Of a stretch of DNA of 44,840 nt, positions 1 through 44,840 are shown in pieces. The DNA is taken from positions 1 to 44,840 of the forward strand of contig CADCVE010000026.1 of the NCBI GenBank assembly GCA_902806065.1, in the 5' to 3' direction. The first letter of the stretch is position 1, and the number at the start of each line of letters is the position of its first letter. The stretch comes from an uncultured Rubrobacteraceae bacterium. GTDB taxonomy: Bacteria; Actinomycetota; Rubrobacteria; Rubrobacterales; Rubrobacteraceae. A program made the translations under genes and the position numbers. Under the pieces are notes generated by a model. That model was not told where the DNA came from. It saw only the letters and a program-made list of their open reading frames with translations, and made no database searches.

Positions 1-100
1 TGAGCAGGACATTCCGGCCAACGCAAGAACGACGCTTTTCAGCCGTTTTGGAAGGTCGGTGCTTCCTGAGAGCACGCCGTTGCCAGCAGGATGAGTATTT

Positions 101-905
101 ATGAGATGGCTTCTAGTAAGGGTACATCCTGCCGACCAACGAGGCAGAGCAATGGGTATCATGGCGGGAGGCTTCGCCGCGGGAGCGATCACGGGACCAG
201 CCGTGGGTGGGGTGCTGTTCGAGAGAATGGGCTATGGTCTTCCGTTTGTCTTGATCTTTCTGTCCGCTGTAATACTCGCGTTGGTCTCAGCCAAGGCACT
301 ACCGGAGGGTTACACGTCTCGTGAAAAGCAGAACTCCTTTCGCGCTTTGCTGACCAGACCTCAGGTACGCCTACTCGTTCTGTGCGCGGCGCTGTCGATG
401 AGTGTCTTGGGCATGCTTGAGGCCGTCGTTCCGCTTCATCTGCAAAGAGGTTTTCGGAATGGATCCAACTGCAATCGGCTTGATATTCGTCGGCGCTGCT
501 CTTGGTCAAGGGCTAGCTTCTCCGCTAGCAGGGATCGTGGCAGATTACAGGGGGACTCGTTTCACGATGCTCGCTGGCCTGATTCTGCTCGCCGTTACGA
601 TGGTCGCTGTTTCCGTGGGCGGATCGATGCCTGCGATAGCGACTTCCCTGTGTGCAGCCGGCCTTGCGAGTGCCTTCGCGCTCATTCCTATCCTGTCTAG
701 GATGGCTGAACTGGTAAGTGCATCCGACGAAACGAGTCACAGCACCGCTTATTCCTTACTGAACTTCGCACTGGATACGGGGATGATAGTCGGTCCACTA
801 CTTGGCGGTGTGCTGGTAAGTGTTTTGGGGTTCACGACGGGTATCCTCGGTGCATCTGCGGTACTGTTTGTCGGAGTCTGGTTGAGTCATGCTAGACTCA
901 AATGA
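101..905 (+). pseudogene. Frameshifted, N-terminally truncated MFS transporter
   Basis: This is a broken drug/metabolite efflux permease of the major facilitator superfamily. The first part (frame 2, to about 455) carries the loop-2/3 type motif PADQRGRAMG followed by GPAVGGVLFERMG and two hydrophobic segments. The protein then continues in frame 3 from about 450 to the stop at 903-905, with further transmembrane segments (GLIFVGAALGQGLASPLAG, GMIVGPLLGGVLVSVLG). Neither frame covers the whole protein, so there is a frameshift near 450. The first two or three helices expected upstream of PADQRG are absent: all three frames between 1 and 100 are closed or unlike MFS. The family is clear; the substrate cannot be told. 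Probably a dead gene. Confidence 0.75.
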
Positions 906-1586
906 TTCCCTTTTTATTAAACTGAGCTATGCGGAGGACTTTCGAGTAGGCAGCATGCGAGTTTGGACTTTGTATGAACGCACATGTCCAGGGGTGGCGA
1001 ATCTCCCTGCAATGCCGTTCTGTACATCGATAACCAGTGCCATTCTTGAAATCGAGGAATACGGGCGAATCGCAGCAAGTGGCAACGACGCGCTTCGTTG
1101 GCGATTCGTCTCTGAGCTTGTAGCCTCGTAGCAACGCAGACCCCTTTAAGCATTCGACGCGATCCTTGCGGTAGAGTGCGTACGCGGTCCCGCCATCGGG
1201 ATCGCAAACGAGACATTCGTTCAGGAGCGCTTCGATTAGTCGAGAGCCTTCCTGACAACTTTAGCAGTAGCAAACGGTTCTCGTAAAGGGAGTGCCGGTC
1301 GCTTCGAGCTCGACGCTTCCGCGCCTCCGTATGCTCGAAATCGTTCACCTTCTCCGCAACGTAGGGCTCCAGCCAATCCCACAGCGGGTTACCAGGACTC
1401 TCTTGCGGAAGTACGGGATGACCTCGAAGTCTTACAGGCACTCCACGTATGTAAAGTACACGATAGCCTGAGAAAGCCCTCAAGCGAACAACGGGCGCGG
1501 GTGAGCGTAGGGACTTTTATGCGATAGCCAATTCTAGCGGTCACCCTGTATCTCCTCTTCCACCTCACGCATACATCCGGGAGCAA
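906..1586. other. Decayed region with minus-strand gene remnant
   Basis: No intact gene is visible here. On the minus strand, two frames carry protein-like stretches that join through a frameshift near 1250: roughly 1480-1255 gives a charged helical segment (VAEKVNDFEHTEARKRRARS, ENRLLLLKL), and 1240-1140 in another frame gives LNECLVCDPDGGTAYALYRK followed by DRVECLKG. This looks like a decayed gene of a family I do not recognise. Together with the broken MFS gene beside it, the stretch looks like an eroding accessory segment. Confidence 0.3.
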
Positions 1587-1840
1587 CTACTGTACGCCAA
1601 GCAGCCATCGGCTGGTAAACTCTTCTCTGGAGAAACCAAGCTCGGGAGGAACAATGCGTATTCGGACAAACACCACTCTCACACCTTCAGGCAAGGTCAG
1701 GGTCAGGACCACCGTAAAGGCGGCGCCTATGATACCCGCGCTGCGGACGTCTTCGACCTTTTCGTTGGTCCCGACTACCCAGAAGAGGCGCTGGAAGAAG
1801 AGGTAGAACAGGCTGGACGCTACGCTCCGGCTTCTATCTC
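1587..1840 (-). other. Possible small membrane ORF without canonical start
   Basis: On the minus strand a frame is open from a TAA near 1845 to a TAG at 1587-1589. It reads LFYLFFQRLFWVVGTNEKVE, a hydrophobic stretch (AGIIGAAFTVVLTLTLPEGV) and a polar end, like a small membrane protein. It overlaps the end of the SAM hydrolase gene in another frame and has no in-frame ATG, GTG or TTG before the hydrophobic part. On the opposite strand an ATG at 1654 has a GGAGG five bases upstream and opens a roughly 50-codon arginine/threonine-rich ORF, which may be only the shadow. Neither is assured; a 5'-deleted remnant is as likely. Confidence 0.2.
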
Positions 1841-2623
1841 TATCTTAGATCCAAGCGGAGGGCGGCCGAACTCCTCCCAGGCGCTGCCACCGCGCAGGAA
1901 CAGTTCCATCCACAACGTCTCCTCTCCCGAGGCGCCGGTCCAACCGCTACTACCCGGCGCGAAGGATAGTTGCCCTTCCTCGACCTCAAAGCTACCATCA
2001 CCCGAGATTGCCTCGTGCTCAACGCCCCCGATCTCAACTCGCGCCTTGGATTCGAACGAGGCTCCACTACCGCCGTTCGGATCGCTCTTGACGGTCGTCT
2101 TTATGTTTCCGTAGCCATCTACATAGGCGATACGCTCCAACGGCACATCGGGGATATCCGAGGGGTGCATATTGTCCGCCAGAGCGTCGGGGCGGCCAGA
2201 GGCAATATCTGCCGCGGCTCTGGGAAAGAGATCCCGCGAGCGGAACTGCGAGCCCTGCGCCCCGACCGAGGCCCAGCGTAGCTCCTCGGCGGCGTCGCGC
2301 ACGAAGGAGAAAGCATAACCAGCATTCACCCCCACGACACGTACGCCTGTTGACAAGAGCGCGAAGGCCAAACGTTCGCCCTCGTTGCCGCTTCGCGCCT
2401 CCTCGTCATCCTCACGCGGCGCCACGTTGTGATAAACGATGGTCCCGGGCGGCGCCTCGTTCAACCCGAGCTGCGCGACGCAGAAACCAGCCGCGAGCGT
2501 GGCAAACGGCGGCACAGGCGTCAGGACCGGCTCGGCATCGGGAAGATAGAGCTTTAGACGCTGAACAACCTCTGCGAATGCCAGATCCCCGTTCCCGTAA
2601 TCCGCGACTATGTGTACTAGCAT
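1820..2623 (-). CDS. SAM hydrolase / SAM hydroxide adenosyltransferase family protein (DUF62)
   Basis: Members of this family hydrolyse S-adenosylmethionine to adenosine and methionine with an activated water; relatives use fluoride or chloride instead. The 267-residue product has the family's layout: an N-terminal domain starting MLVHIVADYGNGD, the segment GSQFRSRDLFPRAAADIASG (the usual F.GRD.F..AAA.L..G block), and a C-terminal beta domain opening IAYVDGYGNIKTT, matching the family's YID.FGN. The usual DPGVG and PDNG signatures of the active site are not obvious (GVNAGYAF sits near that place), so the protein is divergent and activity is uncertain. It lies downstream of sixA on the same strand with a gap of about 230 bases, so it may form its own unit. 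Confidence 0.7.
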   Translation of the reverse strand: MLVHIVADYGNGDLAFAEVVQRLKLYLPDAEPVLTPVPPFATLAAGFCVAQLGLNEAPPGTIVYHNVAPREDDEEARSGNEGERLAFALLSTGVRVVGVNAGYAFSFVRDAAEELRWASVGAQGSQFRSRDLFPRAAADIASGRPDALADNMHPSDIPDVPLERIAYVDGYGNIKTTVKSDPNGGSGASFESKARVEIGGVEHEAISGDGSFEVEEGQLSFAPGSSGWTGASGEETLWMELFLRGGSAWEEFGRPPLGSKIEIEAGA

Positions 2624-2850
2624 GCTCGCCTACCTGCCCCATAACCCTCCTCCCGAAACTGCTTTTAGACTAACTTACGCCATTCGCTACAGTAGTAGGA
2701 GTAGACGGCTACGCTGGGATACCTGAGCGGTTCGAGAGGAAGCGTCGCCTGGAGTTTGGGGCAATACGCCCCCGCCGAGTCAACACGAGCAGTTTCGGGT
2801 CCTTGGAAGGGCCTGGAGACGTTCGCGAGGCTTCCATTGGGAGGAAGTCG

Positions 2851-3417
2851 TCAGCTCTCCGCAGCCGCGTCCGTAATCGGGGGCTGGCGCTTTTTGGAAC
2901 CCGCGCCAAGGCCGACGGCCCGCAGCGCCTTTGGGGTGAGGAGCCATTCGAGGGAGCCTACGCCTGGATCGGGGAGTCCGTTGAAGGAGAGGTGAACCGT
3001 GCCGCCTTTTTTGATCTGCACCCGCGCCCCGCAGGCTTCGTCGATCTCATCACCGGTCAGGAGGTATGAGATCAACTCATGCAGTCCTGGGCGATGCCCA
3101 ACTAACGCCACGGAGCCCAGGTTCTCGTAGCGAGCGAGCATGCCCAATACCTTGTGTGGCGGGTAGTCGGGTCCCAGTTCCTCGCAAGGAACAGGGGCGG
3201 GCCAGCCGGCCTGTTCCAGTAGTTCCGCCGTCCGCCACGCCCGGACGAACGGGCTACTCAGGACCACGCCGACCTCGGGTACGAGACGTAGTATTCCCCC
3301 GGCGGCACGCCGGAAGCGCTCCTCGCCCTCGGGCGCAAGCGGACGTTGAGAATCATCGAGCCAGAGATTTGCGTCGCGGTTGCACGCTACCGCGTGCCGT
3401 ACGATATATAACTTCAC
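2851..3417 (-). CDS. sixA: SixA-type phosphohistidine phosphatase (histidine phosphatase superfamily)
   Basis: A cytosolic histidine phosphatase (branch 1), 188 residues. The catalytic RHA motif is at residues 7-9 (MKLYIVRHA), the arginine-containing LSSPFVRAWRTAE block at about 53-65, and the second active-site histidine in VGHRPG at 107-112. SixA removes phosphate from histidine phosphotransfer proteins; in bacteria with CHAD proteins SixA-like genes are often near polyphosphate genes. Here it starts about 20 bases downstream of the CYTH-CHAD gene on the same strand, so the two are probably cotranscribed. The substrate is not evident from the sequence: phosphohistidine or a small phosphorylated molecule are both possible. 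The C-terminus (AGSKKRQPP) is basic and extends beyond the usual SixA fold. Confidence 0.85.
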   Translation of the reverse strand: MKLYIVRHAVACNRDANLWLDDSQRPLAPEGEERFRRAAGGILRLVPEVGVVLSSPFVRAWRTAELLEQAGWPAPVPCEELGPDYPPHKVLGMLARYENLGSVALVGHRPGLHELISYLLTGDEIDEACGARVQIKKGGTVHLSFNGLPDPGVGSLEWLLTPKALRAVGLGAGSKKRQPPITDAAAES

Positions 3418-3438
3418 GCAGCCTTACTTACCCTTCTA

Positions 3439-5667
3439 CTACTTACCTTTACCGGCCTTAGCCTTGCTGGCCTTGGTCCTGGAGTTGTTCTCGGCGTCTT
3501 CTGACTCAACCTTTTCGGCGGCGGCACGCTCCTTGTCCATGATCTTCCCGAAACTCTTCCACGCCTTGCCTTTGGTGAGGATGCGGTATGCCTTCGTGCT
3601 CGCGAGACTAGCGCGGAGTCCGGCTGCTTCTTGCACGTGGCGCTGGGCGAGGCTGCCCATCATAAAGGCTGTTTGCGGCGGGAGCTTCGGGCTATCGGTG
3701 GCGATCTCATGCAGTCGGTCGCTCGCGACGATTGCGTCCTGATGATCGCCGAGCGAGTCCTGGATCGACTTCAGGGGCTTGATGAGCGCGCCGGTGGCCT
3801 TCTCGCTGTATACGTCCGTGAAGAACTCAAGAGCGTAGCGCAGGCGCTTGCCCTTCTTGCGCAGGTCGTGGTACTCCTCGGGATGGGAGGAGTCGTTCAG
3901 GCGGTTTGCGGCTTTGCTCCACTTCCGGTAGCGTCTGGAGAGGAGGCCGGGGCCAGCGACCAAGACAGGCTCGTCAGCCAACTCCTTCCCCGAGCCGCTA
4001 GCCGAGGCCTGCCCGAAGACCCTCTCATGGTCGGGGCCGCGCCGAAGCATCTCAGCGAAGGACCCCTCGAAGCGCGCGTAGCGGCCGGAGTTGAGGGTAT
4101 CCAGCATGCGCTTGCGCGCCTCCTCCCGCCGCTCTTTGACGGCGGCAATGATCTCGACGAAGGCTTCGGCGCCCTCCTCACCCGCGCCCGCGGCCCACTG
4201 TTCTAGCTGCTCGATCTGCACGTCGGAATCCCGGACCTCGCCTAGAGAACCACCGATCCAACGCAGTTCCTCCTGCAACCAGCGGGCGCGCTCCGGCAGC
4301 GCGTCCTCGAAGAGCCTCAAGGCGGCCCGCATCCTGCGCGTGGCGACCCGCATGTCGTGCAATTCCTCCGGGTCCTCCCCGAGCCGGGTACCGGCCTCGT
4401 GCGCCCGCATATTAGCGAACTGCCGCCGCAGTATCGCGAACGCCATCTCGCCTGTAGTCAGAGTCCCGTCGATGTTTTCGGACCCCAGCCCGGTCGCCCC
4501 GGAAGGACTGAGCCCGGTGGCGAAGATCCCCGCCTCGTACTTGGAGATCTTGGCCGGCCGCAGCCCCAGAGCACCCTCCAAGGCCTTCACGAACTCCCGC
4601 ACCCCGGGGTCGGAGGCATTCTCCTCCCGGACCTCGACCTCGACGCGGGTCAGGCCGGTCGTCTCTCCGTCATCTCCAAGAGGTATCTCCGACGAGTCGA
4701 GCACGACCTTACCCATCCGGCCACTCTCCCGGTCCCCGGTCTCTCGCTGACGTACGTCTCCCGAAGCATCTTGCACGATCTCGCCGGGAGAGTCATCAGC
4801 CGAGCCTTCGGAAGCGCCGACGCTGTCGTTGGAACTATTGAGACTCCCGTTGGCGGAGCCGTTAGTCTGTTCCTCGGATTGAAGGGCGAAGGTCTGGCGG
4901 TGCGTGCGGATCTCGAACATCGGACGCACCTCGCGAGTCCCGACGAGCGCCCGGACGCGCTCCCCAACGGGGCCGGTGGCCTTGCGTAGCGTCTCCAGCT
5001 TCGCGTTGCTCAACGGCTCGGAGATCTCACGCCGGCGCCGGATGTTGCCCTCGGCGCTGCCCCCAGCAGACGCCAGCGACTTCATCGTGGCCTCGGCCCC
5101 ACTACCCTTGCCCCGAACGCGCAGCGCGTATCCGGCACGGTAAAAACGCCAGTCCTCGGTATCGTAATAAGTGTCCACGAGATCTTCCGCAGACTCCGGA
5201 GAGACCAGCATCCCGGAACCCGAAGTATGCTCACCAAGCCAACCCTCTACCCGCTCAAGCTCCTCGACGTCGAACTGCCACTCTACCTCTTGAACGTCCG
5301 TCCCAGAAGGCCGCCCGGCCTTGCCAACACGCCCCGCGCCAGCCCTAGCAGCCCGACTCGTCCCGGACGCCGTCGCCTTCTTCTTGCTTGCCGCCGTCTG
5401 CCCCCTGCTTGAAGACTTGCTAGACGGCCCTCTCTTCGTGCCCGAAGACCGCCGGCTAGTCGAAGAACCACGCCCCCCCGCCTTCGCGCCCCCTGCCTTC
5501 GCGCCCCCTGCCTTCGCGCCCTCCGCCTCGGAAGACTGCTCCTTCCCGGTAGACTGGCCCTGCTCTGAACCCGCACTCACCTTCGCATCCTTCGCCTTCA
5601 CGTCCTGCGTCTCTTTAGGCTGCTCTTCGACAGCGGACTGGCCCTTCTCGGACTTCTGCTCTTCCAT
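3439..5667 (-). CDS. CYTH-CHAD domain protein with long low-complexity tails
   Basis: A 742-residue fusion of a CYTH (triphosphate tunnel) domain and a CHAD domain; CHAD helices with conserved His and Lys/Arg bind polyphosphate. Residues 1-125 are disordered, first acidic, then with GAKAG repeats, then Lys/Ser/Arg/Ala-rich like a histone H1 tail. CYTH spans about 126-390 (YYDTEDWRFYRAGYALRVR, then paired beta strands) but its signature reads EVEWQ rather than ExExK, and a Ser/Asp/Asn-rich insert lies at about 275-330. CHAD spans about 405-700, with both half-motifs visible: HDMRVATRRMRAALRLFED and YHDLRKKGKRLRYALEFF. The last residues are again Lys-rich (KASKAKAGKGK). It lies between ppk and sixA on the same strand, which supports a role in polyphosphate granules or polyphosphate sensing. 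Altered CYTH chemistry suggests binding rather than catalysis, an inference. Confidence 0.85.
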   Translation of the reverse strand: MEEQKSEKGQSAVEEQPKETQDVKAKDAKVSAGSEQGQSTGKEQSSEAEGAKAGGAKAGGAKAGGRGSSTSRRSSGTKRGPSSKSSSRGQTAASKKKATASGTSRAARAGAGRVGKAGRPSGTDVQEVEWQFDVEELERVEGWLGEHTSGSGMLVSPESAEDLVDTYYDTEDWRFYRAGYALRVRGKGSGAEATMKSLASAGGSAEGNIRRRREISEPLSNAKLETLRKATGPVGERVRALVGTREVRPMFEIRTHRQTFALQSEEQTNGSANGSLNSSNDSVGASEGSADDSPGEIVQDASGDVRQRETGDRESGRMGKVVLDSSEIPLGDDGETTGLTRVEVEVREENASDPGVREFVKALEGALGLRPAKISKYEAGIFATGLSPSGATGLGSENIDGTLTTGEMAFAILRRQFANMRAHEAGTRLGEDPEELHDMRVATRRMRAALRLFEDALPERARWLQEELRWIGGSLGEVRDSDVQIEQLEQWAAGAGEEGAEAFVEIIAAVKERREEARKRMLDTLNSGRYARFEGSFAEMLRRGPDHERVFGQASASGSGKELADEPVLVAGPGLLSRRYRKWSKAANRLNDSSHPEEYHDLRKKGKRLRYALEFFTDVYSEKATGALIKPLKSIQDSLGDHQDAIVASDRLHEIATDSPKLPPQTAFMMGSLAQRHVQEAAGLRASLASTKAYRILTKGKAWKSFGKIMDKERAAAEKVESEDAENNSRTKASKAKAGKGK
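5478..5523. repeat. 15-bp tandem repeat inside the CYTH-CHAD gene
   Basis: Three near-identical 15-base units (CCTTCGCGCCCCCTG on the plus strand) lie in tandem. They encode the repeated GAKAG peptide in the N-terminal disordered tail of the CYTH-CHAD protein. Because the unit is a multiple of three, slippage would change tail length without breaking the frame. Confidence 0.8.
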
Positions 5668-5699
5668 AAACTGCTCCCAAAACTTGTATTTAACATTAA

Positions 5700-5940
5700 T
5701 TTAACAAAACTATTATAACAGGTGGTTTGTGTTTTGCGTACCAAGGGACACACGTGTGGCAACCAACCATACCTTGCGCCGCCGCCAGCACGAGACTCTT
5801 TACCCCGGTCTCTACGGCAGACTGGCGGGTTCTCTCTAGGAGAGTTGCGCAGATGCCGCGCCCCCTCGCTTCGGCGGCCACAAACAGGTGGTTCAGGATC
5901 CACGGCCGGCGCAGCCACGGGCACCACATCCTCCGGACGG
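5700..5940 (-). pseudogene. GNAT acetyltransferase remnant
   Basis: Between ppk and the CYTH-CHAD gene a minus-strand frame encodes LNHLFVAAEARGRGICATLL followed by ERTRQSAVETGVKSLVLAA. This is the acetyl-CoA pyrophosphate-binding motif (V..E.RGRGIG..LL) and following helix of a GNAT N-acetyltransferase. Both ends are missing: upstream it runs into the ppk 3' region and after CVPWYAKHKPP it ends in AT-rich sequence. The fragment covers only about half of a GNAT fold, so it is a remnant or a very short orphan domain. Confidence 0.55.
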
Positions 5941-5967
5941 GCTCTGACGATGGTGCTCAAGGCTGTA

Positions 5968-8058
5968 CTAGAACGGCTCTTCGAGGAGCAGGGCCTGGCT
6001 GTCCAGGGGCTCTTCGCCAACTTTCGGTTGGAGGCGGGTGTAGGAGCCGTCGGCGTTCATCTCCCAGGAGTTAGCGGTGTCGTTCAGTTGGAGTTGCATG
6101 AGGCGCCGGATCTTCTGGCGGTGGCGGGCCTCGCACAGGGGGAAGACAGTCTCGACGCGGCGGTCGAGGTTGCGCTGCATCAGGTCAGCCGAGCCCAGGT
6201 AGATCTTCTCGCCCTCGCCCTCCCCGAAGGCGAAGATCCGCGCATGCTCCAGAAAGCGTCCCACGAGCGAGACCACCCGTATATTCTCACTGACCCCTTC
6301 CAGACCCGGCTTCAGGCAGCAGATGCCTCGAATTACCATCTCGATCTTCACCCCCGCCTGCGACGCCTGGTAGAACTCCTCGATGATCCTCGGGTCCGTC
6401 AGCGAGTTCATCTTGCACGAGATGAGGGCGGGCTCTCCCTTTTCGGCAAGCTCCCTCTGTTCGTGTATAAGGCCGACGATCTTCTCGCGCAGGGTCAGGG
6501 GCGCTACCAGCAACTCCTGGTACTCCTCCTGCTCCGAGTAGCCGGTCAGATAGTTGAAGAGGTCCGTACCGTCCTCCCCGATCTTGGGGTCGTCGGTAAA
6601 GTACGAGAAGTCCGTGTAGACGCGGGCGGTGCCGGGATTGTAGTTGCCGGTGCCCATGTGGACGTAGCGCCTCAAACTACCGCCCTCCCGCCGTACCACA
6701 AGGCACATCTTCGCGTGCGTCTTCAGGCCCACCAGGCCATAGGCGACGTGCACGCCCCGAGCCTCCAGTTGGCGCGCCCAGACGATATTCGGCTCCTCGT
6801 CAAAACGGGCCTTCAGCTCCACGAGAACGGCGACCTGCGTTTGCTCGTCGCGCGCCCCCGAGAGAGCCTCGATAATCGGCGAGTTCGACCCGGCGCGGTA
6901 CAGCGTCTGTTTGATCGCCAGTACCTCGTGGTCGGCGGCAGAGGCCCGCACGAACTCCACGACCGGGCTGAACGAGTCGTACGGATGGTAGAGCAGGATG
7001 TCGCCCTGGCGGATCTTCGAGAAGAAAGAGCCCGATCCCCGAAGCTCCGGCGGGATGCGCGGCGACAAGGGCGGGTACATCAAGTCCGACCGGTCGAGGT
7101 GCGTCAAGTCATCGAAGTCCCCGAGGCCCAGCGGCTCCGGCACGGCGTAGACCGAATCCGGGTTCACCGCCAGGTTCTCCGCCAGCCATTCGCGCAACTC
7201 GGCGGGCATGGAGTCCGTCACCATAAGCCTGACGCTCTGACCGAACCAGCGACCCGCGAGCTCGTGCTCTATCGCCTGCAACAAGTCCGAGGCTTCATCT
7301 TCCTCGATCACGAAGTCCGCGTTGCGCGTGACCTGAAAGACGTAGCTCGCCAGGATCTCCTTCCCGGGGAACAGCTCGTCGAGGTTCGCCGCGATTACCT
7401 CCTCGACCCTGACCAGCTTGATCTCCTCGTGTACACCCGGGGCCCGCATCTCCTCCGGCTCCTCCGTCGGCGGCACCTTCAGGAAACGCTCGATCGTGGT
7501 CGGTACCTTCAAACGCGCTAGTACCTCCCTACCCGCGTCCCCGATCACGACGAGCAGGTTCAACGAAAGGTTGGAGATGTGCGGAAAAGGGTGCGCGGGG
7601 TCCACGGCTAACGGGGTGAGGATCGGCAGGATGTCCCACGTGAACTGCTCCCGGAGACCCCGCTTCTCCTCTTGAGAGAGATCGCCATAAGCTACGAGGT
7701 CGATCCCCTCCTCCTTCAACGCGGGGAGGAGGTCCTTCTCCAGCACCGCCCGCTGGTCGGTAAAGAAGCGCCTGGTGTGCTCGTAGATGCGGCTTAGCTG
7801 CTCATCGGGGGTCATCCCGTCCGGGACGGGATTCGGAAGCTCGGCGACGACCTGCTGCTGCAGACCGGCGACCCGGATCATAAAAAACTCATCGAGGTTG
7901 GTCTCGGAGATAGAGACAAACCGCATCCTCTCCAACAAAGGATGCCGCTCGTCTTTTGCCTGCGCCAGAACGCGCTCGTTAAAGCCGAGCCAAGAGAGCT
8001 CGCGGTTCAGATAGAGCGACGGATCGGCGAGGTTTGTCCTTTGCTCGGCAACGTCCAT
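5968..8058 (-). CDS. ppk: Polyphosphate kinase 1
   Basis: PPK1 reversibly transfers the gamma phosphate of ATP to growing polyphosphate through a phosphohistidine. The 696-residue length is normal. The N domain starts LNRELSWLGFNERVLAQA. The catalytic histidine lies in GLKTHAKMCLVVRR at about residue 447, followed by RYVHMGTGNYNPGTARVYTD. The second conserved histidine is in FLEHARIFAF at about 600, then YLGSADLMQRNLDRRVE. The start follows a purine-rich site and lies about 15 bases downstream of the ppx/gppA stop, so the two are surely one operon. Synthesis (ppk) and degradation (ppx) are thus coexpressed, with a polyphosphate-binding CHAD protein downstream. Identification is secure. Confidence 0.97.
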   Translation of the reverse strand: MDVAEQRTNLADPSLYLNRELSWLGFNERVLAQAKDERHPLLERMRFVSISETNLDEFFMIRVAGLQQQVVAELPNPVPDGMTPDEQLSRIYEHTRRFFTDQRAVLEKDLLPALKEEGIDLVAYGDLSQEEKRGLREQFTWDILPILTPLAVDPAHPFPHISNLSLNLLVVIGDAGREVLARLKVPTTIERFLKVPPTEEPEEMRAPGVHEEIKLVRVEEVIAANLDELFPGKEILASYVFQVTRNADFVIEEDEASDLLQAIEHELAGRWFGQSVRLMVTDSMPAELREWLAENLAVNPDSVYAVPEPLGLGDFDDLTHLDRSDLMYPPLSPRIPPELRGSGSFFSKIRQGDILLYHPYDSFSPVVEFVRASAADHEVLAIKQTLYRAGSNSPIIEALSGARDEQTQVAVLVELKARFDEEPNIVWARQLEARGVHVAYGLVGLKTHAKMCLVVRREGGSLRRYVHMGTGNYNPGTARVYTDFSYFTDDPKIGEDGTDLFNYLTGYSEQEEYQELLVAPLTLREKIVGLIHEQRELAEKGEPALISCKMNSLTDPRIIEEFYQASQAGVKIEMVIRGICCLKPGLEGVSENIRVVSLVGRFLEHARIFAFGEGEGEKIYLGSADLMQRNLDRRVETVFPLCEARHRQKIRRLMQLQLNDTANSWEMNADGSYTRLQPKVGEEPLDSQALLLEEPF

Positions 8059-8072
8059 GCAGGTTTCCCCCT

Positions 8073-8990
8073 TTAAGGTCTCTTTCCGTTCCGAGCCTCT
8101 TCGGCCATCGTGAGGATTGCACCCTCTCTTATCCCCCCGCGGGCGACGGTGAGCTGGGGCCTATCGAACCGCTCTAGTATCGCCGCTAGAGTGGTGATCG
8201 CCGCGGGCATCACGCGCGCACGCTCGGGGGCGAGCCCCTCCTCCCGCGCCAGCATGGCCGCCGGCTTTTGTGAGATCTCCGCCGCGAGGGTCCTCAACCG
8301 CTCCACGGTAAGCTGGTCTTTGGTGAGCCGCAGGATCGCCCGAGCCGAACCCCCGATCGCCACGATCTCCGTTCCCTCTGGGAGGCCCCATCCCGGCATC
8401 ATCTCGATCACCGCGTCGCTCAGAGCTTCGAGCTCTCCGGCCTTTGGCGGATCGTGGCGCGTAAAACGCTCGGTGGTCCTGTTGGACCCCAGCGGGAGCG
8501 AGACTTGTTTCTCGGGGCCATCCGTACCGTCACCGAGGATGATTTGGGCGGAGCCGCCCCCGAGGTCCACAACGAGCGCGGGCGCCTCCCACGAGAAGTC
8601 TGGCCCCAGCGCCGAGACCGCCCCGCGAAAGCCGAGAAGAGCCTCCTCCTCACCAGAGACGAGACGTACCTCCAACCCCGCCTTCCCGAGCACCTCCCGG
8701 CAGAGGTCCGGGCCATTCTCCGCATCCCGAACGGCGCTCGTCGCCAGCACAGCGGGCTCCGGCGCGCCGTTGAGGGCGGCCAGCCGGGCGAAGAGGCTTA
8801 TGGCCTCAGCAGCCACCGGGATGCGAGCCTCCTCTATCCTCCCGGTCTCGTCTACCCCGGACCCGAGCCGGGCTGAGACCTTCTCGCCCGTAACCGGAAA
8901 CACTCCCCCGTTCTCCACCTCGCCGACGAGCAGGTGTATCGTGTTGGAACCTACGTCTATGACCGCGTGCGGGCTCAAATAAATCCCCAC
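8073..8990 (-). CDS. ppx: Exopolyphosphatase / GppA-family phosphatase
   Basis: A member of the Ppx/GppA family of the ASKHA (actin-like ATPase) fold, which splits terminal phosphate from polyphosphate or pppGpp. The 305 residues match the short two-domain form typical of actinobacteria. The first phosphate loop is IDVGSNTIHLLVGEV at about residues 11-25 and the second is VVDLGGGSAQIILGD at about 140-155; the catalytic Glu region is LATSAVRDAENG. It is the first gene of the minus-strand polyphosphate operon, divergent from the ferredoxin gene with about 200 bases between them that must hold both promoters. Ppx and GppA cannot be separated from sequence alone, but the ppk context favours polyphosphate. 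Confidence 0.9.
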   Translation of the reverse strand: MGIYLSPHAVIDVGSNTIHLLVGEVENGGVFPVTGEKVSARLGSGVDETGRIEEARIPVAAEAISLFARLAALNGAPEPAVLATSAVRDAENGPDLCREVLGKAGLEVRLVSGEEEALLGFRGAVSALGPDFSWEAPALVVDLGGGSAQIILGDGTDGPEKQVSLPLGSNRTTERFTRHDPPKAGELEALSDAVIEMMPGWGLPEGTEIVAIGGSARAILRLTKDQLTVERLRTLAAEISQKPAAMLAREEGLAPERARVMPAAITTLAAILERFDRPQLTVARGGIREGAILTMAEEARNGKRP

Positions 8991-9187
8991 TGTAGCTTCG
9001 GTGTCGGTCTTGTAGAGTACAATCGGTCCTCCCGTTCTCGCGTGACGTAATTCCCGAAGATTCCATCATACAACCCGCGCCCCGCGCGTGGTATACAGCT
9101 TTACAGAGGTTTTACAGTCTACTGCGAAAGTTCCTGGTAGCTTGGAAGATCCGGCCCTCAGCGCCGGAACCGGATACGGAGGAGATC

Positions 9188-9580
9188 ATCTCTAAAAAGA
9201 AGAAGCGCAAGGACGGACTCCAGACCACGGTACGGCCTGCGGCGAAGGTGAGAGACTACGAGTCCCACGTCTTCGTCTGCGCGGGTGGCGACTGTAAGAA
9301 GCGGGGCGCCAGGGATACGAGGAAAGCCCTCAAAGAAGAGCTTCGCTCCAGAGGTATCCTGGGCGAAGCTCGCATAGACACCGTGGACTGCCTCGGCCTG
9401 TGCAAGCACGGCCCGAACGTCATCGTCTACGACGGAGATCGGCCAAAGGGTACCTGGTATCTCGGTCTCAGAGAAGACGATGTCCCGGAGGTAGCCGGGC
9501 AACACCTGGAGAACGGTGAGCCTGTCGAGCGCCTCGCTGCTGACCGCCGGCCCCGCAAGGCCAAGAAGACCAGGAAGTAG
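9188..9580 (+). CDS. Thioredoxin-like [2Fe-2S] ferredoxin, probable ATC start
   Basis: A small cytosolic iron-sulfur protein of the (2Fe-2S) ferredoxin-like thioredoxin family. The four cluster cysteines are visible: CAGGDC near the N-terminus of the domain and CLGLC in DTVDCLGLCKHGPNVIVY. The protein ends in a lysine-rich tail (RPRKAKKTRK). The first canonical start is GTG at 9248, but it has no good ribosome site. A strong GGAGG at 9178-9182 instead lies five bases before an in-frame ATC at 9188, which would give an N-terminus SKKKKRKDGL, a usual short basic leader. I therefore start it at ATC, with GTG 9248 as the fallback. Partner enzymes are not obvious nearby. Confidence 0.75.
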   Translation: MSKKKKRKDGLQTTVRPAAKVRDYESHVFVCAGGDCKKRGARDTRKALKEELRSRGILGEARIDTVDCLGLCKHGPNVIVYDGDRPKGTWYLGLREDDVPEVAGQHLENGEPVERLAADRRPRKAKKTRK

Positions 9581-9606
9581 CAGCCAGGCGCGCCAGCCAG
9601 ACCCGG

Positions 9607-10575
9607 TTAGCCGACGAGAGGTCCGGGTGGCCCCGGTGGTCCGGCCGGCGCTGGTCCTTCGGGTATCGACTCCGGCGGTACCAGGTCTTCAGGTAGAGGC
9701 CCGGCCAGGGCCGGCGCACCCGGGATTGGCTCTACCGGTACCGGTGCATCGGGAATTGGCTCTATGGGCGCGTCAAGGATCGGCTCATCGAAGATCGGCG
9801 CGTCAGGTAGCGGTTCGCCGGGGTACGGCTCATTGGGATACGGCTCGTCGAGGAACGGCTCCTCTGGTAACGGATCGTCTTCTGGCGTGGGCTCCCGGTC
9901 CGGCCTTTCGGGCAACGGCTCGGCGTCCTCGGCCGGTTCGACCTCTGTCAGTTCGGCTTGGACGATGATCCGGTCAGAGTAATCTGGGAGCGTGCAGGTT
10001 TGCAGGGTAACGATGTTCTTGCCGGGCACCGGCTCCGTGACGCTCCAATCGTAAGGGTCCGTAACGAAGTTCTCGAAGACCTCATATGTGTAGCGCGTAT
10101 CGTCGGAGTCGGTTAGGAAGATCTCATCGCCGTCCTCCAGCTCATCGAGGTCCCAGAACACTAGGTAACTGTCCGTGCCGGGGAAACCAAGCCGATGTCC
10201 GGCTATAAATACATTGGGCTCGTCTTCCCAGGGGAAGCCGGTATCCTGGACGTGCTGGGCTCCGGCTTCGAGCGCCGATTCGTCGTCGAACGGGGCATCG
10301 TAGACGTTCAGGTCCTCGACCCGGTCCATCGCCGGTATGGTTAGTTTGAGCGTCGTGCTCTTGGCGACGGCGTCCTCCGCGAACTCTTCTTTCGACTCGG
10401 AGGCAGAGTAGGCCTTTAGCAGCGGCGAGTCTTCGCTCAGAAGGGCGTAGCCCAAAAGGCCCAGACCGGCGACCACGATGAGCAGCGAGCCCACGGAGAC
10501 CATACGCGACCTCCTCTGCTTTCTCCTCTCGCGCCGCCGGAATCGCCGGGCAGGATACGTTTTCACGGCCATCAC
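9607..10575 (-). CDS. Sortase with acidic proline-rich C-terminal tail
   Basis: A membrane-anchored transpeptidase of the sortase family (class E or F; I cannot assign it firmly). Residues 1-25 are very basic, residues 26-46 form a transmembrane segment, and the sortase beta-barrel spans about 70-210. The catalytic triad is visible: His127 in IAGHRLGFPG, Cys194 in TLQTC, Arg202 in YSDRIIV. After the barrel there is an unusual tail of about 110 residues, rich in P, E and D, built of short units such as EPYPNEPYPGEPLPDAP, ending in PAGPPGPPGP. The tail is probably extracytoplasmic and extended, perhaps a wall spacer. A likely substrate with a TPETG signal is encoded at 20636-20896; no substrate gene is adjacent. 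Confidence 0.85.
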   Translation of the reverse strand: MMAVKTYPARRFRRRERRKQRRSRMVSVGSLLIVVAGLGLLGYALLSEDSPLLKAYSASESKEEFAEDAVAKSTTLKLTIPAMDRVEDLNVYDAPFDDESALEAGAQHVQDTGFPWEDEPNVFIAGHRLGFPGTDSYLVFWDLDELEDGDEIFLTDSDDTRYTYEVFENFVTDPYDWSVTEPVPGKNIVTLQTCTLPDYSDRIIVQAELTEVEPAEDAEPLPERPDREPTPEDDPLPEEPFLDEPYPNEPYPGEPLPDAPIFDEPILDAPIEPIPDAPVPVEPIPGAPALAGPLPEDLVPPESIPEGPAPAGPPGPPGPLVG

Positions 10576-10801
10576 CTCTCTACTGGCACGACTTATACGC
10601 GGGCCACGTTATATCTTACGGCCCACGGATGACGTACAGGTTACAACATGATCTCCGTTTTGCGACGTCCTGGAGGCGTGGCTCCGGCTCGTCCCCAAGA
10701 TGCGGTAGCGGAAGTCCTTCAATATCAATATAATCCGCCCTTATGGAGCGTACAATTCAAGGGTATAAATCCCCAAGGGAAAGGTGCCTGGAGGAGACTG
10801 C

Positions 10802-12115
10802 ATGAAGATAGGGGTACCTAAGGAGATAGCTGAAGGCGAGCGACGGGTCGGCCTCGTGCCGGAGACCGTCAGCAAACTCGTCAAGAATGGTTTCGAGGTG
10901 CTCGTCGAGAGCGGCGCCGGCCGTAACTACAACATCGACGAGAATTACGAGGATGCTGGAGCGAAGGTCGTCTCGGATGCCGAGGAACTCTACGGCGAAG
11001 CCGACATCATCGCCAAGATAGGAGCGCCTGACGAAGATGAGATCGGGCACATGCACGAGGGTCAGGTGTTGATCTGCTTTATCAACGGCCCCCAGAACGC
11101 GGAGTTGGTGAAGAAACTAGCCGACGCCGGGATAACCGTCTTCTCCCAGGAGGCTGTCCCCCGCACGAGCGCGGCGCAGGCTATGGACGCTCTCAGTTCG
11201 ATGGGCTCCATCGCCGGTTACAAGTGCGCCCTCATAGCGGCGAATACTCTCGGCAAGTACGTCCCGATGCTGACCACGGCCGCTGGGACCACGCAGGCGG
11301 CGAACGCCATGGTCTTTGGAATCGCGGTCGCGGGACTACAGGCTATCTCCACCATGAACCGGCTCGGGGCGGGCGTCTTCGCCTACGACATACGGCCCGA
11401 GACCAAGGAGCAGGCCGAGTCCCTGGGAGCCACGTTCATAGACTCCGAAGACGAGAAAGAGGACGAAGAAGAGCAGGAAGACGAATTCGAGGAGTACGAG
11501 CCCAAGGGCTTCAGCAAGCTAATGGCGTCGATGGGCTTCTACTCTTTCGCCGAGCCACCACGGGATGAGTACGTGGTCGAGGGCGAAGAAGAGGAAGAAG
11601 ACGAGGAAGAAGACGAGGACGAGGGGTGGTCCAACGAGAAGCTGGAGGAAGACCAGAAGCTCATCCGCGAGCGCATAAAGGAGATGGACATCGTTATTAC
11701 CACGGTGCTCATACCTGGTAGCGAGGCCCCGACCCTGGTCTCAAAGGACATGGTCGAGAGCATGAAGCCGGGGTCGGTCATCGTGGACCTGGCGGCGGAG
11801 AGTGGTGGTAACTGCGAGCTCACGGAGGCCGGGGAGACCGTGGAGCATAGCGAGGTCAAGATAGTGGGACCGGTGAGCCTGCCGAGTGAGATGCCGATCC
11901 ACGCCAGCCAGCTCTACTCGCGTAACGTGAACAGCCTGATCGAGCACATCACCGAGGATCAGGCGGAGGAGAAAGACGAGCACGACCTGCATCTGAACAT
12001 AGATCTCGAGGATGAGATCACGGACGCCATGTGCATAGCGCACGACGGCGAGGTTCGCCACGAGCCGACCCGCGAAGCCCTGGAGAACGCCACCGAAGAG
12101 AGCGAGGCCCGGTAA
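10802..12115 (+). CDS. pntA: NAD(P) transhydrogenase subunit alpha part 1, with acidic insertion
   Basis: The soluble NAD(H)-binding domain I of proton-translocating transhydrogenase, which couples hydride transfer between NADH and NADP+ to proton flow. Start is the ATG at 10802 behind GGAGGAG. Family marks are MKIGVPKEIAEGERRVGLVP, AQAMDALSSMGSIAGYKC, MDIVITTVLIPG and GSVIVDLAAESGGNCE. Two oddities: the NAD Rossmann motif reads GIAVAG (173-178), so the middle Gly of GxGxxG is Ala; and residues about 214-283 form a roughly 70-residue insertion with two Asp/Glu runs around GFSKLMASMGFYSFAEPP, replacing the short loop of E. coli PntA. At 437 residues it is longer than the usual actinobacterial form (about 370-380). 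Its TAA overlaps the next ATG by one base. Confidence 0.93.
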   Translation: MKIGVPKEIAEGERRVGLVPETVSKLVKNGFEVLVESGAGRNYNIDENYEDAGAKVVSDAEELYGEADIIAKIGAPDEDEIGHMHEGQVLICFINGPQNAELVKKLADAGITVFSQEAVPRTSAAQAMDALSSMGSIAGYKCALIAANTLGKYVPMLTTAAGTTQAANAMVFGIAVAGLQAISTMNRLGAGVFAYDIRPETKEQAESLGATFIDSEDEKEDEEEQEDEFEEYEPKGFSKLMASMGFYSFAEPPRDEYVVEGEEEEEDEEEDEDEGWSNEKLEEDQKLIRERIKEMDIVITTVLIPGSEAPTLVSKDMVESMKPGSVIVDLAAESGGNCELTEAGETVEHSEVKIVGPVSLPSEMPIHASQLYSRNVNSLIEHITEDQAEEKDEHDLHLNIDLEDEITDAMCIAHDGEVRHEPTREALENATEESEAR

Positions 12116-12420
12116 TGGAGACGCTTCTGGCACAGGTAGCCATCTTCGTCGTAGCCGCTTACCTGGGGTTCGAGTTGATCTCGCGCGTCCCGAACATGCT
12201 GCATACACCGCTCATGAGCGCGACCAATGCAATCCACGGTATCGTCCTCGTCGGCGCGATCATCGTAATCGCCACGGCGAACGACGCCTTTACCCTGGTG
12301 GTGGGCTTTATAGCCGTGGTCTTTGGAGCAATGAACGTAGTCGGCGGCTTCTGGGTTACCAACCGGATGCTCGGTATGTTCCGTCCACCGAACCCAAGAG
12401 TGAAGAAGAGGAAGGGGTAA
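12115..12420 (+). CDS. pntAB: NAD(P) transhydrogenase subunit alpha part 2
   Basis: The first membrane piece (domain II, alpha side) of the proton-translocating transhydrogenase, 101 residues with three hydrophobic helices. Marks are GFELISRVPNMLHTPLMSATN, which is the conserved family block, and AIHGIVLVGAI. The ATG overlaps the pntA stop (TAATG), so translation is coupled. In E. coli this piece is fused to PntA; split into three genes is typical of Actinobacteria and Rhodospirillum. Ends in a basic cytosolic tail (PRVKKRKG). Confidence 0.95.
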   Translation: METLLAQVAIFVVAAYLGFELISRVPNMLHTPLMSATNAIHGIVLVGAIIVIATANDAFTLVVGFIAVVFGAMNVVGGFWVTNRMLGMFRPPNPRVKKRKG

Positions 12421-12423
12421 CCG

Positions 12424-13845
12424 TTGCAGGTCCTGACTTTTTTGGCCTACCTCGTAGCGGCCGCGCTGTTTATCACCGGGATAAGGCGGCTGCGAACGCC
12501 GGAGACGGCCCGCTCGGGCAATACTATTGCCGCTTTCGGGATGATCATAGCTCTCGCCGCAACATTTTTTGTTATCGACATAGATCCAGTCCTGGGCTTG
12601 CCGCTGATTGGAGGCGGGATACTTCTCGGTGGGATCATCGGTGCGGTCTCGGCCCAAAGGGTGCCGATGACGGGTATGCCCCAGTTGGTCGCCGCTTTCA
12701 ACGGCGTCGGCGGCGGTTGTATAGCGCTCGTGGCACTCTCGGAGTTCTATCAGGGCAGGGCAGAGACCTGGGTTGCCTCGACCACGGGACTCTTGACTAT
12801 CATCATCGGGGCGATTAGCTTCTCGGGAAGCATCGTGGCGTTCTGTAAGCTGCAGGAGATCGCCTTCACCGGCTCCGTAGCCTTTCCGTTGCAGCAGGTG
12901 GTGAACGCCCTTATCGTCCTGGGCATACTCCTCTTGAGCGCGAACATCCTGACGGACGGCGCGCTGGCGGAGGCCGTAGGGCTGCCGGTCCTCACGCCGC
13001 TCCTCTCCCTGTACATCACCTTAGGCGCCGCGCTGGTTCTTGGCATCCTCTTCGTGATACCTATAGGCGGGGCGGACATGCCCATCGTTATCTCGCTTTT
13101 AAACGCCTTCACTGGCCTCGCCGCGGCGTTGTCGGGGTTTGTGCTCGAAAACTACGCCCTGCTCATCGGTGGTACGCTCGTCGGTGCCTCGGGTACGATC
13201 CTCACCCGCCAGATGAGCGGCGCCCTCGGCCGTCCTCTAGGCAAGATCATCTTCGCCGGCATCGCCGCTGCGGGGGGCGGCGACGATGAAGACGACGAGG
13301 AGCGAGAGGTCAACGACGTAAGCGCCGAAGACATCGGCTCATACCTCAGCGAAGACTCGGAGAAGGTCGTCATAGTCCCCGGCTACGGCCTCGCGGTCGC
13401 CCAGGCTCAGGCCCCGCTCTTCGAGTTGATGGAGACGCTCGAATCACAGGGCAAGGAGGTCTTGTTCGGCATTCACCCCGTAGCGGGCCGCATGCCCGGC
13501 CACATGAACGTCCTCCTAACCGAGGCGGGCGTCCCCTATGAGAAGCTCTACGACCTGGAAGACATAAACCCCGAGTTCGAAGACACGGACGCCGTCATAA
13601 TCGTCGGCGCGAACGACGTCGTGAATCCGGCAGCCAACGACGAAGAGAAGGACAGTCCCATAAGCGGCATGCCCATCCTCGAGGTCGAGAACGCCGAGAG
13701 GGTCATCTTCGTCAAACGCTCCCTGAGCCCAGGCTTCGCCGGCGTAGACAACCCGCTCTTCTACGACATGGACAAGACCATGATGTACTTCACCGACGCC
13801 AAGCAGGGCTTGCAAGACATCACCGAGGCCGTAAAAAACGCTTAG
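12424..13845 (+). CDS. pntB: NAD(P) transhydrogenase subunit beta
   Basis: Membrane domain II plus the NADP(H)-binding domain III of transhydrogenase, 473 residues, starting at a TTG four bases after the pntAB stop. The membrane part has about nine helices, including GGADMPIVISLLNAFTGLAAA, the family's proton-channel region. Domain III follows with VVIVPGYGLAVAQAQ, the Rossmann-like phosphate loop, then GIHPVAGRMPGHMNVLL and GANDVVNPAA, which bind NADP. The linker between membrane and domain III is unusually acidic (GGGDDEDDEEREVND). The three pnt genes form a tight operon that would supply NADPH using the proton gradient. Confidence 0.96.
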   Translation: MQVLTFLAYLVAAALFITGIRRLRTPETARSGNTIAAFGMIIALAATFFVIDIDPVLGLPLIGGGILLGGIIGAVSAQRVPMTGMPQLVAAFNGVGGGCIALVALSEFYQGRAETWVASTTGLLTIIIGAISFSGSIVAFCKLQEIAFTGSVAFPLQQVVNALIVLGILLLSANILTDGALAEAVGLPVLTPLLSLYITLGAALVLGILFVIPIGGADMPIVISLLNAFTGLAAALSGFVLENYALLIGGTLVGASGTILTRQMSGALGRPLGKIIFAGIAAAGGGDDEDDEEREVNDVSAEDIGSYLSEDSEKVVIVPGYGLAVAQAQAPLFELMETLESQGKEVLFGIHPVAGRMPGHMNVLLTEAGVPYEKLYDLEDINPEFEDTDAVIIVGANDVVNPAANDEEKDSPISGMPILEVENAERVIFVKRSLSPGFAGVDNPLFYDMDKTMMYFTDAKQGLQDITEAVKNA

Positions 13846-13927
13846 CGTGACGCGCGTAAAACGGGGCTTCGGTACCTACGGCCTGTAGACTACTACGAGC
13901 GGCGACATAGTAGGAGGCGCGAGAGAC

Positions 13928-14485
13928 GTGGACGTCGTGTCTATAGCCCAGGTGGCTTCCGCTATCGGCACCGTGGGCCTCACGGTCCTGTTCGGACTCC
14001 AGTTGAGGGTGTTTTACAGGCAGGTCTTGGTAAATAGCGACACCCTCCGCGAGATGCGGGAGAGCCGCACTGCACACGAACGTCCCCACGTCCTGGTCAC
14101 TGCGGAGTACAGTCACGGCTCCCCCGTGGAGGTCGTCATTAGCAACATCGGCAGGGGTGCAGCGGAGAACATAACGTTCGAGTTCTCCGCACCCATGGAA
14201 AGCTCGGTGAGCTTCCGGCGGGACTCGGAGGTCGTTCCCCTGAGCGAGCTGCCCCACTTCAGGAATGGGCTAAACTACCTCGCGCCCCGCGCGGAGATCG
14301 CCACCGTTTGGGACTCCCACGCAAACCTCGTGCCCCTGCTACGGGAGATGGATCTACAGGATGGGATTACGGTTATCAGCAGGTACGAATCCCTCACCGG
14401 GGAGTCTTACGAAACCGTCTGGACGATCAACCCCCTGCTCATGCCGGGCAACCTCTACGCTGCAGAGTCAGGCGCTACACAATGA
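13928..14485 (+). CDS. Unknown membrane-anchored protein
   Basis: Function not recognised. The 185-residue product starts at a GTG behind a purine-rich site (AGGAGGCGAGAGAC). An N-terminal hydrophobic helix (AQVASAIGTVGLTVLFGLQL, about residues 7-26) is followed by a short charged helix and a soluble domain that looks like all-beta strands (PHVLVTAEYSHGSPVEVVIS, IGRGAAENITFEFSAP). The pattern VVISNIGRGAAENITF resembles small immunoglobulin-like domains seen behind one membrane anchor in many bacteria. It lies about 80 bases after pntB on the same strand but need not belong to that operon. Confidence 0.6.
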   Translation: MDVVSIAQVASAIGTVGLTVLFGLQLRVFYRQVLVNSDTLREMRESRTAHERPHVLVTAEYSHGSPVEVVISNIGRGAAENITFEFSAPMESSVSFRRDSEVVPLSELPHFRNGLNYLAPRAEIATVWDSHANLVPLLREMDLQDGITVISRYESLTGESYETVWTINPLLMPGNLYAAESGATQ

Positions 14486-14593
14486 GTAATCTCCCCGTCT
14501 TTGGTCGTGTTTGCGCAGACAAAAATTTTCTTGCAAGGCCTTCTTACTACGGTATCTGACCGTTAGAGAGTGCCTGCAGCGAAAGTCTGTGCG

Positions 14594-15565
14594 CTACAAA
14601 TAACCTGAACGCTTGAACCACAGGTACAGCAGAAACGAGGTCAGTGCCATCACAGCGACCGAAATCTCAAAACCGTGGTCGATACTCTTGAACCACTGCC
14701 ACTGTGCGTTCTCGAAGTTCATGCCGAAGATGCCCGCGATCAGCGTCGGGACAATTAAGATCGCCCCCCAGGCGGAGATCTTCTGCATCTGATCGTTTTG
14801 CTGGACGCCGATCGTGGTCAGGTTTACGTCCATGATGCTGGAGAGCAGGTCCCGGAAGCCTTCGATCCGCTCCGTCACCCGCAACACGCGGTCCTGGACG
14901 CGACGCAAATGTCTGCGCTCCTCGTGACTGCTGTTGGCGTTGCCCTCAGCTAGGCGTTCCAGCGCCCCGACCAACGGCTTCGTGGCCTGATGGAAACGGA
15001 TGATCTCACGTGAGACCTCGTGTATGCGACGCGAGACCTCTACGTTGCTCTCGAAGACCTCCGCCTCAATCTCGTCGATGTCGTTCTCCAGCCCCTCGAC
15101 TACCGGCGCGTATCCCTCGATGACCTGGTGCATGATCTCGTGAAAGACCGCGGAAGGTCCTTGCCGGAGTTGGTCGGGCTCACTTTCCATCCGCCGACGC
15201 GCCTCGACCAGCGTGGAATCCTCCCCGTAGCAGACCGTGATGATGAAATTTTCACCCACGAAAGCGTGTATCTCAGTGAGCTCGATCCTCTTCGTACCGT
15301 GGAGGTAACGCGCCGGTTTGAGTACGGCAAAGAGGCAGCCGCCGTAGCGTTCGAGCTTGGGTCGCTGATGAGCCCGGATCGCGTCATCTACCGCCATCTC
15401 GTGCAAACGAAACTCCCTTGCAGCATGGATAAACTCTTCCTCCGTAGGCTCACGAAGGGTAATCCAGGCGAATTTACCCGGCTCGTGACATGCTAGGTAA
15501 GCCTCCCCCAGCGAACCGGGCGTGGTTCGTCGGCCATTATCGTAGACGGCGCTCTCGAAGATCAT
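14594..15565 (-). CDS. corA: CorA-family magnesium/cobalt transporter
   Basis: A pentameric Mg2+ (Co2+, Ni2+) channel of the inner membrane. The 323-residue product has the large cytosolic N-domain, a long coiled helix (DEIEAEVFESNVEVSRRIHE), and two C-terminal transmembrane helices. The selectivity motif GMN lies in AGIFGMNFENAQ between the two helices, with the usual LIVPTLIAG before it; the end (LWFKRSGYL) is basic as expected. The start gives MIFESAVYDNGRRTT. It stands alone, convergent with the unknown gene upstream in the window and close to the MBL gene on the same strand (43 bases). Confidence 0.93.
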   Translation of the reverse strand: MIFESAVYDNGRRTTPGSLGEAYLACHEPGKFAWITLREPTEEEFIHAAREFRLHEMAVDDAIRAHQRPKLERYGGCLFAVLKPARYLHGTKRIELTEIHAFVGENFIITVCYGEDSTLVEARRRMESEPDQLRQGPSAVFHEIMHQVIEGYAPVVEGLENDIDEIEAEVFESNVEVSRRIHEVSREIIRFHQATKPLVGALERLAEGNANSSHEERRHLRRVQDRVLRVTERIEGFRDLLSSIMDVNLTTIGVQQNDQMQKISAWGAILIVPTLIAGIFGMNFENAQWQWFKSIDHGFEISVAVMALTSFLLYLWFKRSGYL

Positions 15566-15608
15566 GCCTCCCTACTTACAGGCAGGTGTTTGGCCCCGGC
15601 GGTGTCCT

Positions 15609-16520
15609 CTAGGCGCTCTCACGCTGCCGTGAGACGTATCGCATGAGGCCGGTGACGAGCATCTCGTAGTTGGCCGCTAGCTCGTAGCGTTCGGAGTCCT
15701 TGGGATCGGCCCCCTCGCGGAGCATCTCCGCGTCGCCCTTGGCCTCTAGCTCCTCGATGATGTCTTCCTGCGATTGCCCCTCGTCCATACGCTCCTCGAC
15801 GAGTAGCAACCAGTCCTCCAGGCGCTGCTCGAGCTCGCTCAGATGCCGCTCTACGTCCTCGTAGGAGCCGAAGTGCGTCGGGCACAAGACCTTCGGGGCG
15901 AGTTTGCGCATGGACTCGATACTCCCCTTCCAGGCCTCGATATCTACCTCCGGCGGGGGCGTCGGCGGCTTTACATATGATTGTCCATGCAGACGAACCC
16001 CTGCCACATCCCCGGCAAAGAGTGTCCCGGACTGGGGCTCGTGAAACGCGAGGTGGTGGTAAGCGTGTCCCGGCGTGTAGTGCGCCGAGACGAGACCATC
16101 GGCGACTTCTATCTCCTCACCCCCCTGGAGCTTGACGAGGCGGTCCTCAGGTACGGGACGGGCCTCGCCGAAGAGCTCATTCATGTTCTCCTCGCCGTAG
16201 ATGCGCGCGGCGCTCTTCAACAACTTCGACGGGTCCACAAGGTGCGGGTAGCCGACCTCGTGGACGTAGAAGGTGGCGTTCGGCAGTCTCTCCGCCAGGT
16301 GCCCTGACGCCCCGGAGTGGTCCAGGTGTATGTGGGTAAGCAGGACCTTCTCCACGTCCTCCGGCGCCACGCCGCGGTCCTCGATGCCTCGCATGAGGCT
16401 CTCGATACAGTTCGCGGGGCCAGTCTCTATTATCGCGGCCGTTCCTCCCCCGGTGAGGAGGAAAGAGGCGATGATCCCCTCTGTCCCCATGAAGTCCAAG
16501 TCCATCGTCTCTACCTTCAT
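15609..16520 (-). CDS. MBL-fold metallo-hydrolase
   Basis: A zinc- or iron-dependent hydrolase of the metallo-beta-lactamase fold, 303 residues. The metal site is visible: THIHLDHSG (HxHxDH, about residues 62-70), the third histidine in YTPGHAYHHLAFH, the bridging Asp in FAGDVAGV, and the last histidine in LCPTHFG. This glyoxalase II-like arrangement is common in MBL proteins of unknown substrate. The C-terminal third is helical and highly charged (LEQRLEDWLLLVEERMDEGQ), which could be a dimerisation part. Divergent from apgM, with about 135 bases between them. Substrate cannot be told. Confidence 0.85.
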   Translation of the reverse strand: MKVETMDLDFMGTEGIIASFLLTGGGTAAIIETGPANCIESLMRGIEDRGVAPEDVEKVLLTHIHLDHSGASGHLAERLPNATFYVHEVGYPHLVDPSKLLKSAARIYGEENMNELFGEARPVPEDRLVKLQGGEEIEVADGLVSAHYTPGHAYHHLAFHEPQSGTLFAGDVAGVRLHGQSYVKPPTPPPEVDIEAWKGSIESMRKLAPKVLCPTHFGSYEDVERHLSELEQRLEDWLLLVEERMDEGQSQEDIIEELEAKGDAEMLREGADPKDSERYELAANYEMLVTGLMRYVSRQRESA

Positions 16521-16657
16521 CCGCTACTCCCCACTAGATCGCTCTCCACGCAGCCTGTTCCGCGCCCCAAGCGAGCCATTATACAGGCCGTCTCTGCTAG
16601 ACTTTTCGTACACCGCGAACGTCCCAACAATGGTCTGAAGAAGGGAAGGATGCCGCC

Positions 16658-17869
16658 TTGGACCTGAACCTCATGCGAGAGCTGTCAGTAGCAACGGACT
16701 CCAAAATCGTCCTGCTGATCCTCGACGGGCTCGGCGGGCTGCCTATGGACCCCTTCGGTAGAACGGAGCTGGAAGCCGCCAACGCCCCCAACCTCGACGC
16801 TCTCGCCGCCAGGAGTGACCTCGGCCTTAGTAGACCCGTCGCCGCGGGCGTCAGCCCCGGCAGCGGCCCTGGCCACCTGGCCCTCTTCGGCTACGACCCG
16901 CTGGAATACGAAGTCGGCCGCGGCGTGCTCAGCGCCCTCGGCGTCGGAGTCGAACTCGGCAAGAACGACCTGGCGGCCAGGATCAACTTCGCCACCAAAG
17001 ACGAGTCCGGCAGAATCTCCGACCGTCGTGCTGGCCGTATCGCCACGCAAGACGCCGTGAAGCTCGTGGACCTCCTCAACGAGAACGTGAACCTCGACGG
17101 CGCCGAAGCCTCGATAACGCACGAGAAGGAACACCGTGCTGTCGTCGTCTTCCGGGCTTCCGGCCTCTCGGACAAGCTCTCGGACACCGACCCGCAAAGG
17201 GTGAACCTCGAACCTCTCCCCGTCGGACCAGCGGAGGGCGCGGGAGACGAGGCCAGAGAGAGCGCAGATCTCGCCAACGCCTTTGTCGAGGAGGCGAACC
17301 GCGTCCTCGCGGACCACCATCCGGCGAACACGGTCCTGTTGCGCGGCTTCGGGATGCTCCCGGCGCTCCCGAAGTTTGATGAGACTTACAAGCTCGACGC
17401 AGCGGCCATTGCAGGGTACCCGATGTACAAGGGACTCGCCCGCCTTGCCGGCATGCAGGTTCTCAAAGAAGGCGAGGGGATAGCCGGTGAGTTTGAGACG
17501 CTGAAGAACAACTGGGACTCCCACGACTTCTTCTTCATCCACGTCAAGGCGACCGACGCAGCAGGCGAGGACGGTAACTTCGAGCGAAAGTCCGCAGTCA
17601 TAGAAGAGGTGGATGCCTTGTTACCTGACCTCCTCGACCTTGGCCCCGCTGCTCTGGCTATAACCGGCGACCATGCGACGCCGGCCAAAATGAAGAGCCA
17701 CTCCTGGCACGGGGTGCCGTTTCTCGTTTCCTCGGAGTACACGCTGCCGACGGCGGAGAGCTTTGGGGAGCGGGCCTGCGCTGGCGGTTCACTGGGCGCG
17801 TTCCCGGCGCAGGAGATCATGGGTCTCCTCATGGGCCATGCCCTGAAGCTCAACCGCTTCGGCGCCTAG
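16658..17869 (+). CDS. apgM: 2,3-bisphosphoglycerate-independent phosphoglycerate mutase, archaeal type
   Basis: Interconverts 3- and 2-phosphoglycerate in glycolysis and gluconeogenesis without a bisphosphate cofactor; alkaline phosphatase superfamily. Marks are KIVLLILDGLGGLP (first metal Asp), SPGSGPGHLALFGYDP with the catalytic Ser region, AARINFATKD, FFFIHVKATDAAGEDG and ALAITGDHATPAKMKSHSWH (metal Asp and His). Length 403 fits the ApgM family. A TTG at 16658 is behind GGAAGG; the alternative is ATG 16673. Its TAG stop (17867-17869) is followed in the same frame by the uracil-DNA glycosylase coding sequence with no canonical start between them. Confidence 0.92.
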   Translation: MDLNLMRELSVATDSKIVLLILDGLGGLPMDPFGRTELEAANAPNLDALAARSDLGLSRPVAAGVSPGSGPGHLALFGYDPLEYEVGRGVLSALGVGVELGKNDLAARINFATKDESGRISDRRAGRIATQDAVKLVDLLNENVNLDGAEASITHEKEHRAVVVFRASGLSDKLSDTDPQRVNLEPLPVGPAEGAGDEARESADLANAFVEEANRVLADHHPANTVLLRGFGMLPALPKFDETYKLDAAAIAGYPMYKGLARLAGMQVLKEGEGIAGEFETLKNNWDSHDFFFIHVKATDAAGEDGNFERKSAVIEEVDALLPDLLDLGPAALAITGDHATPAKMKSHSWHGVPFLVSSEYTLPTAESFGERACAGGSLGAFPAQEIMGLLMGHALKLNRFGA

Positions 17870-17878
17870 CGGTCCCGC

Positions 17879-18583
17879 ATCAAAGAGAAACAAGAAGACA
17901 GGCGCCTGAGCACGCTCGCGGACGCGCTCGCGCAACTCGAAGCGGAGATAACCTCTTGCCGGCGCTGCCCGCGCCTCGTCGAGTGGCGCGAGAGGGTCGC
18001 TCGCGAGAAGAAGGCCGCCCACGCGGACAAAGAGTACTGGGGCCGTCCCATACCGAGCTTCGGGGACCCGGACGCCAGCGTAGTCGTGTTCGGCCTCGCC
18101 CCAGCGGCGCACGGGGCCAACCGCACCGGCCGCTTCTTTACCGGCGACCGCTCCGGCGACTTCCTCTTCGGCTCCCTCCACCGCACCGGCTACTCCAACA
18201 CTCCTATCTCGCGCCATGCTAACGATGGGTTGCGTCTCCAGGGACTCTGGATCTCCGCCGCCGTCCGCTGCGCCCCGCCAAAGAACAAACCCACACCCAC
18301 CGAACGAGACCAATGCCTCCCCTACACTGCCCGCGAGCTCGAACTGCTTTCTATAAAGGTCATCGTCTGCCTCGGCGCCTTCGCCTGGGACTGCGCTTTA
18401 CGCCTCTACGACATACGTCCCAAGCCAAAGTTCGCGCATGGCGCCGAACTCCCGATCCCCTTCGGCCCGGTCCTCCTTGGCTGCTACCACCCCTCCCAAC
18501 AGAACACCTTTACCGGCGTCCTTACCAAACCCATGCTTGACGCAGTGCTCCTTCGGGCGCGCGAACTGACGGGCAAAGACTGA
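17879..18583 (+). CDS. Family 5 uracil-DNA glycosylase (UdgB-like), no canonical start
   Basis: A DNA-repair glycosylase that removes uracil (and in this family other deaminated bases). The product carries the iron-sulfur cysteines (SCRRCPRLVEWR near the N-terminus, further Cys in VRCAPPKNKPTP and VCLGAFAWD), the motif VVFGLAPAAHGANRTGRFFTG, which is the family-5 water-activating region GLAPAxxGxNRTGRxFTGD, and the C-terminal GCYHPSQQNTFTG with the motif-2 histidine. The frame is coding from just after the apgM stop, yet the only ATG/GTG/TTG is the GTG at 18086, inside the active-site motif, so it cannot be the real start. The in-frame ATC at 17879 or CTG at 17906 are candidates; readthrough of the apgM TAG is another. 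Confidence 0.85.
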   Translation: MKEKQEDRRLSTLADALAQLEAEITSCRRCPRLVEWRERVAREKKAAHADKEYWGRPIPSFGDPDASVVVFGLAPAAHGANRTGRFFTGDRSGDFLFGSLHRTGYSNTPISRHANDGLRLQGLWISAAVRCAPPKNKPTPTERDQCLPYTARELELLSIKVIVCLGAFAWDCALRLYDIRPKPKFAHGAELPIPFGPVLLGCYHPSQQNTFTGVLTKPMLDAVLLRARELTGKD

Positions 18584-18847
18584 AGTACTATTTCGTTGTA
18601 ATCGCCCCAAGAAGATGCTGGGCAGCTTCAAAACAGGCATTCTCAGAGGAGACCTTAGACCAGCTACTTCGCTACCCGGCAAACGGTCTACTATGCGAAC
18701 AGTGAAGAGTTCGCGCAGCACTACAAAGAGATTCTCGAAAAACTTGCAAAAAGGTGATTATCGCAGCAGAAAACACTAAAGTTTTATCTGCTTTGGCCGA
18801 TAACTATACAGGCAGGCGAAAAGCTAGCGATTCGCAAGGAGAACACA
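18584..18847 (+). other. Intergenic region with a short gene remnant
   Basis: Between the glycosylase and the acidic protein, a plus-strand frame from about 18660 to the TGA near 18756 encodes SYFATRQTVYYANSEEFAQH followed by YKEILEKLAKR. It is preceded directly by an in-frame TAG, so only a C-terminal fragment remains. The AAGGAG at 18836-18841 belongs to the next gene. Confidence 0.25.
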
Positions 18848-19564
18848 GTGCAGCTCACTCTAGACGTACAGCGGGACATAAAGAGGTTTCTGGCGATAGG
18901 AGGAGTCTCGCTGGCCCTCGTGATCAGCAATAGCGGCCTCGCGAACGCCGCTCCCGCCCCCAACTCCGACGGTGACCGCGACGGGCTTACATACAAGCAA
19001 GAGGTCAAGGTAACCGACACCAACCCCCGCCTCGCCGACACCGACGAAGATGATATCAAGGACGGCAACGAGGACGTCGATGAGGACGGGGTCGACAACA
19101 CCGACGAACTCAAGCTCGGCACGAAGTTGGGCGACGAAGACTCCGACGACGACGGCATCGAGGACGGCGACGAGGACAAGGACTCCGACGACATCGAGAA
19201 CGAAGACGAGGACGACGACGCCGCCAGCGCCGACCAGTGCGCTCCCAAGGTTGAGGACGACGCTGACGAGGACTCTGACGACGACGACGTCGACGATGAG
19301 GACGAAAACGACTTTGGCGAGGGAGAGGACTCCGACTCTGACGGTGTAGAGGACGACGAGGACGACGACGACGACAACGACGGCACCGACGACGAGGAAG
19401 ACGTGGACTCCGACGACGACGGCATTGAAGACGGCGACGAGGACGACGACTCCAACGGCACCCCGGATGGTGACGAGGACGACGATGACGAGGACGACGA
19501 CTGCGACGACGACGGCATCGAGAACGACGAGGACGACGACGACGGCGATGACACGGACGACTAA
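18848..19564 (+). CDS. Hyperacidic secreted protein with calcium-binding-like repeats
   Basis: A 238-residue exported protein starting at GTG behind AAGGAG. Residues 1-38 form a signal peptide (basic start, hydrophobic core FLAIGGVSLALVISN, cleavage likely after ANA). The rest is dominated by Asp and Glu (over half of residues). Its first part has recognisable units such as SDGDRDGLTYKQE and VDEDGVDNTDELKLGT, and further on DSDDDGIEDGDED, which resemble thrombospondin type 3 / dockerin-type DxDxDG calcium loops. Later the loops dissolve into plain acidic runs. Two cysteines are present (DQCAPK, DDCDDD). No sorting signal or transmembrane end is seen, so it should be released or bound by charge. 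A strong terminator follows. Function likely calcium or cation binding at the surface, an inference. Confidence 0.85.
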   Translation: MQLTLDVQRDIKRFLAIGGVSLALVISNSGLANAAPAPNSDGDRDGLTYKQEVKVTDTNPRLADTDEDDIKDGNEDVDEDGVDNTDELKLGTKLGDEDSDDDGIEDGDEDKDSDDIENEDEDDDAASADQCAPKVEDDADEDSDDDDVDDEDENDFGEGEDSDSDGVEDDEDDDDDNDGTDDEEDVDSDDDGIEDGDEDDDSNGTPDGDEDDDDEDDDCDDDGIENDEDDDDGDDTDD

Positions 19565-19597
19565 AAAACCCTCTTAACACCCCGCTGCACGTTTCTT

Positions 19598-19642
19598 GGG
19601 GTAGAGGTTAGAAGGAACTTCCTTCCGACCTCTACCCCTTTT
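19598..19642 (+). terminator. Rho-independent terminator after the acidic protein gene
   Basis: Arms GGGGTAGAGGT (19598-19608) and ACCTCTACCCC (19628-19638) pair perfectly, with an inner GAAGG/CCTTC stem, followed by TTTT. Confidence 0.9.
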
Positions 19643-19740
19643 CATGATCGCGGCCGAATAACCGATGGTGGGCGGTCTGGTAGGTATCGAACGGTACGAT
19701 GGTCTCCGAGATCTAGCCTCTAATAAAGTAGGAGTAGCCG

Positions 19741-19878
19741 ATGAAGCCCGACCCGCTCCTGTCCAAGACCATTTCTTTCTTCCCGGATGGTTTCACTTTG
19801 GCGTATAGAGCATCCTACCCATTAGAACTTTTCGCGCCCGTACGTTTAACCCGGTTGCCAATAGGATCGGGGTAATGC
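19741..19878 (+). CDS. Possible small ORF
   Basis: A 45-codon frame begins at ATG 19741, with AGGAG seven bases upstream, and ends at TAA near 19876. The peptide opens MKPDPLLSKTISFFPDG. I recognise no family, and it lies in low-coding sequence, so the ribosome site is the only support. Confidence 0.2.
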
Positions 19879-19925
19879 TGTGGGAGGGGATGGTATAGCC
19901 ATCTGAAGGGCAGCGCCTCTTATTC

Positions 19926-20090
19926 ATGATCTGTCTCAAGTGTGGGAAACCAGTTAGATCCACCGCCGAATTAGAAAGTACAAAGCACCTACAACTAGAA
20001 GGGCCGCTAGGACGGCAAATATCGCAAGCACAAGGAATGTCACGGGGAGATATTATATATTATACGAAATGTTGGATAAATTATAACTAA
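19926..20090 (+). CDS. Possible 54-residue CxxC protein
   Basis: A frame from ATG 19926 to TAA 20088-20090 starts MICLKCGKPV, a one-knuckle zinc-ribbon-like beginning, and ends IIYYTKCWINYN. There is no strong ribosome site. It stands just before another small CxxC protein, which raises the chance that it is real. The second half lies in very AT-rich DNA unlike the rest of the window. Confidence 0.3.
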   Translation: MICLKCGKPVRSTAELESTKHLQLEGPLGRQISQAQGMSRGDIIYYTKCWINYN

Positions 20091-20098
20091 AATATGAC
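20041..20098. other. AT-rich tract, possible promoter
   Basis: About 55 bases of strongly AT-rich sequence (ATATTATATATTATAC, then TTATAACTAAAATATG) stand out from the high-GC surroundings. Several TATAAT-like hexamers are present, so it may be the promoter of the small gene at 20099 or a scar of inserted DNA. Confidence 0.35.
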
Positions 20099-20341
20099 GT
20101 GAACCATAATGAGCCGCTTATGACTGCTGTATCCGAATGTGAGGCAGTAGCCAGGACCCACGGCCATAACCTGGGTGCATGGCTCAAGGTTACAGAAAGG
20201 CTGTACGTGGCTAGGTGTTTGATCTGCGGCAAGCTAACATGGGTAGCACAAGCGGGCGATGAGCAGTGTTGGCGAATCGGTGGTTCAATACTCAAACAAT
20301 ATTGTTCAGAGGATGGACGAGGATCATTACCTCGAGAGTGA
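20099..20341 (+). CDS. Small zinc-ribbon-like protein
   Basis: An 80-residue protein (GTG 20099, or ATG 20123). It has the pattern A..HGHNLGAWLKV, ARCLICGKLTWVA, then IGGSILKQYC: a GH..L..W helix, a CxxCG knuckle, and a GG..L...C end. I have seen this layout in short uncharacterised bacterial proteins; CxxC plus the late Cys and His could bind zinc. No partner gene is adjacent. Function unknown. Confidence 0.5.
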   Translation: MNHNEPLMTAVSECEAVARTHGHNLGAWLKVTERLYVARCLICGKLTWVAQAGDEQCWRIGGSILKQYCSEDGRGSLPRE

Positions 20342-20635
20342 ATGGCTCGCTTATGTTTGGCTGGCCTGAACTTGTAGCTCGCTGGCTGAGATCCGGCTAT
20401 CCTCGGTCCTATAGGTTCAGCCCCCATAATCCCAACCGCCCGCGAATGCTTACAGCCCTTGCTATTTCTGCAGTGTTTTCGTGCTGTTGTGCTCGCACCA
20501 GCCCCCTGCCTGATACCGGGGCCGATGTATTCGACCCGGGTTTTGTTAAAGTTTTCTAATAATTCTTTACTTGTCCTGCGTTTTTGGTTAAGGTGCTGGA
20601 TGAAGGTTTTGGCAAAAGCGTTAGAAGGGATAGAC
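20342..20635. other. Non-coding stretch upstream of the TPETG protein
   Basis: No gene is supported here. Frames that are open on both strands lack domain-like content. The last 80 bases are AT-richer (TTTTCTAATAATTCTTTAC) and could hold the promoter of the gene at 20636. Confidence 0.35.
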
Positions 20636-20896
20636 ATGAGGCGAATCACTTCGGTCCTTATGGTAGCCATCGTTATGCTGGTGGCGGTAGCCGTTCCGGC
20701 GATGGCACAGGGCGACGACAAGGCAGCTCGGAAGGCCGCCAAGCAGGAACAGAAGAAGGCACAGAAGGCCGATAGTGGCCCCAAGAAGGCCACGCCGGAA
20801 ACTGGTGGTGTAGCACCTGTTGACGCAGCGCTTTTGGGTGTGGGTGTCCTGCTCGTTGGGGGAGGGCTTGTAGCCTACAGAATCGCTCGTCGTTAG
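20636..20896 (+). CDS. Small secreted protein with TPETG sorting signal
   Basis: An 86-residue precursor starting at ATG 20636 behind GAAGGGA. It has a signal peptide (MRRITSVLMVAIVMLVAVAV, then PAMAQ cleavage site), a short Lys/Ala/Gln-rich mature part (AARKAAKQEQKKAQKA), and a complete cell-wall sorting signal: TPETGG, a hydrophobic helix (AALLGVGVLLVGGGLVAY) and the tail RIARR. The motif is LPXTG-like with Thr in the first place. It should be anchored by a sortase, and the only sortase in the window is at 9607-10575. The mature part is only about 30 residues, short for a surface protein, and very basic, opposite in charge to the hyperacidic secreted protein just upstream. Confidence 0.8.
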   Translation: MRRITSVLMVAIVMLVAVAVPAMAQGDDKAARKAAKQEQKKAQKADSGPKKATPETGGVAPVDAALLGVGVLLVGGGLVAYRIARR

Positions 20897-20920
20897 TCGG
20901 CAGTAACGAACCGTTTGCAG

Positions 20921-20945
20921 GGCCGGGGTCTAAAGACCTCGGCCT
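20921..20945 (+). terminator. Rho-independent terminator after the TPETG protein gene
   Basis: GGCCGGGGTCT (20921-20931), loop AA, AGACCTCGGCC (with one G-U pair), then TTTTT. Confidence 0.85.
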
Positions 20946-21398
20946 TTTTCGTAGCCGTACAACGTGCGTCTAGCGGCTAGGCTGTCCGTTGAATAGGTCG
21001 ATGCGGCCCCCGCTGTGTGAGGCGTTTCCGCATAGTAGAAAACAGCCTGTAGTGTATCGGATCTTTCAGGTGACCCGATGCTTGAAAAAGAGTACATTGC
21101 TCTACGCGACCCAGAGCCGGAAGCGAGACACGAGCGGCTAGATGCTATCAATCAAGAGTGAGATGGTTGCATACGCCTTGCGTCGCGAAACGCATATCGG
21201 ATGCTGAACTAGACGGTTACCTGTCGGAATTGGATCAAGAGCAGGTGACAATCAGAGAGCAGCCAACCGATAAACGTCGGACGCTCTAGACCTCGTACCC
21301 CTTTCGGTAGGGTAGGCTCTCCGGGTGCGCTGCGCCATCGGGCAAACAGCGTCTCCTCTTTGCTAGGATGGGCGTACTCTAGCCAACGAGAGGAGAAT
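20946..21398 (+). other. Intergenic region with two tiny ORFs
   Basis: No firm gene. ATG 21078 opens a 27-codon frame (MLEKEYIALRDPEPEARHER, ending INQE) that stops near 21161. Shortly after, another frame encodes RISDAELDGYLSELDQEQVT and ends at TAG near 21290. Both look more protein-like than chance and may be pieces of one decayed small gene. Confidence 0.25.
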
Positions 21399-21407
21399 TT
21401 GGGCGCG

Positions 21408-22469
21408 GTGATAAGGGTCATGGTTGTTTTCGGTGGGCGAAGCGGGGAGCACGAAGTCTCCCTGGCCTCGGCCCGCGCCGTTATGCATACCTTACACCGG
21501 GGAGAACGCTACGAAGTCCTTCCCGTCGGGATAACCCGGGAGGGATACTGGCTCTCCTCCAGCGATCCCATGCGAGAGCTAGAAGAGTTAGCTCGAAAGG
21601 CCGCGAGCGGCGACGAGAGTAGCGTGAAGTCTCTAACCTCTGCCACCGGGAAGCTACCAGTGGACCTTTTGGATGCCGCGGACGTAGTCTTCCCCGTCCT
21701 TCACGGTCCATACGGCGAGGACGGCACCATTCAAGGCATGCTCCAGCTCGCCGGTGTCCCGTACGTGGGCTCGGGCGTCCTGGCGAGTTCCGCCGGAATG
21801 GACAAGGTAACGATGAAGAAGATCTTCGCCTTCCATGGCCTCCCGCAGGTCGAGTGGCTCGGCCTGACCCGCGAAGAGTGGGAGAACGACCGTATAAACC
21901 AGATCAAGGCGATAGAGGCAGCCCTCGGGTACCCTTGCTTCGTCAAGCCCTCAAACCTCGGCTCCAGCGTCGGCATCAACAAGGCCAAGGACGCCGGGGA
22001 GTTGGCGGGTGCCCTAGACGCTGCAGCAGACCTCGACCGTCGCATTATCGTGGAGCAGGGCGTGGACGCGCGCGAGATAGAGGTCGCCGTATTAGGCAAT
22101 GAGGAGGCCGAGGTCTCCTCTCCCGGTGAGATCACCATCGCCGGCCACGATTTCTACGATTACGAGGCCAAGTACACCGAAGGCGGCATGCAACTCGAGG
22201 TCCCCGCCCGGATGCCCGATGAAACCGCGTCTGAGCTACGAGAGATAGCGCGCATCGCTTACGGTGCGATAGATGCGGCGGGTATGGCCCGGGTAGATTT
22301 CTTCCTCGAACGAAGCACCGGCGGGTTGCTCCTCAACGAGATCAACACCATCCCCGGCTTCACCCCTACCAGCGTCTACCCCAAGCTCTGGTCCGCCAGT
22401 GGCCTCCCTTATGAACAGCTCCTCGACCGTCTCATACAACTGGCACTGGAGCGTCACGGAGTTGCTTGA
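21408..22469 (+). CDS. ddl: D-alanine--D-alanine ligase
   Basis: ATP-grasp enzyme that makes D-Ala-D-Ala for peptidoglycan. Marks are VVFGGRSGEHEVSLASA at the N-terminus, VFPVLHGPYGEDGTIQGML, PYVGSGVLASSAGMDK, CFVKPSNLGSSVGINKAKD (ATP and substrate loop) and LLLNEINTIPGFTPTSVYP (metal and D-Ala binding). Length of about 353 is usual. The start is GTG 21408 or the nearer TTG 21399, three bases after AGGAG. The following mscS gene begins immediately after the stop. Confidence 0.95.
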   Translation: MIRVMVVFGGRSGEHEVSLASARAVMHTLHRGERYEVLPVGITREGYWLSSSDPMRELEELARKAASGDESSVKSLTSATGKLPVDLLDAADVVFPVLHGPYGEDGTIQGMLQLAGVPYVGSGVLASSAGMDKVTMKKIFAFHGLPQVEWLGLTREEWENDRINQIKAIEAALGYPCFVKPSNLGSSVGINKAKDAGELAGALDAAADLDRRIIVEQGVDAREIEVAVLGNEEAEVSSPGEITIAGHDFYDYEAKYTEGGMQLEVPARMPDETASELREIARIAYGAIDAAGMARVDFFLERSTGGLLLNEINTIPGFTPTSVYPKLWSASGLPYEQLLDRLIQLALERHGVA

Positions 22470-23480
22470 TTGGCCTTGCCGTTGATCGCGCTCATCCAGG
22501 AGACCACCGGCGGTGAGACTACAGGCGAGAGCACCAGCGTCATAGAAGGGGCCGCGGACGCCGCCCAGCAAATCCCAGAGCAAGCCCAGAGAGAGCTCGG
22601 TGGGATCGACGAGTCGTTCAACAACTTGTTCGGCTACATGACCAGCTCCGAGTTCATCAGCGACGTGGTGGCGGCCTTTGTCGTTATCTTTCTGGCACTC
22701 TTCTTCTATCGAGTTATCGTCCACCTGATACCGCGTATCCTCAAGTGGAGCAGGCCCGGAGACGAAGAGGCTATAGACGCGAACACCCTTGCCCGTATCA
22801 AACGCCAGGACACCGCCATAACGCTCCTCCGCAACACGCTGCGTTACATCGTCTTCGCCTTCGTCGCGCTCTTCATCCTGAGCATCTTCATCAACAACCC
22901 GCTGCCCGCGACCGCGGGCGCTACCATCGCGGCGGCCGTTATAGGCTTCGGGGCCCAGAGCTTCCTGCGCGACATCATCGCGGGGTTCTTCATACTCTTC
23001 GAGAACCAATACAGCGTTGGGGACTTCATATCCGTCGAGCCTACCAAGGCTTCGGGGATGGTCGAGGAGTTCGGGCTACGGACCACCATGATCCGGGCTC
23101 TCTCCGGCGAGGTCATATATATCCCCAACGGCTCCCTCATCGGCGTCACGAACTACGTCTCCGGTCAGCAGCGCTTCACCATCGAGGTGCAACTCAAGGA
23201 CGAAGAGACGGCGAAACACGTACTCGAAGAGATAAAAGAGGGTCACGAACTCTACCTGATCCCACCGCGCCTCGTGAACCGCGACGAGACCCCTGGCGGC
23301 GGCCCGCGCCTCCGGCTACTGGCGGTCGTCCTCCCCTCGACCGCCTGGCTCGTCGAAGAGAACCTCGTCGAGCGCATAAAAGCCGCCGCCGGCGAAGACG
23401 GCCTCGCCGCCGACCCGCTCGTCTACAACGTAGACAGCCGCAACGTCCGCCGGTTGAGGGACTTCATCCCTCCGGAATAA
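22470..23480 (+). CDS. mscS: Small-conductance mechanosensitive channel (MscS family)
   Basis: An osmotic-release channel of the inner membrane, 336 residues. An N-terminal Gly/Ser/Thr-rich periplasmic part is followed by about four hydrophobic segments; TM3 and the pore region read AGATIAAAVIGFGAQSFLRD and GFFILFENQYSVGDFI, the family hallmark. The beta domain continues with GMVEEFGLRTTMIRALSGEV and YIPNGSLIG, then the C-terminal alpha-beta domain. The TTG start directly follows the ddl TGA with no gap, so translation is coupled. It fits with the other osmotic and envelope stress genes of the window. Confidence 0.93.
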   Translation: MALPLIALIQETTGGETTGESTSVIEGAADAAQQIPEQAQRELGGIDESFNNLFGYMTSSEFISDVVAAFVVIFLALFFYRVIVHLIPRILKWSRPGDEEAIDANTLARIKRQDTAITLLRNTLRYIVFAFVALFILSIFINNPLPATAGATIAAAVIGFGAQSFLRDIIAGFFILFENQYSVGDFISVEPTKASGMVEEFGLRTTMIRALSGEVIYIPNGSLIGVTNYVSGQQRFTIEVQLKDEETAKHVLEEIKEGHELYLIPPRLVNRDETPGGGPRLRLLAVVLPSTAWLVEENLVERIKAAAGEDGLAADPLVYNVDSRNVRRLRDFIPPE

Positions 23481-23492
23481 ACGGTCGTGAAG

Positions 23493-24137
23493 CTAGGAGT
23501 CTTCAGGCTTCTTGGGCTTCCAGTCGCCACGCAGGTGCCCGTTCGTCTCGGATATCTTGCGAGCGGCCTTGTCACGTTCCAGGCGCTCGGCGGCCTCCGT
23601 GAGCAACTCCTTCACCTTAATGAGGCGCTCCCTCTCGGTAGCGAGTTCCAGGATCTGCTGCCGCGTCTCAAGGTCGAACTCTATGCGTCCGGCTATTACA
23701 AACGAGAGGTTGAGGTACGGTGGCTCTATCTCTATGTCCACGGACCCCTCGGTGGCCGCCGTGACCACTCGCTCCAGCAGAGCCACGCACTCTTCGGCTA
23801 GAGTGCTCACATCCTCTTGTGGCCCGTCTTCGAGGTACTCGATATCGCCCACGTAGTACGGCTTGCCGGAGAGGACGTTGTTCAGCTTGAAACGCTGCGA
23901 GCCTTCGACCAGTATGACCAGTCGGCCATCATCGTAGCGCTCCACGAGCTCGACGATCCTCGCCGTGCATCCAACCTGCCGCGTCCCGGAATCATCCGCG
24001 AAGATCATGCCAAACTCCGTCTTCGCGTCCAGGCACTCGTTCACCATCTGCTTGTAGCGGTCCTCGAAGATATGCAGCGGCATAGGCGTGCCCGGCATCA
24101 GCACCACGTTCAGCGGGAAAAGCGGTATATCCGCCAA
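23493..24137 (-). CDS. LON substrate-binding-domain protein
   Basis: A stand-alone N-terminal domain of Lon protease (LON superfamily, no ATPase or protease part), 214 residues. The start MADIPLFPLNVVLMPGTPMP followed by LHIFEDRYKQMV is the family signature; GCTARIVELVERYDDGR follows. The C-terminal half is a helical bundle with RQQILELATERERLIKVKEL and a basic end. Such proteins are widespread in actinobacteria; their function is unknown, perhaps substrate recognition. Convergent with mscS, 12 bases apart. Confidence 0.9.
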   Translation of the reverse strand: MADIPLFPLNVVLMPGTPMPLHIFEDRYKQMVNECLDAKTEFGMIFADDSGTRQVGCTARIVELVERYDDGRLVILVEGSQRFKLNNVLSGKPYYVGDIEYLEDGPQEDVSTLAEECVALLERVVTAATEGSVDIEIEPPYLNLSFVIAGRIEFDLETRQQILELATERERLIKVKELLTEAAERLERDKAARKISETNGHLRGDWKPKKPEDS

Positions 24138-24391
24138 GACATCGCTCCTTCCAATCTCTTGAAACCTGATTTTATCTCACGATCCTCCCCGGTCTCCCCA
24201 CTACCGCACCAACCGTAAACGAACCCGGCCAACTCTATGAGCCTACGACAAAGCAGAGATCGGCTCCTCCAACCTCGCACAGGTGAACCAGGCGTTGGGG
24301 AAGACGAACGTCCCTTCTACCAGCATCCCTATCTTCGACCGATTTTCTCTCACTCCGCCGCAACCGCTCAACCAGTAGAGGTCGCACCCCC
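24138..24391. other. Intergenic region
   Basis: No gene is supported. A minus-strand frame of about 70 codons is open here but shows no family marks. The region lies between the LON-domain gene's start and the terminator of the respiratory operon, so it probably carries the LON gene's promoter. Confidence 0.35.
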
Positions 24392-24425
24392 AAAAGGAGA
24401 GGAGGCACTCGGGGAGCACCTCCTC
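24392..24425 (-). terminator. Terminator of the respiratory operon
   Basis: On the minus strand GAGGAGGTGCTC, loop CCC, GAGTGCCTCCTC (two G-U pairs) is followed by TCCTTTT. It lies about 45 bases after the last small gene of the operon. Confidence 0.75.
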
Positions 24426-24469
24426 TTGACTCTTTGACACCTTTGGGCTCGCGCCCGCCAACTCTCCGG

Positions 24470-24619
24470 CTACTCGTCTTTACTGATCCAGTACGTGAAC
24501 AAATACGCTCCAGAGACAATCGTGATGATCAGCAAGAACCCAGCGATAAGCCGCAGCGGAGCGTAACCGGGCCCCCCCGGCTGATTGAGTAGCGCGAGCA
24601 TCAGATCTAGTTCTGGCAC
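24470..24619 (-). CDS. 49-residue single-helix membrane protein of the respiratory operon
   Basis: The last gene of the respiratory operon. The GTG start overlaps the stop of the CydA-like gene (TAGTG) and a GGAGG lies nine bases upstream; an internal ATG six codons later is the alternative. The product has a short polar N-terminus (VPELDLMLALLNQPGGPGY), one transmembrane helix (LRLIAGFLLIITIVSGAYLF) and a polar tail (TYWISKDE). Size, position and layout are like the one-helix peptides of terminal oxidases and b6f complexes (CydX, CcoQ, PetN types), but I see no sequence match to any of these. Most likely an accessory subunit of the CydA-like protein. Confidence 0.65.
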   Translation of the reverse strand: MPELDLMLALLNQPGGPGYAPLRLIAGFLLIITIVSGAYLFTYWISKDE

Positions 24620-25953
24620 TACGAGCCACCTCCAATGGTGTCGCCCGCCGGACACTGCTCAGCCGGGGTCAACTCCTGCTCCAGAGTGATGCAGTTGTAG
24701 ATCAGGTACCCGGGATCGTTGTCTACCCTACGCGCCGTCTCCCGCGTGTAACCCATAGTTATCATGGTCATCACCACAAAGAAGGCGCACCCCATCAAGG
24801 CGTACTGGCTCCATCGACTCGCGCGCCCCCAGTGGAAGCCGTTGGAAGCCGCCCTCAGGTACATCGCGATAACAAAGAAGCCTACCAGCATCAGCCCGAT
24901 CAGGCCGATGTACTTCCAGGGATACATATCCCCGAGCGGTATCTTGGTCTCCTCACCACCAGCGAACTCGACAACACCAGGAATTATTGCTGCGTCGGCC
25001 GGTATGATGTTGAGGAGCGTGAACAGGGCCGTAAAACCTAGAGCCCCAACAGCCATCTTACGTATCAGAGGCATCGGCTTTACCGCAAACTTCAACTTGT
25101 GCACGAAGTATGCCGTGGCGGCGATGCTTATGAAGGCTATCTCCGTAACGAGGAGGAGAAAGACCCAAGCCTTATCCCCAAGCATAATCGTATTGAACGC
25201 CTCGGGTGCGCTCTCACGGATGCCTTTGAGGTACCCGTAGCCGATAACCGGCTGAATGATCAGGAACCCGAACCCCCAGACGAGGCCCCAGTGGCCCATC
25301 CAGTCGTAGTACTCCCTGTCTTCCTCGCGCGTGCTCCTGAGGTATCGCCATGCGCCCCAACCGGCGATAAGGAACCCCGCGTACGAGAAGTTGCCCACGA
25401 AGCGGTGCATGTTCAGCGGCACCATCGTCTGGTTCAAGAAAGTGCGGGCCACGTCCGTCGCCGGAGCCTCGGCGGGAGTGAGCATATAAGAAGCGACCGC
25501 ATCTATCATCGTCATCGCCATAAGGCCGAAGAAACCCGCGATCATCCCGAAAGTGACGTGCAGTATCTTCCGGTATGCCAGCTTATCCCAGACGTTGTAC
25601 CAGGCGTACACGATAATGATCTGACCCAAGAACATAAACGCTTCGATCAGGAACACCCAGAAGAAGATATTCTGCAGATACGAGAAGAACACGGGGAACA
25701 GCGTAATCAGGGCGAGCACAAAAGTTATCGCCAGCGCCGCCCCGGAGGCAAAGAGCAGTACCACGAACCGGGCCAGGTTCCTCGCAAACCGCTCATACTT
25801 CGGCTGCTTCGTCACCACGCCCAGATACTCGCTCGTCGCGGCAATAAGAACCGCCCCGATGATAAACGCGGCAAATAGTATGTGCGACTGAACGAGAGCG
25901 GCGATAACGACGTTCTTGCCGATTATCGGTACTTCGAGGTTACCTATTGGCAT
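24619..25953 (-). CDS. CydA-like membrane protein (cytochrome bd superfamily subunit I homologue)
   Basis: A 444-residue polytopic protein of the cytochrome bd subunit I superfamily. His24 in VQSHILFAAF matches the N-terminal heme-ligand His of CydA (E. coli His19), Glu104 in FLIEAFMFLG matches Glu99, and His183 in MHRFVGNFSYAGFLIAGWG matches the heme b558 ligand His186. The second Glu of the CydA pair, the GRQPW motif and the clear Met393 ligand are absent; the last helix ends MGYTRETARRVD. The C-terminus has two Cys (YNC, AEQCPAGD) but no CXXCH. No CydB gene is near. So it is probably a heme-b membrane protein that is not a normal quinol oxidase. It is next to subunit IV, about 10 bases apart. 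Confidence 0.8.
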   Translation of the reverse strand: MPIGNLEVPIIGKNVVIAALVQSHILFAAFIIGAVLIAATSEYLGVVTKQPKYERFARNLARFVVLLFASGAALAITFVLALITLFPVFFSYLQNIFFWVFLIEAFMFLGQIIIVYAWYNVWDKLAYRKILHVTFGMIAGFFGLMAMTMIDAVASYMLTPAEAPATDVARTFLNQTMVPLNMHRFVGNFSYAGFLIAGWGAWRYLRSTREEDREYYDWMGHWGLVWGFGFLIIQPVIGYGYLKGIRESAPEAFNTIMLGDKAWVFLLLVTEIAFISIAATAYFVHKLKFAVKPMPLIRKMAVGALGFTALFTLLNIIPADAAIIPGVVEFAGGEETKIPLGDMYPWKYIGLIGLMLVGFFVIAMYLRAASNGFHWGRASRWSQYALMGCAFFVVMTMITMGYTRETARRVDNDPGYLIYNCITLEQELTPAEQCPAGDTIGGGS

Positions 25954-25963
25954 CCGCTACCCC

Positions 25964-26446
25964 CTACTGCCCCGGAAAGTTGATGATCCTGGCGACTGCC
26001 ATGAGCATGTTCAGCACGACCACGACGACGACCAGCAAACCTATAACGGTTGCAAAGGGCCTTCTCAAGGGGCTGTATTGCGGACCCGTGTCGAGCCACG
26101 GCACCGCGAAGAGCAACCCGACGAAGATCGTCGGTACGACCACGGCTCCGAAACCAATCAGAGCATACCCGGGGAAGAACATGAGCATCTGCTCGTAGAA
26201 GAAGAAGAACCACTCCGGCCTGGGTATGTACGTGATGGTTGCCGGGTCTGCGGGCTCCGTCAGAGGTGCTGGCGAGAGGTACGACAGTACGCAGCAAGCT
26301 ATCAGAATAAGGGTCGAAACGAACAGGTCGTATAGCACCTGTTTGGGGAAGAACCCTATAGTTTCGTCCGGGCGGTCAAAGACGTTCTCTTCGGTGATTA
26401 CCTCTTCTTCAACTGGCTTGGCCTTGCCTGTTGCTGGCGCGTACAT
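25964..26446 (-). CDS. Cytochrome b6f/bc complex subunit IV-like protein
   Basis: The C-terminal half of a split cytochrome b (PetD/QcrC N-part type), 160 residues with three helices. The quinol-site motif is present as RPEWFFFFYEQML, where PEWF stands for the usual PEWY; the preceding loop PAPLTEPADPATITYIPRPE is typical. FFPKQVLYDLFVSTLILIAC is the first helix. In Bacillus this subunit carries a fused cytochrome c domain; here the protein ends right after the third helix with no CXXCH. It lies between cytochrome b6 and the CydA-like gene. Confidence 0.88.
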   Translation of the reverse strand: MYAPATGKAKPVEEEVITEENVFDRPDETIGFFPKQVLYDLFVSTLILIACCVLSYLSPAPLTEPADPATITYIPRPEWFFFFYEQMLMFFPGYALIGFGAVVVPTIFVGLLFAVPWLDTGPQYSPLRRPFATVIGLLVVVVVVLNMLMAVARIINFPGQ

Positions 26447-26518
26447 CTCTACACCTCTCTTCTAAAGCTTTGTGTCCGCATGATACCAGCGGATCTCTCT
26501 CGCCGGTGGTAAACGCTC

Positions 26519-27343
26519 TTACTCCCGCCTATCACGCTCTTCTCGATTCCGCCGTCCGAGGTTGGTCTCGCCGATTTCCTCATGCCCATTCTCCTCGTAG
26601 CTCTCATACAGCTCCAGGCGCTGCCGCTCGTGCAACTTCGCCAGCCGGTCGGAGTACTCGAACTCGCTTCCAAAGACCCCGTGCTTCCTGAGGAGGTACA
26701 GGTGTATCCCGATAAACGGCGCGAGGGCGGCCGGCAACAGCCACACGTGTATCGCGAAGAAGCGTGAAAGGGTGGCGGGTCCGGTCACGTCACCACCGAG
26801 AAGGAAGTGGATAGTCGCCCCCCCGACGAACGGGGAGTACGAGCCGATCTTCATGCCCACTACGGAGGCCCAGAAGCCATCCTGGTCCCAGCGGAGCAGG
26901 TACCCCGTGAACGCCAGTACGATGACGAGCAACAGGAGCACGACGCCGACCACCCAGTTAAGCTCTCGCGGTGCTTTGTAACCCCCAGAGAAGAACACCT
27001 GCGCCATGTGCAGACCAATGAACACCAGCAGGAAGTTCGCCGACCAGTAGTGGATGCCCCGTATCAGGGTCCCGAAGTACGCCTCTTCCATTATGTAGTA
27101 GATCGAGTCCCACGCGTGGTCAGTCGTGGGCACGTAATAGAAGAGCAAGAGGATGCCGGTCAGGAACTGCAGGGAGATGCAGAACAGCGTCGCGCTCCCC
27201 AGCGTGTATAGCCAGGCCCCTCTCTTCGGGACCGGCTCGTACAAGAAGTGCTCCATCATCGTTACTATGCCGGTGCGGTGCTCCATCCAGTCCGTAAGGA
27301 ACCTACTGGTATCTATTGCCTGAGACCTGATCCTGCCTATCAT
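26519..27343 (-). CDS. Cytochrome b6-type subunit
   Basis: The heme-carrying N-terminal half of split cytochrome b, 274 residues, four helices. Heme ligands are His98/His112 (HX13H, IHYWSANFLLVFIGLH) and His199/His214 (HX14H, IHVWLLPAALAPFIGIH), the b6 spacing. Cys55 in LFCISLQFLTG aligns with the cytochrome b6 cysteine that binds heme ci covalently (TCFLVQ..TG in plastid b6), so an extra heme is likely. After the last helix there is a charged 50-residue cytosolic tail (KLHERQRLELYESYEENGHE and an Arg/Glu-rich end), not usual for b6. It oxidises (mena)quinol together with the Rieske protein and subunit IV. Confidence 0.93.
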   Translation of the reverse strand: MIGRIRSQAIDTSRFLTDWMEHRTGIVTMMEHFLYEPVPKRGAWLYTLGSATLFCISLQFLTGILLLFYYVPTTDHAWDSIYYIMEEAYFGTLIRGIHYWSANFLLVFIGLHMAQVFFSGGYKAPRELNWVVGVVLLLLVIVLAFTGYLLRWDQDGFWASVVGMKIGSYSPFVGGATIHFLLGGDVTGPATLSRFFAIHVWLLPAALAPFIGIHLYLLRKHGVFGSEFEYSDRLAKLHERQRLELYESYEENGHEEIGETNLGRRNREERDRRE

Positions 27344-27358
27344 CCTGGATCTCCTTGA

Positions 27359-28057
27359 CTAGATTACGTAGGGCTCTTGAGGCCCATTTTCGCCACCGAC
27401 GTCGAACTCGTGCCTGACGTACAGTTTCCCGTCCTCGCGTACCTCATGAGTGTACCTGTAGAGGTCCCGCGGAGGCGGTCCCGCCACGTACTCACCGTTG
27501 ATGTTGTAGATCCCACCGTGACACGGGCACAGGAGCTCTCCTTCTCCTTCCCTGAGGATCCAACGAACCGGACACCCCAGGTGAGCGCAGGAACTGGAGA
27601 GGACGTTGAGATTCTCCTGAGCCTCCTGAACTTGTTCTTCGGTTAGAGTTCCCCCGTCATAGTTGTCCAGAAAGGAGGGACGATAGCTCTGCCCATACGT
27701 GCCGTCACCGAGGATCTCCGTCCTCCATGAGACCCAAAGGGCACTCTCGACCACGAACTCCTCTTTGGAGATGCCACTCTCCTCCTGAACCTTCGGCTCG
27801 GCGTAGATCTGCTCGACCGGAAAGTCCACCTTGAAGAACTTCGGCTCTTCCTCCGTGATCTCGGCTATCGGTCCGACCTCAAACCAGTCGTCGGGACCTT
27901 CGGGGACATCCGACTTTCCCAAGATATCCACGTCGATGATCGGAGCCAACACGAACGCCGCCGGTGGGATAGTCAGTATCGCCCCGACGATTGTCCCGAG
28001 TATCCCGAAACCCAGGAAATCGCCCCGGGTCATGGGATCTTTTTGTAGTTCTGCCAC
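27359..28057 (-). CDS. Rieske iron-sulfur protein
   Basis: The high-potential [2Fe-2S] subunit of the quinol-oxidising complex, 232 residues. Residues 15-40 form the membrane anchor, preceded by TRGDFLG, a single-Arg variant of the Tat-like motif. Cluster ligands are C157-A-H159 (CAHLGC, with the disulfide Cys162) and C177-P-C179-H180 (CPCHGG). Between anchor and cluster there is an extended acidic part (about 45-150), longer than in Bacillus QcrA. The gene is between the first CydA-like gene and cytochrome b6, all on the minus strand and closely spaced. Confidence 0.95.
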   Translation of the reverse strand: MAELQKDPMTRGDFLGFGILGTIVGAILTIPPAAFVLAPIIDVDILGKSDVPEGPDDWFEVGPIAEITEEEPKFFKVDFPVEQIYAEPKVQEESGISKEEFVVESALWVSWRTEILGDGTYGQSYRPSFLDNYDGGTLTEEQVQEAQENLNVLSSSCAHLGCPVRWILREGEGELLCPCHGGIYNINGEYVAGPPPRDLYRYTHEVREDGKLYVRHEFDVGGENGPQEPYVI

Positions 28058-28087
28058 CCTTCGCTCCTTCTAGGAATCCCTTGAAAG

Positions 28088-29407
28088 CTAGTTTCTGAAA
28101 CCACTCGGCGGCGGTTCGGCCTCCACCGAAAATTCGGGCTGATTATATATTGCGTCTGGCACTCTCGAATTCGATTTCATAAAGCCCATGTTAAGAGCCG
28201 TCGCCGCCGCCAGAACACCCAGTGCCAGCAACACGACCCTATAACTCGCCCCCGGAGAACCGTACCTGAAGCGCATCCGGCCCCGCACGTAAGTCAAGAA
28301 CGCCCCCCCCGTCGCGAGGATCATCACCAGGATCATCACGTAACGCATGTGGAAGAACGGGAAGTTCGCAATTGCCGCGGGAGCGATAGAGTACAGCCCC
28401 GCTAACGCCGCTATGAACCCGAAGAGCTGTATGGGACGCCGGCTCGCCCGATCCGGGTGCCTCCCCGCCCCTATGTACATCGCGACGTTCGACAGCACGA
28501 AGAGCAACACGACCATTATCAGGTTGATATACAACAGGTTAGAGGTAGTGGTGCTGCCACCCTCGCCGACGAGCCTGCCGTAACCACCACCGGACTGCAG
28601 AGCGTAGGCGATAAAGAATCCCGAGATCGGCTGAATGAGCAAGAAGCCGGTCCCCCATGTCAGTCCCACCGAGGTAGACCAGTCGTAGAAGGCCTTGTCC
28701 GACTCGGTCTTGGACCGTATATACATAAAAGCGGCCCAGGCGGCGAGGGCGAAGGCCGGCCAGGAGAGGTTGGCGAAGGTGCGGTGCAGGATCATCTCCA
28801 CAAACATCGGGTTGAAGATCCCTGAGAGAGCCGCCCCGAAGGAAGAGATGTTCCCCGCGGAGATCGGCTCGGCGTTCGGCCCGCCACCCGTGGTCATGTA
28901 GGTGTCTATACCAGTCATGATGACCATCCACACCCATATAAACGCCCCCATTGTGAATCCCAAGAACGCATGCCGTCTCTTCTTGAGGACACTGAAGCGG
29001 TCCCACTTATAGTAATAGGAGTACATCCCCCACAGCGCGAGGAACATCGAGGCCATCGCTATAACGATCAGGTAGAAGAAGTGAGTAAACAGCGTCCCCG
29101 TCACCCTTGGATAGAAGCCGACGAGCAAGACTAGGAACAGCACCGCGAACGTGGCCCCCGTCGAGAAGGTAAGAACGTTGAAGCGCACCATCGAGTGCGC
29201 CAGCCGGTCCATGCGCGGGCTACCGGTGCGCGCCCCCCACGCCTGAAGGACCGGCGCGGCGATCGCGAACCCCACAAACAACTCCGCGAAGAACATATGC
29301 ACAATCATGGTAAAACCCGTAAAGCCCCTGGTGCCCCCGGGGAACGCAAAGTTCGAGAGGTCTATCTGAGCCAGGAGTAGATTTGTGGAAGCGATAACCG
29401 AACTCAT
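28088..29407 (-). CDS. Second CydA-like membrane protein
   Basis: A 439-residue polytopic protein of the same superfamily as the product at 24619-25953 but strongly diverged. His37 in TMIVHMFFAELFVGFAIA and His208 in MILHRTFANLSWPAFALAAW match the CydA ligands His19 and His186, and HMRYVMILVMI could supply the Met ligand. The two CydA glutamates (Glu99/Glu107) are missing: the matching helix reads YLIVIAMASMFLALWG. GRQPW is missing too; the last helix ends NMGFMKSNSRVPDA. Without the glutamates proton delivery to an oxygen site of the known type is unlikely, so an electron-transfer or structural role is more plausible. It stands about 30 bases upstream of the Rieske gene. Confidence 0.75.
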   Translation of the reverse strand: MSSVIASTNLLLAQIDLSNFAFPGGTRGFTGFTMIVHMFFAELFVGFAIAAPVLQAWGARTGSPRMDRLAHSMVRFNVLTFSTGATFAVLFLVLLVGFYPRVTGTLFTHFFYLIVIAMASMFLALWGMYSYYYKWDRFSVLKKRRHAFLGFTMGAFIWVWMVIMTGIDTYMTTGGGPNAEPISAGNISSFGAALSGIFNPMFVEMILHRTFANLSWPAFALAAWAAFMYIRSKTESDKAFYDWSTSVGLTWGTGFLLIQPISGFFIAYALQSGGGYGRLVGEGGSTTTSNLLYINLIMVVLLFVLSNVAMYIGAGRHPDRASRRPIQLFGFIAALAGLYSIAPAAIANFPFFHMRYVMILVMILATGGAFLTYVRGRMRFRYGSPGASYRVVLLALGVLAAATALNMGFMKSNSRVPDAIYNQPEFSVEAEPPPSGFRN

Positions 29408-29425
29408 ACCTTGAACAAACTCCTT

Positions 29426-30097
29426 CTAGGCTCTCGGGGCGTCCATGACGGACCCCTCCTGCTCGGCCGGTCCCGCCCGGTGCAAGACGGCCTCTCCCAC
29501 GGCCCTGGGCTGCAACCTCTGATCTATCACGTAGTACGTGGAGTCGGTGACCCCGTTGGCCTGCAGGATCTCCCGTATCGGCCTTATGAGTCGCCGCTCT
29601 TTGGTCATCGCGAAGATAAGGACCTTACCCAACTCGAACTGGTCGTTCCAGGCACCGGCCTCCTCTCTGGGCGCGCTCATGTCCGTGAGTATAGGCGAGG
29701 CTCCGACTCTCGTGAAAGACCCCGCCAGAAGGATAGCTGTTAGCGAGATAAAGACCATAAACGTCGGTACCCCTATAGACGGCACGATGATCGCGAAGAA
29801 CAGCCCCAGGAGCAGGAAAGCCACCGCGAACCCTATCGGCACCTCCAGACCCCGCCTGTCATCCGGGACCACGATATATAGCGTCCCCTCGGGGAATGGT
29901 TCGGGCGCATCCGGGTCCTGGCGCTTTAGGATAACGGTGAGGTCGTCCTTCCCTACACCGAGTTCCCTGATCTCCTTGACCGCCCGGTTGAGCGCGGAGC
30001 CATCTTCCATGATCCCTATTAAGGTGTACTCGGCCTCGCGCTCTCCGGGATCAGTACCACTGGAGGCCACATTCGATCTCTCCCGCCCTTTCTCCAA
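29426..30097 (-). CDS. Unknown two-helix membrane protein, first gene of the respiratory operon
   Basis: A 223-residue protein of unknown function. The N-terminal part (EAEYTLIGIMEDGSALNRAV, then KEIRELGVGKDDLTVI) resembles the alpha-beta domain of YflT/general-stress-17M type proteins, where a gene-regulatory or membrane-sensing role has been suggested. Two hydrophobic segments follow (VPIGFAVAFLLLGLFFAIIV and VFISLTAILLAG), then a second alpha-beta domain (GKVLIFAMTKERRLIRPIRE, DSTYYVIDQ). It is about 20 bases upstream of the second CydA-like gene and is divergent from the next gene, so the operon promoter lies in 30098-30313. Confidence 0.6.
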   Translation of the reverse strand: MEKGRERSNVASSGTDPGEREAEYTLIGIMEDGSALNRAVKEIRELGVGKDDLTVILKRQDPDAPEPFPEGTLYIVVPDDRRGLEVPIGFAVAFLLLGLFFAIIVPSIGVPTFMVFISLTAILLAGSFTRVGASPILTDMSAPREEAGAWNDQFELGKVLIFAMTKERRLIRPIREILQANGVTDSTYYVIDQRLQPRAVGEAVLHRAGPAEQEGSVMDAPRA

Positions 30098-30313
30098 GCT
30101 ACTACCTCCACCTATCTCTACGGAAGGTCTCTGGCCGTCCGGCTACCTAACGAACCCCTTTTTGTCGCGCACCAGCATACCCTTTCACGCTCCGGGACAC
30201 CAGCCCGATAAGCGCCCTACCGGTATTGCTTTCACATTATCTGGCGTATGCCGAATGTACTGCTGTGAAAGCGTACCTATACCGCCCCCCAGCTTCGGTT
30301 AAACTACTAACTG

Positions 30314-31000
30314 ATGGACACACGCAATCAACAAAAGCTTCCGGGTTACGGTCCCTACGACCCCCGGCCGGACGACCAGTACCGAGAGCCGGGGCTTGGC
30401 GCCTGGATCCAGCGTAACACCTGGCTCCTTACCCGCCTCTTCATGGTAATGGTATTGACCTTCGGGGCCTCGACCACCGCGGCGAACTTCTCTTATGGGT
30501 TGGAAGGCGAGCCAACGCAGCTGAGCATCGAAGACTTGAACCGCGGAGAGTTGCCAGCCGGGACGGCGCTCGGAGACTATGTCGAGGTCACCGGAACACC
30601 GGACTTCGGTCCGGCCCCGGAGCAGGTTGGGGGGCCGGGCTCCGGGATAGCCGTCTCCTCGCGCTACAGCGCCGCATACTTCTACTTCAGTCTTCAGGAG
30701 ACCGGTGACAACCTGATCATACAGACCGCCCAGACGCCACCCGATATTACGGAGACCGGGGAGCAAGTGTGGGGCGGCAAGCTCGCCACGGTCGGCACCG
30801 TGATCTTTCACGATACTACCCAGAGAGGACTCGAAGCTGTAGGTCTGCCCCAAGACGAATCCATCGCGGTCATAGAGACCGGTGACACCCCCGAGTACTA
30901 CCGCCAGATCTTCCCGGCCTACTCGGCTATTATCGGCCTGTGGTTCCTCTCGATCGCCTGGCTTGTCTGGAAGAGGAACAAGCCTTTCCTCGGCTTGTAG
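30314..31000 (+). CDS. Unknown two-helix membrane protein with external domain
   Basis: Function not recognised. The 228-residue protein has a polar, Pro/Asp/Arg-rich start, a helix (LTRLFMVMVLTFGASTTAAN), a large external domain of mostly beta character (EPTQLSIEDLNRGELPAGTA, GDYVEVTGTPDFG, SRYSAAYFYFSLQETGDNLI) and a second helix near the end (AYSAIIGLWFLSIAWLVW) followed by KRNKPFLGL. The GDYVEVTGTPD piece looks like an OB-type strand pattern seen in membrane proteins that border a pore or a heme protein. It is divergent from the respiratory operon, with about 215 bases between them, and could be co-regulated. Confidence 0.6.
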   Translation: MDTRNQQKLPGYGPYDPRPDDQYREPGLGAWIQRNTWLLTRLFMVMVLTFGASTTAANFSYGLEGEPTQLSIEDLNRGELPAGTALGDYVEVTGTPDFGPAPEQVGGPGSGIAVSSRYSAAYFYFSLQETGDNLIIQTAQTPPDITETGEQVWGGKLATVGTVIFHDTTQRGLEAVGLPQDESIAVIETGDTPEYYRQIFPAYSAIIGLWFLSIAWLVWKRNKPFLGL

Positions 31001-31007
31001 CTCTGTA

Positions 31008-31185
31008 GCTAACACCATCAGCGATCAGCAGCCGGTTTTCTCCCCTATGGTTTCTCAGTGAGAACCGGCGGAGATATCAGGCACAAAGCATCACTCCAGC
31101 GCCGCGATTCAACAAGGCGGATCAGATTCGCATTCATCCTCTTTACTGATGCCTGATTGCTGAGAGCTAACGGCTCTAACACTAG
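31008..31185. repeat. Inverted heptad repeats and hairpins
   Basis: The gap before the purine permease is full of symmetry. GCCGGTTTTCTC (31031-31042) pairs with GAGAACCGGC (31060-31069). Imperfect seven-base units of the type GCTGATN occur on the right (31145-31180: CCTGATT GCTGAGA GCTAACG) and, inverted, on the left (31014-31034). ATCAGGC near 31077 pairs with GCCTGAT near 31149. The layout looks like a small palindromic intergenic element. Confidence 0.45.
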
Positions 31186-31251
31186 ACACTCTCTCTCGGG
31201 CTGGCTATATTGCTGCTGCATAGCGGGCGTCTTGGCAGAGGGGAGCAGGTC

Positions 31252-32601
31252 TTGGGTGGTTTCTTCAGGTTCTCCGAGCGGGGGACGAACCTCCGGACAG
31301 AGGTAATAGCGGGGCTGACGACCTTTATGACGATGGCTTACATCATCTTCGTCAACCCTTCCATCCTCGGCACGGAGGGGACCGGCCTATCCATACAAGG
31401 CGTCTTCTTTGCGACTTGCGTTGCGGCGGCGGCGGCGAGTATCGCCATGGGCGCCATCGCCAACTACCCGGTCGCTCTCGCCTCCGGGCTCGGACTAAAC
31501 GCGGTCGTGGCTTTTACCCTGATCCTGGGCCTGCAACTCCCCTGGCAGACGGCGATGGCGGCTGTAATTGTGGAAGGCCTCCTCATCACCCTACTGGTCG
31601 TGACCAACCTGCGCGAAGCCGTCCTGACCGCCATCCCGCTATCCTTGAAGTTTGCCATAGCCGTCGGTATCGGGCTGTTTATCGCGTTTGTGGGCCTCAA
31701 GAACGCCGGTATAGTAGTCGCCAACCCGGTAACCTACCTCGCGCTCGGGAATTTCACCCAGAGTCCGGTATTGCTAGCGACCTTCGGGCTCGTGCTTACG
31801 CTCGTTCTCGTCGCCCGCGGTCTGCGTGGCAGCATTGTCATTGGCATCCTTCTTACCGGTGTGGTCGGTATGATCTTTGGCATAGTGCCCTTGCCCAACG
31901 GGATCGTCAGCCTCGCCTTCGACACCTCAACGATAGGCGGCGGGGTGCTGGCGTTGCCGGACGTGTTGCAACTCTCGCTGGCACCGGTGATCTTCGCGCT
32001 CTTCATGACAGATTTCTTCGATACTATGGGCACTATTATCGCGGTTGGCCAGGAGGGGAAGCTCCTCGACGAGGAAGGCAAGCCGCCACAAGCAAAGAGG
32101 ATCCTGCTCGTCGACTCTCTGGCGGCGGTTGGTGGCGGAGCCACCGGCGCGAGCTCCGTGACCAGCTATATCGAGAGCGGTTCCGGTGTAGCCGAGGGAG
32201 GACGAACGGGGATGACCAGCGTGGTGGTCGGGCTCTTGTTCCTGCTCGCGCTGCCATTCTCGCCCCTGATCTCGGTGATAGGGGGTGCGGTCCCGATCCC
32301 CGGCCCTCAAGGAGCGCCGGACATTATGGTCTCACCCGTTACGGCTCCGGCACTCGTAGTAGTCGGCTTCCTGATGATGACGGCGGTGCGCTTTATACCC
32401 TGGGAGGAGGCGGACGAGGCGATACCCGCCTTCCTCACCATCCTGACCCTGCCCCTTACCTTCAACATCTCCTACGGTATCGGCTTCGGGTTTATCTCCT
32501 ACGTGCTCATAAAGCTCGCCCGCGGCAAGCCCGGCGAGGTCCATCCCCTGCTGTACGGTACGGCAGTCCTCTTCACCATCGCCTTTATAGTGCCCGCGTA
32601 G
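31252..32601 (+). CDS. NCS2-family purine permease (AzgA/PbuG type)
   Basis: Proton-coupled importer for adenine, guanine or hypoxanthine, 449 residues and about 12 helices. The N-terminus FFRFSERGTNLRTEVIAGLT followed by TFMTMAYIIFVNPSIL is the AzgA-clade signature. Later blocks are FALFMTDFFDTMGTIIAVGQ (the substrate-site helix with Asp/Thr) and GGGATGASSVTSYIESGSGV with AEGGRTGMTS. The TTG start at 31252 follows GGGGAGCAGG and places the protein start where the family usually begins; the frame is open further upstream. No purine riboswitch is visible in the leader. Confidence 0.92.
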   Translation: MGGFFRFSERGTNLRTEVIAGLTTFMTMAYIIFVNPSILGTEGTGLSIQGVFFATCVAAAAASIAMGAIANYPVALASGLGLNAVVAFTLILGLQLPWQTAMAAVIVEGLLITLLVVTNLREAVLTAIPLSLKFAIAVGIGLFIAFVGLKNAGIVVANPVTYLALGNFTQSPVLLATFGLVLTLVLVARGLRGSIVIGILLTGVVGMIFGIVPLPNGIVSLAFDTSTIGGGVLALPDVLQLSLAPVIFALFMTDFFDTMGTIIAVGQEGKLLDEEGKPPQAKRILLVDSLAAVGGGATGASSVTSYIESGSGVAEGGRTGMTSVVVGLLFLLALPFSPLISVIGGAVPIPGPQGAPDIMVSPVTAPALVVVGFLMMTAVRFIPWEEADEAIPAFLTILTLPLTFNISYGIGFGFISYVLIKLARGKPGEVHPLLYGTAVLFTIAFIVPA

Positions 32602-32772
32602 GACCTCCCGCCCCTGGCCCTCCAGACACCGCGGTCCCAGCTGCGTTCGTTCAACGAGCGTTTATAGCGCGTAGGGGCGGGGTAGAAGCTCGCGAAGCGC
32701 GGAGTGTGGCATTGAGATATATTGTTCGCTTCGCCGTGGAAACGTAAGGTGGCGAGGGGAGGTGAGAGAATC

Positions 32773-33033
32773 ATGGGAATTCTAACCTGGATCCTGGTGG
32801 GTCTTGTCGCCGGGTTACTGGGCAAGATAGCCATGCCCGGGCCAGACCCCGGTGGGGTAATCCTGACCGTCATTATTGGAATAGCGGGAGCCATTGTTGG
32901 TGGCCTTGTGGTCAACCAGCTTTTGGGCGGACCCGGTGTGACGGGCTTCAACTTGCCGTCCATCCTGGTAGCGACCCTGGGCTCCATTATTCTTCTGGCC
33001 CTATACAGGTTCGTTACCCGCCGGGTAGCTTAG
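32773..33033 (+). CDS. GlsB/YeaQ/YmgE-family stress membrane protein
   Basis: An 86-residue protein with three hydrophobic helices (former transglycosylase-associated protein family). ILTWILVGLVAGLLGKIAMP is the typical start, with PGPDPGGVILTVIIGIAGAI following and GFNLPSILVATLGSIILLAL at the end. The start ATG 32773 is well placed behind GGGGAGGTGAG. Members are induced by envelope and pH stress, and its position just before the Asp23 operon fits this. Confidence 0.88.
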   Translation: MGILTWILVGLVAGLLGKIAMPGPDPGGVILTVIIGIAGAIVGGLVVNQLLGGPGVTGFNLPSILVATLGSIILLALYRFVTRRVA

Positions 33034-33099
33034 AGTCCCGGGTAAGCACCACCAGGCGTCGGTAGAGCGAGTTAGAGTAGTCTCTTTAGAGAAGGGAGC

Positions 33100-33612
33100 A
33101 TGGAGAGCATGAGCGAGCAGAGAGGCCAGCAACAGGGAGGCCAACGGCAGCAGCAGGATAGCCCGCTCCAGACCGAGCGGGGCGGCACCAAGATCGAGGA
33201 CAGCGTAGTCTCCAAGATCGCCGGCATCGCCGCGCAGGAAGTGGAAGGCGTCCGGATGGGCGGCGGTACGTCGCAGGCCATCGGCGGTCTTCTGAGCAGC
33301 GTGACCGGTGGCAGTAGCTCCAGTGGCGGCTCCCAGTCCCGCGGGGTCTCCGTCGAGGTCGGTGAAGTGGAGGCCGCGGTCGACGTCACCCTGACGGTCG
33401 AGTACGGAAAGGCCATTCCCCAGGTCGCCGACGCGGTACGCCGCAACATCATCAACCGCGTCGAGAACCTCGTCGGCTTGAAGGTGACGGAGGTCAACGT
33501 AGCCGTCAACGACGTGTTCTTCCCGCAGCAGGAGCAAGAGCAGGAGCAACAGCAGCAGCAACGTCAGATCGAACAGCAACGCGAGGCCCAGCAAGAGCAG
33601 AGGGTTCGGTAG
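33100..33612 (+). CDS. Asp23/Gls24-family envelope stress protein
   Basis: A cytosolic protein that in Staphylococcus is tethered to the membrane by AmaP. The 170-residue product has a Gln-rich N-terminus, then the Asp23 core: TKIEDSVVSKIAGIAAQEVE, GVRMGG, a Gly/Ser-rich loop, GVSVEVGEVEAAVDVTLTVE, IPQVADAVRRNIINRVENLV and VTEVNVAVNDVFF. The C-terminus is a 35-residue Gln/Glu/Arg tail (QEQEQEQQQQQRQIEQQRE), unusual in composition and perhaps a coiled coil. ATG 33100 or 33112 may start it, both behind GAAGGGAG. First gene of a five-gene operon (33100-35288). Confidence 0.9.
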   Translation: MESMSEQRGQQQGGQRQQQDSPLQTERGGTKIEDSVVSKIAGIAAQEVEGVRMGGGTSQAIGGLLSSVTGGSSSSGGSQSRGVSVEVGEVEAAVDVTLTVEYGKAIPQVADAVRRNIINRVENLVGLKVTEVNVAVNDVFFPQQEQEQEQQQQQRQIEQQREAQQEQRVR

Positions 33613-33641
33613 AAGATAAGTATCAGGCAAACGAAAGGTAG

Positions 33642-33956
33642 ATGAGGCTCGCTTTGGACGACGACCTGAGATTGGCGAGGGCTGCGTCCGAAGCGGCCCT
33701 TGCCACGGAAGGGGTCCACGCTCTAGGCACCGGACGCTACGCCGAGGCCGCCACCTATGGCCCGGGCGAGAAGGTTGTCGGAGTGGTCGTAAACCCCAAC
33801 GAAGTAAGAGTGCATATCATCGCGCGCTACCCACCCCCCGAACCGCTCCCGGCCCTCGCGGAGCGTATACGCGAACGGGTGGCGCAGAGAGCGCAAGGTC
33901 GGGCGACGACGGTAGTCGTCGAAGACGTGGAGGTGAGTCCGGTTGCGAATCTTTAA
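33642..33956 (+). CDS. Short Asp23-like protein
   Basis: A 104-residue protein in the Asp23 operon. It follows the shape of an Asp23 core without tails: an N-terminal helix (LDDDLRLARAASEAALATEG, then VHALGTGRYAEAATYG), two central strands (KVVGVVVNPNEVRVHIIARY) and a helix plus strand (PALAERIRERVAQRA, ATTVVVEDVEV). The match to Asp23 is from pattern and context rather than strict identity. The stop overlaps the start of the AmaP gene. Confidence 0.65.
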   Translation: MRLALDDDLRLARAASEAALATEGVHALGTGRYAEAATYGPGEKVVGVVVNPNEVRVHIIARYPPPEPLPALAERIRERVAQRAQGRATTVVVEDVEVSPVANL

Positions 33957-34521
33957 CAAGATAGTGGTCGTCTTGCTCCTCGCCGGGCTGACCGCGCTCG
34001 GCGTATGCCTGCTGGTCTATGCTTTGAATATAGACCCTTACCGGCTCGAAGACTTGCCCCGGGTTCTGGGTCTGGGTGTGTTCTACGAGAGCTTGCGGGG
34101 CTACATAGGGGTCGTGGAGAACGGTAACCTGGACGTTCTGGAGATCGCCACGCTCGTCCTTATCGCGTTCGTGGGACTTATCCTGCTCTTACTCGAGTTC
34201 AAGCCCCCCACCCCCCGGAGAGTACGGATGCAGCGGGGGACATACATTACCCGGAGCGTCGTCGAGAAAGAGGCGAACGCCGCCGTCGAGCAGGAGCATG
34301 AGGTGCTGCAGTCGAACGTAAAAGTCAAGGCGCAGAGGAAGCCGGGGGCAAAGGTCGATATTACGGCCAGCGTCAGGCCCGGGGAGGACGCCCGGAGTGT
34401 TCAATCGGGGGTAAAGAACCGGGTGCAAGATTATATGTCCGAGACCGGTATACCGGTGAGCAACCTCAAGGTTCAGGTGCGTGAGGCCGACCCGCGCCAG
34501 ACGGAGACGAGGGTAAAGTGA
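33943..34521 (+). CDS. amaP: AmaP-like alkaline shock membrane anchor protein
   Basis: A membrane anchor for Asp23-type proteins, 192 residues, beginning at TTG 33943 within the end of the gene before. Two N-terminal helices (IVVVLLLAGLTALGVCLLVY and VLEIATLVLIAFVGLILLLL) are followed by a cytosolic domain with the AmaP/Asp23-like strands GTYITRSVVEKEANAAVEQE, VKVKAQRKPGAKVDITASVR and GIPVSNLKVQV. Its stop overlaps the next GTG (GTGA). Together with both neighbours it forms the typical Asp23-AmaP-DUF2273 module. Confidence 0.8.
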   Translation: MRIFNKIVVVLLLAGLTALGVCLLVYALNIDPYRLEDLPRVLGLGVFYESLRGYIGVVENGNLDVLEIATLVLIAFVGLILLLLEFKPPTPRRVRMQRGTYITRSVVEKEANAAVEQEHEVLQSNVKVKAQRKPGAKVDITASVRPGEDARSVQSGVKNRVQDYMSETGIPVSNLKVQVREADPRQTETRVK

Positions 34522-35087
34522 ACGGTTTCAATCGTCTGATCATGCTGATCATTGCTCTGCTCTTGATCGCCGTGCCGGTTGTGTTGCTTCTGATCAACTT
34601 CAGCGTGCTCCCGGCGAACCAGGTAAACGCGGTTACCGGCTACCGCAATGCGTTGGGTGGGCTGGACAGCCTCTCCTCCAACTTCAGCTTCGATGCCGGG
34701 GCCAGAGCCGTGGTCGCGGCCGTCGGGCTTCTCCTGGCGCTCATAGCCGGATACCTTCTTCTCCGGGAGCTCACCTTCGGGAAGCAGGTTGCCCGCAAGA
34801 CTCTTATCGAGGACGAACCGGGGCGGGAGACAGCCATTACTTCCGGGGCTGTAAAGCAGCTCGCGGAGGCCGCTGCCCGGGAGGCCGGGGCTACTTCCCC
34901 CAGTTGCTCCCTGGCTACCGATAAGAGCCGCTACGATGTGGCGTGCGACATTCGGGTCCCTGAGTCCGAGAACTTCACTGAGCTTGCGACCCGTGCCAGA
35001 GACAATATCCAGAGAGTGCTCGAGGAGCAACAAGTGCCCGTAAAAGACATCGAAGTCACGGTGCAGGGAACTGCGCCTCAAGGATAA
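34518..35087 (+). CDS. Second AmaP-like membrane protein
   Basis: A 189-residue protein with the same layout as the gene before it: two helices (LIMLIIALLLIAVPVVLLLI and AVVAAVGLLLALIAGYLLLR) and a cytosolic alpha-beta domain (RETAITSGAVKQLAEAAARE, RYDVACDIRVPES, VPVKDIEVTVQG). The order helix, loop with a conserved Asn/Pro, helix and Asp23-like end suggests a paralogue of AmaP, so the operon has two soluble and two anchored Asp23-type proteins. GTG start overlaps the previous TGA. Confidence 0.65.
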   Translation: MNGFNRLIMLIIALLLIAVPVVLLLINFSVLPANQVNAVTGYRNALGGLDSLSSNFSFDAGARAVVAAVGLLLALIAGYLLLRELTFGKQVARKTLIEDEPGRETAITSGAVKQLAEAAAREAGATSPSCSLATDKSRYDVACDIRVPESENFTELATRARDNIQRVLEEQQVPVKDIEVTVQGTAPQG

Positions 35088-35096
35088 GGAGGGGAA

Positions 35097-35288
35097 ATGG
35101 ATACCTGGACTAACAAGCAGTGGGGAGCCGTGATCGGGGCCGTGGTTCTGCTGGTGATAACGTGGTTGGGGGTGGGCGCGGCCGCCCTCGTCGTTCTAGG
35201 CGGGGTCGCCGGATACTTCGTCGGTAGTTTCCTGGACGGAGAGCTAGATCTTTCGGACATTCAGCGGCGGGCTCAGCGCAGAGGGTAG
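35097..35288 (+). CDS. DUF2273 small membrane protein
   Basis: A 63-residue membrane protein with two helices (AVIGAVVLLVITWLGVGAAA and LVVLGGVAGYFVGSFL), then LDGELDLSDIQRRAQRRG. DUF2273 proteins regularly accompany Asp23 and AmaP. ATG 35097 is behind AAGGAGGGGAA. Last gene of the Asp23 operon, ending about 80 bases before the rhodopsin gene. Confidence 0.85.
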   Translation: MDTWTNKQWGAVIGAVVLLVITWLGVGAAALVVLGGVAGYFVGSFLDGELDLSDIQRRAQRRG

Positions 35289-35369
35289 CCGCGTTCACTT
35301 CGCCGCACTCCGGGACACGTTTATTATGTAAAACACTAAAGAGTCAGGGAACGGGGAAAGAGGAGGAGT

Positions 35370-36086
35370 ATGGAAACTTTTTTGCTAGTCGTGGGTACCC
35401 TGGGGATGGGTCTTGGTACCGCGTACTTTGCGTACCTGGGCACGCAATCCACAGGGGGTAGTTACTTTTACTGGATTACCGCATTAATAACCGGGTTCGC
35501 GTTTGTCTCCTATTTGGCGATGGCATCTGGCGCGGGCTCGACCATTCTCGATGACGGCAGGGAGTTCTACTTCTTCAGGTACATAGACTGGCTCATTACC
35601 ACGCCGTTGCTCCTGCTGGATCTAGCCCTGCTGGCACTTGCCAACCCTGGACGAAACACCGGGTTGATCGCCGGCCTTATCGGTTTGGACGTGGTTATGA
35701 TCCTGACCGGTCTCGTAGCCGGCTCCAGCACTAGCACCTTCGTGACCACCGTCTTCTTTATTATCAGCACGGCGGCGTTGGTCGGCGTTCTGTACCTTCT
35801 TTACACACGCCTGTTCGCCGCGGCGCGCGCCCAATCGCCGAACGTGGCCGGTATCTTCAGCACGCTGGCTATACTCACCATAGTGCTTTGGTCGCTGTAC
35901 CCGGTAGTGTTCCTGCTTGGGACCGAGGGCTTCAGAGCTGTAGGCCAGGGAGGCGAAATATTCTTGTACCTGATCCTGGATCTCCTGGCCAAGGTTGGCT
36001 TCGGGTTCCTGCTCCTGAGCAACCGCCAGGCAATCGGCGAAGTCTCTGGTGGTGGCCAAAGCGCGCGGCCCTCCAGGGTCAGCTAG
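35370..36086 (+). CDS. Bacteriorhodopsin-type light-driven proton pump
   Basis: A seven-helix type-1 rhodopsin, 238 residues. Helix C reads RYIDWLITTPLLLLD: Asp73, Thr77 and Asp84 match bacteriorhodopsin Asp85 (proton acceptor), Thr89 and Asp96 (donor), i.e. the DTD motif of outward proton pumps. Arg70 matches Arg82. Helix G reads LILDLLAKVGFG: Lys208 is the retinal Schiff-base lysine and Asp204 matches Asp212. VLWSLYPVVFLLG is the retinal-pocket helix F. The donor Asp is unlike proteorhodopsin's Glu and like archaeal pumps and the known Rubrobacter xylanophilus rhodopsin. ATG 35370 follows AGAGGAGGAG. A terminator follows, so it is monocistronic or ends the Asp23 unit. No retinal synthesis genes are in the window. 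Confidence 0.95.
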   Translation: METFLLVVGTLGMGLGTAYFAYLGTQSTGGSYFYWITALITGFAFVSYLAMASGAGSTILDDGREFYFFRYIDWLITTPLLLLDLALLALANPGRNTGLIAGLIGLDVVMILTGLVAGSSTSTFVTTVFFIISTAALVGVLYLLYTRLFAAARAQSPNVAGIFSTLAILTIVLWSLYPVVFLLGTEGFRAVGQGGEIFLYLILDLLAKVGFGFLLLSNRQAIGEVSGGGQSARPSRVS

Positions 36087-36109
36087 ACACTTGACACGCG
36101 AAAAGTTAT

Positions 36110-36136
36110 GCGGACCCTTTCGGGGGTCCGCTTTTT
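36110..36136 (+). terminator. Rho-independent terminator after rhodopsin
   Basis: GCGGACCC, loop TTTCGG, GGGTCCGC, then TTTTT. Confidence 0.92.
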
Positions 36137-36197
36137 GGTCTTGTGGGAGCCCGCACGCGCTTTTGCGGAGTGTACCGAGCGTTTATGATACCGATCT

Positions 36198-37496
36198 ATG
36201 AAAAGAGATTTGAGGGAGATCCTGAACGCCGCGCTCGCGGCGGCGGAACCCGGAAGAACGATTCGGCGATTCTTGAGCGTGGAGGATGGGCGCGTGCAAG
36301 TCGGGGAGGAGTCTTTCGAGGCAGAGCGCGTCTTTGCACTGGCCGTTGGCAAAGCTTCGGGGCCGATGGCTCGGACTACCGGGGAAATCTTGGGAGAGAC
36401 TCTGAGTGGCGGGCTTTGCGTGGTCAAGGATGGAAGCGAGGAGCCCCCCGCACCCTTCGAGATCGTAGCCGCTGGGCATCCCGAGCCCGACGAAGGGAGT
36501 GTCCGCGCGGCCGAAGAGGTCGAGAAGCTACTAGATGGCCTTGGGGACGGGGATCTGCTGCTGGTCCTCGTCTCCGGAGGGGCTTCGGCGCTCCTCGCGG
36601 ATACGGCGCCCGGCATCTCCCTTGAAGACCTCAAGCAGCTCAACGGGGCGTTGCTGAGGAGCGGGGCGGAGATAGGTGAGATCAACACGGTCCGTAAGCA
36701 CGTCTCGACCTTGAAAGGTGGCGGCCTCATCCGGCGGGCGGCCCCAGCTCGGGTCGTGGCGCTGCTGCTCTCGGATGTAGTCGGTGATGCGCCGAGTTCT
36801 ATCGGCAGCGGCCTCTCCGCCCCGGACCCGACAACCCTAGATGACGTCTGGAAGGTGCTCGAAGGGTTCGAGATCTCACCACCACAGAGCGTCGTGGAGC
36901 ACCTGAAGAAAGGCCAGGAGACCCCGAAACCGGACGACGCGGCCTTTGAGAAGCTCACGAACGTTGTCGTGGGCGGCGGACGTCTCACGGCGGAGGCGGC
37001 GGCGGAGAAGGCCCGCGAGCTCGGCTACGATACGCTTCTGCTCTCCACCTACGTCACCGGGGACGCCTGGAGAATCGCCAGCCTCCACGCGGCTATCGTT
37101 AGAGAGATCCTGGAGAGCGACAACCCTCTAGCCCCACCTTGCGCCATCATCACCGGCGGGGAGGCGACAGTGGTGGTACGCGGAGAGGGTACGGGCGGTC
37201 CGAACCAGGAGTTCGCCCTTGCTATGGCCGTCGAGTTAGAGGGCGTGGAAGGGTGGGCGGCCCTCGCCGTGGACACCGATGGCAACGACGGCCCTACCGA
37301 CGCCGCGGGCGGTCTGGTAACCGGCGAGACCGCGGCCTCCATCCGTGAGAACGGTGTGGACCCGGCCGAAGCTCTGCATGAGAACCACTCGTACAAGGCC
37401 CTTGAAGCGGGCGATGCGCTGATCTCCACCGGCACTACGGGTACTAACGTCAATGACCTGCGGGTGGTACTCGTCTCCGGTAGTCCTCCACAATAG
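36198..37496 (+). CDS. Glycerate 2-kinase (MOFRL family)
   Basis: Phosphorylates D-glycerate to 2-phosphoglycerate with ATP; 432 residues, a usual length. The N-terminal DUF4147 domain has FALAVGKASGPMA, IVAAGHPEPDEGSVRAAEEV, LLLVLVSGGASALLADTAPG and NTVRKHVSTLKGGGL. The C-terminal MOFRL domain has CAIITGGEATVVVRGEGTGG and PNQEFALAMA, AVDTDGNDGPTDAAGG and LISTGTTGTNVNDLRVV. Its product is the same 2-phosphoglycerate that apgM (16.7 kb) makes, but the genes are not linked. ATG 36198, without a strong ribosome site. Confidence 0.92.
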   Translation: MKRDLREILNAALAAAEPGRTIRRFLSVEDGRVQVGEESFEAERVFALAVGKASGPMARTTGEILGETLSGGLCVVKDGSEEPPAPFEIVAAGHPEPDEGSVRAAEEVEKLLDGLGDGDLLLVLVSGGASALLADTAPGISLEDLKQLNGALLRSGAEIGEINTVRKHVSTLKGGGLIRRAAPARVVALLLSDVVGDAPSSIGSGLSAPDPTTLDDVWKVLEGFEISPPQSVVEHLKKGQETPKPDDAAFEKLTNVVVGGGRLTAEAAAEKARELGYDTLLLSTYVTGDAWRIASLHAAIVREILESDNPLAPPCAIITGGEATVVVRGEGTGGPNQEFALAMAVELEGVEGWAALAVDTDGNDGPTDAAGGLVTGETAASIRENGVDPAEALHENHSYKALEAGDALISTGTTGTNVNDLRVVLVSGSPPQ

Positions 37497-37502
37497 GCCA
37501 GT

Positions 37503-37730
37503 ATGGCCGGCCACAACGACAACGACCACTACTTCGTCTCTATCGAGAACATGGAGAACAGTGAGGGTCCCGGAGAAAGTCCTGAAAGAGGGTCGCTACC
37601 GGTTGCACGAGTCCTGACAATGGACGAGCGGCGCCTGTCCCTCGGGGCGCTCGGTAGTCGAGGAGATAGAGTGCTGACAGGCGGCGTTACTGAAGTGGTC
37701 CTGGCGAGTCTCCTTTTCTTTCATGAATAG
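37503..37730 (+). CDS. Doubtful small ORF between glycerate kinase and otsB
   Basis: A 75-codon frame opens at ATG 37503, seven bases after the kinase stop, and overlaps the otsB start by eight bases. It reads MAGHNDNDHYFVSIENMENS and then becomes Arg/Gly-rich. No family is recognised. In another frame VRVPEKVLKEGRYRLHES ends at a TGA, which might be the better protein, so this is either a decayed gene or non-coding. Confidence 0.2.
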   Translation: MAGHNDNDHYFVSIENMENSEGPGESPERGSLPVARVLTMDERRLSLGALGSRGDRVLTGGVTEVVLASLLFFHE

Positions 37731-38514
37731 AGAGGCGTGGGAGCAGCTTCGGAGTTGGAACCGCACCCCGGACACGGCCGCCCTTCTGACGGATATAGAT
37801 GGGGTACTCGCCCCCATCGTCCCAACCCCTGATATGTCGGAGGTCTCCGGGGAAGTGCGGGAGTTGTTGCGGCGTCTGAGCGGGAATTACCGTGTGGTGG
37901 CCGGGATCAGTGGCCGCGCGGCTATGGACGCCTTGCGGCTCGTAGGGGTAGAGGAGATCCTGTACTACGGCAACCACGGGTTCGAGGTTCTGCGCGACGG
38001 TCAGGTCGAGATCGTCTCCGAGGCCGCGCCGTACAAGGAGAAAGTCGAAGAACTCGAAAGGCTGGCGCGAGAGGAGCTTGCACCTCTGGGCGCGTTCATC
38101 GAGGAGAAGGGCATCACGGCCTCAATTCACTACCGCAACGTCTCCCCCGAGGTCGGCGAACGCTGCAAGGAGTTCGTCACGCGCGAAGGAGAACGGCTGG
38201 GATTGAGGGTGACCTCCGGACGCGGCGTCGTCGAGGCCCGTCCTCCCATCCGCGCCGATAAAGGTACCGCGACCCGCAAAGTAGTTGAAGAATATAGACC
38301 TCAAAAGGCGCTGTTCATAGGCGACGACCTTACCGACCTCGACGCATTCCGGGAATTGGAGAGGTTGAGCGAGGAAGGCGTTCTCTCGGAGACATTGCGA
38401 ATAGGGGTGAAGAGCGAGGAAGGACCACCGGAGATCACCTCCGAGGCCGACCTCGTGGTGGAAGGGACCGAGGGCGTCGAGGAAGTGCTACGGATGCTAG
38501 CTAGCAGGGATTAG
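37723..38514 (+). CDS. otsB: Trehalose-6-phosphate phosphatase
   Basis: HAD-superfamily phosphatase that makes trehalose from trehalose 6-phosphate, 263 residues. HAD motif I is LLTDIDGVLAPI with Asp24 and Asp26; motif II is GISGRAAMDALRLVG; the cap domain carries YYGNHGFEVLRDG; the family lysine lies in ADKGTATRKVVEEY; motif IV is LFIGDDLTDLDAFREL. ATG 37723. No otsA is in the window. Trehalose is the main compatible solute in Rubrobacter, which fits the osmotic-stress theme. Confidence 0.92.
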   Translation: MNREAWEQLRSWNRTPDTAALLTDIDGVLAPIVPTPDMSEVSGEVRELLRRLSGNYRVVAGISGRAAMDALRLVGVEEILYYGNHGFEVLRDGQVEIVSEAAPYKEKVEELERLAREELAPLGAFIEEKGITASIHYRNVSPEVGERCKEFVTREGERLGLRVTSGRGVVEARPPIRADKGTATRKVVEEYRPQKALFIGDDLTDLDAFRELERLSEEGVLSETLRIGVKSEEGPPEITSEADLVVEGTEGVEEVLRMLASRD

Positions 38515-38990
38515 TTGTCTCCCCGAACTAACCAGACCCGGTCTTAGAGTCCTTAGCATCCATTCCACTACCTCTAAGCGTATTAAGCATTGCACCAACG
38601 CCCGCAGAAATTTTACCGTGTCCGCTAACCGACCTGTAAAAAGTCGCCTGTACCAACATCTCCTTGCGCACCAGTGCCAACGCATCGGAGAAGATCGAGT
38701 GGGATTTGTGGCACCAGGATGCCTGGCGAACGTCACAAACCGTGGGCCCCGTTCGCTGTATGCAAGCAGTGTCACTAGCGAGGACAGACCCAAGAGCGAG
38801 GGCGTCATCCGCCGGATCGTCAGAGCTCCGACCATTGCCGCTGTGCTCTACTCCCAGATGCCGGCGCACCTCCTGGAAGGTCACCTCAAGCCTCCAGCGC
38901 AAGAGATAGCCCACGATAGTATCCGTTCGGGCTCGGCAAAGGTCGTCGTATAGTAGAGCTTCGTGGGTGGCGCAGACGCGTTGCGGGGCG
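38515..38990 (-). pseudogene. Transposase remnant (IS4/IS701-like DDE)
   Basis: A decayed transposase C-terminus, minus strand. Pieces in different frames line up with the end of IS4-type DDE enzymes: about 38915-38850 reads YLLRWRLEVTFQEVRRHLGV (the W.LEVTFEEVR.HLGVE block that carries the catalytic Glu); about 38835-38760 in another frame reads ALTIRRMTPSLLGLSSLVTL, and about 38700-38620 reads SIFSDALALVRKEMLVQATF. At least two frameshifts separate them. The N-terminal part is gone and no inverted repeats could be found. Confidence 0.7.
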
Positions 38991-39011
38991 CGTTTAGGGT
39001 GCTCATTCCTC

Positions 39012-39725
39012 CTAGGTTAGGGGGGCCCGGTTAAGTTCGTCCTGGTACGACCGCCATTGCGGGAGGAACTGATCCATCAGTGTTTTGAAGCGGTCGTTGT
39101 GGTGGCGTTCCAGCAGATGCACCATCTCGTGGACCAGGACGTATTCGAGGCAGTGGAGAGGTTTTTTGGCGAGCTCGAGATTGAGCCAAACGCGATGATC
39201 CCGGATATTGCAACTGCCCCACCTGGTTTTCATCTTCTTGATTCCCCAGTCGGCGACCTGTACGCCAATGACGGGCTGCCACTCGGTGATGAGGTCCGGG
39301 ACAAGTGCTTTCATATGCTGACGGTACCACTCGTTTAGCACTTGCTCGCGTTTGTCTCGATCGGTGCCAGGCCGAACGTGGAGCGTCAGCTCCGAGTTGT
39401 GGTTGCGGCTGATCCGGTTCGGGCCGCCGTGCTCTAGGACGTTCAGGCGGTAGCGGCGGCCCATGAAGTAGTGGCTCTCGCCACTGACCATCTCTCGCGG
39501 CGATTGTCGGGGTCGGTCGGCGAAGGTTTGTTGGTGGCGATGGATCCACCGGAGTTTGGAAGTTACGGCGAGACGCACGGCCTCATCGTCGACGCGTGAC
39601 GGCACGGACACGCGTACCCGACCGTCGGGAGGATGAACGCTCAAGCGCAAGTTCTTTATAGGCTTGCGTACCACCTCCACCCGAATGCCACTGACTTCGA
39701 TGATGCTACTCCGGCTGGTATTCAC
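39012..39725 (-). CDS. YgjP-like M48-type metallopeptidase (DUF45)
   Basis: A zinc peptidase-like protein, 237 residues. The HExxH motif is in YVLVHEMVHLLERHHNDRF; the preceding MKTRWGSCNIRDHRVWLNLE is the second signature (RWGSC). The N-terminal domain has IRVEVVRKPIKNLRLSVHPP, then DGRVRVSVP. Genes of this family often sit after hsdR of type I restriction systems. Here its ATG (39725) overlaps the end of an hsdR-like tail (stop 39706-39708), which fits that arrangement although the rest of the system is gone. About 10 bases at the start have no strong ribosome site, so translation was probably coupled. Confidence 0.88.
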   Translation of the reverse strand: MNTSRSSIIEVSGIRVEVVRKPIKNLRLSVHPPDGRVRVSVPSRVDDEAVRLAVTSKLRWIHRHQQTFADRPRQSPREMVSGESHYFMGRRYRLNVLEHGGPNRISRNHNSELTLHVRPGTDRDKREQVLNEWYRQHMKALVPDLITEWQPVIGVQVADWGIKKMKTRWGSCNIRDHRVWLNLELAKKPLHCLEYVLVHEMVHLLERHHNDRFKTLMDQFLPQWRSYQDELNRAPLT

Positions 39726-39867
39726 GCTGGTTCTTTACGATCTCGAAGATTCCGTCCGCGCACGTCTGGTACTTCCCCAATTCCTCGCACATAGCGTTGC
39801 GGATTTTCTTCTCCTTGAGCCTGTTGCGGCGCCGATCGTCCTCCCGAGTATGGCACGCGGTAGCCCC
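39706..39867 (-). pseudogene. C-terminal remnant of type I restriction subunit HsdR
   Basis: Directly after the Uma2 stop (TAA), the same minus frame continues with TREDDRRRNRLKEKKIRNAM, CEELGKYQTCADG and IFEIVKNQREYQPE before a TAG. The end resembles the last helices of HsdR, which finish in a ...LVKNQREY type sequence. Only about 50 codons remain. It overlaps the YgjP-like gene by 20 bases, as intact hsdR genes do with such partners. Confidence 0.45.
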
Positions 39868-40418
39868 TTAGAGATTTCCATATAGCTCACGCGCCCACTC
39901 GCGCACCCTGCGCTTCCCCAGGCTGGCCTCCCCGACACCAGCCCCCCTGCGACGAAGCGCGTGAGCGACTCGCCAGGTACTATAGCCGATGCCAGGGAGA
40001 TGCTTTCGGGAATCTCGGTGTAGTACCCTTCCTCTTCCGCGTCCTGCCATAGTAGCCCGAGTATTGCCAGACGGGTGCCGTCGTGACGCCACACCTCGGC
40101 CACTCCGAGACGGGCGTAGATGGTGAGCTTGCTCGCGGAGGGGCTAGTGATGTCCACCTCGACAACGAGGCCCGGCGGAGGCGCCCCCGCGTCGAGGTCG
40201 ATCCTCCGCTTGCCCCGAACTCTCGAAGCGTTCTCCGAAAAGTAGAAGCTCACGTTGGGCTCGAAGCCGCGCGAGAGGTCCTCGCGGTTGAACGTAGTGA
40301 AGCGAGCGTCTGTCACGTCAACCTCCTGTTCCATCGCCAGTTCGCCGACCAGCGGGGCGATAACTCCCGCGATCTGCTCGCGCTCGAAAGACGGGCTCAC
40401 GATCTTCACACCCCACAA
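39868..40418 (-). pseudogene. Uma2-family endonuclease-like protein, frameshifted
   Basis: A Uma2 (DUF820, PD-(D/E)XK-like) protein of a family often expanded in cyanobacteria and actinobacteria. The core is intact: VEPNVSFYF-like FEPNVSFYFSENASR, PPGLVVEVDITSPSASKLTI (the VVEV..PS active-site block) and YARLGVAEVWRHDG. After ESLTRFVAGG the frame is lost at a run of six G (plus-strand C run 39942-39947). One added G would give GAGVGEASLGKRRVREWARE and LYGNL, ending at 39868, the normal end for this family. So either one base was lost in the genome, the sequence has an error, or the run varies. Start TTG 40418 or a later GTG. Confidence 0.7.
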
Positions 40419-40847
40419 TCATAGAAGAAGCGCGGCGCCGAACGACCAGGGTCCTCCTCCAGTAGCCGCCCGTACGTCTCTCAACTCACGTTGCGCAGGG
40501 TAACCCTCCCTTCCTGTGGGCTGATCAGGGCCTCTGCCACCCGTACTTCCTCCTCGGTCTTCCGCCAGGCTTCGTTGCTTGAGTTTACACTTCACCCGGC
40601 GAAGCCTGGGCCGTCTATACCTCGCGGACTTCTCTTCGAAGGCTATAGCGTCGCTGCCCGAGAGCTTGTCTGAACTGTAGGAAACGAGCAGTTGGTGGTG
40701 AGGTCAAAGAGAGGCGGGTCCCTGTACGGACCCGCCTCTCTTTTCACAGCTTCTACAGCGGCTTGAGATGTTGTCGGCTCACGTTGTCCTGTTGCGGCAG
40801 ATCAGTATCATCACACACCGCTGCGAGCAGCAGTTGTGCGCGTGGTA
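40419..40847. other. Intergenic region with a small remnant
   Basis: No gene is supported. On the minus strand about 40600-40490 encodes EAWRKTEEEVRVAEALISPQ and EGRVTLRNVS before a TGA, a protein-like fragment of about 30 codons without a start. A strong hairpin terminator lies at 40709-40744. Confidence 0.35.
40709..40744. terminator. Bidirectional hairpin terminator
   Basis: GAGAGGCGGGTCC (40709-40721) and GGACCCGCCTCTC (40728-40740) pair perfectly over 13 bases; TTTT follows on the plus strand and AAA precedes it, so it could act both ways. It lies about 100 bases after the end of the CBS-ACT gene on the minus strand. Confidence 0.9.
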
Positions 40848-41510
40848 TCACGCTATCCAGGAGACCTCGTAACCGTCCGCCTTGAGACTCTGCATCACAT
40901 TCGAAGGGTCTGTGGTCACTAGCTGAAATACCAGGGTGCGATTGCCGGAGCGGAGATCCGGATCGGAGAGGACGCTGACTATGTCTACCTCAAGGTTCTG
41001 GATCTTACCCACTGCCTCGGCCAGAATCCCCGCCTTGTTCGCCGCCCGGACTTCGATCCGGCAACCGGGTTCGGGCAGCCCGGTGAGCGTTACCAGAGCC
41101 CGCATCACATCCGAGGATGTAACGATCCCCAACAACTCCTCCTCGGCCACCGCCGATCCCTCATCCACCACGGGCCCCTCGGTTACCACCGGCAGGCTTT
41201 GTATCTTGTGTTCGTACATCTCCTGCGCGATGTTCTCTATAGAGTCCTCCGGGTCCGCCGTGACCACCGAGCGGGTCATCACCTCTCCCACCCGTAGCTT
41301 CCGCAGAGCGTTTGCTCGCTCCGGATCACCCAAGGCAGGGCTCGCGTCCCTGAGATCACGATCGGTAACTATCCCTACCAGATGCCCCCCCTCTAAGATC
41401 GGTATGTGCCTTATCCGCCTCTCCCGACAGAGGATCAGGGCCTCGGCTACGCTTGCCTCGGGCGAAAGCGTCACGACTTTCCCGGTCATCCAGTCTCGCA
41501 CCAGTAGCAT
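40848..41510 (-). CDS. CBS-pair and ACT domain protein (AcuB-like)
   Basis: A likely nucleotide- and amino-acid-sensing regulator, 220 residues. CBS 1 is VRDWMTGKVVTLSPEASVAE to GIVTDRDLRDASP (about 4-60); CBS 2 is VGEVMTRSVVTADPEDSIEN to GIVTSSDVMRALV (about 72-140). The C-terminal ACT domain is CRIEVRAANKAGILAEAVGK and NRTLVFQLVTTDPSNVMQSL. CBS pairs bind adenosine nucleotides or SAM; ACT domains bind amino acids. Similar proteins have been called AcuB, a name not backed by a shown role. The start follows AGGGAGG. Confidence 0.88.
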   Translation of the reverse strand: MLLVRDWMTGKVVTLSPEASVAEALILCRERRIRHIPILEGGHLVGIVTDRDLRDASPALGDPERANALRKLRVGEVMTRSVVTADPEDSIENIAQEMYEHKIQSLPVVTEGPVVDEGSAVAEEELLGIVTSSDVMRALVTLTGLPEPGCRIEVRAANKAGILAEAVGKIQNLEVDIVSVLSDPDLRSGNRTLVFQLVTTDPSNVMQSLKADGYEVSWIA

Positions 41511-42004
41511 TTTGCTAACCTCCCTTTCCCAGAGCGGCAGTCTCAGCTTAAAGTACTATTGTGCCACTTAGCATGCTCTTCTAAACCACACTGTACCAGA
41601 GTAGACCACGATTCGGCTGTTGGAAGCAGCCTGGAGCCGGTTGTGGGAAGAGTAGTTCCTAGCAAGCATTGCCGTTCTGCGGCGTCTACACAGCAGCTTG
41701 CAAGAGGTTGAGTATGTGAGGCTCGTCCGCTAAGTTCGGTACGTGATGGTGGCATCAGAGTAGGAGGTGGTGCCGACGTGTCCTTTCGTCCGGGTCGAGG
41801 TGTGGGGCGCCGGCACATCGAGCTTGTTGTTCGCCGTTTCCTTGGCGACGTGTATCAGTAGCGGTCTCATCGTATCTCTCGAAGTCCTGACCTTCCGAGG
41901 TCGATTTGTTCCCGAAGCACCTTTGCCGTCACCTCGACAGGTCGGCGTCAGGGTGTAACCATATGGTTGTAACTACTCATTTATTTAGAAAGACAGGAGT
42001 CGTC
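41511..42004. other. Intergenic region upstream of the SDR gene
   Basis: No firm gene. A perfect AGGAGGT at 41761-41767 precedes GTG 41779, which opens a 26-codon frame starting SFRPGRGVGRRHIELVVRRF that ends at a TAG near 41859; it may be a leader peptide or the head of a lost gene. The last 60 bases hold the operator-like palindrome at 41957-41968 and an AT-richer stretch that may be the SDR promoter. Confidence 0.3.
41957..41968. promoter_or_regulatory. Perfect 12-bp palindrome, candidate operator
   Basis: AACCATATGGTT is a perfect palindrome 37 bases before the SDR start and close to the expected promoter. Sites of this shape are bound by TetR- and HxlR-type repressors; no such regulator gene is visible nearby. 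Confidence 0.4.
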
Positions 42005-42823
42005 TTGACCAAGACCTGGTTCATCACCGGTGCATCAAAGGGCTTCGGACGGGAATGGGCGGAAGCTGCCCTGGAACGAGGGGACAAGGTTGCTGCGACG
42101 GCTCGCAAGCTCGATACCTTGGACGCGCTCGTCGACACGTACGGCGACGCCGTCCTGCCGATTCAGCTCGACGTCACCGATCGCGGCGCCGACTTCGACG
42201 CTGTACAGAGAGCCGCAGACCACTTCGGCAAGCTCGACGTCGTTATCAACAACGCCGGCTACGGCCACTTCGGCATGATCGAGGAACTAACCGAAGACGA
42301 CGTGCGATCGCAGATGGAGACAAACCTTTTCGGCGCGTTGTGGGTGACACAGGCGGCGCTGCCGATCATGCGCGAGCAGGGCTCGGGGCACATCATCCAG
42401 GTGTCGAGCATCGGCGGCATCAGCGCGTTCCCGACGGTCGGCGCCTACCACGCGTCGAAGTGGGCTCTCGAAGGCTTCTCGCAGTCGCTGGCCCAGGAGG
42501 TCGCGGGCTTCGGCATCCACGTGACGCTGATCGAACCCGGCGGGTACTCGACGGACTGGTCCGGCCCGTCGGCGACACGCAGCGAGGAGAACCCGGCCTA
42601 CGCCGACGTCCGCGAAGCAGCAAAGAAACGTCCGTCGGCCTCAGACCCGGGTGACCCGACGGCGACCCGTGACGCGATCCTCAAGGTAGTCGACGCCGAC
42701 GAGCCGCCGCTTCGGATCTTCTTCGGCAAAATGCCGCTGGAGATCGCGACCAAAGACTACGATTCGCGCCTGGCGACGTGGAACGAGTGGCAGCCCGTCT
42801 CGGTCGAGGCCCACGGGGCATAG
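42005..42823 (+). CDS. Short-chain dehydrogenase/reductase
   Basis: An NAD(P)-dependent oxidoreductase of the classical SDR family, 272 residues from TTG 42005, which follows AGGAG at five bases. The cofactor motif is TGASKGFGREWA; NNAGYGHFG, the catalytic Ser in IIQVSSIGGISAF, and YxxxK in AYHASKWALEG follow, with IEPGGYSTDWSGP after. Arg in TARKLDTL behind strand 2 suggests NADP preference. The substrate is not known; it matches a large actinobacterial group of SDRs without assigned role. Stands alone, followed by a hairpin. Confidence 0.92.
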   Translation: MTKTWFITGASKGFGREWAEAALERGDKVAATARKLDTLDALVDTYGDAVLPIQLDVTDRGADFDAVQRAADHFGKLDVVINNAGYGHFGMIEELTEDDVRSQMETNLFGALWVTQAALPIMREQGSGHIIQVSSIGGISAFPTVGAYHASKWALEGFSQSLAQEVAGFGIHVTLIEPGGYSTDWSGPSATRSEENPAYADVREAAKKRPSASDPGDPTATRDAILKVVDADEPPLRIFFGKMPLEIATKDYDSRLATWNEWQPVSVEAHGA

Positions 42824-42851
42824 AAAGCGCTTCCGCGCATCCCGCAGTCTC

Positions 42852-42890
42852 CGAACGTCGCCCGGATCGCCGGGCGGCGTTCGTCGTCTT
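42852..42890 (+). terminator. Hairpin terminator after the SDR gene
   Basis: CGAACGTCGCCCGG (42852-42865) and CCGGGCGGCGTTCG (42870-42883) pair over 14 bases with one G-U, loop ATCG. It is followed by TCGTCTTTG, a weak T-tract. Confidence 0.7.
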
Positions 42891-43057
42891 TGTGAGGTCT
42901 TCAGCGTTGAATCGGCGTAGCGATAGCTACCCGAGGAGTTGCTCCGCGGATGAGTATGTCACCGCCCGCCTCAAGGTCCTGCAAAGGGGGTAATCGAGTA
43001 GCCGAGAGTGCGTCTTCCCGGCAATCTAGTGAATAGAGGCAATCCGCCTCCCTAAAG

Positions 43058-43900
43058 CTAGCGCAAGCCTCCAAGGAACTCGCTGAGGATCGATATGAAC
43101 CGCTCGGGTTGCTCAACGTGAGGTAGGTGTCCACAGTTGGGGATCAGATCGAGGATGCCTTGTCGGAGGCGAGAGGTTGCTCTTTGTCCTTGAGCGTAGG
43201 GAAACACCCGGTCGCGCTCTCCGCAAATGACGAGTGCCGGCATCTGGAGATGGGGAAGTTGATCCAATAGGACCTCCCGCTGCCCTCCCATAGCGACCTG
43301 GGCGCGCAAGGCGGCAATGGTCGCCTCCATAAAACCCGGCAACTGCGCTATCTTGGTCTGTTCGGTTATCCACTCGGCGGGGACGCGCTCGGGACGTCCA
43401 AAGAGCAGCGGCACCCGCGACCAGGCCCTTTGGAAAGCGCCCAGAGGAGTCTTTCCCAAAGCGACCGCCGCCTCACCGTAGCCGGGGAGGGTTGGTAGCC
43501 GCAGGGCGTAATTGACCTCCCGGCCCAGGCCGGCGCTAGCCACTAGGCCCAGAGCGCTCACCCTTTCTGGCTCGGAGAGCGCCAAGCGCAGGGCGACGAG
43601 ACCGCCGATCGAGTTGCCTGCCACCACGGCGCGCTCGAGCCCCAAAGCGTCTAAGTAGGCGCTAACGAAGCGAGCGAAGAAGTCCGGCGAGTAGTCGGCA
43701 GCGGAAGGCTTGGCGCTGTGACCGAAGCTAGGCATGTCCAGCGCGTAGACGCGATTCGTACGTGCCAGGGCGGATATTACCCACCGCCAATCGAAGGCGC
43801 TTTCGCCGAGGGCATGGAGCAGTACCAGCGGCGGACCCTCTCCAGCCGCCAGATAGTGGATAGGTAACCCGCCAACATCTATGTTCCGCTCTTCAATGAT
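43058..43900 (-). CDS. Alpha/beta hydrolase, no canonical start
   Basis: A serine hydrolase of the alpha/beta fold. From the likely N-terminus it reads IEERNIDVGGLPIHYLAAGE and PPLVLLHALGESAFDWRWV (oxyanion region), then the nucleophile elbow VVAGNSIGGLVAL, the acid in VICGERDRVFP and the histidine in NCGHLPHVEQPERF. The first ATG in frame (43735) lies far inside the fold at ALDMPSFGH. The coding frame runs on upstream to the stop of phaC (TAG 43919-43921), but has no ATG, GTG or TTG. A GGAGG lies nine bases before an in-frame ATC (43898-43900), followed by ATT; I use ATC as the likely start. Next to phaC it could act on polyester or short esters. Confidence 0.8.
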   Translation of the reverse strand: MIEERNIDVGGLPIHYLAAGEGPPLVLLHALGESAFDWRWVISALARTNRVYALDMPSFGHSAKPSAADYSPDFFARFVSAYLDALGLERAVVAGNSIGGLVALRLALSEPERVSALGLVASAGLGREVNYALRLPTLPGYGEAAVALGKTPLGAFQRAWSRVPLLFGRPERVPAEWITEQTKIAQLPGFMEATIAALRAQVAMGGQREVLLDQLPHLQMPALVICGERDRVFPYAQGQRATSRLRQGILDLIPNCGHLPHVEQPERFISILSEFLGGLR

Positions 43901-43918
43901 TAGTTCTACCCTCCACGG

Positions 43919-44840
43919 CTACTTTGAACGAGGCTCCAGCCATTCCCTCACCCGGGGCCACAGTTCGTTTTTGGCCACCGGGCCGGCCATCAGCCCCACG
44001 TGACCGGCATCTAAAACGACCATCTCCTTATCCCGGCTTCCGACGAGGTTCATCGTGGCCTCGGCCTAGGCTACCGGACAGATGAAGTCCTTGCTCCCCG
44101 CGATGTTCAGCAGGGGGCACTCGATGTTCGAGAGGTCTACCCGTTGCCCGCGCAGTTCTATCTCCCCCTTGGGGAGCTTGTTTTGCTGGTAGAAGTCCCG
44201 GATCCACTGCCGGAAAGCCTCGCCGGGGAAGGGCTTCCCGTCGTCCACCCACTTGCTCACCGCCAACCAAGCGCTCATGGTTTTGCCGGGCACAACGTGG
44301 TCCCACGTCTTCACGTAGGAGCCTGCGAGGTTGGGCAGGGGCCCCAGCGCGGAGGACCAGGTCTCGTTTACGCGTTTGAGAACGTCTTCGGGGATATTAC
44401 CGAAGGTCTCCACCATCGAATCCGGGTCGAAGTAGTTCTCGCTGTTCCTGGTCCAGAGGGTCCACAGTCCGAAGATCCCCGGGTCATCGGGCGCGAAGTC
44501 CGTGGGGGTGGCCAGTAGGATCAGGTTCTTGAGGTGTTCGTCTGGGAAGAGGGAAGCGTACATGGTGCTCATCGTCCCACCCTGACAGTACCCGAAGACG
44601 GTGAGGCCTTCGGCCCCGGAATCCGTCAGGACTCCCTCCACCGCCTCTGGCATGTAGTCAAGGATCCAGTCCTCGAATGAAAGTTGCTTGTCCTCGGGAC
44701 CACCGGCGTTGCCCCAATCGAGTAGGTACACGTCGAAGCCCTCGCCCAAGAGGTACTCCACGAGGCTGTTGCCAGGCACAAGATCCAGGATGTAGGGGCG
44801 GAGGATGGGCGCGTAGACGATCAGGATGGGTACGGGGTAC
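43919..44840 (-). CDS. phaC: Class III-like PHA synthase, 3' part, interrupted by an in-frame TAG
   Basis: Polyhydroxyalkanoate synthase, which polymerises hydroxyacyl-CoA. The 5' part lies beyond the window; it begins YPVPILIVYAPILRPYILDL here. The lipase-like box with the nucleophile Cys is FGYCQGGTMSTMY and the acid is in AGSKDFICP. After ICPVA a TAG (44066-44068) stands where homologues usually have Gln or a similar residue. The same frame then goes on for 48 more codons of clear PhaC sequence (AEATMNLVGSRDKEMVVLDA, GHVGLMAG, LWPRVREWLEP) to a TAG at 43919-43921. The catalytic His is in DAGHVGLM, after the first TAG, so a product ending at 44066 would lack it. The gene is a fresh pseudogene, or the TAG is read through. 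Confidence 0.8.

Follow-up and report, generated by a model that had tools for sequence, protein, structure and literature searches.

A conserved b6/Rieske operon with two CydA-like proteins in Rubrobacteraceae, predicted to encode a menaquinol:O2 oxidoreductase without c-type heme

In textbook respiratory chains, a Rieske/cytochrome b complex passes its electrons to cytochrome c or a copper protein, which delivers them to an oxidase. A locus of an uncultured Rubrobacteraceae bacterium raises the question of where the electrons of such a complex go when cytochrome bd-like proteins are encoded in place of these partners. In the window, i.e. the whole stretch of 44,840 nucleotides analyzed here (contig CADCVE010000026.1), seven co-directional open reading frames at 24470–30097 encode, in this order, a YflT-like protein, a CydA-like protein (CydA1), a Rieske protein, cytochrome b6, subunit IV, a second CydA-like protein (CydA2) and a one-helix peptide. 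That these are seven genes in one direction, as originally predicted, is borne out by the minus-strand frames and by Pfam matches for genes 2 to 6; intergenic gaps measure 10–72 nt, and the start codon of gene 7 overlaps the CydA2 stop codon by one base. The features are as follows:

29426..30097, minus strand: gene 1 (P0001, 223 aa), cytoplasmic YflT-like stress domain, at most weakly recognizable, plus two TM helices
28088..29407, minus strand: gene 2, CydA1 (P0002, 439 aa), PF01654 (Cyt_bd_oxida_I), E 5e-9
27359..28057, minus strand: gene 3, Rieske protein (P0003, 232 aa), PF00355, E 8.5e-8
26519..27343, minus strand: gene 4, cytochrome b6 (P0004, 274 aa), PF00033 (Cytochrome_B), E 4e-46
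25964..26446, minus strand: gene 5, subunit IV (P0005, 160 aa), PF00032 (Cytochrom_B_C), E 2e-5
24619..25953, minus strand: gene 6, CydA2 (P0006, 444 aa), PF01654 (Cyt_bd_oxida_I), E 1e-19
24470..24619, minus strand: gene 7 (P0007, 49 aa), one-helix peptide with terminal FTYWISKDE

The arrangement is not a product of chance, since the seven-gene order, which the original prediction had proposed to look for in other Rubrobacteria, is kept in about 20 other Rubrobacteraceae loci. The CydA2 model matched 25 of the 26 other Rubrobacteraceae sampled (26 of 27 including the window's own genome) and, outside the family, a single one of 269 other Actinomycetota, weakly; in a plasmid collection, CydA1 went unmatched and CydA2 had a single remote match, at 23%, in an Agrobacterium record. 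Two complete copies of the operon reside in the closed Rubrobacteraceae genome G041, and each of the five core gene trees recovers the type II operon as a single clade (support 0.98–1.0); the five core genes were duplicated and diverged jointly, as one unit. CydB is encoded neither within the operon nor within any sampled copy of it. We found no earlier description of the Rubrobacter operon in the open-licence literature, which does not show that none exists.

The Rieske protein, whose nearest solved relative is that of Thermus, has one TM anchor, a GPPP loop and the [2Fe-2S] ligand motifs CAHLGC and CPCHGG. These ligands, the b6 heme ligands H98/H112 (HX13H) and H199/H214 (HX14H) and the Qo motif PEWF of subunit IV (E78) had all been predicted and proved invariant across the 13–14 family sequences aligned. 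The heme ci cysteine also claimed for b6, in turn, was a misreading: Thr47, invariant in 14 of 14 family b6 sequences, aligns with the heme ci Cys35 of solved b6f structures, and the only nearby cysteine (C55) corresponds to another cysteine of b6 and is replaced by L or T in relatives. The operon thus resembles b6f in its split b6 and subunit IV, the HX13H/HX14H spacing, a PEW-type Qo motif and the Rieske protein, but lacks cytochrome f and the heme ci cysteine, with two CydA-like proteins alongside instead; subunit IV scores E 9e-10 against TIGR01156, under that model's cut-off. In contrast to bc1 and b6f complexes alike, a c-type cytochrome subunit (f, c1 or fused c) is missing from the operon and, for the families searched, from the genome. 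Given the conserved Qo, heme and Rieske ligands, b6 and subunit IV would oxidize menaquinol at the Qo site marked by PEWF. Of its two electrons, one would go to the Rieske cluster and the other would return across both b hemes towards the Qi side, in the manner of a Q-cycle. The original prediction had alternatively considered a new quinol-linked electron bifurcation in which the two CydA-like proteins serve as two distinct acceptors. The two subunits do differ, and bifurcation has been speculated for the bd-like complex TO_2 of Manganitrophus (PMC9040806); yet the operon encodes no low-potential acceptor, flavin or ferredoxin partner, and bifurcation is not needed because the ordinary Q-cycle split of any b6/Rieske enzyme explains the anatomy. 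Finding no support beyond this split, we consider it highly improbable.

Both CydA1 and CydA2 match PF01654 above cut-off, and structures predicted for the single chains match CydA with Z scores of 30.8 and 25.5, respectively, consistent with a predicted cytochrome bd subunit I (CydA) fold of both. CydA2 aligns with canonical CydA across the N-terminal half (hhalign P 9.5e-10). Mapped onto E. coli CydA, the H19 and H186 equivalents (H37 and H208 in CydA1, H24 and H183 in CydA2) are invariant in both proteins. CydA2 also has counterparts of E99 (E104) and H126 (H132), and its E107 position is Q in the window's copy and E in diverged copies; the E99/E107 equivalents and GRQPW are absent from CydA1. 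GRQPW and a recognizable Q-loop are lacking in both proteins, whose C-terminal half is unalignable to canonical CydA, so that these proteins, also devoid of a CydB partner, depart from canonical qOR cytochrome bd. As no conserved counterpart of E. coli M393 (heme b558) or E445 (heme b595) could be assigned in either, their heme content is uncertain. M362 of CydA1 is invariant and a candidate, if unproven, match to M393; M354/M358 of the same protein were rejected for this position, not being conserved, as was His374 of CydA2 as an E445 substitute, with V, Q, R and L in other copies. CydA1 has about 10 predicted TM helices, with its C-terminus probably outside, and the C-terminal tail of CydA2 carries the invariant C421 and C434.

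A CydB-less CydAA' is an accepted oxidase architecture: that of the archaeon Caldivirga maquilingensis is reportedly an O2 reductase of two CydA paralogues, and two paralogues are likewise encoded here. It could be imagined that CydA1 and CydA2 form a quinol oxidase of this kind, with the b6/Rieske complex merely co-expressed, and CydA2 genes are indeed present without the rest of the operon at three loci (L096, L099 and L107). However, the Caldivirga enzyme oxidizes quinol itself, whereas the operon pair has Rieske/b6 encoded alongside and is without quinol-site signatures, GRQPW and the alignable Q-loop half being missing from both proteins; moreover, the operon and Rieske/b6/IV are inherited strictly together. 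We regard such independence of the pair as very unlikely.

Rubrobacter is described as obligately aerobic and as containing MK-8 (PMC6834744), and cytochrome c oxidase has been reported missing from Rubrobacteria MAGs and isolates (PMC7901476). Family (profile) searches of 39 Rubrobacteraceae genomes are in line with the latter, as no O2-reducing heme-copper oxidase was found in any of them. COX1 matches occurred in two (G195 and G173), both in frames of about 760 aa; of these, the G195 match was the one compared further, and it was rejected as an O2 reductase, being a quinol NO reductase (E 1e-157). Cytochrome c families PF13442 and PF00034 matched one genome each, both on the same contig of the G098 MAG, which also encodes a transketolase-like protein and is probably foreign. 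The cytochrome c assembly family PF01578 was matched in none of the 39 genomes versus 9 of 14 controls; the alternative oxidase search gave no match in the family, but none in any control either.

In the window's own genome, the predicted absence of CXXCH from all seven operon products extends to a lack of PF13442/PF00034 cytochrome c, COX1 and PF00127 cupredoxin matches. The predicted absence of CydB held for the operon and failed for the genome, which encodes canonical CydAB on contig C25, as does about half of the family, so that these bacteria may well respire O2 independently of the operon. This lends some weight to the idea that the CydA-like proteins anchor the b6/Rieske complex or relay its electrons to another acceptor, with canonical CydAB respiring O2, and other tentative roles have been given to bd-like proteins of Nitrospira clusters (PMC6606698). 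Such a role appears unlikely, though, in view of genomes, in a genus described as obligately aerobic, that are devoid of CydAB and of any other recognized O2 reductase: closed G041 has no CydB, canonical CydA, COX1, PF13442/PF00034 cytochrome c or PF00127 cupredoxin, the operon being the only candidate oxygen-reducing system found there, and several further genomes at least 92% complete (G026, G206, G237, G216 and G152) lack CydB and canonical CydA with both CydA-like genes present. The H19 and E99 equivalents kept in CydA2 speak against it as well. Alternatively, the pair may reduce O2 while a cupredoxin, an unrecognized redox protein or another small carrier, soluble or membrane-bound, links it to a separate b6/Rieske complex. 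Carriers of this type are used by classical bc/b6f complexes, and 12 of the 39 genomes do encode PF00127 cupredoxins; neither G041 nor the window's own genome has a PF00127, PF00034 or PF13442 protein, however, and the genes of all five core subunits share one operon and have diverged in concert, which makes a separate carrier improbable.

We consider it likely that the operon encodes one complex, a predicted menaquinol:O2 oxidoreductase without c-type heme, in which electrons would run from the Rieske protein to the CydA1/CydA2 pair and on to O2. Computed support comes from the joint conservation of the operon genes, the CydA fold predicted for CydA1 and CydA2, the loss of quinol-site signatures in both, and a closed relative without other recognized oxidases or electron carriers. 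An oxidase is favored because organisms described as obligately aerobic and without cytochrome c or an O2-reducing heme-copper oxidase carry the operon, and because closed G041, without CydAB or a PF00127 cupredoxin, has it in duplicated, co-diverged form. The cytochrome-c-free oxidase of the original prediction is thereby strengthened by elimination and in part supported overall, contact between Rieske and CydA being putative. The mobile outer-face Rieske head may dock on the CydA1/CydA2 pair, replacing cytochrome f, c1 or c, and reduce a putative b-type heme of the pair. CydA1 and CydA2 would form a CydAA'-like heterodimer with one paralogue in the structural place of CydB, and of the two, CydA2 would be the more likely O2-reducing subunit, having retained equivalents of H19 and E99. 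With somewhat more caution, we lean towards a c-heme-free Q-cycle oxidase with putative direct transfer from Rieske to b-type hemes of CydA1/CydA2 within one complex, as the main, and in some species the only, O2 reductase of this obligately aerobic family.

The actinobacterial bcc-aa3 supercomplex connects its parts through a diheme cytochrome c subunit to a heme-copper oxidase, with no soluble carrier. The logic of an obligate III-IV-type supercomplex without soluble carrier would be shared by the operon, but that diheme subunit and the heme-copper oxidase were not found here. The closest leads are the OR-N CydAA' bd-like oxidases and the complex III/bd-like clusters of Ca. Manganitrophus. 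According to the descriptions of Murali et al. 2021 in PMC10839748 and PMC12342949, the former occur in Nitrospirota and Nitrospinota and, compared by description rather than by tree, share with the operon two different CydA paralogues, the lack of CydB and the lack of a quinol site. As described there, the OR-N5 genes are found immediately downstream of those for alternative complex III (ACIII); the quinol-oxidizing partner in the operon is b6/Rieske rather than ACIII, and cytochrome c is thought to be the OR-N donor, whereas the window's genome and closed relatives have no cytochrome c or c-type assembly family. For the Manganitrophus clusters TO_3 and TO_4, likewise compared by description only, a function is proposed, and an absence of c-type hemes is not reported in PMC9040806.

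If the proposed route holds, the carrier of the textbook chain would be skipped and a Q-cycle combined with a bd-type O2 reductase with no need for covalent heme, amounting to a different way of coupling quinol to O2 with an energy yield above that of cytochrome bd alone. The published picture of Rubrobacteria as simple cytochrome bd quinol oxidase users would have to be revised, and the many uncharacterized CydA-like proteins, OR-N and relatives included, would gain a cultivable, obligately aerobic model.

The outermost genes encode predicted membrane proteins. For gene 1, predicted to be a stress-like membrane protein, the membrane part was confirmed (TM helices at 86–104 and 108–126) and the stress domain is at most weakly YflT-like: the protein by itself has no Pfam match, and 9 of 15 relatives weakly match PF11181 YflT (best E 0.0027). 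It heads both operon types and is likely an accessory or regulatory subunit. The 49-residue one-helix protein was correctly foreseen; gene 7 is a real conserved gene (TM helix 24–42, C-terminal pattern FTYWISK.E) that directly follows CydA2 in most type I copies, a position from which its product is judged a putative small subunit.

The operon consists of seven tightly packed genes on the minus strand, running from window position 30097 to 24470 with intergenic gaps of 10–72 nt and a one-base overlap between the CydA2 stop codon and the P0007 start codon:

P0001, gene 1, minus strand, 223 aa
P0002, gene 2, minus strand, CydA1, 439 aa
P0003, gene 3, minus strand, Rieske protein, 232 aa
P0004, gene 4, minus strand, cytochrome b6, 274 aa
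P0005, gene 5, minus strand, subunit IV, 160 aa
P0006, gene 6, minus strand, CydA2, 444 aa
P0007, gene 7, minus strand, 49 aa, C-terminus FTYWISK.E in every copy aligned

The original prediction had described this operon largely correctly. Pfam matches (Cyt_bd_oxida_I, Rieske, Cytochrome_B, Cytochrom_B_C) agree with the assigned CydA-like, Rieske, b6 and subunit IV identities, CXXCH is indeed absent from all seven products, and the HX13H and HX14H ligands of b6, the Rieske ligands and the PEWF motif of subunit IV are present and invariant in the family alignment. The one error concerns the supposed heme ci cysteine of b6: Cys35 of solved cytochrome b6, the covalent ligand of heme ci, aligns with Thr47, and Thr is invariant at this position (n = 14 family sequences). 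The cysteine that is present, C55, aligns with a different b6 cysteine that is not a ligand; relatives carry L or T there. The Rieske motif reads CPCHGG, without the Ser of the CPCHGS motif of high-potential Rieske proteins, which would fit a lower Rieske potential suited to menaquinol.

Single-chain AlphaFold2 models of CydA1 and CydA2 (pLDDT 75 and 73) matched CydA chains with Z 30.8 (3.2 Å over 335 residues) and Z 25.5 (3.4 Å over 325 residues), respectively, far ahead of the next group, the ActC/ActF-type subunits of alternative complex III. In profile alignments with 20 canonical CydA sequences, the N-terminal half alone aligned. By E. coli numbering, CydA2 keeps the equivalents of H19, E99, H126 and H186, with Gln at E107, while CydA1 keeps those of H19 and H186 and is missing E99 and E107. 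Alignment to canonical CydA revealed neither GRQPW nor an alignable Q-loop half in either protein, and for M393 and E445 no conserved counterpart could be identified. The C-terminal tails are conserved (MxMKSNSR in CydA1; MG..RE..RR plus two invariant cysteines in CydA2). If each protein has about ten transmembrane helices, as hydropathy and helix predictions suggest, these tails would lie on the outer side, where a Rieske head moves; that they form its docking site is our guess.

The same gene order, sought in other Rubrobacteria, recurs in about 20 further Rubrobacter loci, some of them in records named as R. marinus and R. taiwanensis. A CydA2-derived model matched 26 of 27 sampled family genomes, that of the window included; outside the family it gave a weak match in 1 of 269 other Actinomycetota. 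Several genomes hold a second operon type (L097, L100, L104, L106, L026, L111), diverged in sequence but with its core genes in the same order, which coexists there with type I, the type of the window; at the E107 position of CydA2 it carries Glu, against mostly Gln in type I. As the diverged copies form one clade in each of the CydA1, Rieske, b6, subunit IV and CydA2 trees (support 0.98–1.0), the five core genes duplicated and evolved together, never swapping partners. Orphan CydA2 genes (L096:6906-8264, L099:6134-7501, L107:5582-6913) occur in genomes that also hold a full operon, and the copy at L027 is apparently frame-broken. The only plasmid-borne CydA2 relative found (L117, match H1; NZ_CP092895.1, Agrobacterium, 23% identity) is annotated as a c-type cytochrome and is possibly a CydA-like protein fused to a heme c domain.

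According to PMC6834744, Rubrobacter is an obligate aerobe whose menaquinone is MK-8. Among 39 family genomes, COX1 was found in two, both as frames of about 760 aa, the one compared being a quinol NO reductase; cytochrome c families were confined to a foreign-looking contig of one MAG; the cytochrome c assembly family PF01578 matched none (9/14 control genomes match); and CydB exceeded its cut-off in 19. An alternative-oxidase search gave no match, the control genomes being equally silent. Genome G195 has a gene for a quinol NO reductase next to a canonical CydAB pair (L112:65-2353 with L112:3617-6035). Searches of the closed genome G041 (one contig, 3,225,748 bases) found no CydB, canonical CydA, COX1, cytochrome c or PF00127 cupredoxin; it holds two complete operons and one orphan CydA2. 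Further genomes, among them G026, G206, G237, G216 and G152, are without CydB or canonical CydA and have both CydA-like genes. From gene content, the operon would be the oxygen reductase of such CydAB-less genomes, unless some unrecognised system respires. Unlike G041, the window's own genome encodes canonical CydA with GRQPW together with CydB on another contig (C25), so that here the operon is not the sole possible oxidase. Passages of a soil-crust study (PMC7901476) report Rubrobacteria without cytochrome c oxidase and credit a 'cytochrome bd ubiquinol oxidase'; the same passages take up neither the missing CydB nor a b6/Rieske link.

At b6/subunit IV, the conserved anatomy speaks for an ordinary Q-cycle; every step after the Rieske protein we infer. 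In bc1, the Rieske head covers by its movement the 24 Å between Qo site and heme c1 (PMC9162462). Because no c1, f or soluble carrier is encoded, the simplest Rieske acceptor would be a b-type heme in the CydA1/CydA2 pair encoded alongside; the pair, once reduced, would reduce O2. Elimination and co-inheritance support the cytochrome-c-free oxidase originally proposed, with direct Rieske-to-CydA transfer within one predicted complex a likely but hypothetical component; the new electron bifurcation offered beside it is not needed.

By description, the operon resembles the OR-N CydAA' oxidases, which pair two CydA paralogues and have neither CydB nor a quinol site (PMC10839748). In Nitrospirales, the genes for alternative complex III are followed downstream by those of OR-N5 (PMC12342949), bd-like proteins are combined with complex III or ACIII-like parts in TO_3 and TO_4 of Ca. 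Manganitrophus (PMC9040806), and Nitrospira moscoviensis has a complex III cluster with bd-like genes plus many c-type cytochromes (PMC6606698). Going by these descriptions, the Rubrobacter operon differs in being without any c-type heme, and its quinol-oxidising unit is b6-type and without heme ci. Its CydA-like sequences may already be listed in a 2021 phylogeny.

A divergently transcribed 228-aa membrane protein with no Pfam match (window 30314-31000, plus strand) lies beside type I copies at 22 loci and is not found beside type II copies. As permease, Lon-domain-like and MscS neighbours are likewise syntenic, this adjacency may come from synteny alone and need not mark an assembly factor. 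Elsewhere in the window, positions 18848-19564 (plus strand) encode a secreted-looking 238-aa protein with a long Asp/Glu/Gly-rich run of DxDxDG-like repeats, matched by GAC tandem repeats in the DNA, and positions 3439-8990 (minus strand) hold a polyphosphate cluster of consecutive CYTH/CHAD protein, polyphosphate kinase and Ppx/GppA phosphatase genes.
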